Shown: in pieces, positions 1 to 64,000 of the stretch | How the letters are laid out: every line of letters starts with the position of its first letter | Position numbering within the stretch: position 1 is the stretch's first letter | Assembly: GCF_014931565.1 (NCBI RefSeq) | Contig: NZ_CP063353.1 | Location: forward strand, 3,410,001-3,474,000 | Reading direction: 5' to 3' | DNA: 64,000 bases | DNA from: Clostridium sp. 'deep sea' | GTDB lineage: Bacteria; Bacillota; UBA994; PWPR01 | Program-made: the position numbers and the translations under genes | Notes under the pieces: generated by a model | Database searches by the model: none | What the model was told of the DNA's origin: nothing | The model's input: the letters and a program-made list of their open reading frames with translations, nothing else

Positions 1-1
1 T

Positions 2-124
2 ATTAAACAGGCTATATTAGTAATAATTAAAACATTAATAGAGTTAGCTTTGGCTTTAGTTTTATTCTGTAAAGCTGATAGGATTGTAGTATTTTTGTAC
101 AGAAAAAATAAGCAATTAATTTAA
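2..124 (+). CDS. C-terminal end of an unidentified, hydrophobic protein (cut by window edge)
   Basis: Reading frame 2 is open from the window edge to a TAA at 122-124 and encodes 40 residues. They include a hydrophobic stretch (ILVIIKTLIELALALVLF) followed by a basic tail ending RKNKQLI. This resembles the last transmembrane helix and cytoplasmic tail of a membrane protein, but the gene starts outside the window and the family cannot be recognised. It could also be chance open frame, since AT-rich DNA readily encodes hydrophobic residues. Confidence 0.35.
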   Translation: MKQAILVIIKTLIELALALVLFCKADRIVVFLYRKNKQLI

Positions 125-159
125 AAAAATACTTGAGATTATAATTAAAGTAAAAAATA

Positions 160-281
160 GGAGGGAGAACCTCTCCACTACAACAATCAGTAAAAATAAA
201 TCAGTTTACTATATAAAATAAGAAAATCTAATAAGCAAATAAATAAAATCACAATGGAAGTAGGGGAGAGGTACTCCCTCC
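160..281. repeat. REP-like palindromic element, copy 1
   Basis: The ends of this 122-bp element are inverted repeats of 22 bp: the left arm (160-181) and the complement of the right arm (260-281) agree at 20 of 22 positions, with the core ggagggag-N-acctctcc-N-ctac. The interior is AT-rich and has no coding potential. The right arm abuts the truncated REP-associated transposase, and a related element lies on the other side of that gene, the usual arrangement for REP elements and their RAYT transposase. Confidence 0.75.
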
Positions 282-662
282 AAATATGGAGATAAACATA
301 CAGCAGTAGTAAAACTTACAAAATATGGCTTAGCTGTAGATAAAATAATAAAAGAATTGCCTGAAAAATATTCTAACATATCTATTCATAATTATGTAAT
401 TATGCCTAATCATCTACACCTAATAATTCAGCAAAAAAATGGCAGGGAAAGCCCCTGTCCTACTACTAACATTACAAATATTATGGGATATTTTAAATAT
501 CAAACTACCAAGCTTATTAATGAAGGAAATAATAACATAATTAAAATATGGCAAAGAAGTTTTTATGACCATATTATAAGAAATGAAAAAGATTTTTTAA
601 GAATAGTAAGTTACATAAAAACAAACCCCCTTAAATGGCAACTAGATAAATACTATAAATAA
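282..662 (+). pseudogene. REP-associated tyrosine transposase (IS200-like, Y1), 5'-truncated
   Basis: The frame is open from the edge of the REP-like element at 282 to a stop at 660-662. Reading from 282 gives the middle and C-terminal part of a RAYT/Y1 HUH transposase. It contains the HUH metal motif in MPNHLHLII and, near the C-terminus, WQRSFYDHIIRNE, where the Tyr is the expected nucleophile. The first ~50 residues of the family, with the conserved Arg-Gly start of the fold, are absent; the palindromic element takes their place. The first in-frame ATG-like start is well inside the domain. This is therefore a dead gene or remnant, flanked by REP-like repeats on both sides. Confidence 0.8.
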
Positions 663-753
663 AAATAAAAATAGGAGGGAGAACCCCTCCACTACAACAA
701 CATCCAATTAATCAAATAAATTAAGCATAATGGTAGTAAGGGAGGGGTTATCC

Positions 754-2350
754 CAATGTCATTAAGTTAAGAAATAAATTAAAATACTAATAGATTATGA
801 GAGAGGTTTTAATAAAAACTTCTTTTTTTTTGCAAGAATCCTTGACAAATAGTTCAAAAAATGTGGCGCAGCCCTTTAGATGAAATATTTTTAAGGAGGC
901 GCCCTATGTCTAACTACCCTTGTTTTATTAAGAGCAAACTAACATCAATTATTAATGGAATGTCACTAAATAAAGACCAGTATGTCAGAAATCCTAAATC
1001 GGATTTTACTCGTAAAAGAAAGATTTCTTTTGAAACAGTATTAAACCTGCTAATATCTATGGGGGGAAGTAATTTAAATTCAGAGTTATTAAACTACTAT
1101 TCCTTTAACACTAATACTCCCACTTCTTCTGCCTTTGTTCAACAACGTAATAAGGTATTACCAAAAGCTTTGGAACATATTTTTAATGTATTTACACAAT
1201 CTTTCAATAACTTAAAAACCTATGATGGATATCGTTTATTGGCCTTCGATGGCTCAGATTTGCATATTCATCATAACCCAAAAAACCCTTTAACATATTG
1301 TCAGACAAAAGTAACTTCTAGAGGCTATAATTTGTTGCATCTTAATACTATGTATGATCTTAAAAATAAGATGTATTTAGATGCAATTATACAACCTATT
1401 GGTATATATGATGAGCATAAGGCTTTAATTAGCATGATTGACCGCTCACAAATAAAAAGGGTCTTATGCATCGTTGATCGTGGCTTAGAAAGTTATAATA
1501 ATATCGCCCATATGGATAGAAAAGGGTGGAAATACCTTGCCAGAGTCAAAGGTCCTACAAGTAATGGCATACTCAAGGGCTTAAAATTACCATCTTCTGA
1601 TGAATTTGACGTTGAGTTTAATTTAATACTAACTAGAAAATTATCAAAAGTTAGAGCCAATTCAAAGCTATATAAATATATACATCACACCTCTAGCTTT
1701 AGCTACTTTGATGAAGATAAATGTCACTTCTATCCTTTTTCCTTTAGGGTTGTTCGAGTGCAAATTGAAAAAGATGTGTATCATAGTTTCATTACCAATC
1801 TTCCGACCGATGAGTTTCCCAAGTCTAAGATTAAAATGCTTTATCATATGCGTTGGGGTATTGAAACTTCTTTTCGTGAACTAAAATATTCTATTGGATT
1901 AACTGCTTTCCATGCTAAAAAGATGGATTCCATCTTCCAAGAAATTTTTGCTAGACTTACTATGTATAATTTCTGTGCTATCATTACTCTCCACACAATA
2001 ATAAAACAGAAGCTTAGCAATAAACACTATTATCAAATCAATTTTACTCAAGCTATATACATTTGCAAGCGCTTTTTCTCTTGGAAAGATGAGAATCCAC
2101 CTGATGTTGAAACACTTATAAAAAGATATGTTCAACCAATACGTTTAGACCGCAAGTTTTCTCGTAATGTTAAGAAAAAATCTTTTATAAGTTTCATTTA
2201 TAGGATAGCTTAATTATTGTAAATGGTCAAAATATTTTAGACAGATTTTAAATCTGTCTCATTAGCATACCTTTAATTATTTAATCGACACTATCATTCA
2301 TTATTCTTTTCGCATCTTTACCTAACCTTTTTACAAACTTAATGACATTG
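754..2350 (+). mobile_element. IS4-family insertion sequence (1,597 bp) with terminal inverted repeats and 10-bp target duplication
   Basis: The ends are perfect 15-bp inverted repeats: caatgtcattaagtt at 754-768 and its complement at 2336-2350. They are flanked by the direct repeat ggggttatcc at 744-753 and 2351-2360. Length, end sequence and a 10-bp duplication suit the IS4 family, whose usual duplications are about 10-13 bp. Because the flanks are G/C runs, boundaries 1-2 bp further out with 6- or 8-bp duplications are also possible; 10 bp is the longest. The element holds one transposase gene and looks intact and recent. Confidence 0.88.
906..2213 (+). CDS. IS4-family DDE transposase
   Basis: This 435-residue transposase catalyses cut-and-paste movement of the surrounding IS. 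The three acidic residues of the DDE site can be placed: D about 115 in AFDGSDLH, D about 191 in CIVDRGLE, and E about 320 in RWGIETSFRELKYSIGL, which is the Y-(2)-R-(3)-E-(6)-K type signature of IS4 transposases. The start at 906 is preferred over the ATG at 861 because aaggagg lies seven bases before it. The reading frame is full length without stops, so the enzyme is probably active. The gene fills most of the IS, leaving about 150 bp of non-coding sequence at the left end and 137 bp at the right. Confidence 0.93.
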   Translation: MSNYPCFIKSKLTSIINGMSLNKDQYVRNPKSDFTRKRKISFETVLNLLISMGGSNLNSELLNYYSFNTNTPTSSAFVQQRNKVLPKALEHIFNVFTQSFNNLKTYDGYRLLAFDGSDLHIHHNPKNPLTYCQTKVTSRGYNLLHLNTMYDLKNKMYLDAIIQPIGIYDEHKALISMIDRSQIKRVLCIVDRGLESYNNIAHMDRKGWKYLARVKGPTSNGILKGLKLPSSDEFDVEFNLILTRKLSKVRANSKLYKYIHHTSSFSYFDEDKCHFYPFSFRVVRVQIEKDVYHSFITNLPTDEFPKSKIKMLYHMRWGIETSFRELKYSIGLTAFHAKKMDSIFQEIFARLTMYNFCAIITLHTIIKQKLSNKHYYQINFTQAIYICKRFFSWKDENPPDVETLIKRYVQPIRLDRKFSRNVKKKSFISFIYRIA

Positions 2351-2525
2351 GGGGTTATCCCTCCCAAAAGTGGAAATAGTAATGATTAAACCCCATCGTA
2401 AGTTAACATGTACAAATAACATTACAAAAAAATAATACACAACAGTATATTTAAACCACTAAATAACTCATTATAAGCTATAATAAGATAAAAATTAATT
2501 TATAAATGATATGAGAGGAGATATA

Positions 2526-3626
2526 ATGAAACAACAATTATTAAATATAAAAAAAGATACAGACTATAGAATTATTGCTATTAGTGATATCCATGGGCAT
2601 AATGAGTTAATGGAAAAAATGTTAGAAAAAATTCAGTTACAAGAAGATGATTATTTAATTATAATTGGTGACTTTATTAACCGCGGTGGGGATAGCGTTA
2701 AATCTTATAAATTAATAAAGAAAATAGCTAATCGTCAAAACACCTTTATACTAAAAGGTAATCACGAATTTATGATTCATAGATACTTACAAGATAAGGA
2801 TATATTTTATAAACTTCATGATTTTCTTAAAAGCCAGCAATATGAAACAATTGTAGATACTATGTTAAAAGAACATAAAAGAGATGTTTTTTCTTTTAAT
2901 AATAGTGATGAGCTGTATGATTTTATGAATGAGCATTATTCCGAAATGATAGAGTTTTTAAGCAGTTTACCAGTGATGCTTATTTTTAATGATTTTATTT
3001 TTGTGCATGGTGGATACAGTAAAGAATTTACTTTACCTCAAGATGAACACAAATTTTTAAAATACGATTTTTATAATGAAAAAAGTAAAAAGAATGAGAA
3101 AAAGATTATTGTGGGACATTGGCCAGCCTGTAATATGCGAACTAAAAAAATATCTAATAAACCTTATTTTAATGATGAAAAGAATATTATTTTTATTGAT
3201 GGGGGTTTAGGTACCAAAGCCACTGGAGAGTTAAATGCCTTAATTATTGAAAAACGTGATAATGTAATAGTTTATGATAATGTTCAAGTTAATAATTTCA
3301 CTAAGAAAAAAATAATACAAGAACATCAGTTTATTAAAGAAGATACAATTTATGTTGACTACCCTCATTTAGAGATTGAGCTTATTGAGCACAGGGAATC
3401 TATGAGTTTATGTAAACATTTACATAGTAATAAACTGTTTTCAATATTTAACTCATTTCTCACCAAGGATAATGATACATATAAGCTAAATACCTATAAT
3501 TTCATTAACAATTTTTTAAACCTTAAAATAGGTGATTATGTAGAGCTTTGTGAAGTGTATGATGACTGTGCTTTAGTAAAGCATAATGGTGAGTTTGGCT
3601 GGGTTTTGAGTAGCCAAATAGATTAG
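2526..3626 (+). CDS. PPP-type metallophosphoesterase with C-terminal SH3-like extension
   Basis: The N-terminal ~230 residues carry the calcineurin-like phosphoesterase motifs in order: SDIHGH (D21, H23), GDFINRGGD (D about 49), GNHE (about 78-81), then GHWP (about 197) and GG near 230. This is the bacterial Ser/Thr phosphatase/ApaH-like branch, acting on phosphoproteins or dinucleotides with two bound metals. The last ~50 residues (GDYVELCEVYDDCALVKHNGEFGWV) read as an SH3-like beta barrel, an unusual appendage of unknown ligand. The start at 2526 follows gagaggaga; the ATG at 2511 would lie in front of that ribosome binding site. The gene stands alone. Phosphatase activity is well supported, the substrate is not known. 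Confidence 0.82.
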   Translation: MKQQLLNIKKDTDYRIIAISDIHGHNELMEKMLEKIQLQEDDYLIIIGDFINRGGDSVKSYKLIKKIANRQNTFILKGNHEFMIHRYLQDKDIFYKLHDFLKSQQYETIVDTMLKEHKRDVFSFNNSDELYDFMNEHYSEMIEFLSSLPVMLIFNDFIFVHGGYSKEFTLPQDEHKFLKYDFYNEKSKKNEKKIIVGHWPACNMRTKKISNKPYFNDEKNIIFIDGGLGTKATGELNALIIEKRDNVIVYDNVQVNNFTKKKIIQEHQFIKEDTIYVDYPHLEIELIEHRESMSLCKHLHSNKLFSIFNSFLTKDNDTYKLNTYNFINNFLNLKIGDYVELCEVYDDCALVKHNGEFGWVLSSQID

Positions 3627-3792
3627 CTGGTAAGTCACTTCTTGTAGGTAGGGGTCGGTTTGCATGGCAATCTTAATAATATTCTATTCTTAACCTACCA
3701 TTAAATACTATTGTGTATGCTTTTATGACATTGGAAAAAAGTATCGATATATAAAATACTTAACTTTAAAAAGAAACACAGGAGAGACACGA

Positions 3793-4128
3793 ATGAAAAA
3801 ATTTGCGGGCATATTAACGATATTTTGGGGATTTATGTTTTTAGCTACTTTATTTACATCAAGGGGTGTAGATTTAGTTTGGGCCTTAGAGAGTTTAATT
3901 ATGGCAGCTTTGTTTATTACTACAGGTATTTATTGTTTTGTGAATAGTAAAGTAGCTAAGTATTTGGCAATGTCTGCAATGGCTTTGAGTATTTTAATAG
4001 GAATATGTGATTTCTTTAATTACAGTGATGAAATAGCTAACAAGCTTATTTGGGCTATAGTAGCATTAATAGCTTTCGTTGCTAACAACAATGAGTTAAA
4101 AAAGGCTAAATCCGAAAAAGTGTTATAG
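3793..4128 (+). CDS. Small integral membrane protein, unknown function
   Basis: This 111-residue protein is almost entirely made of hydrophobic segments (roughly residues 5-20, 28-50, 55-75 and 85-103), predicting four membrane helices and a short basic C-terminal tail (KKAKSEKVL). A ribosome binding site (caggagagac) precedes the ATG. No family signature is recognised. The next gene on the same strand starts 36 bp downstream, so the two may be co-transcribed. Confidence 0.7.
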   Translation: MKKFAGILTIFWGFMFLATLFTSRGVDLVWALESLIMAALFITTGIYCFVNSKVAKYLAMSAMALSILIGICDFFNYSDEIANKLIWAIVALIAFVANNNELKKAKSEKVL

Positions 4129-4164
4129 GCATATCTTATTAATAAGTAAAAAAGGACTAATGTA

Positions 4165-4958
4165 ATGGTTACAGTAAATGAGATAAATGAAAATGTAAGT
4201 AGGCTAAAAGCTGAGCTAGATAAAATAAATGTATTAATACATAAAGAGATATTAAGTATTATTCTAGATGGTAGTTTAATAAGAGGTGATTTTATTAATT
4301 ATTCAAGTGACATCGACCTTACTATAACTACCTCTTGCAATAAAATAAAAACAGAAACTCAGCAATTAGTAAAGCAAACTATCAAGAGTGTTGAAAACAC
4401 ACTACCAAAAAGACATTTTCCAAATAAACCATTAGTTTATGACTTACAGTGGCAGAGCCTAAACACTGTTAAAGAAACTGGTACTAGGCTACCACATCAA
4501 TGGAATTCAACTAACATACCCAGCGGTTACCCCAAACTTTGGCTCTATGCTTTTGATAGTATTAAACATCATAGAGTAATTTATGGGCAGGATATAACTA
4601 CTTATTATAGTAAATTACCCACTAAGAATTTTGTGCCAATTCGCTTACAGCGTATTAAAAACTCTGCGGAGAGAGTAAAAGGTAATGTTTCAAGTTATGA
4701 GGCTCAGTATGGAGCTATAAGCCAAATAAAAAATGCTTGGGAAGCTATTCGGTGTGTGTGTATTGCCCAGGATTAACTAGTATTCATAAACAGGATGTTA
4801 TTGATTTTAGTAATAACTTATTTAATAATAATGAACTAAATTTTATTGCTGACCTTTATAATTTTTATGTTAATAACAATAAACAGTTTATAACAGCTAA
4901 TGTAAGGCAAAGGCTTTATGAGTTTACTGTAAACATTATAAACAAATATAGTTGTTAG
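4165..4958 (+). pseudogene. Nucleotidyltransferase-domain protein, interrupted by a -1 frameshift
   Basis: The first part (4165-4776) encodes an antibiotic-nucleotidyltransferase-like fold: ILDGSLIRGDFINYSSDIDLTI has the G-S-x(n)-D-x-D motif that binds nucleotide and metal. It is followed by a helical region ending KNAWEAIRCVCIAQ and a TAA at 4774. The adjacent frame continues seamlessly from 4770 as GLTSIHKQDVIDF to a stop at 4956-4958, which reads as the normal C-terminal helical part of such enzymes. One base appears to be missing in the cagg at 4768-4771. No slippery heptamer is present, so programmed frameshifting is unlikely; a real mutation or a sequencing error is more probable. The uninterrupted protein would be about 264 residues. 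The substrate is unknown. Confidence 0.7.
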
Positions 4959-4959
4959 T

Positions 4960-4985
4960 TAGGCTCATATAGTGAGCCTATTTTT
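4960..4985 (+). terminator. Intrinsic terminator after the nucleotidyltransferase
   Basis: A nine-base stem, taggctcat / gtgagccta with one weak pair, is followed by a run of five T. It starts two bases after the downstream stop codon of the frameshifted gene. Confidence 0.75.
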
Positions 4986-5248
4986 ATATATGCTTATATC
5001 TGCAAAGGTGAACTGTAGTATAATTAAAATAGGTAGTAGTTATAAAGGAATAATACCTACAACACATATATTAAAATTTATATAATTATTGAGGATGTAC
5101 CCCTTCTCTACAACGGATGAGTTTGCTACTTATTATTAAACTTTTAAAAAGTTTATAGAATTTTTAAATCTTGTTTAAAGAATATTTAAACTCTTTCAAT
5201 ATACTAATCTTGTTGGTAATAACCATTACAAAACAAGGAGGTATAACA

Positions 5249-5917
5249 ATGAGTAAATTATCAATTCTATATAATGTAGTAAGTAAACTAAAAAAGAACG
5301 ATTTAAATACTGCTAACTTTAATGTGAGTGTTATAGAAGATCAAAACACAATTTTAAACTTTGAAGGCAACATGAGTAAAGATGAAGAGGGTTTAACTAC
5401 CGAACATCAAGTAAGTGTAAACAAGGATGATATGCAATTTAGTTTTCAAGCCAAAGCCAGTCATAGTCAGCACTATAAAATGGGCTTTAACAAACATAGA
5501 GAAGGTTTTCATTACCAAGGTAGACATCACAAATTTGGTAAAAAACATGGTATTAAAAAAATCTTATGCTTTATAAAGCTTTTAGATTTAATGCAGATTG
5601 AAAATAATGATAATAACAGCAAAAACTTGTTAATTGAAATTGATCAAAATAATATGCCAGAGATTAAAGAAACATTAACACAAATGTATACACGTCATGA
5701 AAGCTGTGCTGAGCAAAGTAATAATCACTACCAGTCACAAGGTAAACATTTTAAAGTAATTCATGATCTTATGAATGATTATAATGACTTAAAATCTATT
5801 AACATAAATGCATTAATTAGTGAGGAGAATAGCTTAAAAGAGTTAAAAATTACTATAATAATGAGCAATAAAGATAATAAACAACTAAGCATTAATGCAT
5901 TAGCAACAGTTAACTAA
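5249..5917 (+). CDS. His-rich protein of unknown function, first gene of a two-component/Fur operon
   Basis: No family is recognised in this 222-residue protein. It has no signal peptide or membrane helix when started at 5249, the ATG that follows caaggaggtataaca; a longer TTG-started version would only add a hydrophobic leader without a ribosome binding site. Two beta-rich halves flank a basic segment at about residues 71-100 with seven histidines (HSQHY, NKHREGFHY, GRHHKFGKKH), which suggests metal or anion binding. The gene is 16 bp upstream of the sensor kinase, whose N-terminus is also His-rich, and in the same run as a response regulator and a Fur-family regulator. A role as metal-binding partner or target of this circuit is inference only. 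Confidence 0.8.
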   Translation: MSKLSILYNVVSKLKKNDLNTANFNVSVIEDQNTILNFEGNMSKDEEGLTTEHQVSVNKDDMQFSFQAKASHSQHYKMGFNKHREGFHYQGRHHKFGKKHGIKKILCFIKLLDLMQIENNDNNSKNLLIEIDQNNMPEIKETLTQMYTRHESCAEQSNNHYQSQGKHFKVIHDLMNDYNDLKSININALISEENSLKELKITIIMSNKDNKQLSINALATVN

Positions 5918-5933
5918 AAAAAGGAGCAAGCTT

Positions 5934-7097
5934 ATGAAAAATAACTATCATAATCATGACTTTAAACATAAATATAGAAGCCACTGTTATAGGCATAGTC
6001 ATAGTCATAATGATATTGAAAAATATAGAAAACATATTAAAATAATGCGTCCTATATCTATTATTATAAGCTTGCTCATCTTGTATAGCATTATTAAGCT
6101 TTTTTCCACTGAAAGAGGTATATATGTTATAGGATTTATTTTAGTTATTTCCTTGTTAAAAGAAGTATTTTCATTTTTATATTTTAAGCGTTTAACTACC
6201 TATATTCTTGAACCAATTGAAAAGCTTAAAGAGGCAGTAGAAGAAGTGTCTGTTGGTAATTATGGGGTGACAGTTAACGATTCAGTTCCAGATAATGAAA
6301 TTGCACAGTTAATACACTCCTTTAATAGAATGAGTGTTAAGCTAAAAGAGAGTGAAGAGTTACAAAAAAAATATGAGTTAAACAGAAAAAATTTAATAAC
6401 CATTATATCTCATGATTTAAAAACTCCTATTACGTCTATACTAGGTTACGTACAAGGAATTCAAGAGGGGGTAGCCCACAGCTCTCAAAAACTAAATAAG
6501 TACATTAATATCATTTATCAAAATGCCCAGTACACAGATAAACTAATTAATGATTTGTTTTTGTTCTCTACCCTAGATATTCAAAAGCTTGACTTTAATT
6601 TTACTAAAACTTCTATAAAAGCCTTTATGGAAGATTTATTTACAGAGTTAGAACTTGAGTTAAAAGAGCAAAACATTGATTTAGACTATAGCGATGAAAT
6701 TGGGGTAGATAAACAAATTGAGCTCGATGGCAAAAGAATAAGGCAAGTAATTTTAAATATAATAAACAATGCTATTAAGTATACTGATAAACAACAGGTA
6801 ATAATAACTTGTAGTTTAAAGTCTATAGATACAGGGGTAAAGCTGGGCATTAAAGACAATGGCCCTGGTGTAAATCCTCAAAAAATTAATGACATTTTTA
6901 ATCAGTTTTACCGAGTTGATGAATCAAGAAGCAAAGATATTGGTGGATTGGGTTTAGGTTTAGCAATAGCTAAGGAACTAGTTAAGGCTCACAATGGTGA
7001 AATATGGGCTGAAAGTGATACGAATAATGGTACAACAATTTATTTTACAATATGTGAGGCAATTAATAAATCAATAGGGTGTGACCTAAATGAATAA
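5934..7097 (+). CDS. Membrane sensor histidine kinase with His-rich cytoplasmic N-terminus
   Basis: The domain order is a basic, His-rich head (eight His and one Cys in residues 1-34), two close membrane helices (about 42-60 and 65-85) with almost no external loop, a HAMP linker (about 87-140), HisKA with the phospho-accepting His in IISHDLKTPITS (about H159), and a HATPase domain with NIINNAIKYTD, DNGPGV and GGLGLGLAIAKEL. Lack of an extracellular domain means the signal is probably sensed in the membrane or cytoplasm. The positive charge of the head places it inside the cell, where the histidines could bind metal. Its stop overlaps the response regulator start by eight bases, so the two form a pair. 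Confidence 0.93.
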   Translation: MKNNYHNHDFKHKYRSHCYRHSHSHNDIEKYRKHIKIMRPISIIISLLILYSIIKLFSTERGIYVIGFILVISLLKEVFSFLYFKRLTTYILEPIEKLKEAVEEVSVGNYGVTVNDSVPDNEIAQLIHSFNRMSVKLKESEELQKKYELNRKNLITIISHDLKTPITSILGYVQGIQEGVAHSSQKLNKYINIIYQNAQYTDKLINDLFLFSTLDIQKLDFNFTKTSIKAFMEDLFTELELELKEQNIDLDYSDEIGVDKQIELDGKRIRQVILNIINNAIKYTDKQQVIITCSLKSIDTGVKLGIKDNGPGVNPQKINDIFNQFYRVDESRSKDIGGLGLGLAIAKELVKAHNGEIWAESDTNNGTTIYFTICEAINKSIGCDLNE

Positions 7098-7785
7098 AGT
7101 GTTAATAATCGAAGATGATATAAATATCTCAGAGCTCGAAAGAGATTACTTAAACTTAAATGGCTTTAAGGTTGATATTGTTAGAACAGGAACAGAGGGC
7201 TTAAATAGAGCCCTTTATACTGATTATGATTTGGTTATTATTGATATTATGTTGCCCGAAATAAATGGCTTTGAAATCTGTCGCACTATTCGCGAAAAAA
7301 AAGAAATACCCTTAATTATTGTATCAGCCAAAACTAGTGATATAGATAAAATAAGGGCATTAGGCATTGGCGCTGATGACTATTTAACAAAACCGTTTAG
7401 CCCTAATGAATTAGTTGCGAGAGTAAAGAGTCATTTAAGTAGATATAAAAGGCTTAAAGGTGAGGTTACTAATTCAGCTGTTATTGAAATAAACGGATTA
7501 TCTATTAACACAAAATCAAGACAAGTTTTTTTATACAATAAGGAAATTTCTTTTACAACTAAGGAGTTTGATTTACTGGTTTTTTTAGCCTCAAACCCTA
7601 ATATCGTTTTTAATAAAGAGACTCTTTTTGACCGTATTTGGGGAGATGAGTTTGGAGATATTGCCACAGTTCCTGTACATATTCAAAAGGTAAGAAAAAA
7701 AATAGAAAATAACCCCTCGGAGCCTAAAATAATTGAAACTATATGGGGATCAGGATACAGACTAAATAAGAAAAGTAAGGGGTAG
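7090..7785 (+). CDS. OmpR/PhoB-family response regulator
   Basis: A 231-residue regulator with a receiver domain (acidic pair E8/D9-D10, phospho-acceptor D52 in IIDIMLPE, the K of LTKPF near 101) and a C-terminal winged helix (about 130-228, ending IWGSGYRLNKK). It is the partner of the upstream His-headed kinase, with which it overlaps by eight bases. Target genes are not visible; autoregulation of this operon is a natural guess. A Fur-family gene starts five bases downstream. Confidence 0.95.
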   Translation: MNKVLIIEDDINISELERDYLNLNGFKVDIVRTGTEGLNRALYTDYDLVIIDIMLPEINGFEICRTIREKKEIPLIIVSAKTSDIDKIRALGIGADDYLTKPFSPNELVARVKSHLSRYKRLKGEVTNSAVIEINGLSINTKSRQVFLYNKEISFTTKEFDLLVFLASNPNIVFNKETLFDRIWGDEFGDIATVPVHIQKVRKKIENNPSEPKIIETIWGSGYRLNKKSKG

Positions 7786-7790
7786 AGTTT

Positions 7791-8234
7791 ATGGATATTA
7801 GTTTACATAACTTTAAGTCATTATTAGATCAATATGGATATAGAATAACAAATTCACGTTTAATTATCTATAATGTTTTTAGTAAATATCAAAATAAGCA
7901 TTTAACTTTGGCAGATGTTTTTCATTATTGTAAACTCTCTAGTAATAGCATAGGAATAGCTACTGTTTACAGAACAGCTAGAATATTTGAAAACATAGGT
8001 TTTATTAAAAAAATTGATTTAGGTGACAATAGTTCGTGTTATGAAGTAGTTAGAGAAAACAATGATCATTTTCATTTAAAATGTAGAGTATGTAATCAAA
8101 TAATTGAAGTAGAACAGTCAATTAGCATTGCTTTTAAAAATCAAATACTAGCAGAAATGGGATTTGGCATAACTGAGTTTAACTTAATCAATGGAATTTG
8201 CAAACAGTGCAGAGCTAAATTAGCAGCTTTATAA
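7791..8234 (+). CDS. Fur-family metalloregulator (Fur/Zur/PerR type)
   Basis: This 147-residue protein has the Fur layout: an N-terminal winged helix (YRITNSRLIIYNVF, then GIATVYRTARIFENIGFIKKIDLG) and a C-terminal dimerisation/metal domain with HFHLKCRVCNQIIEVE and a closing CKQC pair. The two CxxC pairs form the structural zinc site, and the HFH segment contributes to the sensing site. Which metal or peroxide it senses cannot be decided from the motifs. It is the last gene of the His-rich/kinase/regulator operon and ends before a terminator at 8260. Exact 7-1-7 Fur-type operators occur at 13185 and 62503 in this window, but the genome may hold other Fur paralogues. Confidence 0.93.
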   Translation: MDISLHNFKSLLDQYGYRITNSRLIIYNVFSKYQNKHLTLADVFHYCKLSSNSIGIATVYRTARIFENIGFIKKIDLGDNSSCYEVVRENNDHFHLKCRVCNQIIEVEQSISIAFKNQILAEMGFGITEFNLINGICKQCRAKLAAL

Positions 8235-8259
8235 TTATATAATACTTATATTCCCGACT

Positions 8260-8296
8260 TAACTGAGTAAAAGCAAGTTGCTTTTAGCTCAGTTAC
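8260..8296 (+). terminator. Intrinsic terminator of the 5.2-8.2 kb operon
   Basis: The hairpin has arms taactgagtaaaagcaa and ttgcttttagctcagtta, with a single-base bulge and almost no loop. It lies 26 bp after the Fur-family gene and is followed by only a modest T content (cttta). The remaining gap to 8570 (about 270 bp) is AT-rich and shows no recognisable gene or RNA. Confidence 0.65.
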
Positions 8297-8570
8297 TTTA
8301 TATTAAGATAAAAAAGCTATAAATTGTATAAACTGTTTTGTTCAAACAATCATTAACTAAAAAATCTCTACTATAAAACCACAGAAATATTTATATTAGA
8401 TTTTATCTAAACTAAATTTATTATTGTACTTATAATTATTAAAATAGATTTACATAATATAGATTAAACACTATAATTAAAAGTGTAGTTCAATACCTTA
8501 GTTAATCAGTGCAGTAGTGTTTAAATGAGTTATTAGTTTTAAATAATTGACCTTTATAGGAGGTTACAAA

Positions 8571-9410
8571 TTGAGAAAGATTGCAATTGTTACTGACTCA
8601 GCAAGTGATTTACCAGATAATATTATAGATCAGTATAATATTAGTATTTTACCTTTAAGAATTATATATAAAGATCGAGAATATAGAGATCGTTTAGAAA
8701 TTAAGCCACAAGAGGTTTATGAGGTAATAGAAAAAGAAGTACCAACTACTTCCTTGCCTACAGCAGGCGATATCTTAGCAGTCTTTGACAATCTTGCAGA
8801 ACAAGGCTATCAAGAAGCTTTAGTAATCACCTTATCATCTAATTTAAGTGGAACATACAAAATGGTTAATATGTTGGCAAAAGATTATGATAAACTAACT
8901 ATTAAGGTATTGGATTCTAAAACATTAGGAATGTTTTTAGGCTTTTTAGTTATAAAAGCTGCTGAATTAGCTGAAACGCATAGTATAGATGAAATTATTA
9001 AACAAGCTACAGCTTTAAGGGCTAAGTTAAAAGGTGGCTACATTGTTAGAACCTTAAGTTACCTTCGTAAAGGCGGCAGAATTGGAAAAGTAGAAGGAAC
9101 TGTAGGGGAGCTATTAAGTATTAAACCCATAATAGGCATCAATGATGACGGTGTATATCATACTATTGGTAAAACTAGAGGATGGGCAAGAGCAAAGAAA
9201 AAACTAACTAAAATGATTAAAGATGAATTTTACAATAAAAATTATATTATAGCTATAATCCATGGAGGAGCTTTAGAAGAAGCTCAAGAAATGCACAGTA
9301 AACTAAAGGATATTGGTAATGTAGTTGAATCATACATATCTCAAATAAGTCCAGCATTAGGAGTTCATACTGGCCCAGGATTAATTGGTTTTGCGGCTTA
9401 TGAAGTGTAA
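8571..9410 (+). CDS. DegV-family fatty-acid-binding protein
   Basis: This protein of about 279 residues has the DegV fold, which binds a fatty acid, in some lineages for delivery to the FakA kinase. Visible signatures are IVTDSASDLP at the N-terminus, TSLPTAGDI, the ligand-contacting SSNLSGTYKM, RTLSYLRKGGRIGK and the C-terminal HTGPGLIGFAAYE. The start is TTG at 8571, seven bases behind ataggagg; the longer frame from 8547 has no ribosome binding site. The gene is monocistronic, ending at a strong terminator. Confidence 0.93.
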   Translation: MRKIAIVTDSASDLPDNIIDQYNISILPLRIIYKDREYRDRLEIKPQEVYEVIEKEVPTTSLPTAGDILAVFDNLAEQGYQEALVITLSSNLSGTYKMVNMLAKDYDKLTIKVLDSKTLGMFLGFLVIKAAELAETHSIDEIIKQATALRAKLKGGYIVRTLSYLRKGGRIGKVEGTVGELLSIKPIIGINDDGVYHTIGKTRGWARAKKKLTKMIKDEFYNKNYIIAIIHGGALEEAQEMHSKLKDIGNVVESYISQISPALGVHTGPGLIGFAAYEV

Positions 9411-9412
9411 AA

Positions 9413-9446
9413 AAAGGGTGATACAGCATTTGCTGTATCACCCTTT
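9413..9446 (+). terminator. Intrinsic terminator, works for both strands
   Basis: Perfect hairpin with arms aaagggtgatacagca and tgctgtatcaccctt around a two- to three-base loop, starting three bases after the degV-family stop. Symmetry and flanking A/T runs would also allow it to stop transcripts of the convergent gene at 9522-10172. Confidence 0.88.
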
Positions 9447-9521
9447 GTGGTTTAACTTGTTTTAGCTTAGTAAGGATTAAACTAGCCAAATTAATAATAT
9501 AATGGGTAAATTTTATAGTGG

Positions 9522-10172
9522 TTATTGTAAACAACATCTAAGATATCTCTGGCAATCGATCTTTTTTAGCCTCTTTTTGCTGCGTTCTTTTTCAATTTTT
9601 TGTAATATATATTTACCTATAAAAGAGATTGATAATGTTAAAGCTATTAAAAGTGCTGATTTTAAAGGCTGTGTAAAAAATGATTTAATATTCGCACCAA
9701 TAAAACTTAATGAAAATATCATAATTAGTTTTCCTAATAATAAAGCTCCCAAATACTCTTTAGTGCTTGTTCCAGCTAAAGCAGCCAATCCGCATACTAC
9801 TATTGAGGGAGTAAAAGGAAATGTTAATAACATAAATATTAGTACAAAACCTCTCTCTTTTATCCATGAAAAAATATTATAAAGACGTTTGTTTTTGGAG
9901 ATATTGCTTTGAAATTTTTTGCGTCCAAATCTTTTAATAATTAAAAAAACTAAAATAGAGCCTAAGCATGAGCCAATCCAAGAGTAAAAGTAGCCTTTCC
10001 AAAATCCAAATGCCATAACATTAACTGTTACAAACACAATTAAAGGTAGTGGTGGAAAAAATGCTTCTATCATCGCTAATCCTGCACCAGCAAAAATACC
10101 TAATGATTTAACAGCTTCAAGTATTTGAGTCCAAAACTCTAAAGATGCCAAGTTATTAAAAAATTCTAGCAT
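9522..10172 (-). CDS. VTT-domain (DedA/TVP38-like) membrane protein
   Basis: The 216-residue protein has hydrophobic segments at about 18-55, 62-85, 125-150, 155-175 and 185-205. It carries the VTT/SNARE-associated pattern: FPPLPLIVFVTVNVMAFGFWKGYFYSWIGS, then a Gly-rich helix, IIKRFGRKKFQ, and later FTPSIVVCGLAALAGTSTKEYLGALLLGKL. Members of this superfamily are polytopic proteins implicated in lipid scrambling or membrane homeostasis. The start ATG follows aaaaggggtgaataa on the minus strand. The gene stands alone, convergent with the degV-family gene. Confidence 0.85.
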   Translation of the reverse strand: MLEFFNNLASLEFWTQILEAVKSLGIFAGAGLAMIEAFFPPLPLIVFVTVNVMAFGFWKGYFYSWIGSCLGSILVFLIIKRFGRKKFQSNISKNKRLYNIFSWIKERGFVLIFMLLTFPFTPSIVVCGLAALAGTSTKEYLGALLLGKLIMIFSLSFIGANIKSFFTQPLKSALLIALTLSISFIGKYILQKIEKERSKKRLKKIDCQRYLRCCLQ

Positions 10173-10429
10173 TTATTCACCCCTTTTTGGATAATGATAT
10201 TAATTTTAGTATTGCATTATTAATCTTTGTTATTCATCTTAATTATAAAATATAAATCTTAAAAAATTATGAAGATTAGTTATTTTTTTTATTACAAATG
10301 CTATAAACTATTGTTATAGCATATAGCTTTTTACCTTTTGTTATATTTTACTTTATATAATTACTATTCCTTTGTAAATATCTTAATTTATTGAAATAGT
10401 TCTTTAAAAAATAAAGCATAAAAAAATCC

Positions 10430-10479
10430 TTGCCATACCTAGAATATCTATGTATAATGTTACCTAGATTATCTAGGTA
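10430..10479 (+). promoter_or_regulatory. PadR-gene promoter with two tandem palindromic operators
   Basis: A near-consensus promoter is visible: -35 ttgcca (10430-10435), 17-bp spacer, -10 tataat (10453-10458). Two related 19-bp palindromes overlap it. tacctagattatctaggta (10461-10479) is perfect, with 9-bp arms around one base. tacctagaatatctatgta (10436-10454) is a two-mismatch version that fills the spacer. Their centres are 25 bp apart. Binding of the PadR dimer encoded just downstream would block RNA polymerase, so this is probably an autorepression site. Confidence 0.82.
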
Positions 10480-10498
10480 TAAAGATAAGGAGGAGAAT

Positions 10499-10843
10499 AT
10501 GAAAATAGATAAAGGTTTAGTTGGAGGAAGCACCTTATTATTACTATTATCGCTAATCAGTGAAAGTGATAGATATGGTTATGAGATAATAAAAGAGTTA
10601 GAAATACGTACAGAGAGCACTTTTCAGTTTAAAGAAGGTACGTTATATCCAGTATTACATAAACTTGAAAATAAGGGTTATGTGAAGTCTTATTTTCAAG
10701 CTGGTGAAACCGGTAGAAAACGTAAGTATTATAAAATTACATCGTCAGGCAAAAAACAACTTGCAATTGAAAAAGCAAAGTGGGGTTTATTCTCCAAGTC
10801 TGTTAATAAAGTAATATGTGGTGAAGCTTATGCTTTACTCTAA
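10499..10843 (+). CDS. PadR-family transcriptional repressor
   Basis: The 114-residue winged-helix protein of the short PadR class contains LLLLSLISESDRYGYEIIKELE, then FKEGTLYPVLHKLENKGYVKSYF and GRKRKYYKITSSGKKQL, which are the recognition helix and wing of the family. The ATG at 10499 follows aaggaggagaat; the frame upstream of it runs through the promoter and is not coding. PadR proteins of this size typically repress a downstream membrane-protein operon. Here the next gene overlaps by 14 bases and encodes a HAAS-domain protein, a common partner. Confidence 0.93.
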   Translation: MKIDKGLVGGSTLLLLLSLISESDRYGYEIIKELEIRTESTFQFKEGTLYPVLHKLENKGYVKSYFQAGETGRKRKYYKITSSGKKQLAIEKAKWGLFSKSVNKVICGEAYALL

Positions 10844-11543
10844 CAAAAATAAATACCTACAGCAGGTATTAAAACAAATAAAATTCCCATTTGATAAACC
10901 TGCAATTGAGCAGGAGATTAGCTGTCATATTGAAGATAAAATTGATTTTTATCTTGAATTAGGGCATAAACGTTTAGAAGCTGAAAAATTAGCCCTAAAC
11001 GAGATGGGAGATGCTACATTTATTGGAAAAGAGCTTAATAAACAACATAATCCCCTACTTGGGTGGGCCTGGAAGATTTCTAGTGTTGTTTTAGTTTTGT
11101 TTTTATTTTTTTCAGTAATAGAAATAGGTGATACACTTATATGTGCATTAATAACCAATGATAATCCTGCTAATTCTATAAACAAAGACAATATTGTTTA
11201 TAACATAAAGCTAAATGAAAAAGTGAAAATAGATGACACTGTTATTAAGTTTACGCAAATTATATATGAAAAAGATGCAAGCTTAAGTATCTTTTATGAT
11301 TGTTATGATACAAGGCTGTGGGGTACAGGGTGGAGCACAGAAAATATAGGTGCCATTAAAGACGATAAAGGTAATAGTTATTACTCGGGAACAAGTTATA
11401 AAGGTGGTAGCATAAGATCTCGATGTAAACGAACTGTAAGAAATTTTCCTAACAACGCTAAGTCACTCATTATTGATTACAATAACTTCAACAGAAAATA
11501 CAAAATTGAAATTCCACTGCAACGGGGTATCAGCAATGAATAG
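10830..11543 (+). CDS. HAAS-domain (DUF1700-like) membrane protein with DUF4179/DUF5643-like extracellular domain
   Basis: The first ~75 residues read as a HAAS helical domain (IEQEISCHIEDKIDFYLELGH.., EAEKLALNEMGDATFIGKELNKQH), which normally interacts with PadR or sigma factors. One membrane helix follows (about 82-105). The remainder is outside the cell and resembles the Ig-like domain of DUF4179/5643 proteins: long beta segments, DDKGNSYYSG, and a closing FPNNAKSLIIDYNNFNRKYKIEIP. The ATG at 10830 is chosen; a GTG at 10818 is also possible. Overlap with padR indicates translational coupling. A membrane sensor that links an external signal to the repressor is plausible but unproven. Confidence 0.72.
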   Translation: MLYSNKNKYLQQVLKQIKFPFDKPAIEQEISCHIEDKIDFYLELGHKRLEAEKLALNEMGDATFIGKELNKQHNPLLGWAWKISSVVLVLFLFFSVIEIGDTLICALITNDNPANSINKDNIVYNIKLNEKVKIDDTVIKFTQIIYEKDASLSIFYDCYDTRLWGTGWSTENIGAIKDDKGNSYYSGTSYKGGSIRSRCKRTVRNFPNNAKSLIIDYNNFNRKYKIEIPLQRGISNE

Positions 11544-12069
11544 TAGAGTAAAAAAACTTATTAGAAATATTATTTTAATTAGCATTTGTGTAACGTTTTT
11601 ATTTTTTAGAAGTGGCTTATATTTAAGTCCTATAGCTGCTCATAAAAGCTCAGAGCGCAGTATTCACTATGGTCCATCTACGATAATTAAAATTGTGGAT
11701 TTTAGTAAAGGTAAATATTTACTTTGTAAATACGATAAATGGGTCTCATGTAATACCGTTTTGCGTAAAGGACTTTTCTGGAGATTTGGTAGTGGAGTTT
11801 TTGGTTTTGAGAATAATATAAATGAGCCAGTCAGTTTTACATGGGGTATAAGTGGAATGGATTTAAGATTATATGGAGCTATAAATGATAAAAGTATTCA
11901 ACGAATTGAAATTGTTTTTAGTAACGGCGATAAATACTATATAAATGATTTTTATGAGGGATTATTTTTATTATCATTAGAAAATATCAAAGATGACTCT
12001 ATTATTTGTAAAAAAGTAGTAGGCTATAATGCAAATCATGAGGTAATATACACAGCTAAAAGTAAGTAA
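11536..12069 (+). CDS. Secreted or membrane-anchored protein of unknown function, PadR operon
   Basis: It starts inside the end of the HAAS gene (eight-base overlap, ATG at 11536). The 177-residue product has a basic N-terminus and one hydrophobic helix (about residues 9-27, IRNIILISICVTFLFF), then an extracytoplasmic domain of about 145 residues with alternating beta strands. No catalytic motif or family signature is recognised. Its placement suggests it acts with the HAAS-domain protein at the cell surface. Confidence 0.7.
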   Translation: MNSRVKKLIRNIILISICVTFLFFRSGLYLSPIAAHKSSERSIHYGPSTIIKIVDFSKGKYLLCKYDKWVSCNTVLRKGLFWRFGSGVFGFENNINEPVSFTWGISGMDLRLYGAINDKSIQRIEIVFSNGDKYYINDFYEGLFLLSLENIKDDSIICKKVVGYNANHEVIYTAKSK

Positions 12070-12136
12070 AAGGTTAAGAAAAGTAATATAAAGCCGATAT
12101 ATATTATGAATAATATGTCATAAGTTGGTGAAAAAA

Positions 12137-12850
12137 ATGAGAATTAATCCTAATCTAAAAGCAAACAATGCAATTTTTAATAACACTAGTGTTAACAAAA
12201 ATACTCAAACTAAACAAAAAACTAATAAACCTTATTTAAACAAGCGGACCTCCTTTACTAAAAGTCAGGTTGGCAGATTAAATGATATGATTGAGTCGCT
12301 TATAGAGCAGAAACAAAAAATAACAGATAGCAAGAATAACTTAATAAGCAATACCTTAGAAGAAGGCAAAGACATTGAAAGTATTAAAGAGCAAGTTAAG
12401 CTTTATGATGAACAGCTAAAAGAGCTAAAAGAGCAAATTACTGAACTTAGATTTCAAAAAAAGCAGATTAAACATATGAATTTTAAAAAGAATAAAAAAG
12501 CTGTGACAAATACCAAAACAGATAAGGCAACTAAATTAAAAAAAGGCAAAAATATTGATTTGAATAATGTTGTTGATTTACAGACAAGCTTTGTCAAAAA
12601 TAAAGATTTAATGGTGCTAAAAAGAAAGTACACAGGCAAACAAAGAGTATTATTATCTCATCAAAAGCAAAATGAACGGCGTGGCGTTAACTCAAAAAGC
12701 TTGCAAAAAGAGTTAAATGATATTAAAGATAGTATTTCGTACTTGAATAATTCTTTAAAATCAAATATGAAAAATATATCTGAAAAATTAACAAACAACA
12801 AGAAAGATCAACAGCAAGAAGAATCTGAGCAAATTAATAAAAATATTTAG
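12137..12850 (+). CDS. Lysine-rich coiled-coil protein, unknown function
   Basis: A 237-residue, highly charged protein without membrane segments. Its sequence is rich in Lys, Asn and Gln. Two heptad-like regions, about residues 50-110 (QVGRLNDMIESLIEQKQK.., EQLKELKEQITELRFQKKQ) and about 175-230 (LQKELNDIKDSISYLNNSL), predict coiled coils separated by a basic linker. The start at 12137 lies behind ttggtgaaaaa; a GTG at 12125 would add four residues. No homologue is recognised. A terminator follows at 12859. Confidence 0.7.
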   Translation: MRINPNLKANNAIFNNTSVNKNTQTKQKTNKPYLNKRTSFTKSQVGRLNDMIESLIEQKQKITDSKNNLISNTLEEGKDIESIKEQVKLYDEQLKELKEQITELRFQKKQIKHMNFKKNKKAVTNTKTDKATKLKKGKNIDLNNVVDLQTSFVKNKDLMVLKRKYTGKQRVLLSHQKQNERRGVNSKSLQKELNDIKDSISYLNNSLKSNMKNISEKLTNNKKDQQQEESEQINKNI

Positions 12851-12858
12851 TTATTATT

Positions 12859-12892
12859 AAAATGACTTCTATACTAAATAGGAGTCATTTTA
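12859..12892 (+). terminator. Intrinsic terminator after the coiled-coil gene
   Basis: Arms aaaatgacttcta and taggagtcatttt around a short loop, with one mismatch, followed by tatttattt. The 240 bp from here to the MarR promoter at 13139 are AT-rich with no gene recognised. Confidence 0.75.
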
Positions 12893-13138
12893 TTTATTTG
12901 AATGAGACAGCTTCCATAAATATAGAAATTTATAGCGATGTTTTTAATAGCAAAAGTCAAAAATAAGTCTATAAATAAAGAGGAAATATATATAGAAAAC
13001 TACATTAATTTATTTAATTTTAAAAAGTAAGTTGTATAATGATATAGGTATAATACTAAAATGGATTTAACTAAAATCTTAGATACACATAAACTATGAT
13101 AGCTAAAGATAACTTTTTTTAGTAGTGAAAATAACAGC

Positions 13139-13167
13139 TTGACAAATAAGTATACCTGGTATACACT
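13139..13167 (+). promoter_or_regulatory. MarR-gene promoter with palindromic operator
   Basis: A -35 TTGACA (13139-13144) and a weak -10 tacact (13162-13167) are 17 bp apart. The perfect palindrome gtatacctggtatac (7-1-7 arms, 13150-13164) fills the spacer. A variant, gtatacctagtaaac, recurs at 13721-13735 before the first ABC gene, so the same regulator probably controls both. Confidence 0.8.
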
Positions 13168-13171
13168 AGTG

Positions 13172-13212
13172 GTAGTTACACTATTGATAATTATTATCAA
13201 TAGTGTAACTAC
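13172..13212 (+). promoter_or_regulatory. Perfect 41-bp hairpin containing a consensus Fur box, in the MarR leader
   Basis: Positions 13172-13190 and 13194-13212 are perfect 19-bp inverted repeats separated by tta. The centre (13185-13199) is tgataattattatca, an exact match to the 7-1-7 Fur-family operator TGATAAT-N-ATTATCA. The site lies a few bases after the presumed transcription start, so a bound Fur-type repressor would block transcription. As RNA the same sequence would form a 19-bp stem in the leader. This suggests iron (or related metal) control of the MarR/ABC locus on top of MarR control. Confidence 0.8.
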
Positions 13213-13229
13213 TTGCTTGTAGAGTTATC

Positions 13230-13694
13230 ATGGTATACGATATACATATGGAAAAAGTACAACAAGTTATTGAAGAGTATATTTTGTTAACCGAAAAAAT
13301 TGCTAGTAACTCAAACAAACCTAATAAATATGATACAGACATAGATATTTTTCGTAGTGAGATACATATTATTAGTATTATTGGACTATATAAAAATATT
13401 CATATCTCAGAAATAGCTAGAAAGTTTGGAGTTACAAAAGGTGCCATATCTAAGGCAATTAAAAAACTAGAAAAGAAAGGATTAGTAAAAAAATCTATTG
13501 ATCAAGAGAACAATACTCGTACTTTAGTGGAGCTTACAGCAAAGGGCAAAATAGCAGATAAAGGGCACGATAATTATCACAATAAATATGATAAAATAAT
13601 GTTTTCTTTTTTGAATAACTTAAAAGATCAGGAGTTATTTGTTTTACAGTCGTTTTTAAAAAAGGCAAATAAAATGGCAGATAGACATATATAG
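13230..13694 (+). CDS. MarR-family transcriptional regulator
   Basis: A 154-residue winged-helix regulator: IIGLYKNIHISEIARKFGVTKGAISKAIKKLEKKGLVKKSIDQENNTRTLVELTAKG covers helix-turn-helix and wing, with dimerising helices at both ends. Two starts are possible, 13230 and 13248, both with weak ribosome binding sites. The gene precedes two ABC half-transporters. The matching palindromes at 13150 and 13721 make it the likely repressor of itself and of the transporter. Confidence 0.92.
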   Translation: MVYDIHMEKVQQVIEEYILLTEKIASNSNKPNKYDTDIDIFRSEIHIISIIGLYKNIHISEIARKFGVTKGAISKAIKKLEKKGLVKKSIDQENNTRTLVELTAKGKIADKGHDNYHNKYDKIMFSFLNNLKDQELFVLQSFLKKANKMADRHI

Positions 13695-13708
13695 CTATCG
13701 CTATTTTT

Positions 13709-13747
13709 TTTGACAGAAACGTATACCTAGTAAACGTTACTGTCAAA
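13709..13747 (+). promoter_or_regulatory. 39-bp dyad operator in front of the ABC transporter pair
   Basis: A dyad centred on 13728 pairs 16 of 19 positions: outer arms tttgacag / ctgtcaaa and inner arms around gtatacctagtaaac (13721-13735). The inner part resembles the MarR-gene operator at 13150. The outer left arm includes a TTGACA that could serve as a -35 box; a good -10 is not evident. It lies between the MarR stop and the ABC gene ribosome binding site (ggggagg). Confidence 0.68.
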
Positions 13748-13770
13748 TTTATAAGTTTGGGGAGGTAAAA

Positions 13771-15504
13771 ATGAAAGATAATAATAAACATTTAAAAAGT
13801 AAATATGGCAAAACCACAAAAGCAAGTATTTTATTAACAATGAGTGTAGTAATGGGTATTATGCCAATATTTTTAATAATGAAAACTATCAGCTTATACT
13901 CGGTTAATGAACTTACTATTAACCATATATTGTTATATGGTTCTTTAGTTATAGTATGCCAATTATGTAAAGCAATGTTTTATGGATTCTCAATAAAAAA
14001 GGCACATCAATTAGCGTATAATTCTTTGATTGCTATTCGTACAGACATTATTAATCATTTAAAGAAACTGCCAATCTCTTTCTTTCGTAAGAGGAAAACA
14101 GGAGATTTAACTAAAATTATAAATCATGATGTTGAACAGGTGGAGGTATATTTAGCACATGGCTACCCCGAAATCATGGTGGCTACTTTAATACCACTGG
14201 TTATATTTCTAAGTCTTATTTACATAGACTGGAGAATTGCCTTGTCGCTGGTTTCTACTATTCCAATTATGTTATTTCTATTAGCTGCATTTAATAAACT
14301 ATGGAGTAATCAGTTTGCACAGTACCACCAAACAACAAAAGAAATGTCAGAAGATTTGCTTGAGTATATCGCTACTATGCCTGTAATTAAAGCCTTTGGT
14401 GATAACGAAACCAGAACAAATAAAGTGCTAAAAACCATGAATAAATATATTAAATGGGTTAAAAAGGTAGCATCGGGTATGGCTGTTCCAATGAGTTTTA
14501 TAGGTATGTTTGTTACTGGAGGGTTAGTTATGGTAGCAATAGCGGGATCATTGCTACTTGAAAACGGATTAATTAGTACAAATGAGTTTGTTATTTCAAT
14601 AATTTTAAGTGGAATATTTGTTAGTTCATTTGCAAAGCTATCTTCGTTTCAACATCAAAATATTGTATACAATAATACTCTAAACAGTATAAATAGTATT
14701 TTAGGTGAAGATATTCCAGAGTGTAAACAAACAAGTGATGTAGTAAACTCAAATCAAATAGTTATTAATAAAGTTACTTTTAGTTATGATGATAAAAGAG
14801 ATGCCATTAAAGACTTAAACGTATCGTTTAAGCCCAATACAGTTAATGCGATAGTTGGCTTATCTGGCTCAGGAAAAACTACCATAGCGAACCTCGTAAT
14901 GGGTTTTTACAAGACTAATAAAGGTGAAATAAGTATAGGAAATAAAAATATAGCAAATATGAGCGAAGTAGAATTAAATGAGTTGGTATCAATTGTGCAA
15001 CAAGAAGTATTTTTATTTAATTTAAGTATTGAAAATAACATTAAAATAGGTAAAAAAGATGCAACTAGGCAAGAAATTATTGAAGCAGCTAAGAAAGCTC
15101 AAATACACGATACAATTATGAGTTTTAAAAATGGATATGACACTATTGTAGGTGAGAGTGGAGCAAAACTATCTGGCGGTGAAAAACAAAGAATATCAAT
15201 AGCTCGAATAATTCTTAAGAATTCTCCAATTATTATTTTAGATGAAGCTACTTCAGCTATTGATCCTCATAATGAACACTTAATTCAGCAGTCAATTGAG
15301 GCATTGGTAGGTGACAAAACCATAATAATGATTGCTCATCATTTAAATACAATTGTAAAAGCTGACCAAATAATTGTTATGCATGAGGGTGAAGCAATTG
15401 CAACTGGAACACATCAAGAGTTATTAAAGAGTTGTAGTTTATATTCTGAATTAATAAACCAAGAAGAGCAAGCCCATATGTGGCAGATTAGGGAGTGTGT
15501 TTAA
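13771..15504 (+). CDS. ABC half-transporter (membrane + ATPase), IrtA/YbtP-like partner 1
   Basis: A 577-residue type IV ABC half-transporter: six membrane helices in residues 1-310, then an ATPase with Walker A GLSGSGKTT (K about 368), the Q-loop in SIVQQEVFLFN, signature LSGGEKQR, Walker B IIILDEATSAID and H-loop AHHLNT. All catalytic residues are intact. The next gene begins directly after its stop codon, so the two proteins very likely form a heterodimer. Pairs of this kind include exporters as well as the exporter-fold siderophore importers YbtPQ and IrtAB. The upstream Fur box favours an iron or siderophore substrate, but this is inference. Confidence 0.9.
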   Translation: MKDNNKHLKSKYGKTTKASILLTMSVVMGIMPIFLIMKTISLYSVNELTINHILLYGSLVIVCQLCKAMFYGFSIKKAHQLAYNSLIAIRTDIINHLKKLPISFFRKRKTGDLTKIINHDVEQVEVYLAHGYPEIMVATLIPLVIFLSLIYIDWRIALSLVSTIPIMLFLLAAFNKLWSNQFAQYHQTTKEMSEDLLEYIATMPVIKAFGDNETRTNKVLKTMNKYIKWVKKVASGMAVPMSFIGMFVTGGLVMVAIAGSLLLENGLISTNEFVISIILSGIFVSSFAKLSSFQHQNIVYNNTLNSINSILGEDIPECKQTSDVVNSNQIVINKVTFSYDDKRDAIKDLNVSFKPNTVNAIVGLSGSGKTTIANLVMGFYKTNKGEISIGNKNIANMSEVELNELVSIVQQEVFLFNLSIENNIKIGKKDATRQEIIEAAKKAQIHDTIMSFKNGYDTIVGESGAKLSGGEKQRISIARIILKNSPIIILDEATSAIDPHNEHLIQQSIEALVGDKTIIMIAHHLNTIVKADQIIVMHEGEAIATGTHQELLKSCSLYSELINQEEQAHMWQIRECV

Positions 15505-17232
15505 ATGAATATAATAAAAGAAATGAATTTAAAAGAAAAAGCACTTCTTTGTGTAGCTATTATATGTACTGTTGTTAGTGCATTACTAAGTGTTTCTATG
15601 GTCTTCATCATCTTAAATATGATAACTTTCATAACTAAAGATAGTGGTATTTTCAGTAATATTACATCTTATTATTATAGCTTAGTAGTTATTTTAGGCT
15701 TACAGGCAGTATTTAATTGTAGTGAAGATATATTTGAACATTCTGTAGGATTTGAAATAACAAATCGAGTAAGGCAAAAAATAACCCTAAGATTAAAAAA
15801 GTTTTCATTAGGTTTTTATAGCAAGGAAAGGCTTGGTGAAATCAGCACTATAATACACAAAGATGTAGAGAATATTGAAAGAGTTGTGGGTCATTTATGG
15901 CCTAGCATGATTTCTGATTTTTTGGTAGCAGTTATTATAGGAGTTGGTCTTTTTATAGTTAATGTAAAGCTGGGATTAGCTATGGTTTCATTAGTTCCTT
16001 TTGCAATACTAGCTTTAGTGTTAGGTGAAAAAAAGAATTCTAAATTGCAAAAAAAGTCTCAAAACGATTTAGCTAGTATGGTAAGTTTGTTTGTAGAGTA
16101 TTTAAAGGGTATTCCTTTGTTAAAAGCATTTAAGAACAATACCACTTTTGAAACCTCTTTAAAAGATAGTTGTGTTACGTTTGGTAAAAGTAGTAAGAAA
16201 ACAGCTAATTCTGTTTCTTCTTGTATTACTATATTCTCAGTGCTAATGGAATTGAGTTATGCTGTGTTGGCAATAGTTGGTATGCTGATGTTGTATATGA
16301 AAGCAGTCTCTCTTGATCAGTTTTTAATATTCATTATTTTCTCTAGAGAGTTTTATAAGCCATTTTTTAATTTAGATAAACACTGGATGAATTATATTGT
16401 TGCTAAAGATAGCTATAGTAGAATTGAAAGAATTCTTAATGCCCAAGTTATTCCTTTTCCAGCAACAGCTATTGAGCCTCAAAAGTATGATGTTCAGTTT
16501 GAAAATGCCAGTTTTTATTATGAAAAAGATGAGTTCGAAATGAAATCTATAAACTTTAAGGTACCTCAAGGTTCGTTAGTTGCCTTAGTAGGACCATCTG
16601 GATCTGGTAAAACCACTGTAACTAATTTATTACTTCGTTTTTATGACCTTAGAGACGGAAGCATTAAAGTTGGTGGGGTGGATATAAAAAATATAGACTA
16701 TAATCATCTTTTACAAAACACCAGTATAGTTATGCAAAATGTAATATTATTCTCAGATAGCATTTATGAAAACATTAAAATTGGAAATAAAAATGCCACT
16801 AAAAAGCAGGTAATTTTAGCAGCTAAAAAAGCTATGATTCATGACTTTATAGTGACTCTGCCCAAGGCTTATGACACTATGGTTGGTGAAAATGGAGCAG
16901 GTTTATCTGGTGGCCAAAAACAAAGAATTTCTATAGCCAGAGCTTTATTGAAAGATTCTCCTTTAGTTATTTTAGATGAAGCTACTAGTAATGTTGATCC
17001 TATTAATGAACGTATGATTCAAAAAGCAATTTCTAATTTAGCTGTAGGCAGAACTATAATTGTAATAGCTCACCACCTAAAAACCATAAAAAATGCAGAT
17101 AACATTTTGGTATTTAATAATGGTGTTATAGTTGAAAGTGGTGACTATAATAGCCTAATGATAAAAAATGGGTTATTCAGAACTCTGTGGGATAGCCAGC
17201 AGTCTGCTAGTGACTGGGTAATTAATAGTTAA
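15505..17232 (+). CDS. ABC half-transporter (membrane + ATPase), IrtB/YbtQ-like partner 2
   Basis: It starts at the base after the stop of the preceding half-transporter, indicating tight coupling. The 575 residues comprise six membrane helices, then Walker A GPSGSGKTT (K about 368), MQNVILFSD at the Q-loop, signature LSGGQKQR, Walker B LVILDEATSNVD and H-loop AHHLKT. Both nucleotide sites of the dimer should therefore be active, unlike the heterodimer at 28995-33115. A strong terminator follows. Confidence 0.9.
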   Translation: MNIIKEMNLKEKALLCVAIICTVVSALLSVSMVFIILNMITFITKDSGIFSNITSYYYSLVVILGLQAVFNCSEDIFEHSVGFEITNRVRQKITLRLKKFSLGFYSKERLGEISTIIHKDVENIERVVGHLWPSMISDFLVAVIIGVGLFIVNVKLGLAMVSLVPFAILALVLGEKKNSKLQKKSQNDLASMVSLFVEYLKGIPLLKAFKNNTTFETSLKDSCVTFGKSSKKTANSVSSCITIFSVLMELSYAVLAIVGMLMLYMKAVSLDQFLIFIIFSREFYKPFFNLDKHWMNYIVAKDSYSRIERILNAQVIPFPATAIEPQKYDVQFENASFYYEKDEFEMKSINFKVPQGSLVALVGPSGSGKTTVTNLLLRFYDLRDGSIKVGGVDIKNIDYNHLLQNTSIVMQNVILFSDSIYENIKIGNKNATKKQVILAAKKAMIHDFIVTLPKAYDTMVGENGAGLSGGQKQRISIARALLKDSPLVILDEATSNVDPINERMIQKAISNLAVGRTIIVIAHHLKTIKNADNILVFNNGVIVESGDYNSLMIKNGLFRTLWDSQQSASDWVINS

Positions 17233-17235
17233 TAA

Positions 17236-17275
17236 AAAAACACGCTCATATATAAAGTTTTATGAGCGTGTTTTT
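17236..17275. terminator. Bidirectional intrinsic terminator
   Basis: Arms aaaaacacgctcata and tatgagcgtgttttt with a ten-base loop, flanked by A and T runs. It separates the convergent ABC operon and lipoprotein gene and can serve both. Confidence 0.9.
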
Positions 17276-17281
17276 ATTTTT

Positions 17282-18532
17282 TTATTTAAACTTTGTTGTT
17301 CCCTTAGAATTACTAATTACGACAATATACTGATAATAATTTAAGGTATTACCTCCCAAAGGTTTGGTGATATAGGTAGTATTACTATTATAGGGGGTGT
17401 TTTCTCCATTTAGTTTAAAAATTGTGTAATCTGTTGTAACGTACTTAGATAAAAGATCATAATCACTAATATTATGTGCAGTCTTTTTTTGCTCGTAATT
17501 TTTTCTGTATAAAGAGCTCTTACTGTTATTATAAGCATAGTTTAAAGAAAGAACTCTGCCTTTAATAGGTGAGCTTTCTTGTTTAAGTTGCATTGCAAAC
17601 CGACTAATATCTTTTAAATAGGTATCACAGTCATGTTGATAAATGTGTTCTGCACCCCATTGTCCAAAATACTTACCTTTAGGATAATGCTCATATATTT
17701 GCTCAAAGTTAGTATAAATACTTTTTTCTCTAGTAGAATTAAAGTCTCCATTATAGCTTACTAAAGCATTACGGATATTATTAACTGTGAACTGATAATT
17801 AAACAGTAAGTCACCAAAAAACACTTTATACTTATCTTTGTTGTCTATAATATCATTTATAGCACCATCTATAACAGCTAATTGACCTTTTTTATCTTTT
17901 TCATTTATTAGTTTGATTTCTTCAAAACTATTTTTAATGTTAGGGGGAAGTTTATGTTTAAGAGAGCTAGTTTCAATAATTCTCTCTAAATAAGCAATAG
18001 CTGTATTCTTTTGGTGTTCGATATCGATGCCTACTGCAATTATTTTTTGATTTTGCGATAGTCCTTTGTTATATTCATATAACTGTTGCCAAAACATATA
18101 TCCCTCTTTATTATAAGCCGCGGTTTTTTCTAAGTCTTCATATACAAAATTTAGTATTTTAATGTCGCCAGTTTGAATATATTCATTTAATAATTGAGCA
18201 GAAGCATAGCCAGATTCACAAAGTAAATACCGTACCCCAGTATTTTTATGTAAGTACTTTAACAAGGCAAGCCTAATTTCAAAATTATTAGCAATGGCAT
18301 GCATTTCGCCAGCTAAAATGACATCATTATCTTTGGCATCCTCAGTTAATATAGCTAGAGAAGATAAACTATCATCATCAAGATTAATAGCTGTGTGATT
18401 ATCTTTTAAATAACCCTCATGTAACTCTTGTTCTTTTTGGGAGTGAAACTTGAAACTACAAGCACTTAAAATACTAAAAAATATTAGTAGTATAAGAATT
18501 ATAGATATTGTTTTGTTAAAAGACTTTTTCAT
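17282..18532 (-). CDS. Lipoprotein of the erythromycin-esterase/ChaN-like superfamily
   Basis: Started at 18532, behind aaggagttatatt, the product (416 residues) has a lipoprotein signal ending LLIFFSILSACSF, with Cys about 25 as lipid anchor. The body has the EreA/ChaN fold marks: VILAGEMHAIANNFEIRLALLKYLHKN (G-E-x-H), LLCESGYASAQLLNEYI, AVGIDIEHQ and FGQWGAEHIYQHDCDTYL. Members include erythromycin esterases and haem-binding ChaN-like proteins, so function cannot be fixed; a true macrolide esterase is not implied. The protein should sit on the outer face of the membrane. It is transcribed alone and divergently from the GH26-like gene. Confidence 0.75.
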   Translation of the reverse strand: MKKSFNKTISIILILLIFFSILSACSFKFHSQKEQELHEGYLKDNHTAINLDDDSLSSLAILTEDAKDNDVILAGEMHAIANNFEIRLALLKYLHKNTGVRYLLCESGYASAQLLNEYIQTGDIKILNFVYEDLEKTAAYNKEGYMFWQQLYEYNKGLSQNQKIIAVGIDIEHQKNTAIAYLERIIETSSLKHKLPPNIKNSFEEIKLINEKDKKGQLAVIDGAINDIIDNKDKYKVFFGDLLFNYQFTVNNIRNALVSYNGDFNSTREKSIYTNFEQIYEHYPKGKYFGQWGAEHIYQHDCDTYLKDISRFAMQLKQESSPIKGRVLSLNYAYNNSKSSLYRKNYEQKKTAHNISDYDLLSKYVTTDYTIFKLNGENTPYNSNTTYITKPLGGNTLNYYQYIVVISNSKGTTKFK

Positions 18533-18762
18533 AATATAACTCCTTAAAAATCTAGTGTCTGTATATATATACCCTAAACTGAACAAGTCAAATCAAAAAT
18601 ATGCAGATATTAAAATGATATATTATGATAGAAGACCTATGACGAAAATATAATTACTTTTGCTACTAATTCATAAGTTTTTTGAATATTACTAGTAAAA
18701 TGGTTTACAAGGCAACAATGCATTAACTATAATTAGTTGATACTAGTAGTAGGAGGAACACC

Positions 18763-20328
18763 TTGAATAGAATAAAAAAAATGATGTTGTTTATTGGAAT
18801 TTTAGCTATATGTGTTATAGTGTTTAACTTTAGTAAAGTAACTGCAAAGCATTATTTAAATATAGTTGAGAATCAATATAGTATTTGTGATTATCATAAA
18901 GTCCATAAAGTATTTAATAAATATATTGAATATCGTAATGATAACTTAGGTTATCAATTAAGTTATCCTAGTTACATGGAGCTCAATGAGACCTTAAATC
19001 CTATTAAAACAATTATTAGCGATAACTATAGTCAAATAGAAATTTACTATGATAACTTTAAAAACACGATCCATTCTCCTACTGCCTATGTGAATTATAG
19101 TAATAATTTTATTAACAATAAAGAAGTACATATAAAAGATTATGAAAAAAATATATTTATTAATGGTATGAAAACTCATCTTTTAGCTTGGCATAGAGCT
19201 AAACTAGCAAGAGTAAAAAATGACAAAAATTATTATATAAGTGCTGAGATTATAAAAAATATTAATGAAGTATATACAATATTTATAAAGTCATCAAAAC
19301 CATTCACAAATAATAAATACCTTCAGTTAATTAACACATTTAAAGCCATTGATAAAACAGATGTTAAGCAATTAAATGTAAAATTTAAAAATACTAACAA
19401 AAAGTTTAATAAAGAGACAGAACAGTTTTATGAAGAATATTTTTTGAGAAGTAACAGCTTAATTTGGGGAATTTTTGAAAATACGGCTCCAAAAAGCTTT
19501 GATTTTTTAAATAGTTTGGAGAAAAAACTAGATTTTAAGTTTGAATTTTTATTAAAATATCAGTGTTTATCAAGTGGTGGATTTCCAATGGCTGAAATGT
19601 TGAATGCCTATAATCATAATAGATATGTTGAATTAACTCTGCAAACTAGTCACTTAGATGGACAAGATAATAACTATATAACTTATGAAATTCTGCAAGG
19701 AGATTATGATGAATTTTTAAATTCTTATGCAAAACAAGTTAAGGCTTTTAATCATCCGATACTTTTTAGACTGAATAATGAAATGAATGGTGATTGGTGT
19801 GTGTATTCTAGCTATTATAGCTCAAAAGATACTGAGTTATACAAAGAAGTATGGAGATACATTTATAATATCTTTAAACAGAATAAAGTAGATAATGCTC
19901 TTTGGGTATGGAATCCACATGATTTATCTTTTCCTGGTTTTACTTGGAATCATTATTTAAACTATTATCCTGGAGATGAGTTTGTAGATTTAGTTGGAAT
20001 AACAGGATACAATACTGGCACTTATTTTGAAGGTGAAGTTTGGAGAGACTTTAAGCAGGTTTACGTAGCACTGTATAAAGAATATCATGAACTGTTTGAA
20101 CAACCATTTATAATAACAGAGTTTGGATCTAACTCTGTTGGGGGAGACAAAGTGAACTGGATAAATGAGATGTTTAATAACATTAAGCAGTTTAGTAATA
20201 TTAAAGTTGCTATTTGGTGGAATGGAATTGATTGGGATAGTGACAAAAACCCAGGTAGAATTTATAGATTAGATGAAACAGCAGAGGTAATAAGAACATT
20301 TAAAAAAGGATTTGCTCAATATAAATAA
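18763..20328 (+). CDS. GH26-like (beta-mannanase-type) glycosidase with N-terminal membrane anchor
   Basis: The 521-residue protein starts at TTG 18763 behind aggagg. A hydrophobic segment (about 8-24) anchors or exports it. Residues ~35-205 form a separate beta-rich domain that I do not recognise. The C-terminal ~300 residues look like a TIM-barrel glycosidase close to family 26: FRLNNEMNGDWCVYS gives the acid/base Glu (about 340), WVWNPHD follows, and FIITEFGSNSVGGDKVNWI gives the nucleophile (about E453). In GH26 enzymes the first motif is usually HEMNG; here His is replaced by Asn. Both catalytic Glu are present. A role in trimming a surface glycan or plant mannan is inference. Confidence 0.78.
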   Translation: MNRIKKMMLFIGILAICVIVFNFSKVTAKHYLNIVENQYSICDYHKVHKVFNKYIEYRNDNLGYQLSYPSYMELNETLNPIKTIISDNYSQIEIYYDNFKNTIHSPTAYVNYSNNFINNKEVHIKDYEKNIFINGMKTHLLAWHRAKLARVKNDKNYYISAEIIKNINEVYTIFIKSSKPFTNNKYLQLINTFKAIDKTDVKQLNVKFKNTNKKFNKETEQFYEEYFLRSNSLIWGIFENTAPKSFDFLNSLEKKLDFKFEFLLKYQCLSSGGFPMAEMLNAYNHNRYVELTLQTSHLDGQDNNYITYEILQGDYDEFLNSYAKQVKAFNHPILFRLNNEMNGDWCVYSSYYSSKDTELYKEVWRYIYNIFKQNKVDNALWVWNPHDLSFPGFTWNHYLNYYPGDEFVDLVGITGYNTGTYFEGEVWRDFKQVYVALYKEYHELFEQPFIITEFGSNSVGGDKVNWINEMFNNIKQFSNIKVAIWWNGIDWDSDKNPGRIYRLDETAEVIRTFKKGFAQYK

Positions 20329-20437
20329 GTAACTGAAAAGTAAATGGATAATTTACATAATAAAACTTAAATAATAATATTATAATCACATAAAGTAGTA
20401 TTATAGTAGACTTAGAAAGCTAAAAGGGGTAGTTTAA

Positions 20438-20851
20438 ATGATAGCCAAGAGTCAAAATAATATAGATACTTTATGTGAAAGTCTTACATATCTAAGTATT
20501 TCAGATAGTAGTGAGTATTATTTTGTGTTGGGTCAATTTGTAATGTATATTTTTTATTCATTAGGAAATGTGAACAATTATAAAAGAGAGATAAATTACT
20601 TAACTAACCCTGTGGTAAAACAAAGTATATGTAATTTAGCTCAAAGAAACCTGAGGTTTATTAAAAATTATTCTATATTAATAAAGCAAAAAAATAGTTT
20701 TGTTGAACTTGTATATGAAGTATTAATACAAAAAAGCCAAAAGTATATTACACCTTTAGTAGATACCTCAAAGTGTGAACAATCATTTTACGAAGGTATC
20801 TACGCACCTAATTTTTTAATAGATTGTGCAAAAATATATAATGAGCTATAA
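20438..20851 (+). CDS. Hypothetical protein, mostly helical
   Basis: A 137-residue soluble protein behind a good ribosome binding site (aaaggggtagttta). It has no signal peptide, membrane helix or recognised motif. Alternating hydrophobic and charged residues suggest a helical bundle. Neighbours (a glycosidase upstream, another unknown protein downstream with its own promoter) give no functional hint. Confidence 0.65.
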   Translation: MIAKSQNNIDTLCESLTYLSISDSSEYYFVLGQFVMYIFYSLGNVNNYKREINYLTNPVVKQSICNLAQRNLRFIKNYSILIKQKNSFVELVYEVLIQKSQKYITPLVDTSKCEQSFYEGIYAPNFLIDCAKIYNEL

Positions 20852-20889
20852 AATGAATTTACCTATATAAGGCTTAAAATGATAAATGC

Positions 20890-20935
20890 TTGACAAAATA
20901 GATTTGTAAATGTAAATTGGTAGACGACTGGTCTA
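20890..20935 (+). promoter_or_regulatory. Promoter with downstream inverted repeat
   Basis: A TTGACA -35 (20890-20895) is followed 17 bp later by taaatt (20913-20918). Just downstream, tagac-gactg-gtcta (20921-20935) is an inverted repeat that would overlap the transcription start, so a repressor could bind here. The gene at 20954 has the ribosome binding site aaggagtg. Confidence 0.6.
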
Positions 20936-20953
20936 TTTTTAAGGAGTGTTACT

Positions 20954-21568
20954 ATGAACATTATAAAGCTAAAACAAGCAGAAACAGATTTTTTCGAAAA
21001 ATATCCAGATGGATTTGAGTCACCTGAAATGAAAGAAATATCTAAAAAACACAAAGTTAAACAAATGGTAAAACTTGCTCATAAAACTCTTAGTCCAGAA
21101 GCCCTTGTAAATGTACAAGAGGCAAGTGAAAGTATTATTAAACTTGTAACAAGGTCATCAATGATTTCATTATTTGAAAAACCTAAATTTAGAGATGCTG
21201 TTAGAATGATGAACAATGATGAAAAAAGCCTGTTAGCAGAAGGTGTTTTTAACCTATTACATGGAGACGAAGAAACAGGCTTTAATCAGCTTGTAGATTT
21301 GTTATTAAAATATAAACTAGCAAAATGGACTTTATTAACTGTGTTTAGATGTTATTATTATCCTAATACTGACCTGCTTTATAAACCAACCACTGTAAAA
21401 AATATTATAAAGACTTATGAGTTAGATAATTTAGCATATAAACCAAGACCAACTTACGATTTTTTTGTTTTATATAGAGATACCATTAACGAAATGAAGA
21501 ATCATGTACATGAATCATTATCGCCAAATAATGCAGCATTTAGCGGCTTTTTAATGATGACAATGTAA
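20954..21568 (+). CDS. Hypothetical cytoplasmic protein, helical
   Basis: The 204-residue protein has no signal peptide or membrane segment and no recognised domain. It is predicted to be helical, with basic N-terminal half (KEISKKHKVKQMVKLAHKTL) and Tyr-rich middle (FRCYYYPNTDLLYKP). It has its own promoter with a possible operator and is followed by a strong terminator, so it forms a single-gene unit that appears regulated. Confidence 0.68.
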   Translation: MNIIKLKQAETDFFEKYPDGFESPEMKEISKKHKVKQMVKLAHKTLSPEALVNVQEASESIIKLVTRSSMISLFEKPKFRDAVRMMNNDEKSLLAEGVFNLLHGDEETGFNQLVDLLLKYKLAKWTLLTVFRCYYYPNTDLLYKPTTVKNIIKTYELDNLAYKPRPTYDFFVLYRDTINEMKNHVHESLSPNNAAFSGFLMMTM

Positions 21569-21604
21569 TAATATAAGTATGTAAGCATAATTAATAAAAT
21601 AAAT

Positions 21605-21650
21605 AAAAGGATACAATTTGAAAGTTAACGCCTAAAATTTGTATCCTTTT
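21605..21650. terminator. Bidirectional intrinsic terminator
   Basis: Arms aaaaggatacaaattt-like and aaatttgtatcctttt around a loop of about 15 bases, with A and T runs on either side. It lies between convergent genes ending at 21568 and 21659. Confidence 0.8.
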
Positions 21651-21658
21651 TTGAATGG

Positions 21659-22519
21659 CTAATGTTTTCTTTCAATTACTGGTATCCATATTTCACTTAC
21701 ATAATCTTCTGCGTAGTGGTTTCCAGCATAATAAACCTCTAACTCAGGAGTAAGAGCATGTTCGTATTTGGTTGCTGGTAACCACTCTGCATAAATTCTT
21801 TTCCATACTTCTTGAATGCCCTGGGGCATAGCACCAACACACTTAAAAACCGCCCAAGTACAAGAGGGTATATTTAATACAATCGCATTTTCTAATCCTT
21901 CAATATTTTCACCATCAACTGCAATTAAGTAACTAAAAAGCTCGTGTTCAAAATCATAGTCATAACCTACACCATATGATTTTATTTTATTATTAGTTAT
22001 TAAGTCCATATTACCTGACTGTACTAACTCTTGTAAAAATAAAGGAATAGTATTATAACTTTTATTATTTTTCATTGATACTCGCTTACTTAAACCAACA
22101 ACTTTAAAGCTATCTTTACGTACTATTTTGTAATCCATTCTTTCTTCTCCTTTTATAGTTAATTGAAAAGAAAGTGGCAAAACTGTTTTTAGCATACCCT
22201 GCTTTTTGCGAGCTATAGATGGTGATATGCCATGAAATCTTTTAAACACTTTACTAAAAGCCTCTGGGGTTTCATAACCATACTTATAAGCTAACTCAAT
22301 AATCTTAATATTAGTAGTTATTAAATCTTTTGCTGCTAAAGATAATCTTCTGTTCCTTATATATTCACCTAAAGGATAGCCAGCTAAAACCGTAAAGGTG
22401 CGCAAAAAATGATACTTAGAGCATAGTGCTATTTTGGCTAGTTCATCATAATTAAGCTTTTCGAGTATATTATCTTCTAAATAGTTTAGGGCATTATTTA
22501 ATGCTTTTAGCCAGTTAAT
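21659..22519 (-). CDS. AraC-family regulator with GyrI-like effector-binding domain (apparent ATT start)
   Basis: The protein has an N-terminal AraC DNA-binding domain (two helix-turn-helices: YDELAKIALCSKYHFLRTFTVLAGYPL.., then IKIIELAYKYGYETPEAFSKVFKRFHGISPS) and a C-terminal GyrI-like small-molecule domain (MDYKIVRKDSFKVVGLSKRV to VSEIWIPV). The first ATG (22405) would cut away most of the first helix-turn-helix. The frame is open upstream for 38 more codons with clear family similarity (INWLKALNNALNYLEDNI), back to a TGA at 22537. The only plausible initiator there is ATT (22519, or 22522), directly behind aaaggcggtgg, a near-perfect ribosome binding site. I therefore set the start at ATT, giving 286 residues. 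A lost start codon is the alternative. Family members respond to drugs or other hydrophobic ligands. Confidence 0.8.
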   Translation of the reverse strand: MNWLKALNNALNYLEDNILEKLNYDELAKIALCSKYHFLRTFTVLAGYPLGEYIRNRRLSLAAKDLITTNIKIIELAYKYGYETPEAFSKVFKRFHGISPSIARKKQGMLKTVLPLSFQLTIKGEERMDYKIVRKDSFKVVGLSKRVSMKNNKSYNTIPLFLQELVQSGNMDLITNNKIKSYGVGYDYDFEHELFSYLIAVDGENIEGLENAIVLNIPSCTWAVFKCVGAMPQGIQEVWKRIYAEWLPATKYEHALTPELEVYYAGNHYAEDYVSEIWIPVIERKH

Positions 22520-22609
22520 AATACCACCGCCTTTTCAAAATTATTTTATATAATTATTTTAACAAAAACTGGTCTTATTTTGCTACTTTCGGACATGTTT
22601 AAAAAAAGT

Positions 22610-22662
22610 TTGACAGCTTAGTTATACACTTGTATAATAAAACTGGTTATACAAATGTATAA
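22610..22662 (+). promoter_or_regulatory. BlaI-type promoter with two tandem operators
   Basis: A consensus promoter is present: TTGACA (22610-22615), 17 bp, TATAAT (22633-22638). Two 16-bp palindromes, ttatacacttgtataa (22622-22637) and ttatacaaatgtataa (22647-22662), share the core TACA-NN-TGTA, the known recognition core of BlaI/MecI repressors. Their centres are 25 bp apart. The first overlaps the -10, the second the transcript start. The BlaI homologue encoded at 22682 is the obvious ligand. Confidence 0.88.
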
Positions 22663-22681
22663 TTGCCCGGGAGGATTTAAA

Positions 22682-23062
22682 ATGTTCATAATGAATAAAC
22701 GTTTATCTGATGCAGAGCTAGATATTATGCTTGCAGTATGGAGCAGTGATCAACCTGTAAGTGCATCAACAATATTAGCAGAGTTAAAAGGTAAAAGAGA
22801 ATGGGCCTTATCTGCTTTAATGACTGCACTATCACGATTAATTAAAAAAGGTTTTTTAAGGTGTGAAAAACAAGGTAGAAATAACTTGTATTACTTTATT
22901 GTTGATGAAGACGAGTACAAACAAGCCGAAGGTAAGTCAATTTTAGAGAGATTATATGGTAATTCATTTAAAAATTTAGCTGTAGCTTTATATAATAGTA
23001 AAGCCATTAGTGAAAAAGATATCGCAGAATTAAAAAGTATAATTGAAGATATTAAGGAGTAA
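22682..23062 (+). CDS. BlaI/MecI-family transcriptional repressor
   Basis: A 126-residue repressor: LSDAELDIMLAVWSSDQPVSASTILAEL, ALSALMTALSRLIKKGFLRCEKQGRNNLYYFIV covers the winged helix, and the C-terminus is the dimerisation/cleavage region. The start at 22682 follows gggagg; an earlier ATG at 22655 lies inside the operator. Repressors of this family are cleaved after activation of the BlaR1-type membrane protease, encoded three bases downstream. They control beta-lactamase in staphylococci but many other targets in Clostridia. No beta-lactamase gene is seen here. Confidence 0.94.
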   Translation: MFIMNKRLSDAELDIMLAVWSSDQPVSASTILAELKGKREWALSALMTALSRLIKKGFLRCEKQGRNNLYYFIVDEDEYKQAEGKSILERLYGNSFKNLAVALYNSKAISEKDIAELKSIIEDIKE

Positions 23063-23065
23063 AAC

Positions 23066-25081
23066 ATGATTAGTGAAGTAGCTTTAAAAATGCTTCAAAT
23101 ATCTTTAGAAGCTAGTATAGTAATTCTTTTAGTATTAGTTTTAACGCCTTTATTAAAAAGAAAATACTCTGCAAAGCTAAGATATTATATATGGTTGGCT
23201 TTGGCTATTAGATTAGTAATACCATTTAGTTTCTCTTTACCAAATAGCTTGACCATCTACCCAGTTCCTAAATCAATAGTACAAGCTGAAGTGAGCCAAA
23301 ATGGTGAAATAGTAACACTTAGTAACAAAGTTATTGTAGAACCTGAAACACCTGCTATAGCTGTAACAGAAAGTGATGATTATGAAGATACAGCAGGTGT
23401 CCAATATGTATCGAAACAAAACATGTACAAGATGAAGCAAAATATACTATATTATCTTCCTTTAATATGGATGTTAGGTATAGTGGTACTTGTTACTCAT
23501 CAGCTAATTGCCTATATAGTATTTTATAGTCTAGTAAATCGATGGAGTAGATGCAATAGCAATTTAGTTATTAGTAATTGTGTTAATAAAGTGATGTTGA
23601 ATCTTAACATGAACAATAAAATCACAATTTTACATAGTAAGATGGTTTCTAGTCCAATGTTAATTGGTTTTGTAAAACCTAAGTTAGTATTACCTGAACT
23701 AAAATATAGTGAGCTTGACTTGCAAAATATCATTAAACACGAATTAATACATTTAAAAAGACATGATATTTGGTTTAAATTGCTATTACAGATAGTAAAA
23801 GCAGTTCACTGGTACAACCCACTAATTTATATAATGCAAAATCAAGCATTCAAAACTATAGAACTGTCTTGTGATGAAGAAGTTGTAAAAGGCCTAACCA
23901 TTGATTGTAAAAAGCAGTATAGTTATACAATATTAAATTCAATAATAGAACAGCAGCAAAATAATAGTGTTTTTCCAAGCTATTTTTATAATAGCAGTAT
24001 TACTACAAAAGAAAGGATTAAAAATATAATGAATCATAACAAGAAGAAAAAAGGTAGCTTAATTTTTATTATGTTATTGGTATGCGTATGTTTAACTGGA
24101 AGTCTTTTGGTATATGGTGCAGATCAAGAAAGTAAACAACAGATTGAATTATCTAAGCAGGATCAAGTTTTTCTTAACTATATCGCTGAGCTAAAAGACA
24201 ATAGTTTAGCTATTAACTACCATTCTATAGAAGAAGGCAATTGCATGATATATACTATAAAATCTCTCAATAAAAGAGAGATACTGAAAGTGTATCTTGA
24301 GCAAGTTGAAAATACTGCAAACGAGCTTGTTTGGACTGTAAAAAAACATAAATATCTTAAACAAGAGTATGAAAGTATGTATCTTACTGAAGCCTGGATA
24401 GAGGCTCAAAAATATCATGATAATAAAGCTTTGGGCAATTTACTTTCTGATGAATTAAAAAAGCAATATTTAAGTTCAGAAGGCAAAGTGTCTTGGGATG
24501 ATTTAGCGGTAGAAAAATATGAAGCAACATTTAATGATTATGGTTGTTTAATCAATTATTTTCTAAAAGACATAGATTCAAGTTATTATGATTACCAAGA
24601 GACACTGACTTTTGGCAGAGAGAATAATAAACTTGTTATAGAGTCTATAAATGATGAGAAACAAATTAATAATCCTACTGATAATTCAAAAAGTCATGTT
24701 TTTTCATCAGATATTAATGTTATATTCATGCAATCAAAAGACCCTGAAACACTGTTAAAAAAGTATCGCCAAGGATTATTGAATGATGCATATACGACAA
24801 TGCTTTTGTTAACCAATGATGTAAACTTTGATGCAGAAGAACTTGCACGTAACACAATTAAGGTTAGTAGGGTTGAGGTTATTAATAAAGAAGTAAAAGA
24901 AAATAAAGCATGTTATAAACTAGAAATTGATATAGACAATGCAGATAAATCTGTTGATACAGAAACTTATACACGTTGGCTGTATATGAAAAATAGTGAC
25001 AGTAACGATCAAGCCGATGCAAATTGGCAATTAGCAGGTCTTTTGGATGGTGCACCAAGTCAAAAGTGGTGGAATAAATAA
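23066..25081 (+). CDS. BlaR1/MecR1-type M56 membrane metalloprotease with non-penicillin-binding sensor region
   Basis: The 671-residue protein has N-terminal membrane helices (about 8-30, 36-55, 128-155), the M56 zinc site NIIKHELIHLKRHDIW (H225, E226, H229) in the cytoplasmic loop, and a further helix (about 332-350, LIFIMLLVCVCLTGSLLVYG). The external C-terminal ~320 residues lack the S-x-x-K, S-x-N and K-T-G motifs of penicillin-sensing BlaR1. Instead they resemble the protein encoded at 25287 (shared W-V-K-K, ENNKLVI, and final W..GL....WWN). It should signal to the BlaI-type repressor by proteolysis upon binding an unknown external ligand. A terminator follows at 25102. Confidence 0.88.
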   Translation: MISEVALKMLQISLEASIVILLVLVLTPLLKRKYSAKLRYYIWLALAIRLVIPFSFSLPNSLTIYPVPKSIVQAEVSQNGEIVTLSNKVIVEPETPAIAVTESDDYEDTAGVQYVSKQNMYKMKQNILYYLPLIWMLGIVVLVTHQLIAYIVFYSLVNRWSRCNSNLVISNCVNKVMLNLNMNNKITILHSKMVSSPMLIGFVKPKLVLPELKYSELDLQNIIKHELIHLKRHDIWFKLLLQIVKAVHWYNPLIYIMQNQAFKTIELSCDEEVVKGLTIDCKKQYSYTILNSIIEQQQNNSVFPSYFYNSSITTKERIKNIMNHNKKKKGSLIFIMLLVCVCLTGSLLVYGADQESKQQIELSKQDQVFLNYIAELKDNSLAINYHSIEEGNCMIYTIKSLNKREILKVYLEQVENTANELVWTVKKHKYLKQEYESMYLTEAWIEAQKYHDNKALGNLLSDELKKQYLSSEGKVSWDDLAVEKYEATFNDYGCLINYFLKDIDSSYYDYQETLTFGRENNKLVIESINDEKQINNPTDNSKSHVFSSDINVIFMQSKDPETLLKKYRQGLLNDAYTTMLLLTNDVNFDAEELARNTIKVSRVEVINKEVKENKACYKLEIDIDNADKSVDTETYTRWLYMKNSDSNDQADANWQLAGLLDGAPSQKWWNK

Positions 25082-25101
25082 TTAATACCCTTTATATTAA
25101 A

Positions 25102-25140
25102 AGCCAAATAGTTGATATTATCAGCTATTTGGCTGTTTTT
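25102..25140 (+). terminator. Intrinsic terminator of the blaI-blaR1-type operon
   Basis: Arms agccaaatagttgata and tatcagctatttggct (one mismatch) around a minimal loop, followed by gttttta. Confidence 0.88.
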
Positions 25141-25286
25141 ATTTATATAAAATACAGAACAAAAGCTAAGTTAAACACGTATATTTAATGAAGTAAATAT
25201 GCTATTATTAAATATATCAAAAAAAATCATATAATAAATTAATAGCTATTTTTTTCTATAAAGTATATATGAAATAGAGGTGTAAC

Positions 25287-26534
25287 ATGTCAGCAAAAAC
25301 TGAAACCACTGCCAATGAACTTCCTGTAATAAAAATTATATTAATCATAAGTGTGGCATTGTTTTTAATACATGTGGTATATCAAGACTCATTGTGGACA
25401 AAAGTTGATAACCCTGTGTTCAACAATTTAAGTGAAGACAAACTAAGTCAGCTTAATAATATTATGATAGTTTATAACAACTTTTTGGAAACTATAGGAG
25501 ATAAAAGTATAATACAGAGTTATGAAATAAAAGATGTAAATGAACATGAAAAACTAATTAAAACAAAGAGCTATAGCAGAAGACAATATTTAGAGGTTAA
25601 ACTTAAATTACAAAGCATAAAAATTAATAATACCAATCAGCAAATTTGGTGTGTAAAAAAGTATAAATATAGTAATCCTAAAGATAAAAGTTTATTTTTA
25701 ACTGAACTGTTAGCTGAAACTTTGAAATCACGTGACTATAAATCATATTATCAAATATTATCACAGAAACTTAAACAAGAAAATACTTATTTGTTGAATT
25801 TACATAGTGCGCAGGTTGAAGATAAAAATCAGCTTGGTATGTATGAATGGTTTTTAGGTAATTCTTGTTTAGGAGTATCTATAGTAGATTATGAAATAGA
25901 GGTTTATGAAAACTCATACATAATTACCTACTGTTTAATTGACTCAATACCAACTAAGTTTTTCAGAAAAGAAAGGGTAACATTTAAAACTGAGAATAAC
26001 AAATTAGTTATTGCAACTCAATATAGTCCTCATGCTACCTGGCTTCGAAAGAATGAGAAAGATGAACAACAAGAAAAACAAATTTATTTCGATGCTTATA
26101 TAAACAGAGAATACCCTCTGTATTTAAAAGAAAATGACCGCAGGGCCTATAATAAGCTTTATGATAGAGCAAAAAATGGCTTGATTAATAGAAAACATTA
26201 TGATTCTGCAAAGCTTGCCATGCAAAGTTATACTAAGGCAATGTTAGCTGGAGATTACCTACAATTAGTAATGGATTCTGTAGGCGAAAGATTTAACTCC
26301 GAGGGGCTAAAAGTTTGGTCAGTAATTAAAATAACAGATATTAACATCACAAAAGAAGATATCCGTGAATATAAAGCATTTTATCAGCTAGAAATTAATT
26401 TGGATTATGCAGGTCAAACTCAATTAAAAGTAGGTAAAAATACCTTATGGCTTTACTTACTAAAAACCAATAAAGGATGGGTAGTTGAAGGTTTAAAATC
26501 TAATCATCCTAATGAACATTGGTGGAATACTTAA
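25287..26534 (+). CDS. Membrane-anchored stand-alone copy of the BlaR1-like sensor region
   Basis: The 415-residue protein has a single N-terminal membrane helix (about 13-31, IKIILIISVALFLIHVVY) and a large external domain. That domain is related along its length to the external part of the upstream M56 protease. Shared blocks, in order, are W-[TC]-V-K-K-x-K-Y, S-x-x-L-T-E, E-x-[LV]-T-F-x-x-E-N-N-K-L-V-I, I-x-x-E-x-x-E-x-K-A-x-Y-x-L-E-I, T-x-W-L-Y and a C-terminal W-x-x-x-G-L...W-W-N. It has no protease helices. The ribosome binding site is gaggtgtaac. It may bind the same ligand as, or heterodimerise with, the receptor; this is inference. Confidence 0.72.
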   Translation: MSAKTETTANELPVIKIILIISVALFLIHVVYQDSLWTKVDNPVFNNLSEDKLSQLNNIMIVYNNFLETIGDKSIIQSYEIKDVNEHEKLIKTKSYSRRQYLEVKLKLQSIKINNTNQQIWCVKKYKYSNPKDKSLFLTELLAETLKSRDYKSYYQILSQKLKQENTYLLNLHSAQVEDKNQLGMYEWFLGNSCLGVSIVDYEIEVYENSYIITYCLIDSIPTKFFRKERVTFKTENNKLVIATQYSPHATWLRKNEKDEQQEKQIYFDAYINREYPLYLKENDRRAYNKLYDRAKNGLINRKHYDSAKLAMQSYTKAMLAGDYLQLVMDSVGERFNSEGLKVWSVIKITDINITKEDIREYKAFYQLEINLDYAGQTQLKVGKNTLWLYLLKTNKGWVVEGLKSNHPNEHWWNT

Positions 26535-26558
26535 TATTATTTTATAGGATGTATTATA

Positions 26559-27065
26559 ATGCTAGTGAGAGAACACCATGACAAAAAAACAAATAAGTTT
26601 TGTAGATATTTAGGAATTGAATATCCCATAATACTAATAGAAGATACAACTCTAGAAAAAGACTATGTGGAATTTAACTTAAATAGCTTTAGTTATTATT
26701 TTAACTCTACTAAAAACCATAATATAATCAAATGTTTACAGAAATTTTATAAAAAAGAATGTCGAAACATTATTAATGAAAGACTAAAAATATACCAAGC
26801 TCAAATTAGGTTAAAGTACCGATCAGTAACAATAAAAGAGAGTAGTGCTATATGGGGAAGTTGCAATATAGATAAACACCTGGTTTTTAATTGGAAGTTA
26901 ATTATGTTGCCAATAGAGGTAATTGATTATGTAGTAGTACATGAGCTATGTCATTTAAAACACCTGAACCACGATAGATCTTTTTGGAGATTAGTGGGAA
27001 GATACTACCCTAATTATAAAGATATTATGAAAATACTAGGAACAGATAAAAAGAAAAGTTTATAG
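26559..27065 (+). CDS. YgjP-like metal-dependent hydrolase (DUF45)
   Basis: A 168-residue zincin of the YgjP/DUF45 family: SSAIWGSCNIDKHLVFNWKLIMLPIEVIDYVVVHELCHLKHLNHDRSFWRLVGRYYP contains HExxH (about H128-H132) and the downstream conserved H and W. This is shorter than the usual ~230 residues because the N-terminal part is reduced. The protein is cytoplasmic, and its substrate is unknown. It begins 24 bp after the sensor-like gene, so it may share its transcript. A terminator follows. Confidence 0.85.
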   Translation: MLVREHHDKKTNKFCRYLGIEYPIILIEDTTLEKDYVEFNLNSFSYYFNSTKNHNIIKCLQKFYKKECRNIINERLKIYQAQIRLKYRSVTIKESSAIWGSCNIDKHLVFNWKLIMLPIEVIDYVVVHELCHLKHLNHDRSFWRLVGRYYPNYKDIMKILGTDKKKSL

Positions 27066-27067
27066 TA

Positions 27068-27100
27068 AAAACCTAACAATAAAGTTTGTTGGGTTTTTTA
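27068..27100 (+). terminator. Intrinsic terminator
   Basis: Arms aaacctaacaa and ttgttgggttt with a loop of about seven bases and a run of six T (tttttta), directly after the YgjP-like gene. Confidence 0.85.
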
Positions 27101-27104
27101 TTCT

Positions 27105-27174
27105 AACCAGAGGGGACAGTCCCCTCTGGTTGATTGGGTAAACTTTTTCGCCAATGGGGACTGTCCCCATTGGC
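27105..27174. repeat. REP/BIME-like doublet of GGGGAC palindromes
   Basis: Two hairpins follow one another. The first has perfect 12-bp arms (aaccagagggga at 27105-27116 and its complement at 27120-27131, loop cag). The second has perfect 11-bp arms (gccaatgggga at 27150-27160 and complement at 27164-27174, loop ctg). Both centre on ggggac-N-gtcccc but differ outside the core and have inverted loops. This is a paired, BIME-like arrangement, distinct in sequence from the elements at 160 and 674, and far more GC-rich than its surroundings. Confidence 0.78.
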
Positions 27175-27186
27175 AGACTTTTGGGG

Positions 27187-28071
27187 TTAAGATAAATGTT
27201 TGTTAAGCAATTTTTGAGCATCAGCATAGATATCATCTTTGGGGCCGTTTAATAATACAAGAATATATGATTTATTATTATGTATTGCAGTTGCAACGAG
27301 GCAATAACCGGCATGAGAAGTAAAGCCTGTTTTAAATCCTGTAACTGATTTTGTAAACCACTCACTATTTTGCTGTAACAACTTATTTGAATTTATCCAA
27401 TCATTATGTTTACCTACTTGATAAGTAATTGTATTTGCAACCTTACATAAAAAATCATTTTTTAGTGACTCTTGCGTGATTAAGGCAAGATCTTTTGCGG
27501 TGCTATAGTGGTTGTTATCATGAAAACCATCAACTGTTGTGAAATTTGAATTAACAGCACCTATTTCTTGGGCTTTTTTATTCATTAGCTCAATAAATTT
27601 ATCCCTAGCGACCCTAAAGCTTATTTCTTTGTTAGATAATTTTTTGCCAGTATGAACAGCCAGTACTTGAGCTGCATCATTGCCCGAGGGAAGCATTAAG
27701 CCATAAATTAAATCTCTTACTGTTAATCTTTCTCCTTTACATAAGCCTGCTGTACTTGATCCTAATGGAGTTAAGTATATTTCATTATCAACATACACAA
27801 TTTCGTTTAAATCTAAATAATCCAAGGCTGTGATAGCGGTCAAAATCTTGGTAGTACTCGCTGGATACATTCTACTAGTGCTTTTTTTGCTATAAATAAT
27901 ATTATTTGTCTCAGAGTCAATTAAAAGAGCACTCTTAGCTACAAGATCTACTTTGTCATAAAAATTAGAAAAGGCAATCACAATTAAAATAGTTAAAATG
28001 TATAAGATTAGTTTATTTATTAATCTTTTTTTTCTATATTTTTTATTTTTATGCTTTTTTGAGTATTTCAT
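27187..28071 (-). CDS. D-alanyl-D-alanine carboxypeptidase (S11 family), minimal form
   Basis: The 294-residue enzyme removes the terminal D-Ala of peptidoglycan stem peptides outside the membrane. A very basic N-terminus and one helix (about 20-37) give a signal anchor. The three penicillin-binding motifs are intact: S72-T-T-K75 in MYPASTTKILTA, S129-G-N in LPSGNDAA, and K-T-G in FKTGFTSHAGYC (about 246). The C-terminal beta domain and amphipathic anchor of full-length DacA/DacF (about 380 residues) are missing, as in short clostridial paralogues. It is transcribed alone toward the REP doublet. Confidence 0.92.
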   Translation of the reverse strand: MKYSKKHKNKKYRKKRLINKLILYILTILIVIAFSNFYDKVDLVAKSALLIDSETNNIIYSKKSTSRMYPASTTKILTAITALDYLDLNEIVYVDNEIYLTPLGSSTAGLCKGERLTVRDLIYGLMLPSGNDAAQVLAVHTGKKLSNKEISFRVARDKFIELMNKKAQEIGAVNSNFTTVDGFHDNNHYSTAKDLALITQESLKNDFLCKVANTITYQVGKHNDWINSNKLLQQNSEWFTKSVTGFKTGFTSHAGYCLVATAIHNNKSYILVLLNGPKDDIYADAQKLLNKHLS

Positions 28072-28244
28072 GTAAAAAATCCTCTCACTATTATTTTATG
28101 TATTAACTATAACTTATTCTGGTTTTTAATAAATTATTATTAGCTATAATATATTCCACTTTTTTATGATTTAAATTATACAAAAACATTAAATATACCT
28201 GCTTATTGACTGTTGGTGTATTGATATAGCTATATCCTTAGTAT

Positions 28245-28266
28245 AAAAAGCATTAATGCTTTTTTT
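28245..28266. terminator. Orphan terminator-like hairpin
   Basis: A perfect palindrome, aaaaagcatt / aatgcttttt, followed by further T. No gene ends nearby: the carboxypeptidase starts at 28071 on the other strand, and the next gene begins at 28535. It may end a short untranslated RNA or act on an upstream leader; nothing else is recognised in 28072-28400. Confidence 0.5.
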
Positions 28267-28404
28267 CATCATATTAAATGAGTTTTGTGTAAATTCAATA
28301 TTGGTATCTATAATTTTATAGATTATAAATACACAGTTTTTTTATAGTTGTTAAGTTGATTATGTGATTAATATGGCAATAATTAGTTAATGAAGATCAC
28401 CTTA

Positions 28405-28451
28405 TTGACTTACTAAAAAACTAATACTATAATATATTTCGTACACGAAAT
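28405..28451 (+). promoter_or_regulatory. Promoter and inverted repeat of the MarR-ABC exporter operon
   Basis: TTGACT (28405-28410) and TATAAT (28428-28433) are 17 bp apart. Immediately downstream, atttcg-taca-cgaaat (28436-28451) is an inverted repeat placed over the transcription start, the expected operator of the MarR protein encoded at 28535. Confidence 0.75.
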
Positions 28452-28534
28452 AATTGCATAGAAAATAAATACAACATAAAAAGCTCACTACTAAATATTA
28501 AGAAAATTGTATTCGAAAGTTGGTGATATAAATA

Positions 28535-28990
28535 GTGGATAATACAGCTAAAAGTAGTTTAATAATTGGTGTAATAAAAAAACTAAAGAAATCAGTTACT
28601 AAGAGGTATCATAAGCATTTTGCAAATATGAATATTACCGGTACGCAAGGTATGATTGTAGGTATTTTAGTGCATAAAGGTAATATGAAAATTAGTGATT
28701 TAAGTAAAAAAATGCAATTATCTAATAGTACAGTTTCGGGTATTATTGATCGATTAGAAAAAAATAATATTGTAGAGAGAATCAGAAGTAAAGAGGACCG
28801 CAGAGTTGTAATGGTTTCTTTAAAAGAAGAGTTTAAAAAAGAGGCTAAAGAAAGACACGAAGCCGTAGAAAATCATTTTAATGGTGTTATAAACTTAGCA
28901 ACTCCAGAGGAGTTAGATAAGATTTTAGAAGGGTTTATGATAGTAGAAAAGCTTATAAATAAAGCAGAACAAAATTTAGATCAGGAGTAA
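28535..28990 (+). CDS. MarR-family regulator of an ABC exporter
   Basis: A 151-residue MarR protein: MKISDLSKKMQLSNSTVSGIIDRLEKNNIVERIRSKEDRRVVMVSL spans the recognition helix and wing. The start is GTG at 28535, seven bases behind ggtgat. It begins an operon with two ABC genes (5-bp gap, then 4-bp overlap). Such MarR-ABC-ABC operons are usually drug- or lipid-efflux systems de-repressed by substrate. Confidence 0.92.
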   Translation: MDNTAKSSLIIGVIKKLKKSVTKRYHKHFANMNITGTQGMIVGILVHKGNMKISDLSKKMQLSNSTVSGIIDRLEKNNIVERIRSKEDRRVVMVSLKEEFKKEAKERHEAVENHFNGVINLATPEELDKILEGFMIVEKLINKAEQNLDQE

Positions 28991-28994
28991 TGTT

Positions 28995-31220
28995 ATGCTA
29001 AAACTAACAAAGTTCTTAAAGCCCTTCATTATTTCTTTGTTAATTGCAATAGCTTTGTTGTTTGTGCAAGCAATGACAGACTTAGCTTTGCCAGACTATA
29101 TGTCTGATATAGTTAATAAAGGTATACAGCAGGGTGGAATAGACAGTTCCATACCACAGATAGTAACTGAAACAGATATAAATAGATTAAATCTATTTTA
29201 CAATGAGGATACAAAACAACTAATACTAAGCAAGTACGATTTAATAACATCAAGTGATGAGCAGTATAACAATTATTTAGAGAAATATCCAAAATTAAAT
29301 CAGCAGCCTATCTATGTGGTTAAAAAATTAAGTAAAGATGAAGTGAATGAATTAAGCTTGCCGATGGCTAAAGCGATGTTAGCTGTTGCTGGCGTAGAGC
29401 AAATGAAAGCAAGTGCAAAGGATGGGTTTATTGAGTTCAATGGAACAAAAATACCTGCCAATACAGATTTATTTGCACTTTTAGCTAATATGCCCAAAGC
29501 ACAACGTGAGGTGTTATTGAATAAGTCTAGCGAAAGATTTACTCAAATGGGAGATAAAATGGTAGTTCAAGCTGGAGCCAATGTAGTTAAAAGTTACTAT
29601 GAGGGCTTAGGGGTTGATGTTAGCAAGCTACAAAGAAACTATATTTTAAGAATTGGTGCTTTAATGTTATTAATATCTTTAATAGGGGCAGCTTGTTCTA
29701 TTGCAGTTGGATTTATTGCTGCAAAAATAGCCGCAGGGCTAGGACGTAACCTACGTAAAAGAATATTTGAAAAGGTATCTAGTTTTTCCAATATAGGAAT
29801 TGATAAGTTTTCTACAGCATCTTTAATAACTCGTAGCACTAATGATGTTACTCAAATACAATCACTTATGGTAATGGTGATACGTATGGTGTTTTATGCC
29901 CCCATTTTGGGTATTGGTGGTGTATTACGAGCAATAAGTAAAAGCACCTCAATGTCTTGGATTATAGCCTTAGCTGTAATTATACTACTAGGTTTAATTG
30001 GTATTATATTTGTTATTGCTTTACCTAAATTCAAACTGGTTCAAAAGCTAATTGATAAATTAAACAGGGTAACCCGAGAGAATTTAACTGGCACTATGGT
30101 TATAAGGGCTTTTAATACTCAAAAGTTTGAGGAAAATCGTTTTGATAAAGCCAACAAAGATTTAACCAATGTTAATTTATTTGTTAATAGAGTAATGGTA
30201 TTAATGTTTCCTGCCATGACCTTTATAATGAATGCAACCATGTTACTAATTATATGGGTAGGTGCTCATCAAATTGCTGAGTCAACAATGTTAGTTGGCG
30301 ATATGATGGCCTATATGCAGTATGCTATGCAAATTATCTTTGCCTTCTTAATGCTTTCAATGATGTTTATTATGATACCAAGAGCTGCCGTATCCGCTCA
30401 GCGTATTGCCGAAGTCCTTGAAACAGAACCATCCATAGTTGATCCAAAGCAACCTAAAAAGCTTGGTAAAAACAGTAATGGAGTTTTAGAGTTTAAAAAT
30501 GTTACATTTAAATACCCTGGAGCAGAGCAAGCTATGCTCAAAAACATTAGCTTTAAGGCTGAGCCGGGTAAAGTAACAGCTATAATTGGAGCAACGGGTT
30601 CGGGTAAAACAACCTTAGTTAACTTAATACCTCGCTTTTATGATGTTGATAGTGGAGAGATTTTAATCGACGATATAAACATAAAAGATGTAACTCAACA
30701 CGATGTACGTGAAGTAGTTGGTTATGTTCCTCAAAAGGCAACTCTTTTTAGTGGAACAATAGAGTCAAACTTAAAATATGGTGATGAAAATGCTAGTGAT
30801 AAATTTGTTAAAGAGTCGGCAGAGATAGCTCAGGCAACAGAATTTATTAAAGATAAGCCAGAGGCTTTTAACTCTGCAATATCCCAAGGTGGATCTAATG
30901 TATCGGGTGGTCAAAAACAACGTTTATCAATTGCCCGTGCTTTAGTAAAAGATTCTAAAATATATATATTTGATGATAGTTTTTCAGCACTAGACTTTAA
31001 GACAGACGCAGCCCTAAGAAAAGCTTTAAATGAAAAAACCAACAGCAAAACTATTATTATAGTTGCTCAAAGAATATCTACTATTAAAAAAGCAGATCAA
31101 ATTATAGTACTCGAGGACGGAAATATGGTTGGTATAGGTACACATGATCAACTAATGCAAAACTGTGAGGAGTACCGTGAAATTGCCTATTCACAGCTTT
31201 CAAAGGAGGAATTAGCATGA
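28995..31220 (+). CDS. ABC exporter subunit, degenerate nucleotide-site half (TM287-like)
   Basis: The 741-residue half-exporter is long because about 180 residues lie between membrane helices 1 and 2 (roughly 35-220) as an external, mostly helical insertion. The ATPase has Walker A GATGSGKTT (K about 537), signature VSGGQKQR and Walker B IYIFDDSFSALD, where Asp replaces the catalytic Glu. The H-loop position is occupied by Gln (VAQRIST). These changes mark the non-catalytic site partner of heterodimeric exporters such as TM287/288. It overlaps the next gene by four bases (ATGA). Confidence 0.92.
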   Translation: MLKLTKFLKPFIISLLIAIALLFVQAMTDLALPDYMSDIVNKGIQQGGIDSSIPQIVTETDINRLNLFYNEDTKQLILSKYDLITSSDEQYNNYLEKYPKLNQQPIYVVKKLSKDEVNELSLPMAKAMLAVAGVEQMKASAKDGFIEFNGTKIPANTDLFALLANMPKAQREVLLNKSSERFTQMGDKMVVQAGANVVKSYYEGLGVDVSKLQRNYILRIGALMLLISLIGAACSIAVGFIAAKIAAGLGRNLRKRIFEKVSSFSNIGIDKFSTASLITRSTNDVTQIQSLMVMVIRMVFYAPILGIGGVLRAISKSTSMSWIIALAVIILLGLIGIIFVIALPKFKLVQKLIDKLNRVTRENLTGTMVIRAFNTQKFEENRFDKANKDLTNVNLFVNRVMVLMFPAMTFIMNATMLLIIWVGAHQIAESTMLVGDMMAYMQYAMQIIFAFLMLSMMFIMIPRAAVSAQRIAEVLETEPSIVDPKQPKKLGKNSNGVLEFKNVTFKYPGAEQAMLKNISFKAEPGKVTAIIGATGSGKTTLVNLIPRFYDVDSGEILIDDINIKDVTQHDVREVVGYVPQKATLFSGTIESNLKYGDENASDKFVKESAEIAQATEFIKDKPEAFNSAISQGGSNVSGGQKQRLSIARALVKDSKIYIFDDSFSALDFKTDAALRKALNEKTNSKTIIIVAQRISTIKKADQIIVLEDGNMVGIGTHDQLMQNCEEYREIAYSQLSKEELA

Positions 31221-33115
31221 GCCAACAAAATAAAGTAAATAATAATGCTGATCGTCCTCAAAGCAGTTCTCCTAAAAAACCTGGTGGTGGCATGAGACAT
31301 GGTCCGGGTGGAATGATGCTGGGTGGTGGAAAAGCTAAAGATTTTAAAGGCACAATGAAAAAGCTCTTATCTTATTTAAAAAAATATTGGGTAAGATTCA
31401 TTGTGGTAATTGTTTTAGCTATGGCTAGTGCAACCTTTGGTATCTTTGGTCCAACCTTATTAGGTGACGCAACAACCCTTATTTTTGACGGAATTATGGG
31501 CAAATTTGCAGGAACATCTAGTGGCATAGATTTCTCAGCAATTGGAAATATTGTATATATTCTTATTGCTCTGTATACTTTAAGCGCAGTATTCTCATAT
31601 TTGCAAGGCTTTATAATGTCGGGCATCTCAATGAAAGTAAGCTATAAGTTACGAAAAGACATTAGTGAAAAAATAAATAAATTGCCTTTAAGCTATTTTG
31701 ATAAAACAAATCACGGAGAGGTATTATCTAGGGTTACTAATGATGTAGATACCGTAAGTAGAACTCTTAATCAGTCTCTAAGTCAAATTATTAGGTCAGC
31801 TACCACTGTAGTAGGCGTACTAATAATGATGATAAGAATAAGTGGTTTAATGACGGTTGTAGCGTTATGTATGATTCCTGTATCTACACTATTTGTTATA
31901 GCAATAGTTAAGAGGTCTCAAAAATACTTTAAACAACAGCAAAAGTTTTTAGGAAATGTTAATGGACATATTGAGGAGATTTACGGTGGTCACCTTATTG
32001 TAAAGGCATTTAACGGTGAAGAAAAAAGCACAAAGCAGTTTGACAAACTCAATAATCGGCTTTACGGCACTGCTTGGAAAGCTCAATTTTTGTCTAGTAT
32101 AATGATGCCAATAATGAAGATCGTTGGTAATATTGGTTATGTAGCTGTTAGTGTTTTAGGTGGAGCTTTAGCAGCCAATGGTACAATTGCTGTTGGAGAT
32201 ATATTGGCGTTTATACAATACGTAAGAAACTTTTCTCAGCCTATAACACAACTAGCAAATGTATCTAATGTACTTCAACAAACTGCTGCCTCAGCTGAGC
32301 GAGTATTTGAGTTTTTAAATGAACCAAATGAAATTGCAGAGTCTACAAAGCCTGTGAAAATGAAACAAGTAAAAGGGCAGGTAGAGTTTAAAAATGTGAA
32401 ATTTGGCTACAACGAAGACAATATAATTATTAATAACTTCTCTGCAGAAGTTCAAGCAGGTCAAAAAGTTGCGATAGTAGGTCCAACGGGTGCTGGTAAA
32501 ACAACGATAGTAAAACTACTAATGCGTTTTTACGATATAAACTCAGGTTCAATTAAAGTCGATGGGGTAAATATTAATGACCTTACCCGTTTTGATTTAA
32601 GAGAACAGTTTGGTATGGTACTACAAGATACCTGGTTATATAACAACACTATAATGGAGAATATCCGTTATGGCAGGCTTAATGCCACAGACCAAGAGGT
32701 TATTGCAGCCGCTAAAGCTGCCCATGTTGATAGCTTTGTGCATATGTTGCCTGGTGGTTATAATATGGTATTAAACGAAGAGGCCTCCAATGTATCGCAG
32801 GGACAAAAACAGTTATTAACTATTGCCCGAGCAATATTAGCAGACCCCAAGTTGTTAATACTTGATGAAGCTACTAGCTCCGTAGATACCAAAACAGAGG
32901 TGCAAATCCAAAAGGCTATGAGTAATTTAATGCAAAATAAAACCAGCTTTATTATTGCTCATCGTTTATCTACAATAAGAGATGCTGACTTAATTTTAGT
33001 AATGGATCATGGAGATATAATTGAGCAAGGCAACCATAAAGAATTGCTTGCCAAAAACGGATTCTATGCTAATCTATATAACAGTCAATTTGAGCACGAA
33101 GAACAATCTGCTTAA
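31217..33115 (+). CDS. ABC exporter subunit, catalytic half (TM288-like)
   Basis: A 632-residue half-exporter, partner of the preceding gene. After a Gly/Met-rich cytoplasmic tail (about 1-45) come six membrane helices and an ATPase with Walker A GPTGAGKTT, signature VSQGQKQL, Walker B LLILDEATSSVD and H-loop AHRLST. It provides the catalytic Glu and His; its own signature is VSQGQ, as in TM288-like subunits. The substrate is unknown, with drugs or lipids typical for the class. Confidence 0.92.
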   Translation: MSQQNKVNNNADRPQSSSPKKPGGGMRHGPGGMMLGGGKAKDFKGTMKKLLSYLKKYWVRFIVVIVLAMASATFGIFGPTLLGDATTLIFDGIMGKFAGTSSGIDFSAIGNIVYILIALYTLSAVFSYLQGFIMSGISMKVSYKLRKDISEKINKLPLSYFDKTNHGEVLSRVTNDVDTVSRTLNQSLSQIIRSATTVVGVLIMMIRISGLMTVVALCMIPVSTLFVIAIVKRSQKYFKQQQKFLGNVNGHIEEIYGGHLIVKAFNGEEKSTKQFDKLNNRLYGTAWKAQFLSSIMMPIMKIVGNIGYVAVSVLGGALAANGTIAVGDILAFIQYVRNFSQPITQLANVSNVLQQTAASAERVFEFLNEPNEIAESTKPVKMKQVKGQVEFKNVKFGYNEDNIIINNFSAEVQAGQKVAIVGPTGAGKTTIVKLLMRFYDINSGSIKVDGVNINDLTRFDLREQFGMVLQDTWLYNNTIMENIRYGRLNATDQEVIAAAKAAHVDSFVHMLPGGYNMVLNEEASNVSQGQKQLLTIARAILADPKLLILDEATSSVDTKTEVQIQKAMSNLMQNKTSFIIAHRLSTIRDADLILVMDHGDIIEQGNHKELLAKNGFYANLYNSQFEHEEQSA

Positions 33116-33885
33116 ACCAGTTCCTATAAGTTCCAGTTAATATATAAAATTAAGGAGCTGGTGTACAAACTATATAAAGTGAAGACTTAAGTAAAAGTAA
33201 ACCTAAACAGGATTGCGGATACTAAAAGGGGTAAGGAAATGTTTTTTTAAATTCCCCGCCCCTTTGCTGTTATATAGTATAGTCTCATTTATTAATATTA
33301 TTACATGTTACCTAAGTATCCACGGAATCAAACAGAGGTGATTCCCTACATAAAGACAAATTTATTAGATGTTGACATAACAGCAAAAACGGAGATATTA
33401 TTTTGGTTTAGAAAATGATACTTATTATTAATCTCTTGAACATGGATTGACTATAGATTAAGGTGCTGAGGCGTGAAAATTACCGGCTTGCAATACCATC
33501 TTCTTTTCCCTTCGTGTACTTGGTGGTTTTAAAATAATATTACTTATTTATCCTTAATTTTGATTTTTAAAACTGTTTTTTAGACTTCTTCATTAGCAAT
33601 AAAAGAAATTAAAATTAGTGATTTACTATACCATTCTTACTAAATTTCAAGTTGTACTTTTGGTTTTTCAAAATTTATGTCTATAAATTAATTTGTTTTG
33701 CTAGAAAATATAGAAATCTTTGTGGTAAATATACTATCACATTAGTATTTTTGTTCTCACTAATTAGACAGCCCCTTTTTTATGTAAGGTAAATTCAAAT
33801 AAGCTGTTTTAAAATTCCTTAATAGCTAAAATATAAATTAACTGATACAATTAATATTAAAGTAAGTATACTTAAGGATTTTATT
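33116..33885. other. 770-bp gene-free region with a terminator hairpin
   Basis: No convincing open frame is seen on either strand. At about 33224-33265 aaaggggtaaggaaat and attccccgcccctttg form a hairpin around a T-rich loop; it could end the ABC operon transcript. The segment 33300-33530 has more G and C than its surroundings and contains short inverted pieces (ggaatcaaacagaggtgattcc near 33321). It looks like decayed repeat or gene remnant. The last 150 bp should hold the promoter of the two-component genes at 33886. Confidence 0.55.
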
Positions 33886-34542
33886 ATGATTAAAGTACTA
33901 ATTGTTGAAGATAATATTGCTATTGCAGATTTAATAGAAATAAGCTTATCAAACTTAGGCTATAAATGTACCAAAGCTCTTAGTGGCGATAAAGCCGCCG
34001 ACTTAATAGAGCAGTATAATTATGATTTAATATTGTTAGATATCATGCTTCCAGAGATTAATGGCTATGAGCTAATGCAGTTTATTAAACCTCTAAAGAT
34101 AGCTGTAATTTTTATTACAGCCAAAGCAAGTTTAGCAGATAAATTAAAAGGTTTTAATTTAGGAGCAGATGACTATTTAACTAAACCCTTTGCAATAGAA
34201 GAACTTATAGCCAGAGTACAATCGGTTTTACGTAGAACAGGTAAAGCCTGTAATCTGTTAGAGATTGATAATATTACTATCAATCTAGCTGGCCGCACGG
34301 TTATGCAAAATAATAAGCAAATAAACCTCACTGTAAAAGAGTTTGATTTGTTGCTAACATTAGCTGAAAATAAAAATATCTTGTTATATCGTGAAAAACT
34401 CTATGAAAAAATATGGGAAAAAGAGTGGTGTGACAATACTCGAACTATAGATTTACATATTCAAAGACTGCGAAAAAAATTAAACTGGAATAAGCAAATT
34501 AAAACAGTATATAAACTGGGTTATATGCTAGAGTCAAAATAA
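33886..34542 (+). CDS. OmpR/PhoB-family response regulator
   Basis: The 218-residue regulator has a receiver domain (acidic E8-D9, acceptor D52 in LLDIMLPE, LTKPF lysine) and a winged-helix domain (about 120-215; RTIDLHIQRLRKKLNW is the recognition region). Its stop overlaps the kinase start by one base (taatg). The adjacent solute-binding protein and fused permease are likely targets of the pair. Confidence 0.94.
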   Translation: MIKVLIVEDNIAIADLIEISLSNLGYKCTKALSGDKAADLIEQYNYDLILLDIMLPEINGYELMQFIKPLKIAVIFITAKASLADKLKGFNLGADDYLTKPFAIEELIARVQSVLRRTGKACNLLEIDNITINLAGRTVMQNNKQINLTVKEFDLLLTLAENKNILLYREKLYEKIWEKEWCDNTRTIDLHIQRLRKKLNWNKQIKTVYKLGYMLESK

Positions 34543-35882
34543 TGAAATTCTCAACAAAATTAACAATAAGCATAACACTGCTTATTATTATTGTTTTTAC
34601 TATTGGTGGTTTAGTTTTAATCAATTTTCAGTTTAATTACAGTATAAATAAAGTTAGTCAGCAATATATGCAGGCTCATATAGATCAACGTCAATTAATG
34701 CAAAATAAAATAGCAAACGCTAGTTTAAAAAAACCACTTACTGAACAACAGCTAATGAGTATTGTGGTTGAGGTAGGTAGTATTAGAGCAATATCATTAT
34801 TTAATGAAAAAGAGCAACTGTTTTCATCACTACAGTTTAATAACCCCACCTTAATCAAAAAGCAAATTCAAAGCGGTTCTAAACAGCTTTTTTTCAAACA
34901 CCAAAATAAAAATCTATTGCTTGTAACTAGCCCTTTAGTTGTAAATAATACAGATATATTTATAAGCAATATTTATGATGTTTCGGATGTTTATGTACAA
35001 AGAAAAAAAGCCTATCTATTTTTTATTAAACTAAGTATATTAGTCATTGTAATGTCTGCAATAGTTACTAAAATATTTTCTAGCATAATTACAAAGCCAC
35101 TAAAACAATTAACTAAAACAAGTGAAAAAATAGCCAATGGTCATTATGAAGATAGAGTTAAAATTTATAACAAAGATGAAATTGGAAAATTGGCAAATAG
35201 CTTTAATAAAATGGCTACTAAAATAGAGCAAAAGATTGCTGATTTAAAACAAGTAAATAAAGCTAAAGATGAGTTTGTACAAAACTTTACTCATGAGCTA
35301 AAAACACCAATGACTTCGATTATGGGTTATGCTGATTTATTACGAATCCAGCAAACAGAACCCCAAGTATATATAAAAGCTGCAAACTATATTTATAACG
35401 AGAGTAACCGTTTAAACACCTTGGCTATGAAGCTTTTAGATTTAATGAGTCTTCAAAACGAAAACTTAAACATTAATTCAATAAGTACTAATAAACTAAA
35501 CCTTACTATTAAAAATCATAAGTTAGCTGAAGCTTTGATTATTGCTGATAAAATACTAATTGAATGTGTAATTAATAATCTGTATGTTAATGCATTAAAC
35601 GCAGGTGCTAGTTGTATAGAGCTTACAGGTAAAGTGCAAAAAAATAGTTATAAAATAACAATAAATGATAACGGTTGTGGCATAAAACAGAAGCATATCA
35701 AACACCTTACTGAGCCATTTTACATGGTAGATAAATCTCGCTCTCATAACAAGGGTGGTTCTGGTTTAGGTTTAAGCCTATGCAATAGAATCCTTAAGTT
35801 ACATGGCAGTAAACTAATAATTAAGAGCAAAATCGGCCAACAAACTACAGTAAGCTTTACCTTACCATTGGCAAATAATTAA
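34542..35882 (+). CDS. Sensor histidine kinase with extracellular domain
   Basis: The 446-residue kinase has helix 1 (about 8-28), an external domain of about 130 residues, helix 2 (about 160-182), HAMP (about 183-235), HisKA with phospho-accepting His in FTHELKTPMTS (about H251) and an ATPase domain with VINNLYVNALNAG, DNGCGI and GGSGLGLSLCNRI. The external domain is the probable ligand sensor. A terminator follows at 35904, so transcription of the transport genes may be separate. Confidence 0.94.
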   Translation: MKFSTKLTISITLLIIIVFTIGGLVLINFQFNYSINKVSQQYMQAHIDQRQLMQNKIANASLKKPLTEQQLMSIVVEVGSIRAISLFNEKEQLFSSLQFNNPTLIKKQIQSGSKQLFFKHQNKNLLLVTSPLVVNNTDIFISNIYDVSDVYVQRKKAYLFFIKLSILVIVMSAIVTKIFSSIITKPLKQLTKTSEKIANGHYEDRVKIYNKDEIGKLANSFNKMATKIEQKIADLKQVNKAKDEFVQNFTHELKTPMTSIMGYADLLRIQQTEPQVYIKAANYIYNESNRLNTLAMKLLDLMSLQNENLNINSISTNKLNLTIKNHKLAEALIIADKILIECVINNLYVNALNAGASCIELTGKVQKNSYKITINDNGCGIKQKHIKHLTEPFYMVDKSRSHNKGGSGLGLSLCNRILKLHGSKLIIKSKIGQQTTVSFTLPLANN

Positions 35883-35903
35883 ATATTAATGATACAACTT
35901 AGA

Positions 35904-35945
35904 AACAACTCTTTGCTAAAATTCACTTAGCAAAGGGTTGTTTTA
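35904..35945 (+). terminator. Intrinsic terminator between kinase and solute-binding protein genes
   Basis: Arms aacaactctttgctaa and ttagcaaagggttgtt with an eight-base loop, followed by ttagttt. The next gene starts only 23 bp downstream, so read-through from the two-component genes is probably partial; a separate promoter was not identified. Confidence 0.78.
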
Positions 35946-35967
35946 GTTTAAAAAAAGGATAAATAAA

Positions 35968-37353
35968 ATGAAAAAACTAAACAGAGTATATGCAGTAGGA
36001 TTAATATTAATTATGTTACTAAGTGCCTGCCAAAAAGAACAGATAGATTTAGCAGATTCACAGCTTAATTTAAACCTCAATAATAATGAAGAGCTAAGCG
36101 GTGAGTTAACTATTAACACCTATTTTGATGGTTATATGTTACAACGGGCGTTAGCGTTTATGGAGCTTCACCCAAATGTAAAAATTAGAATTCCAGGGTT
36201 TGATAATATCGAAAACCTAACTGAAGAAAACTACGAGACCCTAGAGATGTATGCCAAAAGAATTTCAACTGAGTTAATGAGTGGTATGGCTGGAGATTTA
36301 GTAGATGTAGCAGATTTATCTTATTATAAATATGCTAAAAGCAATTTGCTGTGCAATCTATATCAGTTTATGGATAATGATAAAGCATTTAGTAAACAAG
36401 ATTATTACACCAATATATTTAAAGCTATGGAATACAAAAAAGGACTTTATACCTTACCTTTAGCATTTTATTATGACATGGTGTTTATCAATAAAGTAGT
36501 ATTTAATACCTTAGATTTAAAAATAAATAACTACCCTAATATTTGCCTTAAAAATATGTTAGATATATATGATCTTTACCAAAATCAAAACCCTAATAGT
36601 CCTATCGTACTAATGCCAGGGTTAGCCAAAAATATATTTTTTAAATACGAAATAGCTGACTTTTTTAGTTTTGAAAATGGTACAGCAAATTTCACAGATT
36701 CAGATTTTATTAACTATTTAAAACGTACTAGCTCACTTAAAGTAGAAGATAGCTGGAAAATGAACCGGGTAAGTGCTGGTGATGACTCATATATTAAAAA
36801 TAGATTTTTATTTTCTAAAACAGATTTAAATGTTGTAGATGCGCACAACTTATTAATAGAGTATCAATATGTAACACAGCCAGTTCCGTTTTATTCAAGT
36901 AAAGGAGATGCCTGTTTTAATTCTGCTCAGGCAGTATATGCTATTCCTAAAAGCTCTCAAAACAAAGAGCTAGCTTGGCATTTTTTAAAATTTTGCATTG
37001 AGCAAAAAAATATTAATGAGCAAAATTTAATGGATCGGTTTTACGATTATAATGGCTTTATGCCTATTAATAAAGCCAACTTTTATAATTTTTTTAAGAC
37101 TTTTATTAAAATGGATTTAAAGGATTTAAAGCAACACTCAGTTAAAATAGTACCTAATACCGAAACTGCACTTGAACAGACCCTAAAAATAATAAATAAG
37201 TGGAACGAACAGCGAAATAAAATATCAGCAGATTTTGAGTTATGGGCTTTAGTTAAACAAGATTTAGATTTGTATTATAAAAACCAAATATTAAGCCCTG
37301 AAAAATTAGCTGAGCTTATTCAGAATAAAGTACTCATTTATTTAAACGAATAA
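35968..37353 (+). CDS. Extracellular solute-binding lipoprotein (family 1, sugar type)
   Basis: The 461-residue protein begins with a lipoprotein signal (YAVGLILIMLLSACQKE, lipid Cys about 21). The mature part has the layout of ABC family-1 binding proteins: ELTINTYFDGYMLQRALAFMELHPNVKI near the start, LYTLPLAFYYDMVFINKVVF in the hinge region, and AVYAIPKSSQNKELAWHFLKFCIEQ near the end. It would deliver an oligosaccharide or similar solute to the permease encoded 13 bp downstream. Confidence 0.86.
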   Translation: MKKLNRVYAVGLILIMLLSACQKEQIDLADSQLNLNLNNNEELSGELTINTYFDGYMLQRALAFMELHPNVKIRIPGFDNIENLTEENYETLEMYAKRISTELMSGMAGDLVDVADLSYYKYAKSNLLCNLYQFMDNDKAFSKQDYYTNIFKAMEYKKGLYTLPLAFYYDMVFINKVVFNTLDLKINNYPNICLKNMLDIYDLYQNQNPNSPIVLMPGLAKNIFFKYEIADFFSFENGTANFTDSDFINYLKRTSSLKVEDSWKMNRVSAGDDSYIKNRFLFSKTDLNVVDAHNLLIEYQYVTQPVPFYSSKGDACFNSAQAVYAIPKSSQNKELAWHFLKFCIEQKNINEQNLMDRFYDYNGFMPINKANFYNFFKTFIKMDLKDLKQHSVKIVPNTETALEQTLKIINKWNEQRNKISADFELWALVKQDLDLYYKNQILSPEKLAELIQNKVLIYLNE

Positions 37354-37366
37354 TTTGGGTGATAGA

Positions 37367-38980
37367 ATGAAAAAACCTAAGATTCTAACTGGTATTTTAA
37401 AGCTGAGTATTTTTGGAGTAATAAGTTTTTACATAGTGCCTTTTATTTTTAACATTTATTATGCTTTAACTAATAGTAAAAAAGATTTTGTTGCTTTAGC
37501 TAACTTTATAACAATAATTAAAAACCCCTTTTTTTTATTAGCTCTAAAAAATACAGTAGTGTTTATCATAATAGCAGTACTATTAGTAATGTCTTTAGCA
37601 TTTTTATTGGCTATTTTTTTTAACAAATACTTTAGTAAAAGCAAAGTTATTTGCTTATTACTAGTGGTTCCTTATTTTTTACCATCTGGAGCCCTAATTT
37701 TATTTTGGCAAAATCTCTTTAAAGCAAATGGTGTTATAAACATAATATTGAATTATTGTGGTTTACATTCACTAGACTGGATAAATAGTAAGTGGGCTTT
37801 TGTGGTAGTGGTAGTAATATACCTGTGGAAAAATACAGGACTAATTACCTTAATACTGTATTCTGGTTTAAAAAAAATACCTCAAGTATATTTTGAAGTG
37901 GCCCAAAGCCAAGGCGCCAATAAATGGCAGTGTTTTAAACATGTGCAGTTGGTTTATGCTTTGCCTTCAATTATTATTGCTTTAATAGTTTCAGTTGTAA
38001 ATTCAATAAATATATTTAAGGAAATATATTTATTATATGGTTCTTATCCTGTTAAACATATATACATGTTACAACACTTTATATATAACCAGTATCTTAA
38101 CTTAAATATAGCAAAACTAACTAGTTCAGCTATTGTATTGTTTATAGTAGTTTTTAGTTTATTAGTTGTTTTATTGTATAAACAAAAACAAGTAAGTAGC
38201 AAGTTATATTACAAAAACCAAGGTAAAAACTATAAAACAGCCCGTAAAAGGCTGTGGGTTATATTTGTAGTTATTGTAGTTATTTCAGTTTTGCTACTAC
38301 CAATTATATATACTATAGTTAATTCCTTTAAACCAATAAGTAAAACAATTGTTTTTTCTTTAAAACAGTATCAAGAGTTTTTTAGTAACAGACTATTATT
38401 AAAAATGTATTTTAACTCAATTATTATTAGCCTACCTATCGTAATATTTACAGCGTTATTGGCCATATTTACGGCATATGCTTTTATGAGGTTTAAACAT
38501 AAATTTATCAATAATATCTTTACTGTCTATATCATAATTATGTTATTACCAAAAATGGTATTAATCTTACCTACTTTTTTAATAACAAATAAAATGGGGC
38601 TTAGTAATAATTATCTTGCTATAATACTACCAGCTATCTTTAATCCCTTATCAATCTTTATTATTAGTTATGCTCTTAAATCAATTAACGAGCAGTTAAT
38701 TGAGGCAGCTTTAAGCTGTGGTGCAAATGAATATCAAGTACTATTTAAAGTAGTTTTGCCCAATATAAAAAAGTATATTTTATTATTAATATTTATAGTG
38801 TTTGCAGAATATTGGAATACTGTTGATGAGGCCATAATTTTTATCAAGAACCAACAGTCATTACCATTATCCGTTTACTTGAGTACAATGGCAAATAGTA
38901 ATAATACCGCCTTTTTTGCTACCTCAACTCTATATATGGCTCCAATTATACTTATCTTTGTATTACTAATAATTATCTAA
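37367..38980 (+). CDS. Fused MalF/MalG-like ABC permease (two permeases in one chain)
   Basis: The 537-residue protein consists of two binding-protein-dependent permease domains. The N-half has six or so helices with the EAA loop EVAQSQGANKWQCFKHVQL near residue 176. A basic linker follows (about 272-300, KQKQVSSKLYYKNQGKNYKTARKR). The C-half has a second set with EAA loop EAALSCGANEYQVLFKVVLP near 445. In related sugar transporters these are separate MalF- and MalG-type subunits of ~290 residues, so this is a gene fusion. The ATG at 37367 follows gggtgatag. No ATPase gene is nearby; a shared MsmX/UgpC-type ATPase elsewhere would be needed. Confidence 0.88.
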   Translation: MKKPKILTGILKLSIFGVISFYIVPFIFNIYYALTNSKKDFVALANFITIIKNPFFLLALKNTVVFIIIAVLLVMSLAFLLAIFFNKYFSKSKVICLLLVVPYFLPSGALILFWQNLFKANGVINIILNYCGLHSLDWINSKWAFVVVVVIYLWKNTGLITLILYSGLKKIPQVYFEVAQSQGANKWQCFKHVQLVYALPSIIIALIVSVVNSINIFKEIYLLYGSYPVKHIYMLQHFIYNQYLNLNIAKLTSSAIVLFIVVFSLLVVLLYKQKQVSSKLYYKNQGKNYKTARKRLWVIFVVIVVISVLLLPIIYTIVNSFKPISKTIVFSLKQYQEFFSNRLLLKMYFNSIIISLPIVIFTALLAIFTAYAFMRFKHKFINNIFTVYIIIMLLPKMVLILPTFLITNKMGLSNNYLAIILPAIFNPLSIFIISYALKSINEQLIEAALSCGANEYQVLFKVVLPNIKKYILLLIFIVFAEYWNTVDEAIIFIKNQQSLPLSVYLSTMANSNNTAFFATSTLYMAPIILIFVLLIII

Positions 38981-39070
38981 CAATATCTAGCTTAAAATGC
39001 TTAAAATAATTTCACCCATATGGTATTATTAAACAAACATTAAAATAGTGACTTTACGAAAGGATTAACT

Positions 39071-40438
39071 ATGTTTAAAAAATTCTTTAATGTATTTAAT
39101 ATAAAGAAAAAAATATACTACATACCTGTTATGTATAGTATTTTTTCTTTACTGTTCTCCTTTATAATATCGTATATAGATTATGTATTTATACAGCAAG
39201 TCACTATTGAATTTCCAGTTTTTTTTGTAACTGGGATTGAGTTAGGTAGAACGATATTTTCCACACTTATTGGTGCCCTGTTAACAATGATAACCATAAC
39301 CTTCTCAACCATGTTAGTAGTACTAACACTGTATGGCTCTCAGCTTTCTCCAAGAGCAATGCAAGACTTTTTAGAAAAAAAGTCTACTTTGCAAACTTTA
39401 GGCTACTTTAGTGGGGTATTTATCTTTTCTATTGTCTCATTATTCTTTATGAAAAGCTCACAGGTAGGGGCTTTGGTTTTATCTCCTGCTATTGGAGTAG
39501 TTGCTGCAGTTTTTTGTATTTTTGTTTTTATATACTTTATTAATGATGTATCTAAGTCTATTCAGGTTAATCTATTTATACAGGCTTTAGTTGATGAAAA
39601 TTTAGCTTTAATAGAGCGTAAATTTGAGATTAATGAGGCAGACAATGGTATAACAAGTGTTCAGCCAGCAGGTTTTGAAGAAACCATTAAAACCGACCCC
39701 ATAGCCATAGAGAGTCCAGCCTCTGGTTTTATTCAACTCTATTATGAACAAAGACTTTTTGAGTTTGCCAAAGAAAAAAATGTAATTATAAATTGTGAGA
39801 AAAAAATAGGGGAGCATGTATTAGAAGGAACGGTTTTAATAAGCATATATAATGCTGATGCCAACTTTACTGCTAATCTTGATGCTAATGTTGAGTATTT
39901 ATTAAAGTCTATTCTTATTGGTGATGAAACCAATAAATACGATGATGTAGAATTGGGTCTTAAAAAAATGGTTGAGATTGGGGTTAGAGCATTATCTCCT
40001 GGGGTAAATGACCCAAGCACCGCAATTTATTGTATAAAGAATCTAGGCTATTTATTGGGTAGAATAGGGGAGCGATTAGATAATAAATTTTATTTAAATG
40101 AAGAAGAACAAGCCATATTAATAGTAGAGAACACCCCATTTGTAAAATTGCTTTATCAAAGCTTTTACCAAATAAGACTTTATGGTGCCTCAGATTTATT
40201 TGTAAATATAGCAATAATAGAGGCCTTAACCACAATAGCTAAAGGCAATAGTAAGGCAATAAAAAATCAAATATGGGAGTTTGGAACTTACGTAATCCAG
40301 AGCCTAGATAGCACTAAATTAATGGATTTAGATATAGATCATTTAAACGATAAAATATATCAATTAGCTTTAGAAACTAATCGAAATCCTAGTGGTTTAT
40401 TAATGGAGACAAAGAAAAAACAAATAATATTAAGTTAG
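39071..40438 (+). CDS. DUF2254 membrane protein
   Basis: The 455-residue protein matches the DUF2254 family: membrane helices at about 18-40, 55-80 (IFSTLIGALLTMITITFSTMLVVL), 105-125 and 130-155, with the family hallmark TLYGSQLSPRAMQDFLEKKSTLQTLGYFSG. A large cytoplasmic region follows, containing ALSPGVNDPSTAIYCI. Function is unknown; the family is usually considered a membrane channel- or transport-like protein without proof. The ribosome binding site is aaaggattaact. It is transcribed alone. Confidence 0.85.
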   Translation: MFKKFFNVFNIKKKIYYIPVMYSIFSLLFSFIISYIDYVFIQQVTIEFPVFFVTGIELGRTIFSTLIGALLTMITITFSTMLVVLTLYGSQLSPRAMQDFLEKKSTLQTLGYFSGVFIFSIVSLFFMKSSQVGALVLSPAIGVVAAVFCIFVFIYFINDVSKSIQVNLFIQALVDENLALIERKFEINEADNGITSVQPAGFEETIKTDPIAIESPASGFIQLYYEQRLFEFAKEKNVIINCEKKIGEHVLEGTVLISIYNADANFTANLDANVEYLLKSILIGDETNKYDDVELGLKKMVEIGVRALSPGVNDPSTAIYCIKNLGYLLGRIGERLDNKFYLNEEEQAILIVENTPFVKLLYQSFYQIRLYGASDLFVNIAIIEALTTIAKGNSKAIKNQIWEFGTYVIQSLDSTKLMDLDIDHLNDKIYQLALETNRNPSGLLMETKKKQIILS

Positions 40439-40557
40439 TTGAAAACTTAATGATTTATTATATTAAGTGTAATCTTTTTTATTTTTATCAAGCTTACCAA
40501 GAACAGAAAACTGATATTTTTCATAAGATATAAGAGATACATACTTGGGGTGTTTGT

Positions 40558-41151
40558 ATGAAAAAAATTGATTGTACACAATTCGAAGGGGCAAATGTAC
40601 CACCTTGTAGCAAATTTTTAAATAACTCCAATCCTTTAATTAAAGATGGTGAGCTTATTTATCGTAATGAAAATAGGCTTTTCTACTTTATAAGTACAAC
40701 ACCTAAAGAGCAAACCAGTGAAACCCGTAATCAGTCTGTTTTACATTTACACTCTGCTTTTGCGAACTTACAAATTGGGTTAGGTACTTATATTATAGGT
40801 TTATTTATTGAGCAAATCGAAAGCAAGGTAATAAAATACGACAAAAATTGTGTTATTCACAATGATAATATTACCAATACCTTTATTCATCAGGCCTTAA
40901 AAAAAGCCCCCCAATTTGATTTTAACTTTATCCCATCTATATCATTAGTTGTTTCTAATGGCAATGCAATTTTACCTCTATATACCTACACCATAAATAT
41001 TAGTGATTTAAACTTTTTTATTCTATTTATAATAAATAGACTAGAGGGCAATCCTGCCTTTTTTTATGGCAATAATAGCTTTGCCGAAGAAGATATGATT
41101 AACTTTGCTATTGCCAACATGAGCCTTCAATTTCCTAAAACTAACATTTAG
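40558..41151 (+). CDS. Hypothetical protein
   Basis: The 197-residue soluble protein has no signal peptide. An N-terminal segment with two Cys (CTQFEGANVPPC) is followed by mixed alpha/beta sequence with several Asn-rich loops. No known domain is recognised. GTATG-type start context (ggggtgtttgt) fits a ribosome binding site. A small hairpin follows at 41198. Confidence 0.6.
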   Translation: MKKIDCTQFEGANVPPCSKFLNNSNPLIKDGELIYRNENRLFYFISTTPKEQTSETRNQSVLHLHSAFANLQIGLGTYIIGLFIEQIESKVIKYDKNCVIHNDNITNTFIHQALKKAPQFDFNFIPSISLVVSNGNAILPLYTYTINISDLNFFILFIINRLEGNPAFFYGNNSFAEEDMINFAIANMSLQFPKTNI

Positions 41152-41197
41152 CATATTATTGCATATTTTTATAAAGTTAACTAAATTAATCTTGTTT

Positions 41198-41226
41198 AAA
41201 AAGCTTAAGAAATCTTAAGTTTTTTA
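41198..41226 (+). terminator. Weak intrinsic terminator
   Basis: The short arms gcttaaga and tcttaagt with a two- to three-base loop are preceded by A and followed by a run of six T, 47 bp after the hypothetical gene. Confidence 0.6.
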
Positions 41227-41304
41227 TTATTTAATATAATGTTTTGTGTGATAATATCTATAGTAGGTAGTTATAAAGTAATATGCTTATTAAGGAGTAT
41301 AACT

Positions 41305-42003
41305 ATGAAATATAAGATTTTATTAGCTGAAGATGACTTAGATATTGTAAAAATACTTAAGTTATATCTTGAAAATGAAAATACAGAAGTGGTATCAGTT
41401 ACAAATGGCTTAGATGCTTATAATTATGTTATTTTAAATAAGGTGAACTTAGCAATTTTAGATATAATGATGCCTAAGCTTAATGGCTTAGAGTTAACCA
41501 AAAAAATTCGACAGCAAAACAATGTTCCTATAATTATCTTGTCCGCTAAAAATCTTGATGAAGATAAAGTATTAGGTCTGAATTTAGGTGCAGATGATTA
41601 TATAACTAAACCTTTTAACCCTTTAGAGGTAGTGGCTAGAGTTAATGCAGTTTTACGTAGGTTTTATAACCTTGGTACAAGATCTGATAGTAATAAATCA
41701 AGTATAACCCATTATGGTGATTTAGTGATTAACTCTGATTCATTTACAGTCACTAGAAGTGAAAAAGATATTATCTTAACACCTATAGAGTTTAGAATTT
41801 TACAATTACTAATAAAAAATGCAGGTAGAGTTTATACTAAATCTCAAATATATGAGCATGTTATTGGTGAGTATTTTGAGACAGATAATAATACTTTAAT
41901 GGCTCATATCTCAAACTTAAGGAATAAGTTGGGTGATAGCTCTAAAAATCCTAAGTATATTAAAACCATAAGAGGGTTAGGTTACAAAGTTGAAAAGAAC
42001 TAA
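41305..42003 (+). CDS. OmpR/PhoB-family response regulator
   Basis: The 232-residue regulator has receiver acidic pair E9-D10/D11, acceptor D53 in AILDIMMPK, and ITKPF. The winged helix includes LTPIEFRILQLLIKNAGRVYTKSQIYEHV and ends TIRGLGYKVEKN. The ATG at 41305 follows taaggagtataac; the longer frame from 41239 runs through the promoter region. The kinase gene follows with a one-base gap, and the pair forms the third two-component system of the window. Confidence 0.95.
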   Translation: MKYKILLAEDDLDIVKILKLYLENENTEVVSVTNGLDAYNYVILNKVNLAILDIMMPKLNGLELTKKIRQQNNVPIIILSAKNLDEDKVLGLNLGADDYITKPFNPLEVVARVNAVLRRFYNLGTRSDSNKSSITHYGDLVINSDSFTVTRSEKDIILTPIEFRILQLLIKNAGRVYTKSQIYEHVIGEYFETDNNTLMAHISNLRNKLGDSSKNPKYIKTIRGLGYKVEKN

Positions 42004-42004
42004 A

Positions 42005-43570
42005 ATGAAAAAAACGGGCAGTTTCTTTTTTCACCTTGTTTTAGAGTATATTATCCGAACAGTAGTAGTATTAGCTATTTTTTTATTACTGACCATCTTG
42101 GCCATTTACATGGCTGTAAAGGCTATAAACCTACCACACGTGGGCATTGAAAAACATGAGAACATACTTTTTCAAAAACAGTTTAATAAAATAAATATTG
42201 AAGAGATAGCAGGTAGAGATGGAAGTTTAGAAATACTAGATGAAAATTTACAAGTTGTTTATCCTAAAGATAGTAATAGTGTTTATACAGTAGCTGATAT
42301 AGAGAGTATTAGTCATCTAAATTATTTTAATGCTATAACTACAATTGAAGAATTTTATGATGATAATAATCAAAAAAAAATACTAATAGTTAATGACTCC
42401 CAAACTAGCAAAAGTGATAAGTGGTTTTTATTACTAGATAAAAGCTTAACAGTAATAGACTCAGGTGGTAAATACACAAATTTTAAACAGTCCTATACTC
42501 AAGAGCAACTAGATAATTTGGGTGAAAGTAAAGTATATAAGTATACCTTTAATACTAAAGACAATAAAGAATACACCATGATTATTAATATGGGCAGTGC
42601 TATAGACATAATGGGTAATTCAGATTTAAAACATCTCACTCTGTTCCCAATTATTTTTATTGTTAGTTATCTTATCTGTGTAGTACTATTTATGGTTTTG
42701 CTTAGCAGAAAAGTAAAAAGACCATTAGTTGAGCTTAATAATGCTATGCTTTCATACTCAAAAGGCGAGCTAAAAACCCCTATTAACTATAAAGGACCAA
42801 ATGAAATTGTGAATATTGGCAATACCTTTAATGATATGGTGTTAAAGTTACGTGATTCAGAGCTTAAAAATAAACAATTAGCTAAAGAAAAACAAAGAAT
42901 ACTAGTGGATATTTCGCATGATTTAAAAACGCCAATTACCTCAATAAAAGGTTATACTAAGGCGTTAGCTGATGGTAAAGTTAAAGAAAGTGAATATCAA
43001 AAATATTTTAATATTATTAACGATAAAACTCAAAACCTAACAAACTTAATAAACCTATTTCACGATTATAGTAAAATGGATCACCCTGACTTTAAAATGG
43101 ATTTAAAGCCAAATGACTTAAGTATAGTACTTCGTAATATATTAGCTACGAACTACCAACATATAGTTGAGTGTGGTTTTATATTAAAGGTAAATATTCC
43201 AGAGCAACAAAGCAAAAGCAAGGTAGATGTTTTTCAGTTTAACAGAAGTATAGAAAATATTTTGAATAATGCCCTAGAATATAATCCTAGTGGTACTACT
43301 ATAATGGTACAGCTAGCATGGCATAGAAACAGTTACCAAATTACAATAGCAGACAATGGAGTAGGAATAGCTGAAGACATTGCAGATCATATTTTTGAGC
43401 CCTTTGTGGTTGGCGATGATAGTAGAGGTGCAAAACATGGCTCTGGATTAGGATTAGCAATTTCTAAAAAGATAATAGAAGCACATAATGGTACTATTGA
43501 TTTAGTTGTGAATAATAAAAATAAATATAAAACTCAGTTTGTTATTAACATGCCAAGATTTAAAAAATAG
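42005..43570 (+). CDS. Sensor histidine kinase with large extracellular domain
   Basis: The 521-residue kinase has helix 1 (about 12-38), an external domain of about 170 residues (roughly 45-210), helix 2 (about 215-238), HAMP (about 240-290), HisKA with H about 305 in DISHDLKTPITSIKGY and an ATPase with IENILNNALEYNP, DNGVGI and GSGLGLAISKKI. The ATG at 42005 is one base after the regulator stop; a TTG at 41990 would overlap it. The external domain size suits PDC-like ligand sensing, but no motif proves this. Confidence 0.93.
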   Translation: MKKTGSFFFHLVLEYIIRTVVVLAIFLLLTILAIYMAVKAINLPHVGIEKHENILFQKQFNKINIEEIAGRDGSLEILDENLQVVYPKDSNSVYTVADIESISHLNYFNAITTIEEFYDDNNQKKILIVNDSQTSKSDKWFLLLDKSLTVIDSGGKYTNFKQSYTQEQLDNLGESKVYKYTFNTKDNKEYTMIINMGSAIDIMGNSDLKHLTLFPIIFIVSYLICVVLFMVLLSRKVKRPLVELNNAMLSYSKGELKTPINYKGPNEIVNIGNTFNDMVLKLRDSELKNKQLAKEKQRILVDISHDLKTPITSIKGYTKALADGKVKESEYQKYFNIINDKTQNLTNLINLFHDYSKMDHPDFKMDLKPNDLSIVLRNILATNYQHIVECGFILKVNIPEQQSKSKVDVFQFNRSIENILNNALEYNPSGTTIMVQLAWHRNSYQITIADNGVGIAEDIADHIFEPFVVGDDSRGAKHGSGLGLAISKKIIEAHNGTIDLVVNNKNKYKTQFVINMPRFKK

Positions 43571-43646
43571 GATATCAACGACTGATCCCTATTTTAATAA
43601 GAGTATAAGCATTAAGCATAGTTTTATATTGATCTGAAACTAATAT

Positions 43647-43686
43647 AAAAAGGTAGAATATAGCCCTAGCTATAATCTACCTTTTG
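43647..43686 (+). terminator. Intrinsic terminator of the two-component operon
   Basis: Arms aaaaggtagaatatagc and gctataatctacctttt (one mismatch), with a four-base loop, followed by gctta. The remaining 165 bp to the next gene hold no recognisable feature. Confidence 0.75.
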
Positions 43687-43851
43687 CTTATATATACACA
43701 AAAAAACAAGAGCACAGAATACCCTTGTTGACACTTATTATATTTTAGTGCTATAATGCTTATTCAATATATTATGTCAACTTTCATAATAACATAAAAT
43801 AATACATTTGTCAAGAGGTTTTACGGAATTATTTTTTAAAGAGGTGTTTTT

Positions 43852-44331
43852 ATGTCATTTAATTTTAGCAATATACCTATAATAATTATAACAAAACAAG
43901 ATGTTAACAAGCTACTCAAATGTAATACTATAACACAACAATATGGTCTGCAATTAACTAAACAAGATGCTTTAATATTAGCTCAAAACAGGGTAGATGC
44001 ACTCAAAATAAATGGCAGGTTAGAATTTAAAGGTGGGATTACAGAGTCTTTAATTTACAGTTTTTGTGATTCAGTTTTTATTAATAAACTCAATTATGTA
44101 GATGTAATTTTAGAGCTAACTCAAATATTTTATTACTATAAAAATGAGTGTAATGATGAACTGAGTGATGAAGAACTTATGGAGTTTATGAAATTTAGCT
44201 TTAATGGAAAATGTCATGGTAGCTTAGAGTTATTAAAGTCAAAAGCGTTAGCATTAATGTTAGACAATCTTAAACATGGTAGAGATTTATATTATGTCTG
44301 TGATAATGAGGAGCTAGAGTATTATGAGTAA
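43852..44331 (+). CDS. DUF6323-like protein
   Basis: A 159-residue acidic protein without membrane segments: TQQYGLQLTKQDALILAQNRVDALKINGRLEFKGGITESLIYSFCDSVFINKLNYVDVILELTQIFYYYKNECNDELSDEELMEFMKFSFNGKCHGSLELL. This pattern agrees with my recall of DUF6323, a clostridial family of unknown function found next to DUF6179. The ribosome binding site is agaggtgttttt. It overlaps the next gene by eight bases, so the pair is translationally coupled. Confidence 0.75.
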   Translation: MSFNFSNIPIIIITKQDVNKLLKCNTITQQYGLQLTKQDALILAQNRVDALKINGRLEFKGGITESLIYSFCDSVFINKLNYVDVILELTQIFYYYKNECNDELSDEELMEFMKFSFNGKCHGSLELLKSKALALMLDNLKHGRDLYYVCDNEELEYYE

Positions 44332-45697
44332 AAGTATTACTTTACAGTATGTAAACGAAGAACTGCTTAAAGAAAACAACTATTTTTTGTCACTTATATA
44401 TCAGGCAGCTACAAATAATTTGTTATCACAAACAGAGTTGCAAAGTCTTAAACAACAAAGTTATATCATTTTAGCAAAACAGTGTAATAAATATACTGGT
44501 TTGCAAAGCACCTCAATTAGTGTAGACAACGCCTCAGAAATTATGCAATCAAACATGTATGTTATTGGAGTATATTTAAAATCATTAGCAAGTACTGAAT
44601 TAGCTTTACAGGCTTTACGTAATAAGGCATTAGAGAAGTTACATGAAAAGGGAAAACAACAAACATATAATAAGTTTGCTGTTGCAAAGCAGTTTTATAA
44701 GCTAGCCATGAAAAACCGTATAACAACACCTAACTACACCTATAATGCTACTCTAAGTAATAACGGCATTGGCCTTTTTTTTAAACAATACGATTATGAG
44801 TTTGCTGCTCACCACATACCTGCCTCAATTGATTATCAATTAAGTAACCATGTTTTTGAGTATGTAGGAGTAGAGTTTATAATTAAGTACCTGCAAAACA
44901 TCATAATTGAAAATGAGTTTTGTAGCTACTTTGAAGCCCAAGTAATTCATAATTTACTAAAGGGCTATAGAGAAGACTATCAAGATTTATTACTAAACAT
45001 TTATGAACAAGTGTTAACAAATGCCTTAGCATGTAGTTTACTAAACAAAAATATTTTAAGTTTAAAACTACTTAAAGATGAGGTTATTTTTATTGAGCAA
45101 ATGCTAAGTAAGCAGAACTATCTAAAAATTGAATTTTATCTTAAGCAAGCATGTGAAAAGCTTATAGTAAGTCTAAACATTAAAAATCAAGATTTAATAA
45201 ACTATCTTTTTAAAAGCCTTAAAAACATAACTGTTTATGTAAAAAACTCTTTATTAACTAAAACCCTTAATGAGGTCTTTGTACAAATGTATCAAGAAAA
45301 CCACAGTGTTATGGTATTTGAAGATAACATAACACTGAGTACAACTAAATTTCAAGATCTGTTAAAGGAAATTTTGCGATGCCAGTTAATAAACGATAAA
45401 GTGCAGTTAATAAAAGATAACGTTAAGTCTTTAAAAGACCTGCAAGATATTTTACTTAACGCATATTTTAAACTAAATGAAGTAAAACAGGTATTATCAA
45501 TTTTATCTGAGACAGAATTAGCTATATTAATAAAAAGAAACAATTTAAACAAAGTAAACGGAATGAGAGAACTTAATGAGGCGGAACAAATTCTGCAACA
45601 AGCTTTAATTAATTATATAAGAGAGCTATCTATAGAGACACAACGAACTATTACTAAACTAACAAAAACACTTAAAGATACAAGCTATGATATTTAG
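44324..45697 (+). CDS. DUF6179-like protein, partner of DUF6323
   Basis: The 457-residue soluble, helical protein matches what I recall of DUF6179 by its start (YFLSLIYQAATNNLLSQTELQSLKQQSYIILAKQCNKYTGLQSTSISVDNA is spread over residues 20-70) and YDYEFAAHHIPASIDYQL near 165. No enzymatic motif is seen. The fixed pairing with DUF6323 in Clostridia suggests a two-protein complex; function unknown. Confidence 0.75.
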   Translation: MSKSITLQYVNEELLKENNYFLSLIYQAATNNLLSQTELQSLKQQSYIILAKQCNKYTGLQSTSISVDNASEIMQSNMYVIGVYLKSLASTELALQALRNKALEKLHEKGKQQTYNKFAVAKQFYKLAMKNRITTPNYTYNATLSNNGIGLFFKQYDYEFAAHHIPASIDYQLSNHVFEYVGVEFIIKYLQNIIIENEFCSYFEAQVIHNLLKGYREDYQDLLLNIYEQVLTNALACSLLNKNILSLKLLKDEVIFIEQMLSKQNYLKIEFYLKQACEKLIVSLNIKNQDLINYLFKSLKNITVYVKNSLLTKTLNEVFVQMYQENHSVMVFEDNITLSTTKFQDLLKEILRCQLINDKVQLIKDNVKSLKDLQDILLNAYFKLNEVKQVLSILSETELAILIKRNNLNKVNGMRELNEAEQILQQALINYIRELSIETQRTITKLTKTLKDTSYDI

Positions 45698-45751
45698 GTT
45701 ATTACTTATGATTTGTTATAATTGAATTATTACTATTATAAGGAGTACAGC

Positions 45752-46372
45752 ATGAGCAAACTAAAATCAATTGAAAATATACAAGTAATACCTTATGAAG
45801 GTATTGGTAGAATAAAACTAGGATTAACTGAATTGCAAATTAAGAACATCATAAAAACTCACTATTCAAACAAAAAAGTTAATAATGATATAGTCAGTGC
45901 TCCGTTTTTTGAAGTTGAGTATAACGAACAAGGTGAAGCAATTTATATAGAGCTTGCTCGAGATGATAGTAACAAGGATTTATATCCAACTCTGTTTAAA
46001 GGCATTGATATTTTTAACACAAAAGCAAAAGATTTAATACCCCAAATAACTAAGTATTATGAATATAACAGTAATGATATAAATTTAGGTTATTCATATG
46101 TATTTCCAGCAATAGATTTAGCCCTATGGAGGCCTAGCATTTTTGAAGAAGAAGACAAACAAGAAGACTGGTTTAAAGGAATGTGCCAAGAAAGTCAACA
46201 GTTTGAAATAAGGCATATGTATTTTTGTTTTGTTGCAGTAGCAATTAAAGATTATTATAGCTCAGCAGAAAATAACGAAGATATTATGAACTTAGGATCA
46301 AATAAAAGTTATTGTGAATTAAAAGAATCAGCTGACCATATAGCTATTAAGTATAATTTGCAAAAACCGTAG
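45752..46372 (+). CDS. Hypothetical protein, possibly immunity-like
   Basis: The 206-residue acidic soluble protein starts at 45752 behind aaggagtacagc. Its first part, IPYEGIGRIKLGLTELQIKNII, has the G-x-G-x-[IF]-x-[LF]-G-[LM]-[ST] pattern often seen at the start of small alpha/beta proteins in toxin-immunity neighbourhoods. It also contains FFEVEYNEQGEAIYIEL and a Trp-rich middle (ALWRPSIFEEED). No toxin gene lies nearby. The immunity idea is weak. Confidence 0.6.
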   Translation: MSKLKSIENIQVIPYEGIGRIKLGLTELQIKNIIKTHYSNKKVNNDIVSAPFFEVEYNEQGEAIYIELARDDSNKDLYPTLFKGIDIFNTKAKDLIPQITKYYEYNSNDINLGYSYVFPAIDLALWRPSIFEEEDKQEDWFKGMCQESQQFEIRHMYFCFVAVAIKDYYSSAENNEDIMNLGSNKSYCELKESADHIAIKYNLQKP

Positions 46373-46408
46373 TTAGCTACTTACCTATAATATTAGTTGC
46401 TGACTGAT

Positions 46409-47698
46409 TTATTCAGTATTAAACAGAATAACTTCTATGCTAAAATACTTATTCTTATAGTCAATGTTAAAAATTCCATTAAGCTTATTTATCGTATCTT
46501 TAACACTCTTTAGTCCTAAGCCTGTGGCATTGTAACCCAGTTTACTAGATAAAATTTCTCCTCTAAAATTAGTTTTAATTTTAGAACTATAGGGGTTTTT
46601 AATATAGATAAACAAACTTTCATTTAAATAGTGAATTTTAATGTTTATGAATTTATTTTTTAGGTCATTGTACTTACATGCTTCAATAGCATTATCTAAG
46701 ATATTACCTAATATAACACTTATGTCTAATGCATTAAAATTTATAGAGGTTGGTACACGCACATCTATATTCATTTTAATATTATTAGCTATTGATTGTT
46801 TATAATTAATAATTGAGTCAATTACAATGTTACCACTATTACAGTTTATTTTACTAGAGTTAAACTCACTTAACATATTATTTAACATTTCTTTACTACT
46901 ATTTAGCTCTCCGGTGGTAATTTTAGCATATAAACCTACTAGAATATTTTTAAAATCATGACGAAATCTTTGACTTTCTCTTTGACTACTAAGAGCTAGA
47001 TGATATTGGTTTTTATAGTAGTTAATTTGTTTTTCAAGTAAAAATTTTTGGTTTTCAACTAATTTTATCCTTAAGACTTTATCACATAAAATGAAAATGA
47101 AAAAGTTTGTAAACAATAACAGTAAAGTAAGTAGGGGATATAGCCAAGGAAAATTGCCTATAGGGTAGAGTTTGTGAAAAGTAAGAATGCTAATGAAACT
47201 TAAAATAGGCCATAAAACTAAAAATAACCAATACCACTTTGTTAAGTTGTCTACATTTGCTTTGTAGGACGTACATAATTGTACAGCTACATGGGTTAAA
47301 ATTAGCATTACAAATTTAGAAACAAACAAGCTTATTATATAATTAGTAGAATCTAAATTATTCCATATAGCTACTAAAAGTGATTTTACTAAAACATCAC
47401 TCAATAATGCAATAGCTATTATAAAAACTGTGGCACTAAGTTTATTTTTATAACTACCTTTGTAAAAATGTAATAAAGCTACTACTAATAATAAGTTTAC
47501 AAAAGAGTAATAGTTACTAAGGTAGTCACTAAAATAAATTACTGAGTTTATTAGGCAATAAATACTATAAACCATAAAAATCCTAAACTTACTTTTAAGT
47601 CTACAGCCTAAACAATTAGTAAAAAAGTAATGAATAAGACTAGCAATAATAGGATAAGTTGAAACATAAAAAATATCTTCAACAAATATATTATACAA
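46409..47698 (-). CDS. AgrC-like membrane sensor kinase (GHKL type)
   Basis: Started at TTG 47698 behind ttaggaggaactac, the 429-residue protein has six or seven membrane helices in residues 5-200. It continues with a cytoplasmic kinase of the quorum-sensing HPK10 type: the phospho-His is in RFRHDFKNILVG (about H247), the N-box is LGNILDNAIEACKYN, and GLGLKSVKDTINKLNG forms the last ATP-binding motif. Such kinases detect peptides, but no AgrB/AgrD genes are seen here. It overlaps the LytTR regulator by eight bases. An ABC transporter gene set lies divergently upstream. Confidence 0.9.
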   Translation of the reverse strand: MYNIFVEDIFYVSTYPIIASLIHYFFTNCLGCRLKSKFRIFMVYSIYCLINSVIYFSDYLSNYYSFVNLLLVVALLHFYKGSYKNKLSATVFIIAIALLSDVLVKSLLVAIWNNLDSTNYIISLFVSKFVMLILTHVAVQLCTSYKANVDNLTKWYWLFLVLWPILSFISILTFHKLYPIGNFPWLYPLLTLLLLFTNFFIFILCDKVLRIKLVENQKFLLEKQINYYKNQYHLALSSQRESQRFRHDFKNILVGLYAKITTGELNSSKEMLNNMLSEFNSSKINCNSGNIVIDSIINYKQSIANNIKMNIDVRVPTSINFNALDISVILGNILDNAIEACKYNDLKNKFINIKIHYLNESLFIYIKNPYSSKIKTNFRGEILSSKLGYNATGLGLKSVKDTINKLNGIFNIDYKNKYFSIEVILFNTE

Positions 47699-48428
47699 AG
47701 TAGTTCCTCCTAAACTCAAAATATTTTTTTTTCACATCATTGCTATATTTATTACTTATAGGTATTAGATTATTATTTGTGAGGGTTATTTGGTTCTTCT
47801 CAATTGCCCTCACATAACTAAAATTAATAATATATGATTGATGAGTTCTTATAAAATCAGTAGTTGGTAGTTTACTTAGCTGGTCTTTTAACTTTCCATA
47901 ATAACTAATTTTGTTTGTAGTAGTTACTAAATTAATTGTTCGTACTTTACTTTCAAAATAAATTATCTCATTAAAGGGTATTAATAGCTCTCTTGCTTTT
48001 AAACTAATTGATAACATCTTAGATTTACCACTATTTTTTCGTTTTATTACTCTACTAATAACACTACAAAGCTTTTTATTAAAAACCTGTTCATTTAGTG
48101 GTTTATTTATAAAGCCAGTAGGTTGTAGCTCGAGCAACTCTCGAAAAAAAGTTTCATGGTTAGAGATATATAATAAATGTACAAAATCATTATCTTCAAA
48201 AGACCTCAAGCAGTAACCCGCCCTAATTCCGTCAATATTATCCATTTCAATATCCATTAAAACTATATCAAAATAACAGTTATTATTAAGTGCATCACAA
48301 AACTTAATTCCAGAGTAAAAAACACTGATTTTAAAGCTTACTTTAAAGCTCAATTCTAGTTTTTTTAAGTATTTTTCTATTATTTCTATATCCGCGATAC
48401 TATCGTCACATATAGCTATATGTATCAT
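47691..48428 (-). CDS. LytTR-family response regulator (AgrA-like)
   Basis: The 245-residue regulator combines a receiver domain (CDDS at 7-10, acceptor D59 in IVLMDIEMDNIDG) with a C-terminal LytTR DNA-binding domain (about 140-243; ISYYGKLKDQLSKLPTTDFIRTHQSYIINFSYVRAIEK). It is the partner of the AgrC-like kinase. The ABC genes that start 155 bp away on the other strand are natural targets, since LytTR regulators often control adjacent bacteriocin-type transporters. Confidence 0.93.
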   Translation of the reverse strand: MIHIAICDDSIADIEIIEKYLKKLELSFKVSFKISVFYSGIKFCDALNNNCYFDIVLMDIEMDNIDGIRAGYCLRSFEDNDFVHLLYISNHETFFRELLELQPTGFINKPLNEQVFNKKLCSVISRVIKRKNSGKSKMLSISLKARELLIPFNEIIYFESKVRTINLVTTTNKISYYGKLKDQLSKLPTTDFIRTHQSYIINFSYVRAIEKNQITLTNNNLIPISNKYSNDVKKKYFEFRRNYFV

Positions 48429-48582
48429 AAAAAATTCCTCTCAATATCTACATTAATCATATCTATTATATCATTACTTAACTTCTTACTATCCTTTAAA
48501 AAAAGCAATAAAGTGCTTAATTTTAACAATACTAATTTTACATAGCTACTAATAATATAAAATTATGAAAGGGGGGAGATTA

Positions 48583-49479
48583 ATGATTAATTATATTTTT
48601 AAGACCACTAATCTTTGCAAACAATACAATAATGAACTTGTCTTAAATAACATTAACATGGCTATAAAGCCAGCCCAGATATATGGATTAATAGGTGAAA
48701 ATGGGGCAGGAAAATCTACGTTAATGAAAATAATTGCTAACTTAGTTAATGCAACAAGTGGAAGCTTTGAGATATTTGGTAAATCTAACAAAGCAGAGCT
48801 AAATAAGGTGCGTAAAAAAATTGGCTATTTAATAGAAATACCTGCATTATATCCAGAGTTTAGTGCCTATAAAAACCTAATGTTTCATTGTAAATTACAC
48901 AATATAAGTAATACAGAGGTCATAAATAAAGTACTACTAAAAGTCAATTTGAGTAATGTTGGTAATAAAAAAGTTGAGAATTATTCGTTAGGAATGAAAC
49001 AACGTTTAGCATTAGCTGTGGCTTTAATTAATGATCCTTGTTTTTTAGTGTTAGACGAGCCTATTAATGGCTTAGATCCACAAGGTATTGTTGAAGTAAG
49101 ACAGGTGCTAAAACAATTAGCTGAGCAAGGAGTGACTATTTTAGTTTCGAGTCATATTTTAGGAGAGCTTGAGCTTTTAGCAACACATTATGGTTTTATA
49201 CATAAAGGAAAGTTATTAAAAGAAATATCTACAAATGAAATAAGTAAAAATAGCCCAAAGCAAATATGTTTAACTGTAAATAATATAGATTTAGCATTAC
49301 AAATACTTAACCTACCGCATGTTTTTAAATCTAGAAACAGTATTTGTTTTTATGAAAATGTGGTTCAACTAGAGAGTGTGATAACAACCCTACTAAACAA
49401 TAACTTACAAATATTGAGTATTAACACAAGAGCAAAAAGTTTGGAAAACTATTACTTAAATCTAATACAGGAGCAATAA
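48583..49479 (+). CDS. ABC transporter ATP-binding protein (BcrA-like)
   Basis: The 298-residue ATPase has Walker A GENGAGKST (about residues 37-45), Q-loop LIEIPALYPEFSAYKN, signature YSLGMKQRLALAVALI, Walker B CFLVLDEPINGLDP and H-loop SSHIL. The Q-loop text and C-terminal extension of ~90 residues are typical of bacitracin/lantibiotic self-protection transporters (BcrA-type). The ATG at 48583 follows aggggggagatta. The permease gene starts two bases after the stop. Confidence 0.92.
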   Translation: MINYIFKTTNLCKQYNNELVLNNINMAIKPAQIYGLIGENGAGKSTLMKIIANLVNATSGSFEIFGKSNKAELNKVRKKIGYLIEIPALYPEFSAYKNLMFHCKLHNISNTEVINKVLLKVNLSNVGNKKVENYSLGMKQRLALAVALINDPCFLVLDEPINGLDPQGIVEVRQVLKQLAEQGVTILVSSHILGELELLATHYGFIHKGKLLKEISTNEISKNSPKQICLTVNNIDLALQILNLPHVFKSRNSICFYENVVQLESVITTLLNNNLQILSINTRAKSLENYYLNLIQEQ

Positions 49480-49480
49480 T

Positions 49481-50272
49481 ATGAAGCATTTTTTACAATC
49501 TCAAACATTCTACATTAAGAATGATAGTTCAATGGTAATAATAAAACTCATCTTGCTAATATCAAGTGTATTACTAGCATTATGGAGCGTTTCAGGAAGT
49601 AATTATACTATGAAAAATCTTGCTGAGCCAATAAAATTAATTGTTTCAATGTCAATGTTTTTATACTTTATAATACCTTTGCACACCTGTTTTTATGCCT
49701 GCGAGGGTTTTGAATTTGGTACCATAAAAAATGTTATAGCTGCGGGCATAAGTAGAACAAACTATTATATTGGTAAATTAATAACAGAAGTAAAAGTAAT
49801 ATTTTTTAGCTTGCTACAGTTTTACCTAGTCTTCTTAATAGTATTTTACACAGCCTGTTTTCTTAAAAAAACTCCCATAGCTAATATCGGATTATACAAT
49901 CAATTAATTAGGTCATTATTGGCAGTGATTTATAATTTTATATATTTAGTAGCCTATAGTTCAATTGTTCTAACCTTAGTTATGTTTATTCGTAAAACTG
50001 CCCCAAGTGTTGTTACTACTTTTTGCTTAGTATTTGGAGATTTTCTTATTTGTGGTTATTTAAAAGATGCTGTTTCTCCTTTTTTACAAACAATATCAAA
50101 TAACTGTTTAATGACCCAAATACTTAAGTTTAACGGTCTGTATGTAAAAAACTCTCAACTTATTTTGTTGAATAATGTAAGTGACTATTTAAAAACATTT
50201 GCAATACCTATAGCCATTATTATTATTTGTTTAATAATAGGTTTAAATAGTTTTAATAAACAGGACATCTAA
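49481..50272 (+). CDS. ABC-2 type permease (BcrB-like)
   Basis: A 263-residue protein with about six membrane helices (about 20-40, 52-72, 100-125, 145-170, 175-195, 235-255) and the pattern ACEGFEFGTIKNVIAAGISRTNYYIGKL, typical of ABC-2 permeases in bacteriocin/antibiotic resistance transporters. It is coupled to the ATPase gene. Export or membrane extraction of a peptide antibiotic is the usual role; the substrate here is unknown. Confidence 0.88.
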   Translation: MKHFLQSQTFYIKNDSSMVIIKLILLISSVLLALWSVSGSNYTMKNLAEPIKLIVSMSMFLYFIIPLHTCFYACEGFEFGTIKNVIAAGISRTNYYIGKLITEVKVIFFSLLQFYLVFLIVFYTACFLKKTPIANIGLYNQLIRSLLAVIYNFIYLVAYSSIVLTLVMFIRKTAPSVVTTFCLVFGDFLICGYLKDAVSPFLQTISNNCLMTQILKFNGLYVKNSQLILLNNVSDYLKTFAIPIAIIIICLIIGLNSFNKQDI

Positions 50273-50284
50273 AAGGGGTAAAAA

Positions 50285-50380
50285 ATGAAAAGAAATGATC
50301 AATATCCAGTTGTTACTGGTTTAATTATAGTATTTATAATTTTATTAGCTATTCTATTTTTAAAAATTAAAGTAAACTAA
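50285..50380 (+). CDS. 31-residue single-helix membrane microprotein
   Basis: A short frame starts at ATG 50285, behind aaaggggtaaaa. It encodes a polar N-terminus (MKRNDQYPVV), one hydrophobic helix (TGLIIVFIILLAILFL) and a basic end (KIKVN). It lies 12 bp after the permease stop and 16 bp before yqhQ, all on the same strand. A good ribosome binding site, tight packing and a plausible transmembrane peptide argue that it is real. It may be a small subunit of the ABC transporter or of YqhQ; no homologue is known to me. Confidence 0.6.
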   Translation: MKRNDQYPVVTGLIIVFIILLAILFLKIKVN

Positions 50381-50396
50381 CAAGGAGTAATGTTTC

Positions 50397-51245
50397 ATGA
50401 GCAAAATAAACTATGGTGGACAAGCATTAATAGAAGGTTTAATGATTAAAGGTCCTCAAAACTACTCAATAGCAATTCGTAAACAAAGCGGAGAAATAGA
50501 AGTTACCAAGAAACGAGTTAAAAAAAATAAATTCGCAAAAATACCAATATTACGTGGTATGGTGGAGTTTTTTAATATTAATGTGTTAGGGGTAAAGGCC
50601 ATAATGTATTCAGCTGAACAGGCAGATGAAAGCTTTACTCAAGCAAAGAATAAGAGTAGATTAACTACATTTTTATATCTTACTGTTACAGTGTCTTTGT
50701 TATTTAGTATAGCTTTGTTTATGTTATTGCCTAATCTTATAGTGAGCCTATTTAAAATACCCCATAATGTATTACTAAATAATATCTTAGAGGGAATAAT
50801 TAAACTAAGTATATTTATCGGCTACTTAGTGTTAACATCATTTTTAAAAGACATTAAAAGAGTATGGATGTACCATGGTGCTGAACATAAGGTAATACAT
50901 TGTTATGAAAACAAAGATGCTTTAACCATAAACAATGTAAAAAAATATAGTACAAAACATGTTCGTTGTGGCACATCTTTTTTGTTTTTAATAATAATCA
51001 TTAGCATACTATTATTCTCTGTAACAGGTTGGCATAATATATTTATCAATATTTTAATTAGGCTATTGCTTGTTCCTCTTGTAGCTGGAGTTTCATATGA
51101 GGTGTTTAAACTAGTTTATAAGTACAATAATAAGCTAACAAGGTTTGTAAATAAATTGGGGATTTGTTTTCAGTATTTTACAACAAAGGAGCCAGATGAT
51201 GAACAAATTGAGGTTGCCATAGCTGCTTTTAATTCTATACTTTAG
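50397..51245 (+). CDS. yqhQ: YqhQ-family membrane protein (DUF1385)
   Basis: The 282-residue protein has the family hallmarks YGGQALIEGLMIKGPQNYSIA near the N-terminus and YHGAEHKVIHCYE...VRCGTSFLF in the middle, with membrane helices around 85-110, 130-150, 195-220 and 225-240. YqhQ/DUF1385 proteins are conserved in Firmicutes and of unknown function. The ribosome binding site is aaggagtaatgttt. It is probably the last gene of the run starting at 48583. Confidence 0.9.
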   Translation: MSKINYGGQALIEGLMIKGPQNYSIAIRKQSGEIEVTKKRVKKNKFAKIPILRGMVEFFNINVLGVKAIMYSAEQADESFTQAKNKSRLTTFLYLTVTVSLLFSIALFMLLPNLIVSLFKIPHNVLLNNILEGIIKLSIFIGYLVLTSFLKDIKRVWMYHGAEHKVIHCYENKDALTINNVKKYSTKHVRCGTSFLFLIIIISILLFSVTGWHNIFINILIRLLLVPLVAGVSYEVFKLVYKYNNKLTRFVNKLGICFQYFTTKEPDDEQIEVAIAAFNSIL

Positions 51246-51357
51246 TAACTGGATAAATAATAAAAGTAACATACTTTGTTTTATATTACTGTTAACCTGC
51301 ATATGCAACAAGCTATTGGATATGTAGGTATAGTTACTAAATAAAATTAAAGATGTA

Positions 51358-51918
51358 TTATTCGAGACCTTTTAAAAGACCACATAATGCATTATTGAAT
51401 AAACTTTCGTAATCATCTAAGTTACTAAGGCTATTTAATAATGGTACAAACATTTTAAATACAATAAAAGCTGCATTTTTATGATTCACTTTATGATAAT
51501 TTAAGTCTTCAATTCTTTTAAAAAGGTCAATAAATAAGATTGTATATTTTTTATGAAGATCATAAGAAATTTTTAAGTTATTAAAATTAATGTTATACAT
51601 TAAGTTAAGTTTTGAACCATATTTTCGGTATATTTTAAGGCATAAATTTGCGATATCGTTAATTGTAATTTTCTCTGCATTAATTTCTCTAACACATTCA
51701 ATACAATACTCTAACATAGGATTAATTATATCACTGAGTAGCTTCTCTTTACTTGAAAAGTGATTATAGATCGTTTTTCTGGTTACATCAGCTTTTTCTG
51801 CGACCCTCTCTAATTTTAGATCCGTAGAATTTGTGTTCTTAAGTAATTCTATAGCTGCATTTATGATATCATCTTTTGTTTCTTGCTTTCTTTTCTCAGT
51901 TCTATTTAATGGTTTCAT
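51358..51918 (-). CDS. TetR-family transcriptional regulator
   Basis: A 186-residue regulator with an N-terminal helix-turn-helix (TKDDIINAAIELLKNTNSTDLKLERVAEKADVTRKTIYNHFSSKEKLLSDII) and a variable helical ligand domain. It is divergent from the membrane-protein gene at 52070. The palindrome at 52002 between them is its likely operator. Confidence 0.9.
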   Translation of the reverse strand: MKPLNRTEKRKQETKDDIINAAIELLKNTNSTDLKLERVAEKADVTRKTIYNHFSSKEKLLSDIINPMLEYCIECVREINAEKITINDIANLCLKIYRKYGSKLNLMYNINFNNLKISYDLHKKYTILFIDLFKRIEDLNYHKVNHKNAAFIVFKMFVPLLNSLSNLDDYESLFNNALCGLLKGLE

Positions 51919-52001
51919 AATAACCTCTCTTTAATTTAATAATAAAAAACTTTACAAAACTACTTTACATCATTATAATTAATTTATCAATTACACTCAT
52001 G

Positions 52002-52017
52002 TGTGTAATATTACACA
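52002..52017. promoter_or_regulatory. TetR-type operator between divergent genes
   Basis: tgtgtaatattacaca is a perfect 16-bp palindrome, with partial outward extension (tcat...atga). It lies 84 bp from the TetR gene start and about 53 bp before the divergent membrane-protein gene, where it would cover that gene's promoter. Placement and symmetry fit the adjacent TetR protein. Confidence 0.75.
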
Positions 52018-52069
52018 TGAAAGTATAATTAGAGAGCATAACAAATATTATAAAAGTGGAGAAAAGCCA

Positions 52070-52771
52070 ATGCAAGCAATAATGGAAACAATCTTTAATG
52101 TAGCATACCTTACATCAGTACTATCTCTTGGTATTATTATGTTTAAAAAATCTAAGTTCAATAAAACAGATAGACTTTTTGCAATCATGGCTATTGTTTT
52201 AGGTACAGGAGACGCGTTTCATCTTATACCAAGATCTTATGCTTTATTTACAACTGGACTTGAAGCCAATGCAGTTGCCTTAGGAGTGGGTAAATTTATT
52301 ACGTCAATATCGATGACAGTTTTTTATGTTATGCTATATTTAGTTTGGAGAATGCGTTATAAAATTACTGGTAAAAAAATATTATCAAATACTATTTATT
52401 TATTAGCTATTGTTAGAATTTTAATATGCTTTTTGCCTCAAAATGATTGGCTTAATTATTTTCAGCCTGTTAGTTGGGGTATATATCGTAACCTACCTTT
52501 TGCAATTATGGGATTTATTATTCTTATCCTGTTTTATATTGAATCTAATCGCCAAAACGATAGTCAATTTAAATTTATGTGGTTAGCAATTGTGTTGTCT
52601 TTTGGATTTTATATTCCTGTAGTTTTATGGGCTAAAACTATAAGCTGGGTTGGTGCTTTGATGATTCCTAAAACTTTAGCATATGTGTGGATTGTTTATA
52701 TGGGATATAGTGAGTTTAAAAGAGAAAATGAAAATAAATTTAAAAATAATAAACTTGCCAAAAAATCTTGA
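52070..52771 (+). CDS. Seven-helix membrane protein of unknown function, TetR-controlled
   Basis: Started at ATG 52070 behind gtggagaaaagcca, the 233-residue protein has about seven evenly spaced helices (about 8-25, 36-52, 68-95, 108-125, 140-162, 172-190, 195-215) and a basic tail (KFKNNKLAKKS). Conserved-looking polar residues sit within the helices (GTGDAFHLIPRSY, LVWRMRYK, PVSWGIYRNLPF). No named family is recognised. Divergence from a TetR gene suggests inducible expression. Confidence 0.75.
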   Translation: MQAIMETIFNVAYLTSVLSLGIIMFKKSKFNKTDRLFAIMAIVLGTGDAFHLIPRSYALFTTGLEANAVALGVGKFITSISMTVFYVMLYLVWRMRYKITGKKILSNTIYLLAIVRILICFLPQNDWLNYFQPVSWGIYRNLPFAIMGFIILILFYIESNRQNDSQFKFMWLAIVLSFGFYIPVVLWAKTISWVGALMIPKTLAYVWIVYMGYSEFKRENENKFKNNKLAKKS

Positions 52772-52959
52772 TAATTTTAACATGTGAGCTAAAAGTACAA
52801 TAATTACCTTAACTATTTTATGTAAAATGCTAATAATAAAGTTTTTATGTTTGACATAAACATGTTTACTATTTATACTTTTTTAGGTTAATAAAAAATA
52901 CTGTATACAAGATAAAAAAAGCAGTAAGTATTTTTGCATACATAGAGTTGGAGAAAATA

Positions 52960-53679
52960 ATGCTTACAAAAGGTATAGTTTTGCATAACATTAGTGAAGA
53001 ACAGGCTCGTTATTGTTTATTACATCAGTCAATTATAGAAGCAAAATTTGGCTTACAAATATCTGCACAACATAAACCATGTGAATATGATGACTTACTG
53101 CAAATGTTAAATGAAATATATTCATCATTTCCAAAAGGCTTAATAAAAGAAATTACTACTTACTACAAAAATTGTGGTATAAAAACCTATGTAAAGTTTT
53201 TAAATAAAGAGTCTATGGTTAGTGGTAGTTTTTATTTTAATGGCAAAGAAATAATTCTTTACTACTATCCTCAAAGCAAAGACCAATTTGGAGAATGGGT
53301 GATTGGTCATGAACTCGGCCATTTAGTACATAAATACCTAAATGACCTGCATGGTTCTGAAAAATTAAAAAACGAATGGATTAACTTAAATAACGGCTTA
53401 AAATACGGTATAAAGAATTGGACAAGCCAACATAAGCAGTACTTTGTACGTAAGTATAGTTTAACAAATTATGCTGAGGATTTTGCTACCGTTGTAGAGC
53501 TGTTATCTGAAATCTCTGTAACAGGATATCAATGTAACCTTGTGGGTAAAAATTGCAGTGCTCTCAAGAAAAAAATAGACTTATTACTTAATACATTACT
53601 AACACATTCTAAGAGCTTTAGAAAGCTAAAAAGCAATAGAGATAAAGAATACTTAATGTTAAGAATGGCTATGGAATAA
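52960..53679 (+). CDS. Cytoplasmic zincin-like metallopeptidase, paralogue of the SLH protein domain
   Basis: Started at 52960 behind ttggagaaaata, the 239-residue protein has HELGHLVHKYL (H117-E-x-x-H121) and downstream NYAEDFATVVELL, whose Glu-Asp could give the third zinc ligand. It has no signal peptide. Its core is clearly related to the secreted protein at 56020 (FPKGLIKEITTYYKNCGIKTYVKF versus FPEGLIKEITSYYKSKGINTYVKF, and W-V-I-x-H-E-x-G-H). The substrate is unknown. The shared fold supports an enzymatic role. Confidence 0.8.
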   Translation: MLTKGIVLHNISEEQARYCLLHQSIIEAKFGLQISAQHKPCEYDDLLQMLNEIYSSFPKGLIKEITTYYKNCGIKTYVKFLNKESMVSGSFYFNGKEIILYYYPQSKDQFGEWVIGHELGHLVHKYLNDLHGSEKLKNEWINLNNGLKYGIKNWTSQHKQYFVRKYSLTNYAEDFATVVELLSEISVTGYQCNLVGKNCSALKKKIDLLLNTLLTHSKSFRKLKSNRDKEYLMLRMAME

Positions 53680-53692
53680 TTTTAGGGTCATA

Positions 53693-53724
53693 AACCGAAT
53701 TAACTTTTTGGGTTGTGACCCCTT
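53693..53724. terminator. Terminator-like hairpin between convergent genes
   Basis: tagggtcataaacc and gggttgtgaccccta-like arms (two mismatches, T-rich loop) lie 14 bp after the zincin stop and 29 bp from the end of the convergent esterase gene. Confidence 0.55.
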
Positions 53725-53752
53725 ATTAGTTTAATACTTGATAGATTGACTC

Positions 53753-54928
53753 TTAAATTTTGCTATTCTTTTTATAATAAAACTCTACACCTTTATAATT
53801 TAAGTTATTTAAATTAACAGTATTATTTTTAAGCAAATACTTTTTAAAGAAGTTTAAATGGTATTGGCTATATATATTATGAAATTCAAATTTATCTCTT
53901 TTTCCCAGTACATTTAAAATATTTAACTGTCTGCAAGTAAATAAAGCATCAGAAAAACCGTAGTGAGCTGTATCACTAATTAATACCATATAGCTATCTT
54001 CTGAATTATAGATATAGGTAGTTCTTGAAGTATCTCGCATAATATTAGTACCGATAACCATAAAAGGTTTTTTTAAGTCTTTATATAGATAATCTCCATA
54101 AGTGCCTCCATCAATGTTTATGCCACATTTAAACCTGTTATCAACTAAACATGTTTGAGCAGCAACCGAACCTCCAAATGACTGTCCAGTTATTGCAAAT
54201 CCCAGATTTAGTTTAAGTTTATTTTTAAATACAGATTCAATAATGCCTGTATTTAGCTTTTCGAGTTCATTTGCAATAAATATGGAATCATCCACCCATA
54301 TTTTTACATGATTAGATAGTTTACAATTATACTTTTTAAACAAAACCTCAGCAATCTCCATAGCCTCTTTGTTAGAGTAAGTGCAATTTTTTTTAAAAAC
54401 TGATTTTATATATTTTTTATAGCCTTTTGGAGACTTTGTTAAATTCTTAAGATGACTTTTATGTATCTTTATTATGCTTCCATCTAAATATTTAAGAGCA
54501 CTTGATTCATAAGGATGAGCAAGTGACACCACGATGAATCCTGAGCTTGCTAAGTTTGAGCACAAAGTAGTATCTTGCATAGCATATGATGAATAACCGT
54601 GATTATAAAAAACAACAGGGAAATTTTTTTGCTTGTTTGATACTGCAACATTTTTATAACAATGGGTTTTAGTTTTTGTTATTTTTTTGCTCAATAATCC
54701 TAGAGTCATTTTTTTTAAGGGCTCAATTGCCTCTGGAAAAGTATATGGTGCGCTAGTGTTACCTTTAATACTATCAGCTGGATAAAAAAATTTAACAGGA
54801 ATTTTTCTAACACCTTCATTTTTAAAACCAAAAACAGTTTTTCTGCTTTTGTCTACAAAATCAATTTGAGTTATGCCAACATTATACTTACCATTAGGAA
54901 TGGGAAGTTCTTTTAAATTACCAAACAT
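53753..54928 (-). CDS. PAF-acetylhydrolase-like alpha/beta hydrolase
   Basis: The 391-residue protein, started at ATG 54928 behind gagggtgaatata, resembles the plasma platelet-activating-factor acetylhydrolase family. It has IPVKFFYPAD, FPVVFYNHGYSSYAMQDTTLCSNLASSGFIVVSLAHPYESSAL (oxyanion region), nucleophile elbow GQSFGGSVAAQT (S about 249), GINIDGGTYGD and the probable His in ISDTAHYGFSD. No signal peptide is seen. It probably hydrolyses short acyl or acetyl esters of lipids; the substrate is unknown. It is divergent from a TetR gene. Confidence 0.82.
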   Translation of the reverse strand: MFGNLKELPIPNGKYNVGITQIDFVDKSRKTVFGFKNEGVRKIPVKFFYPADSIKGNTSAPYTFPEAIEPLKKMTLGLLSKKITKTKTHCYKNVAVSNKQKNFPVVFYNHGYSSYAMQDTTLCSNLASSGFIVVSLAHPYESSALKYLDGSIIKIHKSHLKNLTKSPKGYKKYIKSVFKKNCTYSNKEAMEIAEVLFKKYNCKLSNHVKIWVDDSIFIANELEKLNTGIIESVFKNKLKLNLGFAITGQSFGGSVAAQTCLVDNRFKCGINIDGGTYGDYLYKDLKKPFMVIGTNIMRDTSRTTYIYNSEDSYMVLISDTAHYGFSDALFTCRQLNILNVLGKRDKFEFHNIYSQYHLNFFKKYLLKNNTVNLNNLNYKGVEFYYKKNSKI

Positions 54929-54968
54929 TATATTCACCCTCTTTAGCCTTATTGTAGTAATTGTTATT

Positions 54969-55008
54969 ATGAAACTTTTTCAACATAATAATATTGAAAA
55001 AGTTTCAT
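54969..55008. promoter_or_regulatory. Perfect 15-bp inverted repeat between esterase and TetR genes
   Basis: atgaaactttttcaa (54969-54983) and its exact complement at 54994-55008 are separated by ten bases. The repeat lies 40 bp upstream of the esterase start and 150 bp from the TetR start, so it is placed to regulate the esterase. The adjacent TetR protein is the natural candidate to bind, though 40 bp is long for a single TetR dimer. Confidence 0.65.
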
Positions 55009-55157
55009 TATGTCAATAAGAGAATTTAAATAGTTATGATAAGCAATTATATATATGATTAATCTTATTTTTAAGGTATTATGTTATTACTTAAATTATT
55101 AGATTTATAATAGTAAAAATTATTTTATGTACTAAAAAAAGAAAGGATTTCTGAGTA

Positions 55158-55745
55158 TTGAAAAAACCAACTAAAAAAGAACTTCAGGCTATAGAAACTA
55201 AGAAAAAAATATTCAATGCCACATTTCAACTTTTAAAAGAACATGCATATGAAGAAATAAAAATAATGCAAATTGTAAACAAAGCTGGTGTAAGTGCAGG
55301 AACTTTTTATGTATACTATGACTCCAAAGAAGATGTAGTACTCAATGCAGCAGATATCTTTCTTCAGCCATATCAAAACTTAATTAATAATATAAATGAG
55401 AAACTTGAAGCAGATGAGCAACTACTTTATCTTATTCAACAGAAAAATGAACTAATTAAAGAGATAGGAGGAAAATCATATTTAAAAACTGCCTTAGGTA
55501 AACAAATTATCATGCGTAAAAAGCCTAAAGCCAGAGCAACTGAGTTAATATTCAATAAAGCAATGCAAATTGTGATTAAAGCACAGGCAAATAATTATTT
55601 TACAAATAAGAGATCTGCTAGTGAAATCATTGCTGATATTGCATTAATAGATACTGGAATATGTATACACTATGGTTTATCTAATAATGATAGCTTTGAG
55701 AAATACTATATTTTAAAAGACTATCTTAATTCTTTAATAATATGA
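55158..55745 (+). CDS. TetR-family transcriptional regulator
   Basis: The 195-residue regulator starts at TTG 55158 behind aaaggatttctgagta. The helix-turn-helix is in KKIFNATFQLLKEHAYEEIKIMQIVNKAGVSAGTFYVYYDSKEDVVLNAA; the C-terminal part is a helical ligand domain with a basic patch (IIMRKKPKARATEL). It is divergent from the PAF-acetylhydrolase-like gene. The 274 bp between it and the next gene are AT-rich and without recognised features. Confidence 0.9.
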   Translation: MKKPTKKELQAIETKKKIFNATFQLLKEHAYEEIKIMQIVNKAGVSAGTFYVYYDSKEDVVLNAADIFLQPYQNLINNINEKLEADEQLLYLIQQKNELIKEIGGKSYLKTALGKQIIMRKKPKARATELIFNKAMQIVIKAQANNYFTNKRSASEIIADIALIDTGICIHYGLSNNDSFEKYYILKDYLNSLII

Positions 55746-56019
55746 TTTGTAGCTAATTATAGTATAATAGAATAAGACAATTTAGATGATAAAATAATAG
55801 CTAATCATGTTTAGGATTAATGTATTAGTGGTATATATATCTGTGAATCAAAGAGCTAAGTATGGAGGGACTAAGTAAAAATGAAAATATAGAACTTTGG
55901 ATAATTTTAATATAATACCTTTGCGTTAAAAAATAAAGAATTATTACACTGTTGCGTTAGGTGGAGACATACAGAATCCTATATAGCTTTATTAAAAAAA
56001 ATAAATAGGAGTTATATTC

Positions 56020-57969
56020 ATGAAGAGAATAATTGCGTTTATAGTATTATTAGTTTTACTTGTTCCCAATGTAGCGATGGCAAAACAAGATGAATATGCC
56101 ACACTTGTGTGGGAAGGAATTGTTAGTAATTGGGGAGATGTTCAAAAATACAGAATAACACTTACAGGGGTTGTTGGTACTCAGGTATCTGATGGGAAGG
56201 TAAATACATATATTAAAGAAGAAGAGCATGATAATAAAAAGTGTATCATCCCTATAGTAGATGGTGGATCAATTAAGGTTGAGTTTTTAGGTTTAGTTCC
56301 CGACAAGACTTTTAAAGATACTGAAATGTCAACTGGTTTTACAGAAGTCTCTAAATACGAAAAGAGATATAGTAGCTCTACTACAAAAAGCATACATAAA
56401 AATGGCTGGATTGAATATGGAGAGTTTTATGTAAATAAAGACTTTGACCATTTTGTTAGTAAAGATGAACCTGTGGATTTTTCAGAATTAAAATTGAGCC
56501 ATCATAAGGGTAAAAGTTATGTAGCAACAGTTTTTTTACCTTTATCACACTATCCTCAGGATATGACCTATATTCAAATTGTATCAAAAACCGAAGCCAG
56601 AAGACTTATGAATGATATAAAAAAAGGTGCTGAAACAAAGCTCTTAGGCAAAAAATTTGAAGATAAAGTTAGTACAGACGATAATTATGAACCCAAATTT
56701 CCTAGTATTAGTAAAGCCAGTTTAGAGGAAAAATATGGGCTTAAAATTAGTATTGAAAAGGGCTTTTTAAAAGAGCAACATGCTTTAAGCATGATAGAGA
56801 GAATGTATGGAACTTTTCCAGAGGGTTTAATAAAAGAAATAACCTCATACTATAAATCTAAAGGCATAAACACCTATGTGAAATTTGTTTACAAACAAAC
56901 AAGACTAGGTGGAGCTTTTTCAGATAAAGGCAATAGAGTAACCTTATATTATTACCCCGACATCACAAGTAAGTTTGGTGACTGGGTAATAGCCCATGAA
57001 ATGGGACACTATGTACATAAGTATCTACATGCTAAATATGGTTTTGATAAACTTAAAAGTGAATGGACAAGCATAAATGATGGCTTAGAATACAATGAAG
57101 ATGAGTGGTCGGATAAACATGATGATTACTTTATAAGAAGATATAGTTTAACAAACTACTTTGAGGATTTTGCAACACTTTTTGAGGCGTTATCAGAAAA
57201 CAATAATTGGGGTTTTCGTAAACATTATTTGGAAAAACCAGACATGCCACTACTTAAAAAGATAGAGTTATTGAATAAGGTGTTAGTAAAAACTACTAAG
57301 AGTGTAACACCAGCTACTTTAACCAATATATGGGGAGCAATAACTCCACAAGCTCCACATAGTTATGCTGTTAATACCTGTAATGAAGCAAAAGAGGCTG
57401 GCATTATACCAGATGATAATAGATTTTTAGCATTATATCACAAAGATATAACTCGGGAAGATTTTGCTTTATTGGTAGCAAACTTAATAGAAAAACAAAC
57501 AGGTAAAAGCCTTAAAGAGTACTGTGAAGAAAAAGGTGTTTCGGTAGCATGGTATATGTGTGGAAGCTTGTCGGGTGTTCCCGCTGCCGATGGTAGTGTA
57601 CAAGAACGTACAAGGTCTAACTATCCCTACTATGATTGCTCCGATAAACGTATATTTAATCTTAAAAGCTTAAAAATAATGGGTGGGGTAGGCAATAAAC
57701 TATTTGATCCAGATGCTTTAATAACTAGAGAACAAGCAGCTGCTATTCTCTTAAATGTGGCAAATACTTTAGAACTAGAGACAAGCTCTCAGAATATGAA
57801 CTTTACAGATGAAAATGAAATGTTTACATGGGCAAAATCTGGTGTTAACTTTGTTGCCTCAAATAAAATAATGAATGGAGTAGGTGACAATAAGTTTGCT
57901 CCGAAACAACATTTAAGTTATGAACATTCATATATAATAATGTATAATTTCTTTAGCAAGTTTAAGTAA
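56020..57969 (+). CDS. Secreted zincin-like metallopeptidase with SLH surface-anchoring repeats
   Basis: The 649-residue protein has a signal peptide (IIAFIVLLVLLVPNVAMA, cleavage near 23), an unknown beta-rich region (about 25-230), a zincin domain (about 235-430) with FGDWVIAHEMGHYVHKYL (H326-E-x-x-H330) and NYFEDFATLFEALSE, and three C-terminal SLH repeats (about 440-645; TREDFALLVANLIEK, MGGVGNKLFDPDALITREQAAAIL, MNGVGDNKFAPKQHLSYEHS). SLH repeats bind pyruvylated cell-wall polymers, so the enzyme should sit on the outer wall. It is a paralogue of the gene at 52960. The substrate is unknown. Confidence 0.88.
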   Translation: MKRIIAFIVLLVLLVPNVAMAKQDEYATLVWEGIVSNWGDVQKYRITLTGVVGTQVSDGKVNTYIKEEEHDNKKCIIPIVDGGSIKVEFLGLVPDKTFKDTEMSTGFTEVSKYEKRYSSSTTKSIHKNGWIEYGEFYVNKDFDHFVSKDEPVDFSELKLSHHKGKSYVATVFLPLSHYPQDMTYIQIVSKTEARRLMNDIKKGAETKLLGKKFEDKVSTDDNYEPKFPSISKASLEEKYGLKISIEKGFLKEQHALSMIERMYGTFPEGLIKEITSYYKSKGINTYVKFVYKQTRLGGAFSDKGNRVTLYYYPDITSKFGDWVIAHEMGHYVHKYLHAKYGFDKLKSEWTSINDGLEYNEDEWSDKHDDYFIRRYSLTNYFEDFATLFEALSENNNWGFRKHYLEKPDMPLLKKIELLNKVLVKTTKSVTPATLTNIWGAITPQAPHSYAVNTCNEAKEAGIIPDDNRFLALYHKDITREDFALLVANLIEKQTGKSLKEYCEEKGVSVAWYMCGSLSGVPAADGSVQERTRSNYPYYDCSDKRIFNLKSLKIMGGVGNKLFDPDALITREQAAAILLNVANTLELETSSQNMNFTDENEMFTWAKSGVNFVASNKIMNGVGDNKFAPKQHLSYEHSYIIMYNFFSKFK

Positions 57970-57989
57970 AATAACTTAATAAAGATAGC

Positions 57990-58026
57990 AAAAAAGTCTT
58001 AAGAATATTCTTAGGGCTTTTTATTT
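57990..58026 (+). terminator. Intrinsic terminator after the SLH metallopeptidase gene
   Basis: Arms aaaaagtcttaagaat and attcttagggcttttt (two mismatches), followed by atttatt. Confidence 0.78.
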
Positions 58027-58157
58027 ATTAAATAAATGGGGTCAGGCTTTAAAAACTTAAGAACTTCCTAAAGCCAATAAAGCTATGTTTATAAAATAGA
58101 GTAATAATTAATATTATGTTACAATAAAAGCAAACATATTTTCGTAGGTGTGTAAAA

Positions 58158-60539
58158 ATGATAAATAATAAAATTAAAATTTCTGTTGGTGATTTTGTGC
58201 AATTTGCCTTTAAGTCTGGTGATATAAAATCAGTATTTTTAAGCAACAATAGAGCCGTAGATGGCATTAAAGCCCATCAAAAAATTCAAAAAAGATTTAA
58301 AAATGAGTATATAAATTTTGAGTCGGAGATAACCATTAAACATGAATTTACAATAGAAAACACTAATATCGAGTTAAATGGCAGAATTGATGGAATTTTT
58401 AAAGATAACATACCTACTATAACTGAGATTAAATCTGTGGCAATAGATTTAGCCGAAATAACAGAAGACTATAGTTTATTACACTGGGCGCAGTGCAAAG
58501 TTTATGCCCTAATGTATGCTTTGCAAAATGACTTAAACCAAATAATAGTTCAATTAACTTATGTAGAGTTAAATAATTATGAAACAAAACAGTTCAATAA
58601 ACAATACGAGGTAAGCGAGCTACGAGAGTTTGTAGGAAAAGCGCTAGAGAGTTACTTAGTGTTTGCTAAGCTGCAACTGGAGTATAACTGTCTAAAAGAA
58701 CAAAGCATTAAGCAGTTGGTTTTTCCGTTTGGCTCATATCGTAAAGGGCAAAAAAAACTAGTTAGTAGTGTTTATAAAGTTATTCTTATGCAAGAAAAAC
58801 TCTTTGTACGTGCCCCAACAGGTATTGGTAAAACAATGGCAACTATTTTTCCTGCGGTTAAATCACTGGCCAAACAAAATGGTAAGATATTTTATTTAAC
58901 GGCCAAAACAATAGGTAGAGATGTTGCTGAAAAGGCATTTTATTTACTTGAACAGCATGGGTTAGTTATGAGGCGAATTGTTATTACAGCTAAAGATAAA
59001 GTTTGTTTAAACTGTGAACGAAAATGCGATGCAGAGTATTGTAAGTATGCTAAAGGACACTTTGATAGAGTAAATGAGGCTTTATTGGCTTTACTAAAAT
59101 ACACCAATCACTATAATAGAGATGTTATACAGCAGTATGCTGAGCTTTTTACTGTATGTCCGTATGAATTAACGCTAGATTTATCACTATATTGCGATTG
59201 TATTATTTGTGATTATAACTATGCCTTTGACCCAAGCGCTGTTTTAAAGCGTTATTTTGTTGAAGGAAATGGCTGGTTTTATGATGGAGACAATAACTAT
59301 ATATTTTTAATAGATGAGGCGCATAATTTAGTTGATAGAGCTCGCAGTATGTACTCAAGTTCAATATCAAAAAAAGCTATTTTAGAGCAAAAAAAGAAGC
59401 TAAAAGATAAAGATAAGTTTCTATATAAATACCTAAATAAAATGAACAAGCTGTTAATAGAACAGAGAAAAGTATGTGAAACTACAAGTACAATTGTTGA
59501 GCAGAATTATAACGAAGAGTTTGTGGATTTAGTGAGAGGTGTTATTCATAGAACCGAAAAAATTTTTGCGCAGTTAGTAGATTGGCAACATCTTGATGCA
59601 TTATTAGAGTTTTATTTTGACTGTTATGATTTTTTAAAGAAAATAGAGCTATATGATGAGCGTTATGTAACCATATATGAAAAAATACAAGACGAGCTTA
59701 TAATGAGATTGTTTTGCCTAGACCCCTCAAATAACCTTAAAAACTACCTTAATAATGCCAGCTCAGCTGTATTGTTTTCTGCTACCCTTACGCCTATAAA
59801 CTACTTTGTTAAAATATTAGGTGGTGATGAAAATAGTTATGGCTTGAGTCTAGCAGCTCCCTTTAATGCTAGTAATCTTTGTTTAGTAGTGAACCAAGGA
59901 ATATCCACAAAGTATCAAGATAGAGAGCACACTTATCAACAAGTTGTTAACACTATACACAGTGCTGTGAATAATAAAAAAGGAAACTATTTAGTATTCT
60001 TTCCTTCTTATAAATATATGTTAGACGTTTATGAATTATATATTCAACAAGTAAATGAAAGTATAGAGGTAATGGTGCAGGAGAGGTATCTTAACGAATA
60101 CGAAAAAGAAGAGTTTATAAATGCTTTTAATGAAAACCTAGAGCATAGCTTAGTTGCCTTTGTAGTTTTGGGGGGCATGTTTAGCGAAGGAATTGATTTA
60201 AAAGGCGAGAAGTTAAGTGGAGCTATTATTGTTGGTGTAGGGTTACCTTCACTGTGTTTAGAGCGCAACTTAATAAAGCAACATTTTGATAAAGAATATG
60301 GCACAGGATTTCAATACTCCTATATGTATCCTGGGATGAATAAAGTGCTGCAAGCAGCTGGCAGAGTGATAAGAACCAGTACCGACACAGGGATTGTTAT
60401 TTTAATAGATACCAGATTTGCCCATAATTATTACCAAAAACTATTTCCTCCAGAATGGAAATACGCTAGGTATGTAACAGATGGCTCAAACATAAAAAAA
60501 TTAGTTACTGATTTTTGGAATAGTAGTATTAAAGTTTAG
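58158..60539 (+). CDS. PD-(D/E)XK nuclease fused to DinG/XPD-type iron-sulfur helicase
   Basis: The first ~190 residues form a RecB/Cas4-type nuclease: NGRIDGIF (Asp), TEIKSV (E-x-K) and HWAQCKVYALMYAL (Gln). The rest is a superfamily-2 Fe-S helicase: Walker A APTGIGKTMAT (K about 225), four Cys in VCLNCERKCDAEYCKYAKG (about 282-297) to bind the cluster, DEAH box FLIDEAHNL (about D386), SATLTP, and motif VI QAAGRVIRTSTDTG. Such enzymes unwind DNA 5' to 3'. The fused nuclease suggests processing of damaged or invading DNA, although this architecture is known in Firmicutes. It is a single gene with ribosome binding site taggtgtgtaaa. Confidence 0.9.
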   Translation: MINNKIKISVGDFVQFAFKSGDIKSVFLSNNRAVDGIKAHQKIQKRFKNEYINFESEITIKHEFTIENTNIELNGRIDGIFKDNIPTITEIKSVAIDLAEITEDYSLLHWAQCKVYALMYALQNDLNQIIVQLTYVELNNYETKQFNKQYEVSELREFVGKALESYLVFAKLQLEYNCLKEQSIKQLVFPFGSYRKGQKKLVSSVYKVILMQEKLFVRAPTGIGKTMATIFPAVKSLAKQNGKIFYLTAKTIGRDVAEKAFYLLEQHGLVMRRIVITAKDKVCLNCERKCDAEYCKYAKGHFDRVNEALLALLKYTNHYNRDVIQQYAELFTVCPYELTLDLSLYCDCIICDYNYAFDPSAVLKRYFVEGNGWFYDGDNNYIFLIDEAHNLVDRARSMYSSSISKKAILEQKKKLKDKDKFLYKYLNKMNKLLIEQRKVCETTSTIVEQNYNEEFVDLVRGVIHRTEKIFAQLVDWQHLDALLEFYFDCYDFLKKIELYDERYVTIYEKIQDELIMRLFCLDPSNNLKNYLNNASSAVLFSATLTPINYFVKILGGDENSYGLSLAAPFNASNLCLVVNQGISTKYQDREHTYQQVVNTIHSAVNNKKGNYLVFFPSYKYMLDVYELYIQQVNESIEVMVQERYLNEYEKEEFINAFNENLEHSLVAFVVLGGMFSEGIDLKGEKLSGAIIVGVGLPSLCLERNLIKQHFDKEYGTGFQYSYMYPGMNKVLQAAGRVIRTSTDTGIVILIDTRFAHNYYQKLFPPEWKYARYVTDGSNIKKLVTDFWNSSIKV

Positions 60540-60810
60540 GATTGGTTTAGTTTTATAAGACCAAATTAATAACTTATTATATTATTGTGGACTTTAACTT
60601 GTTATTTTATAAAGAGGGCAAGCTATGTATTTTACAGGCTATTATCACTTTAGATAATATATGTTAATATTAAATGTAAAGTTATTTATAGCTAGTACAG
60701 CAAAAATGGTTATGTTTGTAGCTATGTTGTTTAGGTAAGGTCTTTTGCTTTTACACAATAGGTTTAAATGTTTAACATACTATAACTACAATTAAAATTA
60801 GGATAAAAAA

Positions 60811-61539
60811 ATGAACATAAAAGAAACAGATTTATATTTACCAATTTACAATTACTTTACCGAGCTTGGTTATAAAGTAGATGGTGAGGTAAAAACTTTA
60901 GATGTTACTGCTGTAAAAGATAATGAGTTAATTGTGATTGAACTTAAAAAATCCTTAAACATGAAGCTTTTAATACAAGGTGCCAAAAGACAACGTTTAA
61001 CAGACTTGGTTTACCTAGCTGTGCCTCGCCCTAAAAAAACCTACTACAGAGAATGGAAAGACAAGCTGTATTTAACCCGTAGACTCGAGCTGGGTGTAAT
61101 TGTGGTGTCTTTTACAGCTGAAAAACCCTTAGTTCAAGTAATTCACCACCCTAAGCCCTTTAACAGAAAACAAAGTAAGAGGTTATCTCAACGGAAAAAG
61201 AATAGTATTATCTGCGAAGTAAGTGGTAGAAACAATAACTATAATGTAGGTGGTAGCAAAGGCAAAAAATTAATGACTGCTTATAAAGAAAACTGCTTAC
61301 ATATCGCCTGCTGTTTAAAACAGCTTGGAGTTTTATCTCCAAAACAGCTCAGAAATATAGGGACCGGAAGTAAAACCTTGTCTATTCTTAATATGAATTT
61401 TTATGGCTGGTACACAAGAATTAAAAGGGGACAATATGAGCTAAGTGAGGCTGGTAGAGATGCCCTTAATCAATATAGTAGCTTAACAGAGTTTTATAAC
61501 AATAAAATACAACAAGAGCTAATTAACAAGGGAGAATAG
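60811..61539 (+). CDS. DUF2161 protein (PD-(D/E)XK-like)
   Basis: The 242-residue protein begins KETDLYLPIYNYFTELGYKVDGEV and continues with LDVTAVKDNELIVIELKKSLNMKLLIQGAKRQRLTDLVYLAVPRP spread over residues 28-73. The D..(E-L-K) and Q pattern is that of a restriction-like nuclease fold. The C-terminal half is basic, with a winged-helix-like part (LGVLSPKQLRNIG). DUF2161 has no assigned function. It lies four bases before the HisJ-like gene and is probably co-transcribed. The 271 bp upstream hold only a promoter-like AT-rich region. Confidence 0.82.
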   Translation: MNIKETDLYLPIYNYFTELGYKVDGEVKTLDVTAVKDNELIVIELKKSLNMKLLIQGAKRQRLTDLVYLAVPRPKKTYYREWKDKLYLTRRLELGVIVVSFTAEKPLVQVIHHPKPFNRKQSKRLSQRKKNSIICEVSGRNNNYNVGGSKGKKLMTAYKENCLHIACCLKQLGVLSPKQLRNIGTGSKTLSILNMNFYGWYTRIKRGQYELSEAGRDALNQYSSLTEFYNNKIQQELINKGE

Positions 61540-61543
61540 TAAT

Positions 61544-62182
61544 ATGAACAAAAAAGTAGTAAAAGATGGACATGTTCATAGCCCTATCTGCCCCCATGGC
61601 AGTAAAGATAGCTATGAAATGTATATAGAAAAAGCCTTAAAAATAGGACTACAAGAAATAACATTTACAGAACATTTTCTTGAAGGCTATGAAGAGTTTA
61701 CTAAGACCCTGTTAAATGAATATGGTTGTGAAGATGGTTTATTAGCTATTCATTTTTTAAAAATTAAGGGAGAGTTTTACTGCCTAGATGAGTCTCCACA
61801 AAGGTTTATGCAACTAGCTGATATGTTAGGAGGGGTAAGAGAGCTTTATGATAAGTATTTTGATACCATGCTGAAATCTATAAAAGTAAATTTAGGCCCT
61901 CATAAACCTAAAAGAATAGCACACCCAACATTAATTCGCATTTTTAATAAAAAGGTTCCTTACAATTATACTAACAAAACATTACTAGAAAAAGTAATGG
62001 TAGAGTTAAAACAACATAACTATGAAATAGACTATAATATGACAGGTTTACGTAAGCCTTATTGCGGAGAAACCTATCCAAGTGGCTTATTTTTAGAACT
62101 AGCAGATAAGTACACTATTCCTAAAGTATATGGATCTGATGCTCATTGTGTTGATCATTTAGGTATGGGTTATTATGAGTAA
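61544..62182 (+). CDS. HisJ-like histidinol-phosphatase (PHP domain), internally deleted
   Basis: The PHP motif at the N-terminus (DGHVHSPICPHGS, ITFTEHF) and the C-terminal FGSDAH-type motif (VYGSDAHCVDHLGMGY), plus IAHPTLIRIF, identify the HisJ family, which dephosphorylates histidinol phosphate. The protein has only 212 residues against about 260-270. By comparison with typical HisJ, roughly 45-55 residues are missing right after TEHF. That segment normally ends in a G-L-E-[VA]-D-Y motif with a metal-ligand Glu. The C-terminal ~20 residues are also absent. The frame is open, so it is either a diverged enzyme or a decaying gene. No other his genes are in the window. Confidence 0.75.
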   Translation: MNKKVVKDGHVHSPICPHGSKDSYEMYIEKALKIGLQEITFTEHFLEGYEEFTKTLLNEYGCEDGLLAIHFLKIKGEFYCLDESPQRFMQLADMLGGVRELYDKYFDTMLKSIKVNLGPHKPKRIAHPTLIRIFNKKVPYNYTNKTLLEKVMVELKQHNYEIDYNMTGLRKPYCGETYPSGLFLELADKYTIPKVYGSDAHCVDHLGMGYYE

Positions 62183-62389
62183 ATAAACTTATGTATTAAG
62201 TAATACGTGTCGTTTATGACAAGTATTCATTAGATTGGAGAATATATTATATCTACTCACATGAATCCTGTTTGAAAAACGATAAAACGATAAATGGGAA
62301 TGGATAACAACTAAAAATTTAAGACTAAAGCTAATCTGTAAAACCTTTCTATAATCTCTTACTATTAAAAAGTTTCATTCATACAAACC

Positions 62390-62432
62390 AAGGGCACAAA
62401 TAAATTTACTAAAATTTATTTGTGCCCTTTTT
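62390..62432. terminator. Strong perfect hairpin terminator
   Basis: Perfect 18-bp arms (62390-62407 and 62412-62429, beginning aagggcaca and ending tgtgccctt) with a four-base loop and flanking A/T runs. It lies 208 bp after the HisJ-like gene and 131 bp before the MATE gene; the sequence between 62183 and 62389 has no recognised gene. Confidence 0.8.
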
Positions 62433-62502
62433 GGAGTAGTTTTCAACCAAATGGAAGAGTATTTGCTTAGCATATATATTATAATGAACTCAATGTATAT
62501 AT

Positions 62503-62517
62503 TGATAATAATTATCA
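62503..62517 (+). promoter_or_regulatory. Consensus Fur-family box upstream of the MATE gene
   Basis: tgataataattatca matches TGATAAT-N-ATTATCA exactly and is embedded in a 17-bp perfect palindrome (62502-62518). A TATAAT (62478-62483) lies 20 bp upstream, so the box would overlap the transcript start. A further half-site (attatcaa) follows at about 62522-62530. Metal-dependent repression of the MATE gene is implied. Confidence 0.8.
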
Positions 62518-62560
62518 ATAAGATTATCAAACAGAATATACTTAATAGGAGTGTGAATAC

Positions 62561-63949
62561 ATGAACAATAAAGATAAGCAAAAGAAAATGATATTAAATA
62601 ATAACCTGTGGAAGGTAATGATTAATATATCATGGCCAGCTGTTATTGCAATGGTTTTATACGGGTTAAATACAGTATTTGATGCCATATTTGTAGGTAG
62701 ATTTGTAGGCGAATCTGCTTTAGCGGGTGTATCGCTGGCGTATCCCTTATCTCAATTAACCTTAGGTTTGGGTTCACTAATAGGTGTAGGTGCTGGTTCA
62801 GCTCTTAGTATTGCTCTAGGGGCAAACGATAAAGAAACTCAAAAAAAGCTATTAGGAAATGTAAATTATCTTAGCATTTTAGTTAGCATAGTTTATATTA
62901 TATTGGCTTTGTTATTCTCTAAATCGTTGGTTAGAGTAATGGGTGGAACAGGCGAAATATTAGCCTTAGGAAATGCCTATTTTAGAATTACCGTAATTGG
63001 TACCTTATTTTGGGTACATGGCTTAGCCGGAAACATGATTGTTCGTGCTGAGGGTAAAATGAAATCTGCCGCTGTTATAATGGGCTTTGGTTTAGTTGTA
63101 AATGTTATTGCCAACTATATCTTTATTGTAATTCTGGGCATGGGTGTAGAGGGTGCCGCTTGGGGTACAAATCTTGGTATGTTAGTTTATACAGTAGTAG
63201 GTTTATACTACTTTAAGAGGGGTAAAGCTTCCTTTGAAACTGATGCCTTTGCTATAAAAAAAGACAAAAAAGTTATAAAAGATATTTTATCTATGGGAAT
63301 CCCATCTCTTATTATGTCTGTAATGAGTATTATACAAGCCATAGTAGTATTTAATGCCATATCCAGAATAGGTACTACATACGACTTAGCTCTTTATGGG
63401 GCAATTTATAGAATCTTTACTTTGCTCTTAACTCCAGTTTTTGGACTTATGAGAGCTCTACAACCTGTTATAGGTATCAACTATGGAGCCAAAAAATACG
63501 GCAGGGTTATTAAGAGCTTTAAAATATTTGCAATTGGCGCTACTGTAATGATGTTACCATTTTGGCTTATTATTATGGCAGCCCCCAAAGCAGTACTGGG
63601 TTTAATGTTTACTTCACGAGTATTTGATGCTGCCTCGTTATTATACTTTAGGGTGCACATGATGCTCTTGCCAATACTACCAGTAATGTTTATGATGATG
63701 ACTTTTTATCCTGCAATTAATAAAGGTAAACCAGCAGCTATTATTGGTATTGCTCGTCAGCTAATATTTTATGTACCAGTAATGATGATATTGCCAAGAA
63801 TGTTTGGAATTCAGTGGGTTTATTATGGAACCTTTTTGATAGACTTTGTAATAATACTTGCAGTAATTGTATTAGTAAAAAAAGAGTTTAATAATTTAAG
63901 AAATTACAGTGTCAATACAGAGTTTTTGTGTGCTACAGATCCTAACTAG
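62561..63949 (+). CDS. MATE-family efflux protein
   Basis: The 462-residue multidrug/toxin extruder has twelve predicted helices in two halves. Typical segments are VMINISWPAVIAMVLYGLNTVFDAIFVGRFVGESALAGVSLAYPL at the start and GLMRALQPVIGINYGAKKYGRV in the second half. It exchanges Na+ or H+ for organic substrates. The ribosome binding site is aataggagtgtgaatac. The Fur-type box upstream suggests metal- or siderophore-linked use rather than general drug efflux; this is inference. Confidence 0.93.
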   Translation: MNNKDKQKKMILNNNLWKVMINISWPAVIAMVLYGLNTVFDAIFVGRFVGESALAGVSLAYPLSQLTLGLGSLIGVGAGSALSIALGANDKETQKKLLGNVNYLSILVSIVYIILALLFSKSLVRVMGGTGEILALGNAYFRITVIGTLFWVHGLAGNMIVRAEGKMKSAAVIMGFGLVVNVIANYIFIVILGMGVEGAAWGTNLGMLVYTVVGLYYFKRGKASFETDAFAIKKDKKVIKDILSMGIPSLIMSVMSIIQAIVVFNAISRIGTTYDLALYGAIYRIFTLLLTPVFGLMRALQPVIGINYGAKKYGRVIKSFKIFAIGATVMMLPFWLIIMAAPKAVLGLMFTSRVFDAASLLYFRVHMMLLPILPVMFMMMTFYPAINKGKPAAIIGIARQLIFYVPVMMILPRMFGIQWVYYGTFLIDFVIILAVIVLVKKEFNNLRNYSVNTEFLCATDPN

Positions 63950-63959
63950 TTTATTCTTT

Positions 63960-63987
63960 TGGAAATAATTTATTTTCGATTATTTCC
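63960..63987 (+). terminator. Possible terminator after the MATE gene
   Basis: Arms ggaaataat and attatttcc around a nine-base loop, 11 bp after the stop. The stem is AT-rich and a following T run is weak, so this is tentative. Confidence 0.45.
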
Positions 63988-64000
63988 TCCGCCTAAAACT

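Follow-up and report, generated by a model that had tools for sequence, protein, structure and literature searches.

BlaR1 is, to our knowledge, known almost solely as a penicillin sensor. The locus described here raises the question of what other ligand a receptor of this type might detect, and what a membrane-anchored copy of its external part is doing beside it. The locus lies in a window of 64,000 nucleotides, the whole stretch of DNA analysed (G000:C1:3410001-3474000), from the single-contig, 3.83 Mb genome of Clostridium sp. 'deep sea'. Genes for a BlaI-family repressor, an M56 receptor, the copy and a YgjP-like metallopeptidase follow one another on the plus strand, with a terminator between receptor and copy. 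It comprises a BlaR1-type receptor, whose unnamed ectodomain is NTF2-like in one domain or more, together with an anchored twin, and is one of a small recurring class. The features are as follows.

22610..22638, +, sigma-70 promoter of the blaI-M56 operon, TTGACA-17-TATAAT, 12/12 consensus match
22621..22638, +, BlaI/MecI-type operator 1, GTTATACACTTGTATAAT, overlapping the -10 box; one unit of an 18-nt direct repeat, each unit a dyad
22646..22663, +, BlaI/MecI-type operator 2, GTTATACAAATGTATAAT, 25 bp from operator 1; 18-nt direct repeat, dyad
22682..23062, +, BlaI-family repressor (PF03965, 4e-28, 98.5 bits; MecI 1sd6, 9.5e-15)
23066..25081, +, BlaR1-type M56 receptor, 671 aa (PF05569, 6.5e-56, residues 8-321; BlaR1 8exp, 5.8e-8)
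24152..24355, +, receptor D0, residues 363-430; a helix and four strands in the model, so far only in the receptor/copy pair
24356..24649, +, receptor D1, residues 431-528; NTF2-like by AlphaFold model and structural comparison
24740..25078, +, receptor D2, residues 559-671, ending WWNK; helices and four strands in the model
25102..25134, +, intrinsic terminator in the receptor/copy gap, 15-bp stem and T-rich tail
25287..26534, +, free-standing membrane-anchored ectodomain copy, 415 aa (anchor 14-32, D0 53-128, D1 129-245, D2 306-415)
26559..27065, +, short YgjP-like metallopeptidase, the second in the genome (PF01863, 9.1e-44)

The blaI-M56 operon and its receptor

Both features sought in a BlaI/MecI repressor, a Penicillinase_R domain and dyads at its own promoter, were present. 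Translation likely starts at the ATG at 22682 (GGAGG at 22670-22674), since the start of the longer open reading frame, at 22655, falls within operator 2. When the 3.83 Mb genome was scanned for the operator core TTATACANNTGTATAA, operators 1 and 2 were the only sites with zero mismatches. As judged from these sites, blaI-M56 is a predicted autoregulated operon of the BlaI type. A BlaI regulon extending beyond the locus was considered and rejected: the nine one-mismatch sites precede no recurring gene type, and sites with up to two mismatches numbered 111 as against 112 for a reversed-pattern control. A link to defence systems was dropped as well, the sole PADLOC match being to the DNA-binding part of the repressor. 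Immediately upstream of blaI, on the opposite strand (21659-22405), lies a gene for an AraC-type regulator with a GyrI-like/Cass2 effector-binding domain.

With a PF05569 score of 190.1 bits against a curated cut-off of 31, the receptor belongs to the M56 family. The zinc motif HELIH occupies residues 225-229 (23738..23752, +) and ELSCD, residues 266-270, provides the E-XXX-D motif (HEXXH and E-XXX-D as defined in PMC9834060); the protease part aligns with the Staphylococcus aureus BlaR1 structure 8exp. Hydropathy, on which the topology is based, gives hydrophobic segments at residues 12-30, 40-58, ~127-152 and 331-349, with the ectodomain after the fourth. The locus resembles the BlaR1/MecR1-BlaI/MecI systems of S. 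aureus and B. licheniformis in its M56 protein with HEXXH and E-XXX-D, its BlaI-family repressor directly upstream, its two promoter operators of the TACA-N2-TGTA type and the position of the ectodomain after the last membrane segment. It differs from them in its NCBIfam blaR1_generic score (128.6 bits, below the cut-off of 400) and in having no penicillin-binding ectodomain. The latter had been read from the letters alone and was borne out: the external region gave no match to a family of penicillin-binding type, including PF00905 (1.3e-39 at the classical locus L131, described below), and contains no KTG motif. Since PF00905 and KTG are absent and D1 is NTF2-like, the beta-lactam-sensor domain of BlaR1/MecR1 is not present here, and penicillin sensing by the receptor was ruled out on the lack of a PBP-type domain and of KTG. 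No beta-lactamase or PBP gene directly adjoins the receptor.

The mechanism that we propose follows the proteolytic signalling of BlaR1 (PMC9834060). BlaI would occupy the two operators of its own promoter and repress blaI-M56, while the receptor would cross the membrane four times, hold its zinc site in the cytoplasm and display D0-D1-D2 outside. An extracellular ligand, most likely a fragment of the cell envelope or an envelope-acting compound, would bind in an NTF2-like pocket; binding would activate the M56 protease, leading to cleavage of BlaI and derepression of the operon.

The ectodomain and its free-standing copy

The sequence-only reading held that the external part of the next protein is related to that of the receptor, and this proved clearly significant. 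BLASTP of the receptor ectodomain (~363-671) against the external part of the copy gave E = 5e-20 with 25% identity over 375 columns, spanning almost all of the latter, and the Smith-Waterman score of 260 lies 24 standard deviations above that of 1000 shuffles (mean 49.6, sd 8.6, maximum 89). The three sub-domains match one another in collinear order (D0, E = 0.002; D1, 5e-5; D2, 8e-11), and the shared blocks ENNKLVI (in D1) and terminal WWN (in D2) are present as described. So is the neighbour's single membrane anchor, the only hydrophobic segment being at residues 14-32, and it has no HEXXH protease domain. One boundary needed moving: the shared region had been placed from ~350, and begins at ~363, past the last membrane segment.

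The membrane segment of the copy aligns with the last one of the receptor, and because of this match the copy resembles the ectodomain-coding end of the receptor gene minus the protease. Such a match would also be found in a relic, the remnant of a decaying duplicate of the receptor gene. We regard a relic as very improbable, since the frame is open over 415 codons, conserved core positions are shared with distant relatives and codon composition is as in the neighbouring genes; that so long a frame is intact when identity to the paralogue is down to 25% implies selection on the copy. The homologous external part, the missing protease and the adjacency of the two genes would likewise suit a decoy that competes for the ligand and so sets the threshold of the receptor. 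However, the same low identity does not imply conserved ligand affinity and the literature search found no precedent, so that a decoy seems quite unlikely.

The AlphaFold model of the ectodomain, built from six sequences, has a mean pLDDT of 64.8 (moderate confidence) and consists of three blocks, in each of which four strands come after at least one helix. A D1-D2 model of a relative from a Clostridia MAG has a mean pLDDT of 72.7 (moderate confidence). Tandem NTF2-like proteins took the top Foldseek ranks for the models. With a second structural aligner D1 matched 4kvh (Z = 11.7, rmsd 2.5, 97 aligned residues), and 259 of 999 chains reached Z >= 8, among them CaMKII hubs, the RsgI9 anti-sigma factor and the PBP5 N-terminal domain. 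As modelled, D1 has an NTF2-like fold. It shares the helices and curved four-stranded sheet of this superfamily (RsgI9 7sjy, VirB8-like OrfG 7pkw, the CaMKII hub, the PBP5 N-terminal domain), and differs in sequence (about 10% identity to D1) and in its setting, a tandem ectodomain on an M56 receptor. D2 shows helices and four strands in both models, a layout like that of D1; the rows from the second aligner covered D1 only. Profile comparison with hhalign revealed no similarity of D0 to D1, D0 to D2 or D1 to D2, and a tandem-repeat origin of the three was dropped.

No match of the ectodomain to Pfam or NCBIfam reached a curated cut-off, and a sequence search of the PDB found no relative (best E = 0.28). 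The ectodomain family is unnamed, and is not a new fold. The suggested sensor domain is therefore new as far as Pfam and NCBIfam are concerned and not new as to fold, D1 being NTF2-like with relatives in secreted proteins.

A search in other BlaR1-like proteins, which the sequence-only reading had suggested as a check, found parts of the domain: D2 recurs in M56 receptors and D1 in some, and D0 was found only in the pair. D1 has relatives in one further M56 protein encoded by this genome, and also in secreted proteins that have no protease; several of the latter have a conserved N-terminal part, which in one that was scanned is a copper-amine-oxidase N-terminal domain. Relatives of D2 occur in M56 receptors of Desulforamulus aeronauticus (L051) and of Clostridia MAGs (AS23, which is L048). 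L048 and L051 encode M56 receptors adjoining a blaI gene, and D1 and D2 are found together in L048 and in L049, whose sequence stops at a contig edge that leaves any M56 part out of view. These loci and the others with D1 or D2 differ from the window in that neither D0 nor a free-standing copy was seen. A search of the only other genome of the genus did not turn up the pair, and no relatives emerged when plasmids were searched with the ectodomain, phages with the copy and viral contigs with D1-D2. A first scan of genome contigs with the receptor ectodomain as query gave no match, and none of the papers searched dealt with other M56 sensor domains.

M56 receptors with twins at other loci

We surveyed 108 M56 loci, drawn from genomes across the phylum together with the seven M56 loci of this genome save one. 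A twin was defined as a locus neighbour homologous to the external part of the receptor, and other genes of at least 330 residues in the same loci served as controls. Neighbours that copy the ectodomain alone were found for 6/105 M56 genes compared with 1/285 control genes (Fisher p = 0.002), an excess that is suggestive only, because it was tested after the pattern had been seen and the open reading frames were called mechanically. The value becomes 0.006 when the window is excluded, 0.016 when the whole of this genome is (4/98 versus 1/285) and a borderline 0.05 if two loci with NAGPA domains are counted once. A seventh call, at L114, was dropped as a 78-residue fragment. Sequence linkage sorts the sampled M56 loci whose ectodomain has at least 60 residues, 104 in all, into 34 groups, from which it follows that most such receptors probably sense something other than penicillin. 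Among the seven M56 receptors of this genome the ectodomain is either absent or of one of several kinds that look unrelated.

The six twin loci are the window, L033 (with two copies), L083, L136, L104 (an unnamed domain) and L131, the pattern recurring on unrelated ectodomains. At L033 (L033:3055-6819; G000:C1:3356054-3359818) two secreted proteins of 256 and 254 aa are encoded ahead of the M56 receptor and are homologues of its ectodomain. Of these two free-standing genes, the first has the promoter/operator seen at the blaI of that locus (score 72, compared with a maximum of 47 in 1000 shuffles). A related receptor in a sister genome (G001) has no twins nearby. L083:5950-8773 and L136:4171-7008, from two species of one genus, encode M56 receptors with a NAGPA (phosphodiester glycosidase) ectodomain; 9-11 bp further on lies the gene for an anchored NAGPA protein (56-62% identity). 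L131 is a classical BlaR1/class D beta-lactamase-type pair, in which the neighbour has a transpeptidase fold and two TACAAGTGTA dyads upstream.

A further locus of this genome, L036 (L036:25-7551; G000:C1:3662024-3669550), has a 330-aa M56 protein without an ectodomain and a BlaI gene among genes for four related secreted proteins, 51-63% identical. The local blaI operator is present on two of the four secreted genes (scores 76 and 68, null maximum 38), and this M56 protein possibly senses by way of the separate secreted proteins. From their upstream sites, the operator-bearing neighbours at L033, L036 and L131 look like outputs. Since L131 is a classical pair and a twin at L033 has the operator of blaI, the twins look like regulated partners that handle the same ligand as their receptors. 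At L035 (L035:3521-5571) an M56 gene is overlapped by the start of a gene for a 200-aa anchored protein of no recognised family, probably in the same operon.

The copy as a proposed partner of the receptor

The sequence-only reading had offered a co-receptor, decoy or ligand carrier; comparison with these loci favours, by analogy, a different role for the copy, as the output of the system or the partner that handles its ligand, in the way that beta-lactamase serves BlaR1. The copy would bind, carry or neutralise the ligand that the receptor detects, and would have arisen by an old duplication of the ectodomain-coding part, which would make its relation to the receptor like that of a class D beta-lactamase to the BlaR1 sensor. 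An autoregulated BlaI/M56 module with the copy as its ligand-handling partner is our preferred reading, to which we give not quite an even chance of being right. L131 and the window are alike in the homology of receptor ectodomain and free-standing neighbour. They differ in that the neighbour at L131 is a member of an enzyme family and is preceded by two operator dyads; neither is seen in the window, where the copy has no recognised enzyme motif.

The regulation of the copy weakens the partner reading, because the copy is transcribed separately, downstream of the terminator, and has no upstream operator. A pattern search found none in the receptor/copy gap, the best alignment score of the upstream region with the blaI operator was equalled by 326 of 1000 shuffles, and there is no further operator copy within about 5-10 kb either side of the locus; direct control of the copy by BlaI was rejected on these grounds. 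The locus has the homologous free-standing neighbour of a sensor/effector pair, with neither a cognate BlaI operator nor a shared operon.

The absence of an operator supports two other readings. In one, the copy would serve as a co-receptor or as a negative subunit, pairing with the receptor or presenting the ligand to it; a partner that is always present would fit with a gene transcribed separately and apparently without regulation, and the two proteins share orientation and an anchor-plus-ectodomain layout. BlaR1 itself is a domain-swapped dimer in which a neighbouring loop touches the sensor (PMC9834060). Most ectodomain-bearing M56 loci, however, have no such copy, and the blaI operator on free-standing neighbours at two other loci of this genome fits an output better, so that a co-receptor is a serious though rather unlikely alternative. 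In the other, common ancestry is all that links the two proteins, and the copy, now divergent, has an unrelated job in the envelope, perhaps with the YgjP-like protein, whose gene lies 24 bp downstream and is probably co-transcribed with it. The low identity and the separate transcription unit fit such a divergence, as do the NTF2-like relatives of D1 found in many secreted proteins that lack an M56 partner. Yet the D0-D1-D2 order is collinear, D0 is known solely from this pair and the copy still lies beside the receptor; we consider mere common ancestry unlikely, though it too is a serious alternative.

A free-standing neighbour of this kind offers a handle on the ligand, for it may bind the same molecule and lends itself to expression more readily than the receptor. 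More broadly, BlaR1-type receptors may be a general chassis whose sensor has repeatedly been copied from the secreted or anchored protein under its control. The penicillin receptor and its beta-lactamase would be one instance, and NTF2-like, NAGPA and other unnamed domains would sense envelope ligands. We offer this generalisation tentatively and rate it somewhat doubtful; if true, the pattern would supply a simple rule by which to predict the ligand of each receptor. The two YgjP proteins of this genome differ in extent, the one outside the window covering the full family profile and the one beside the copy lacking its first quarter.
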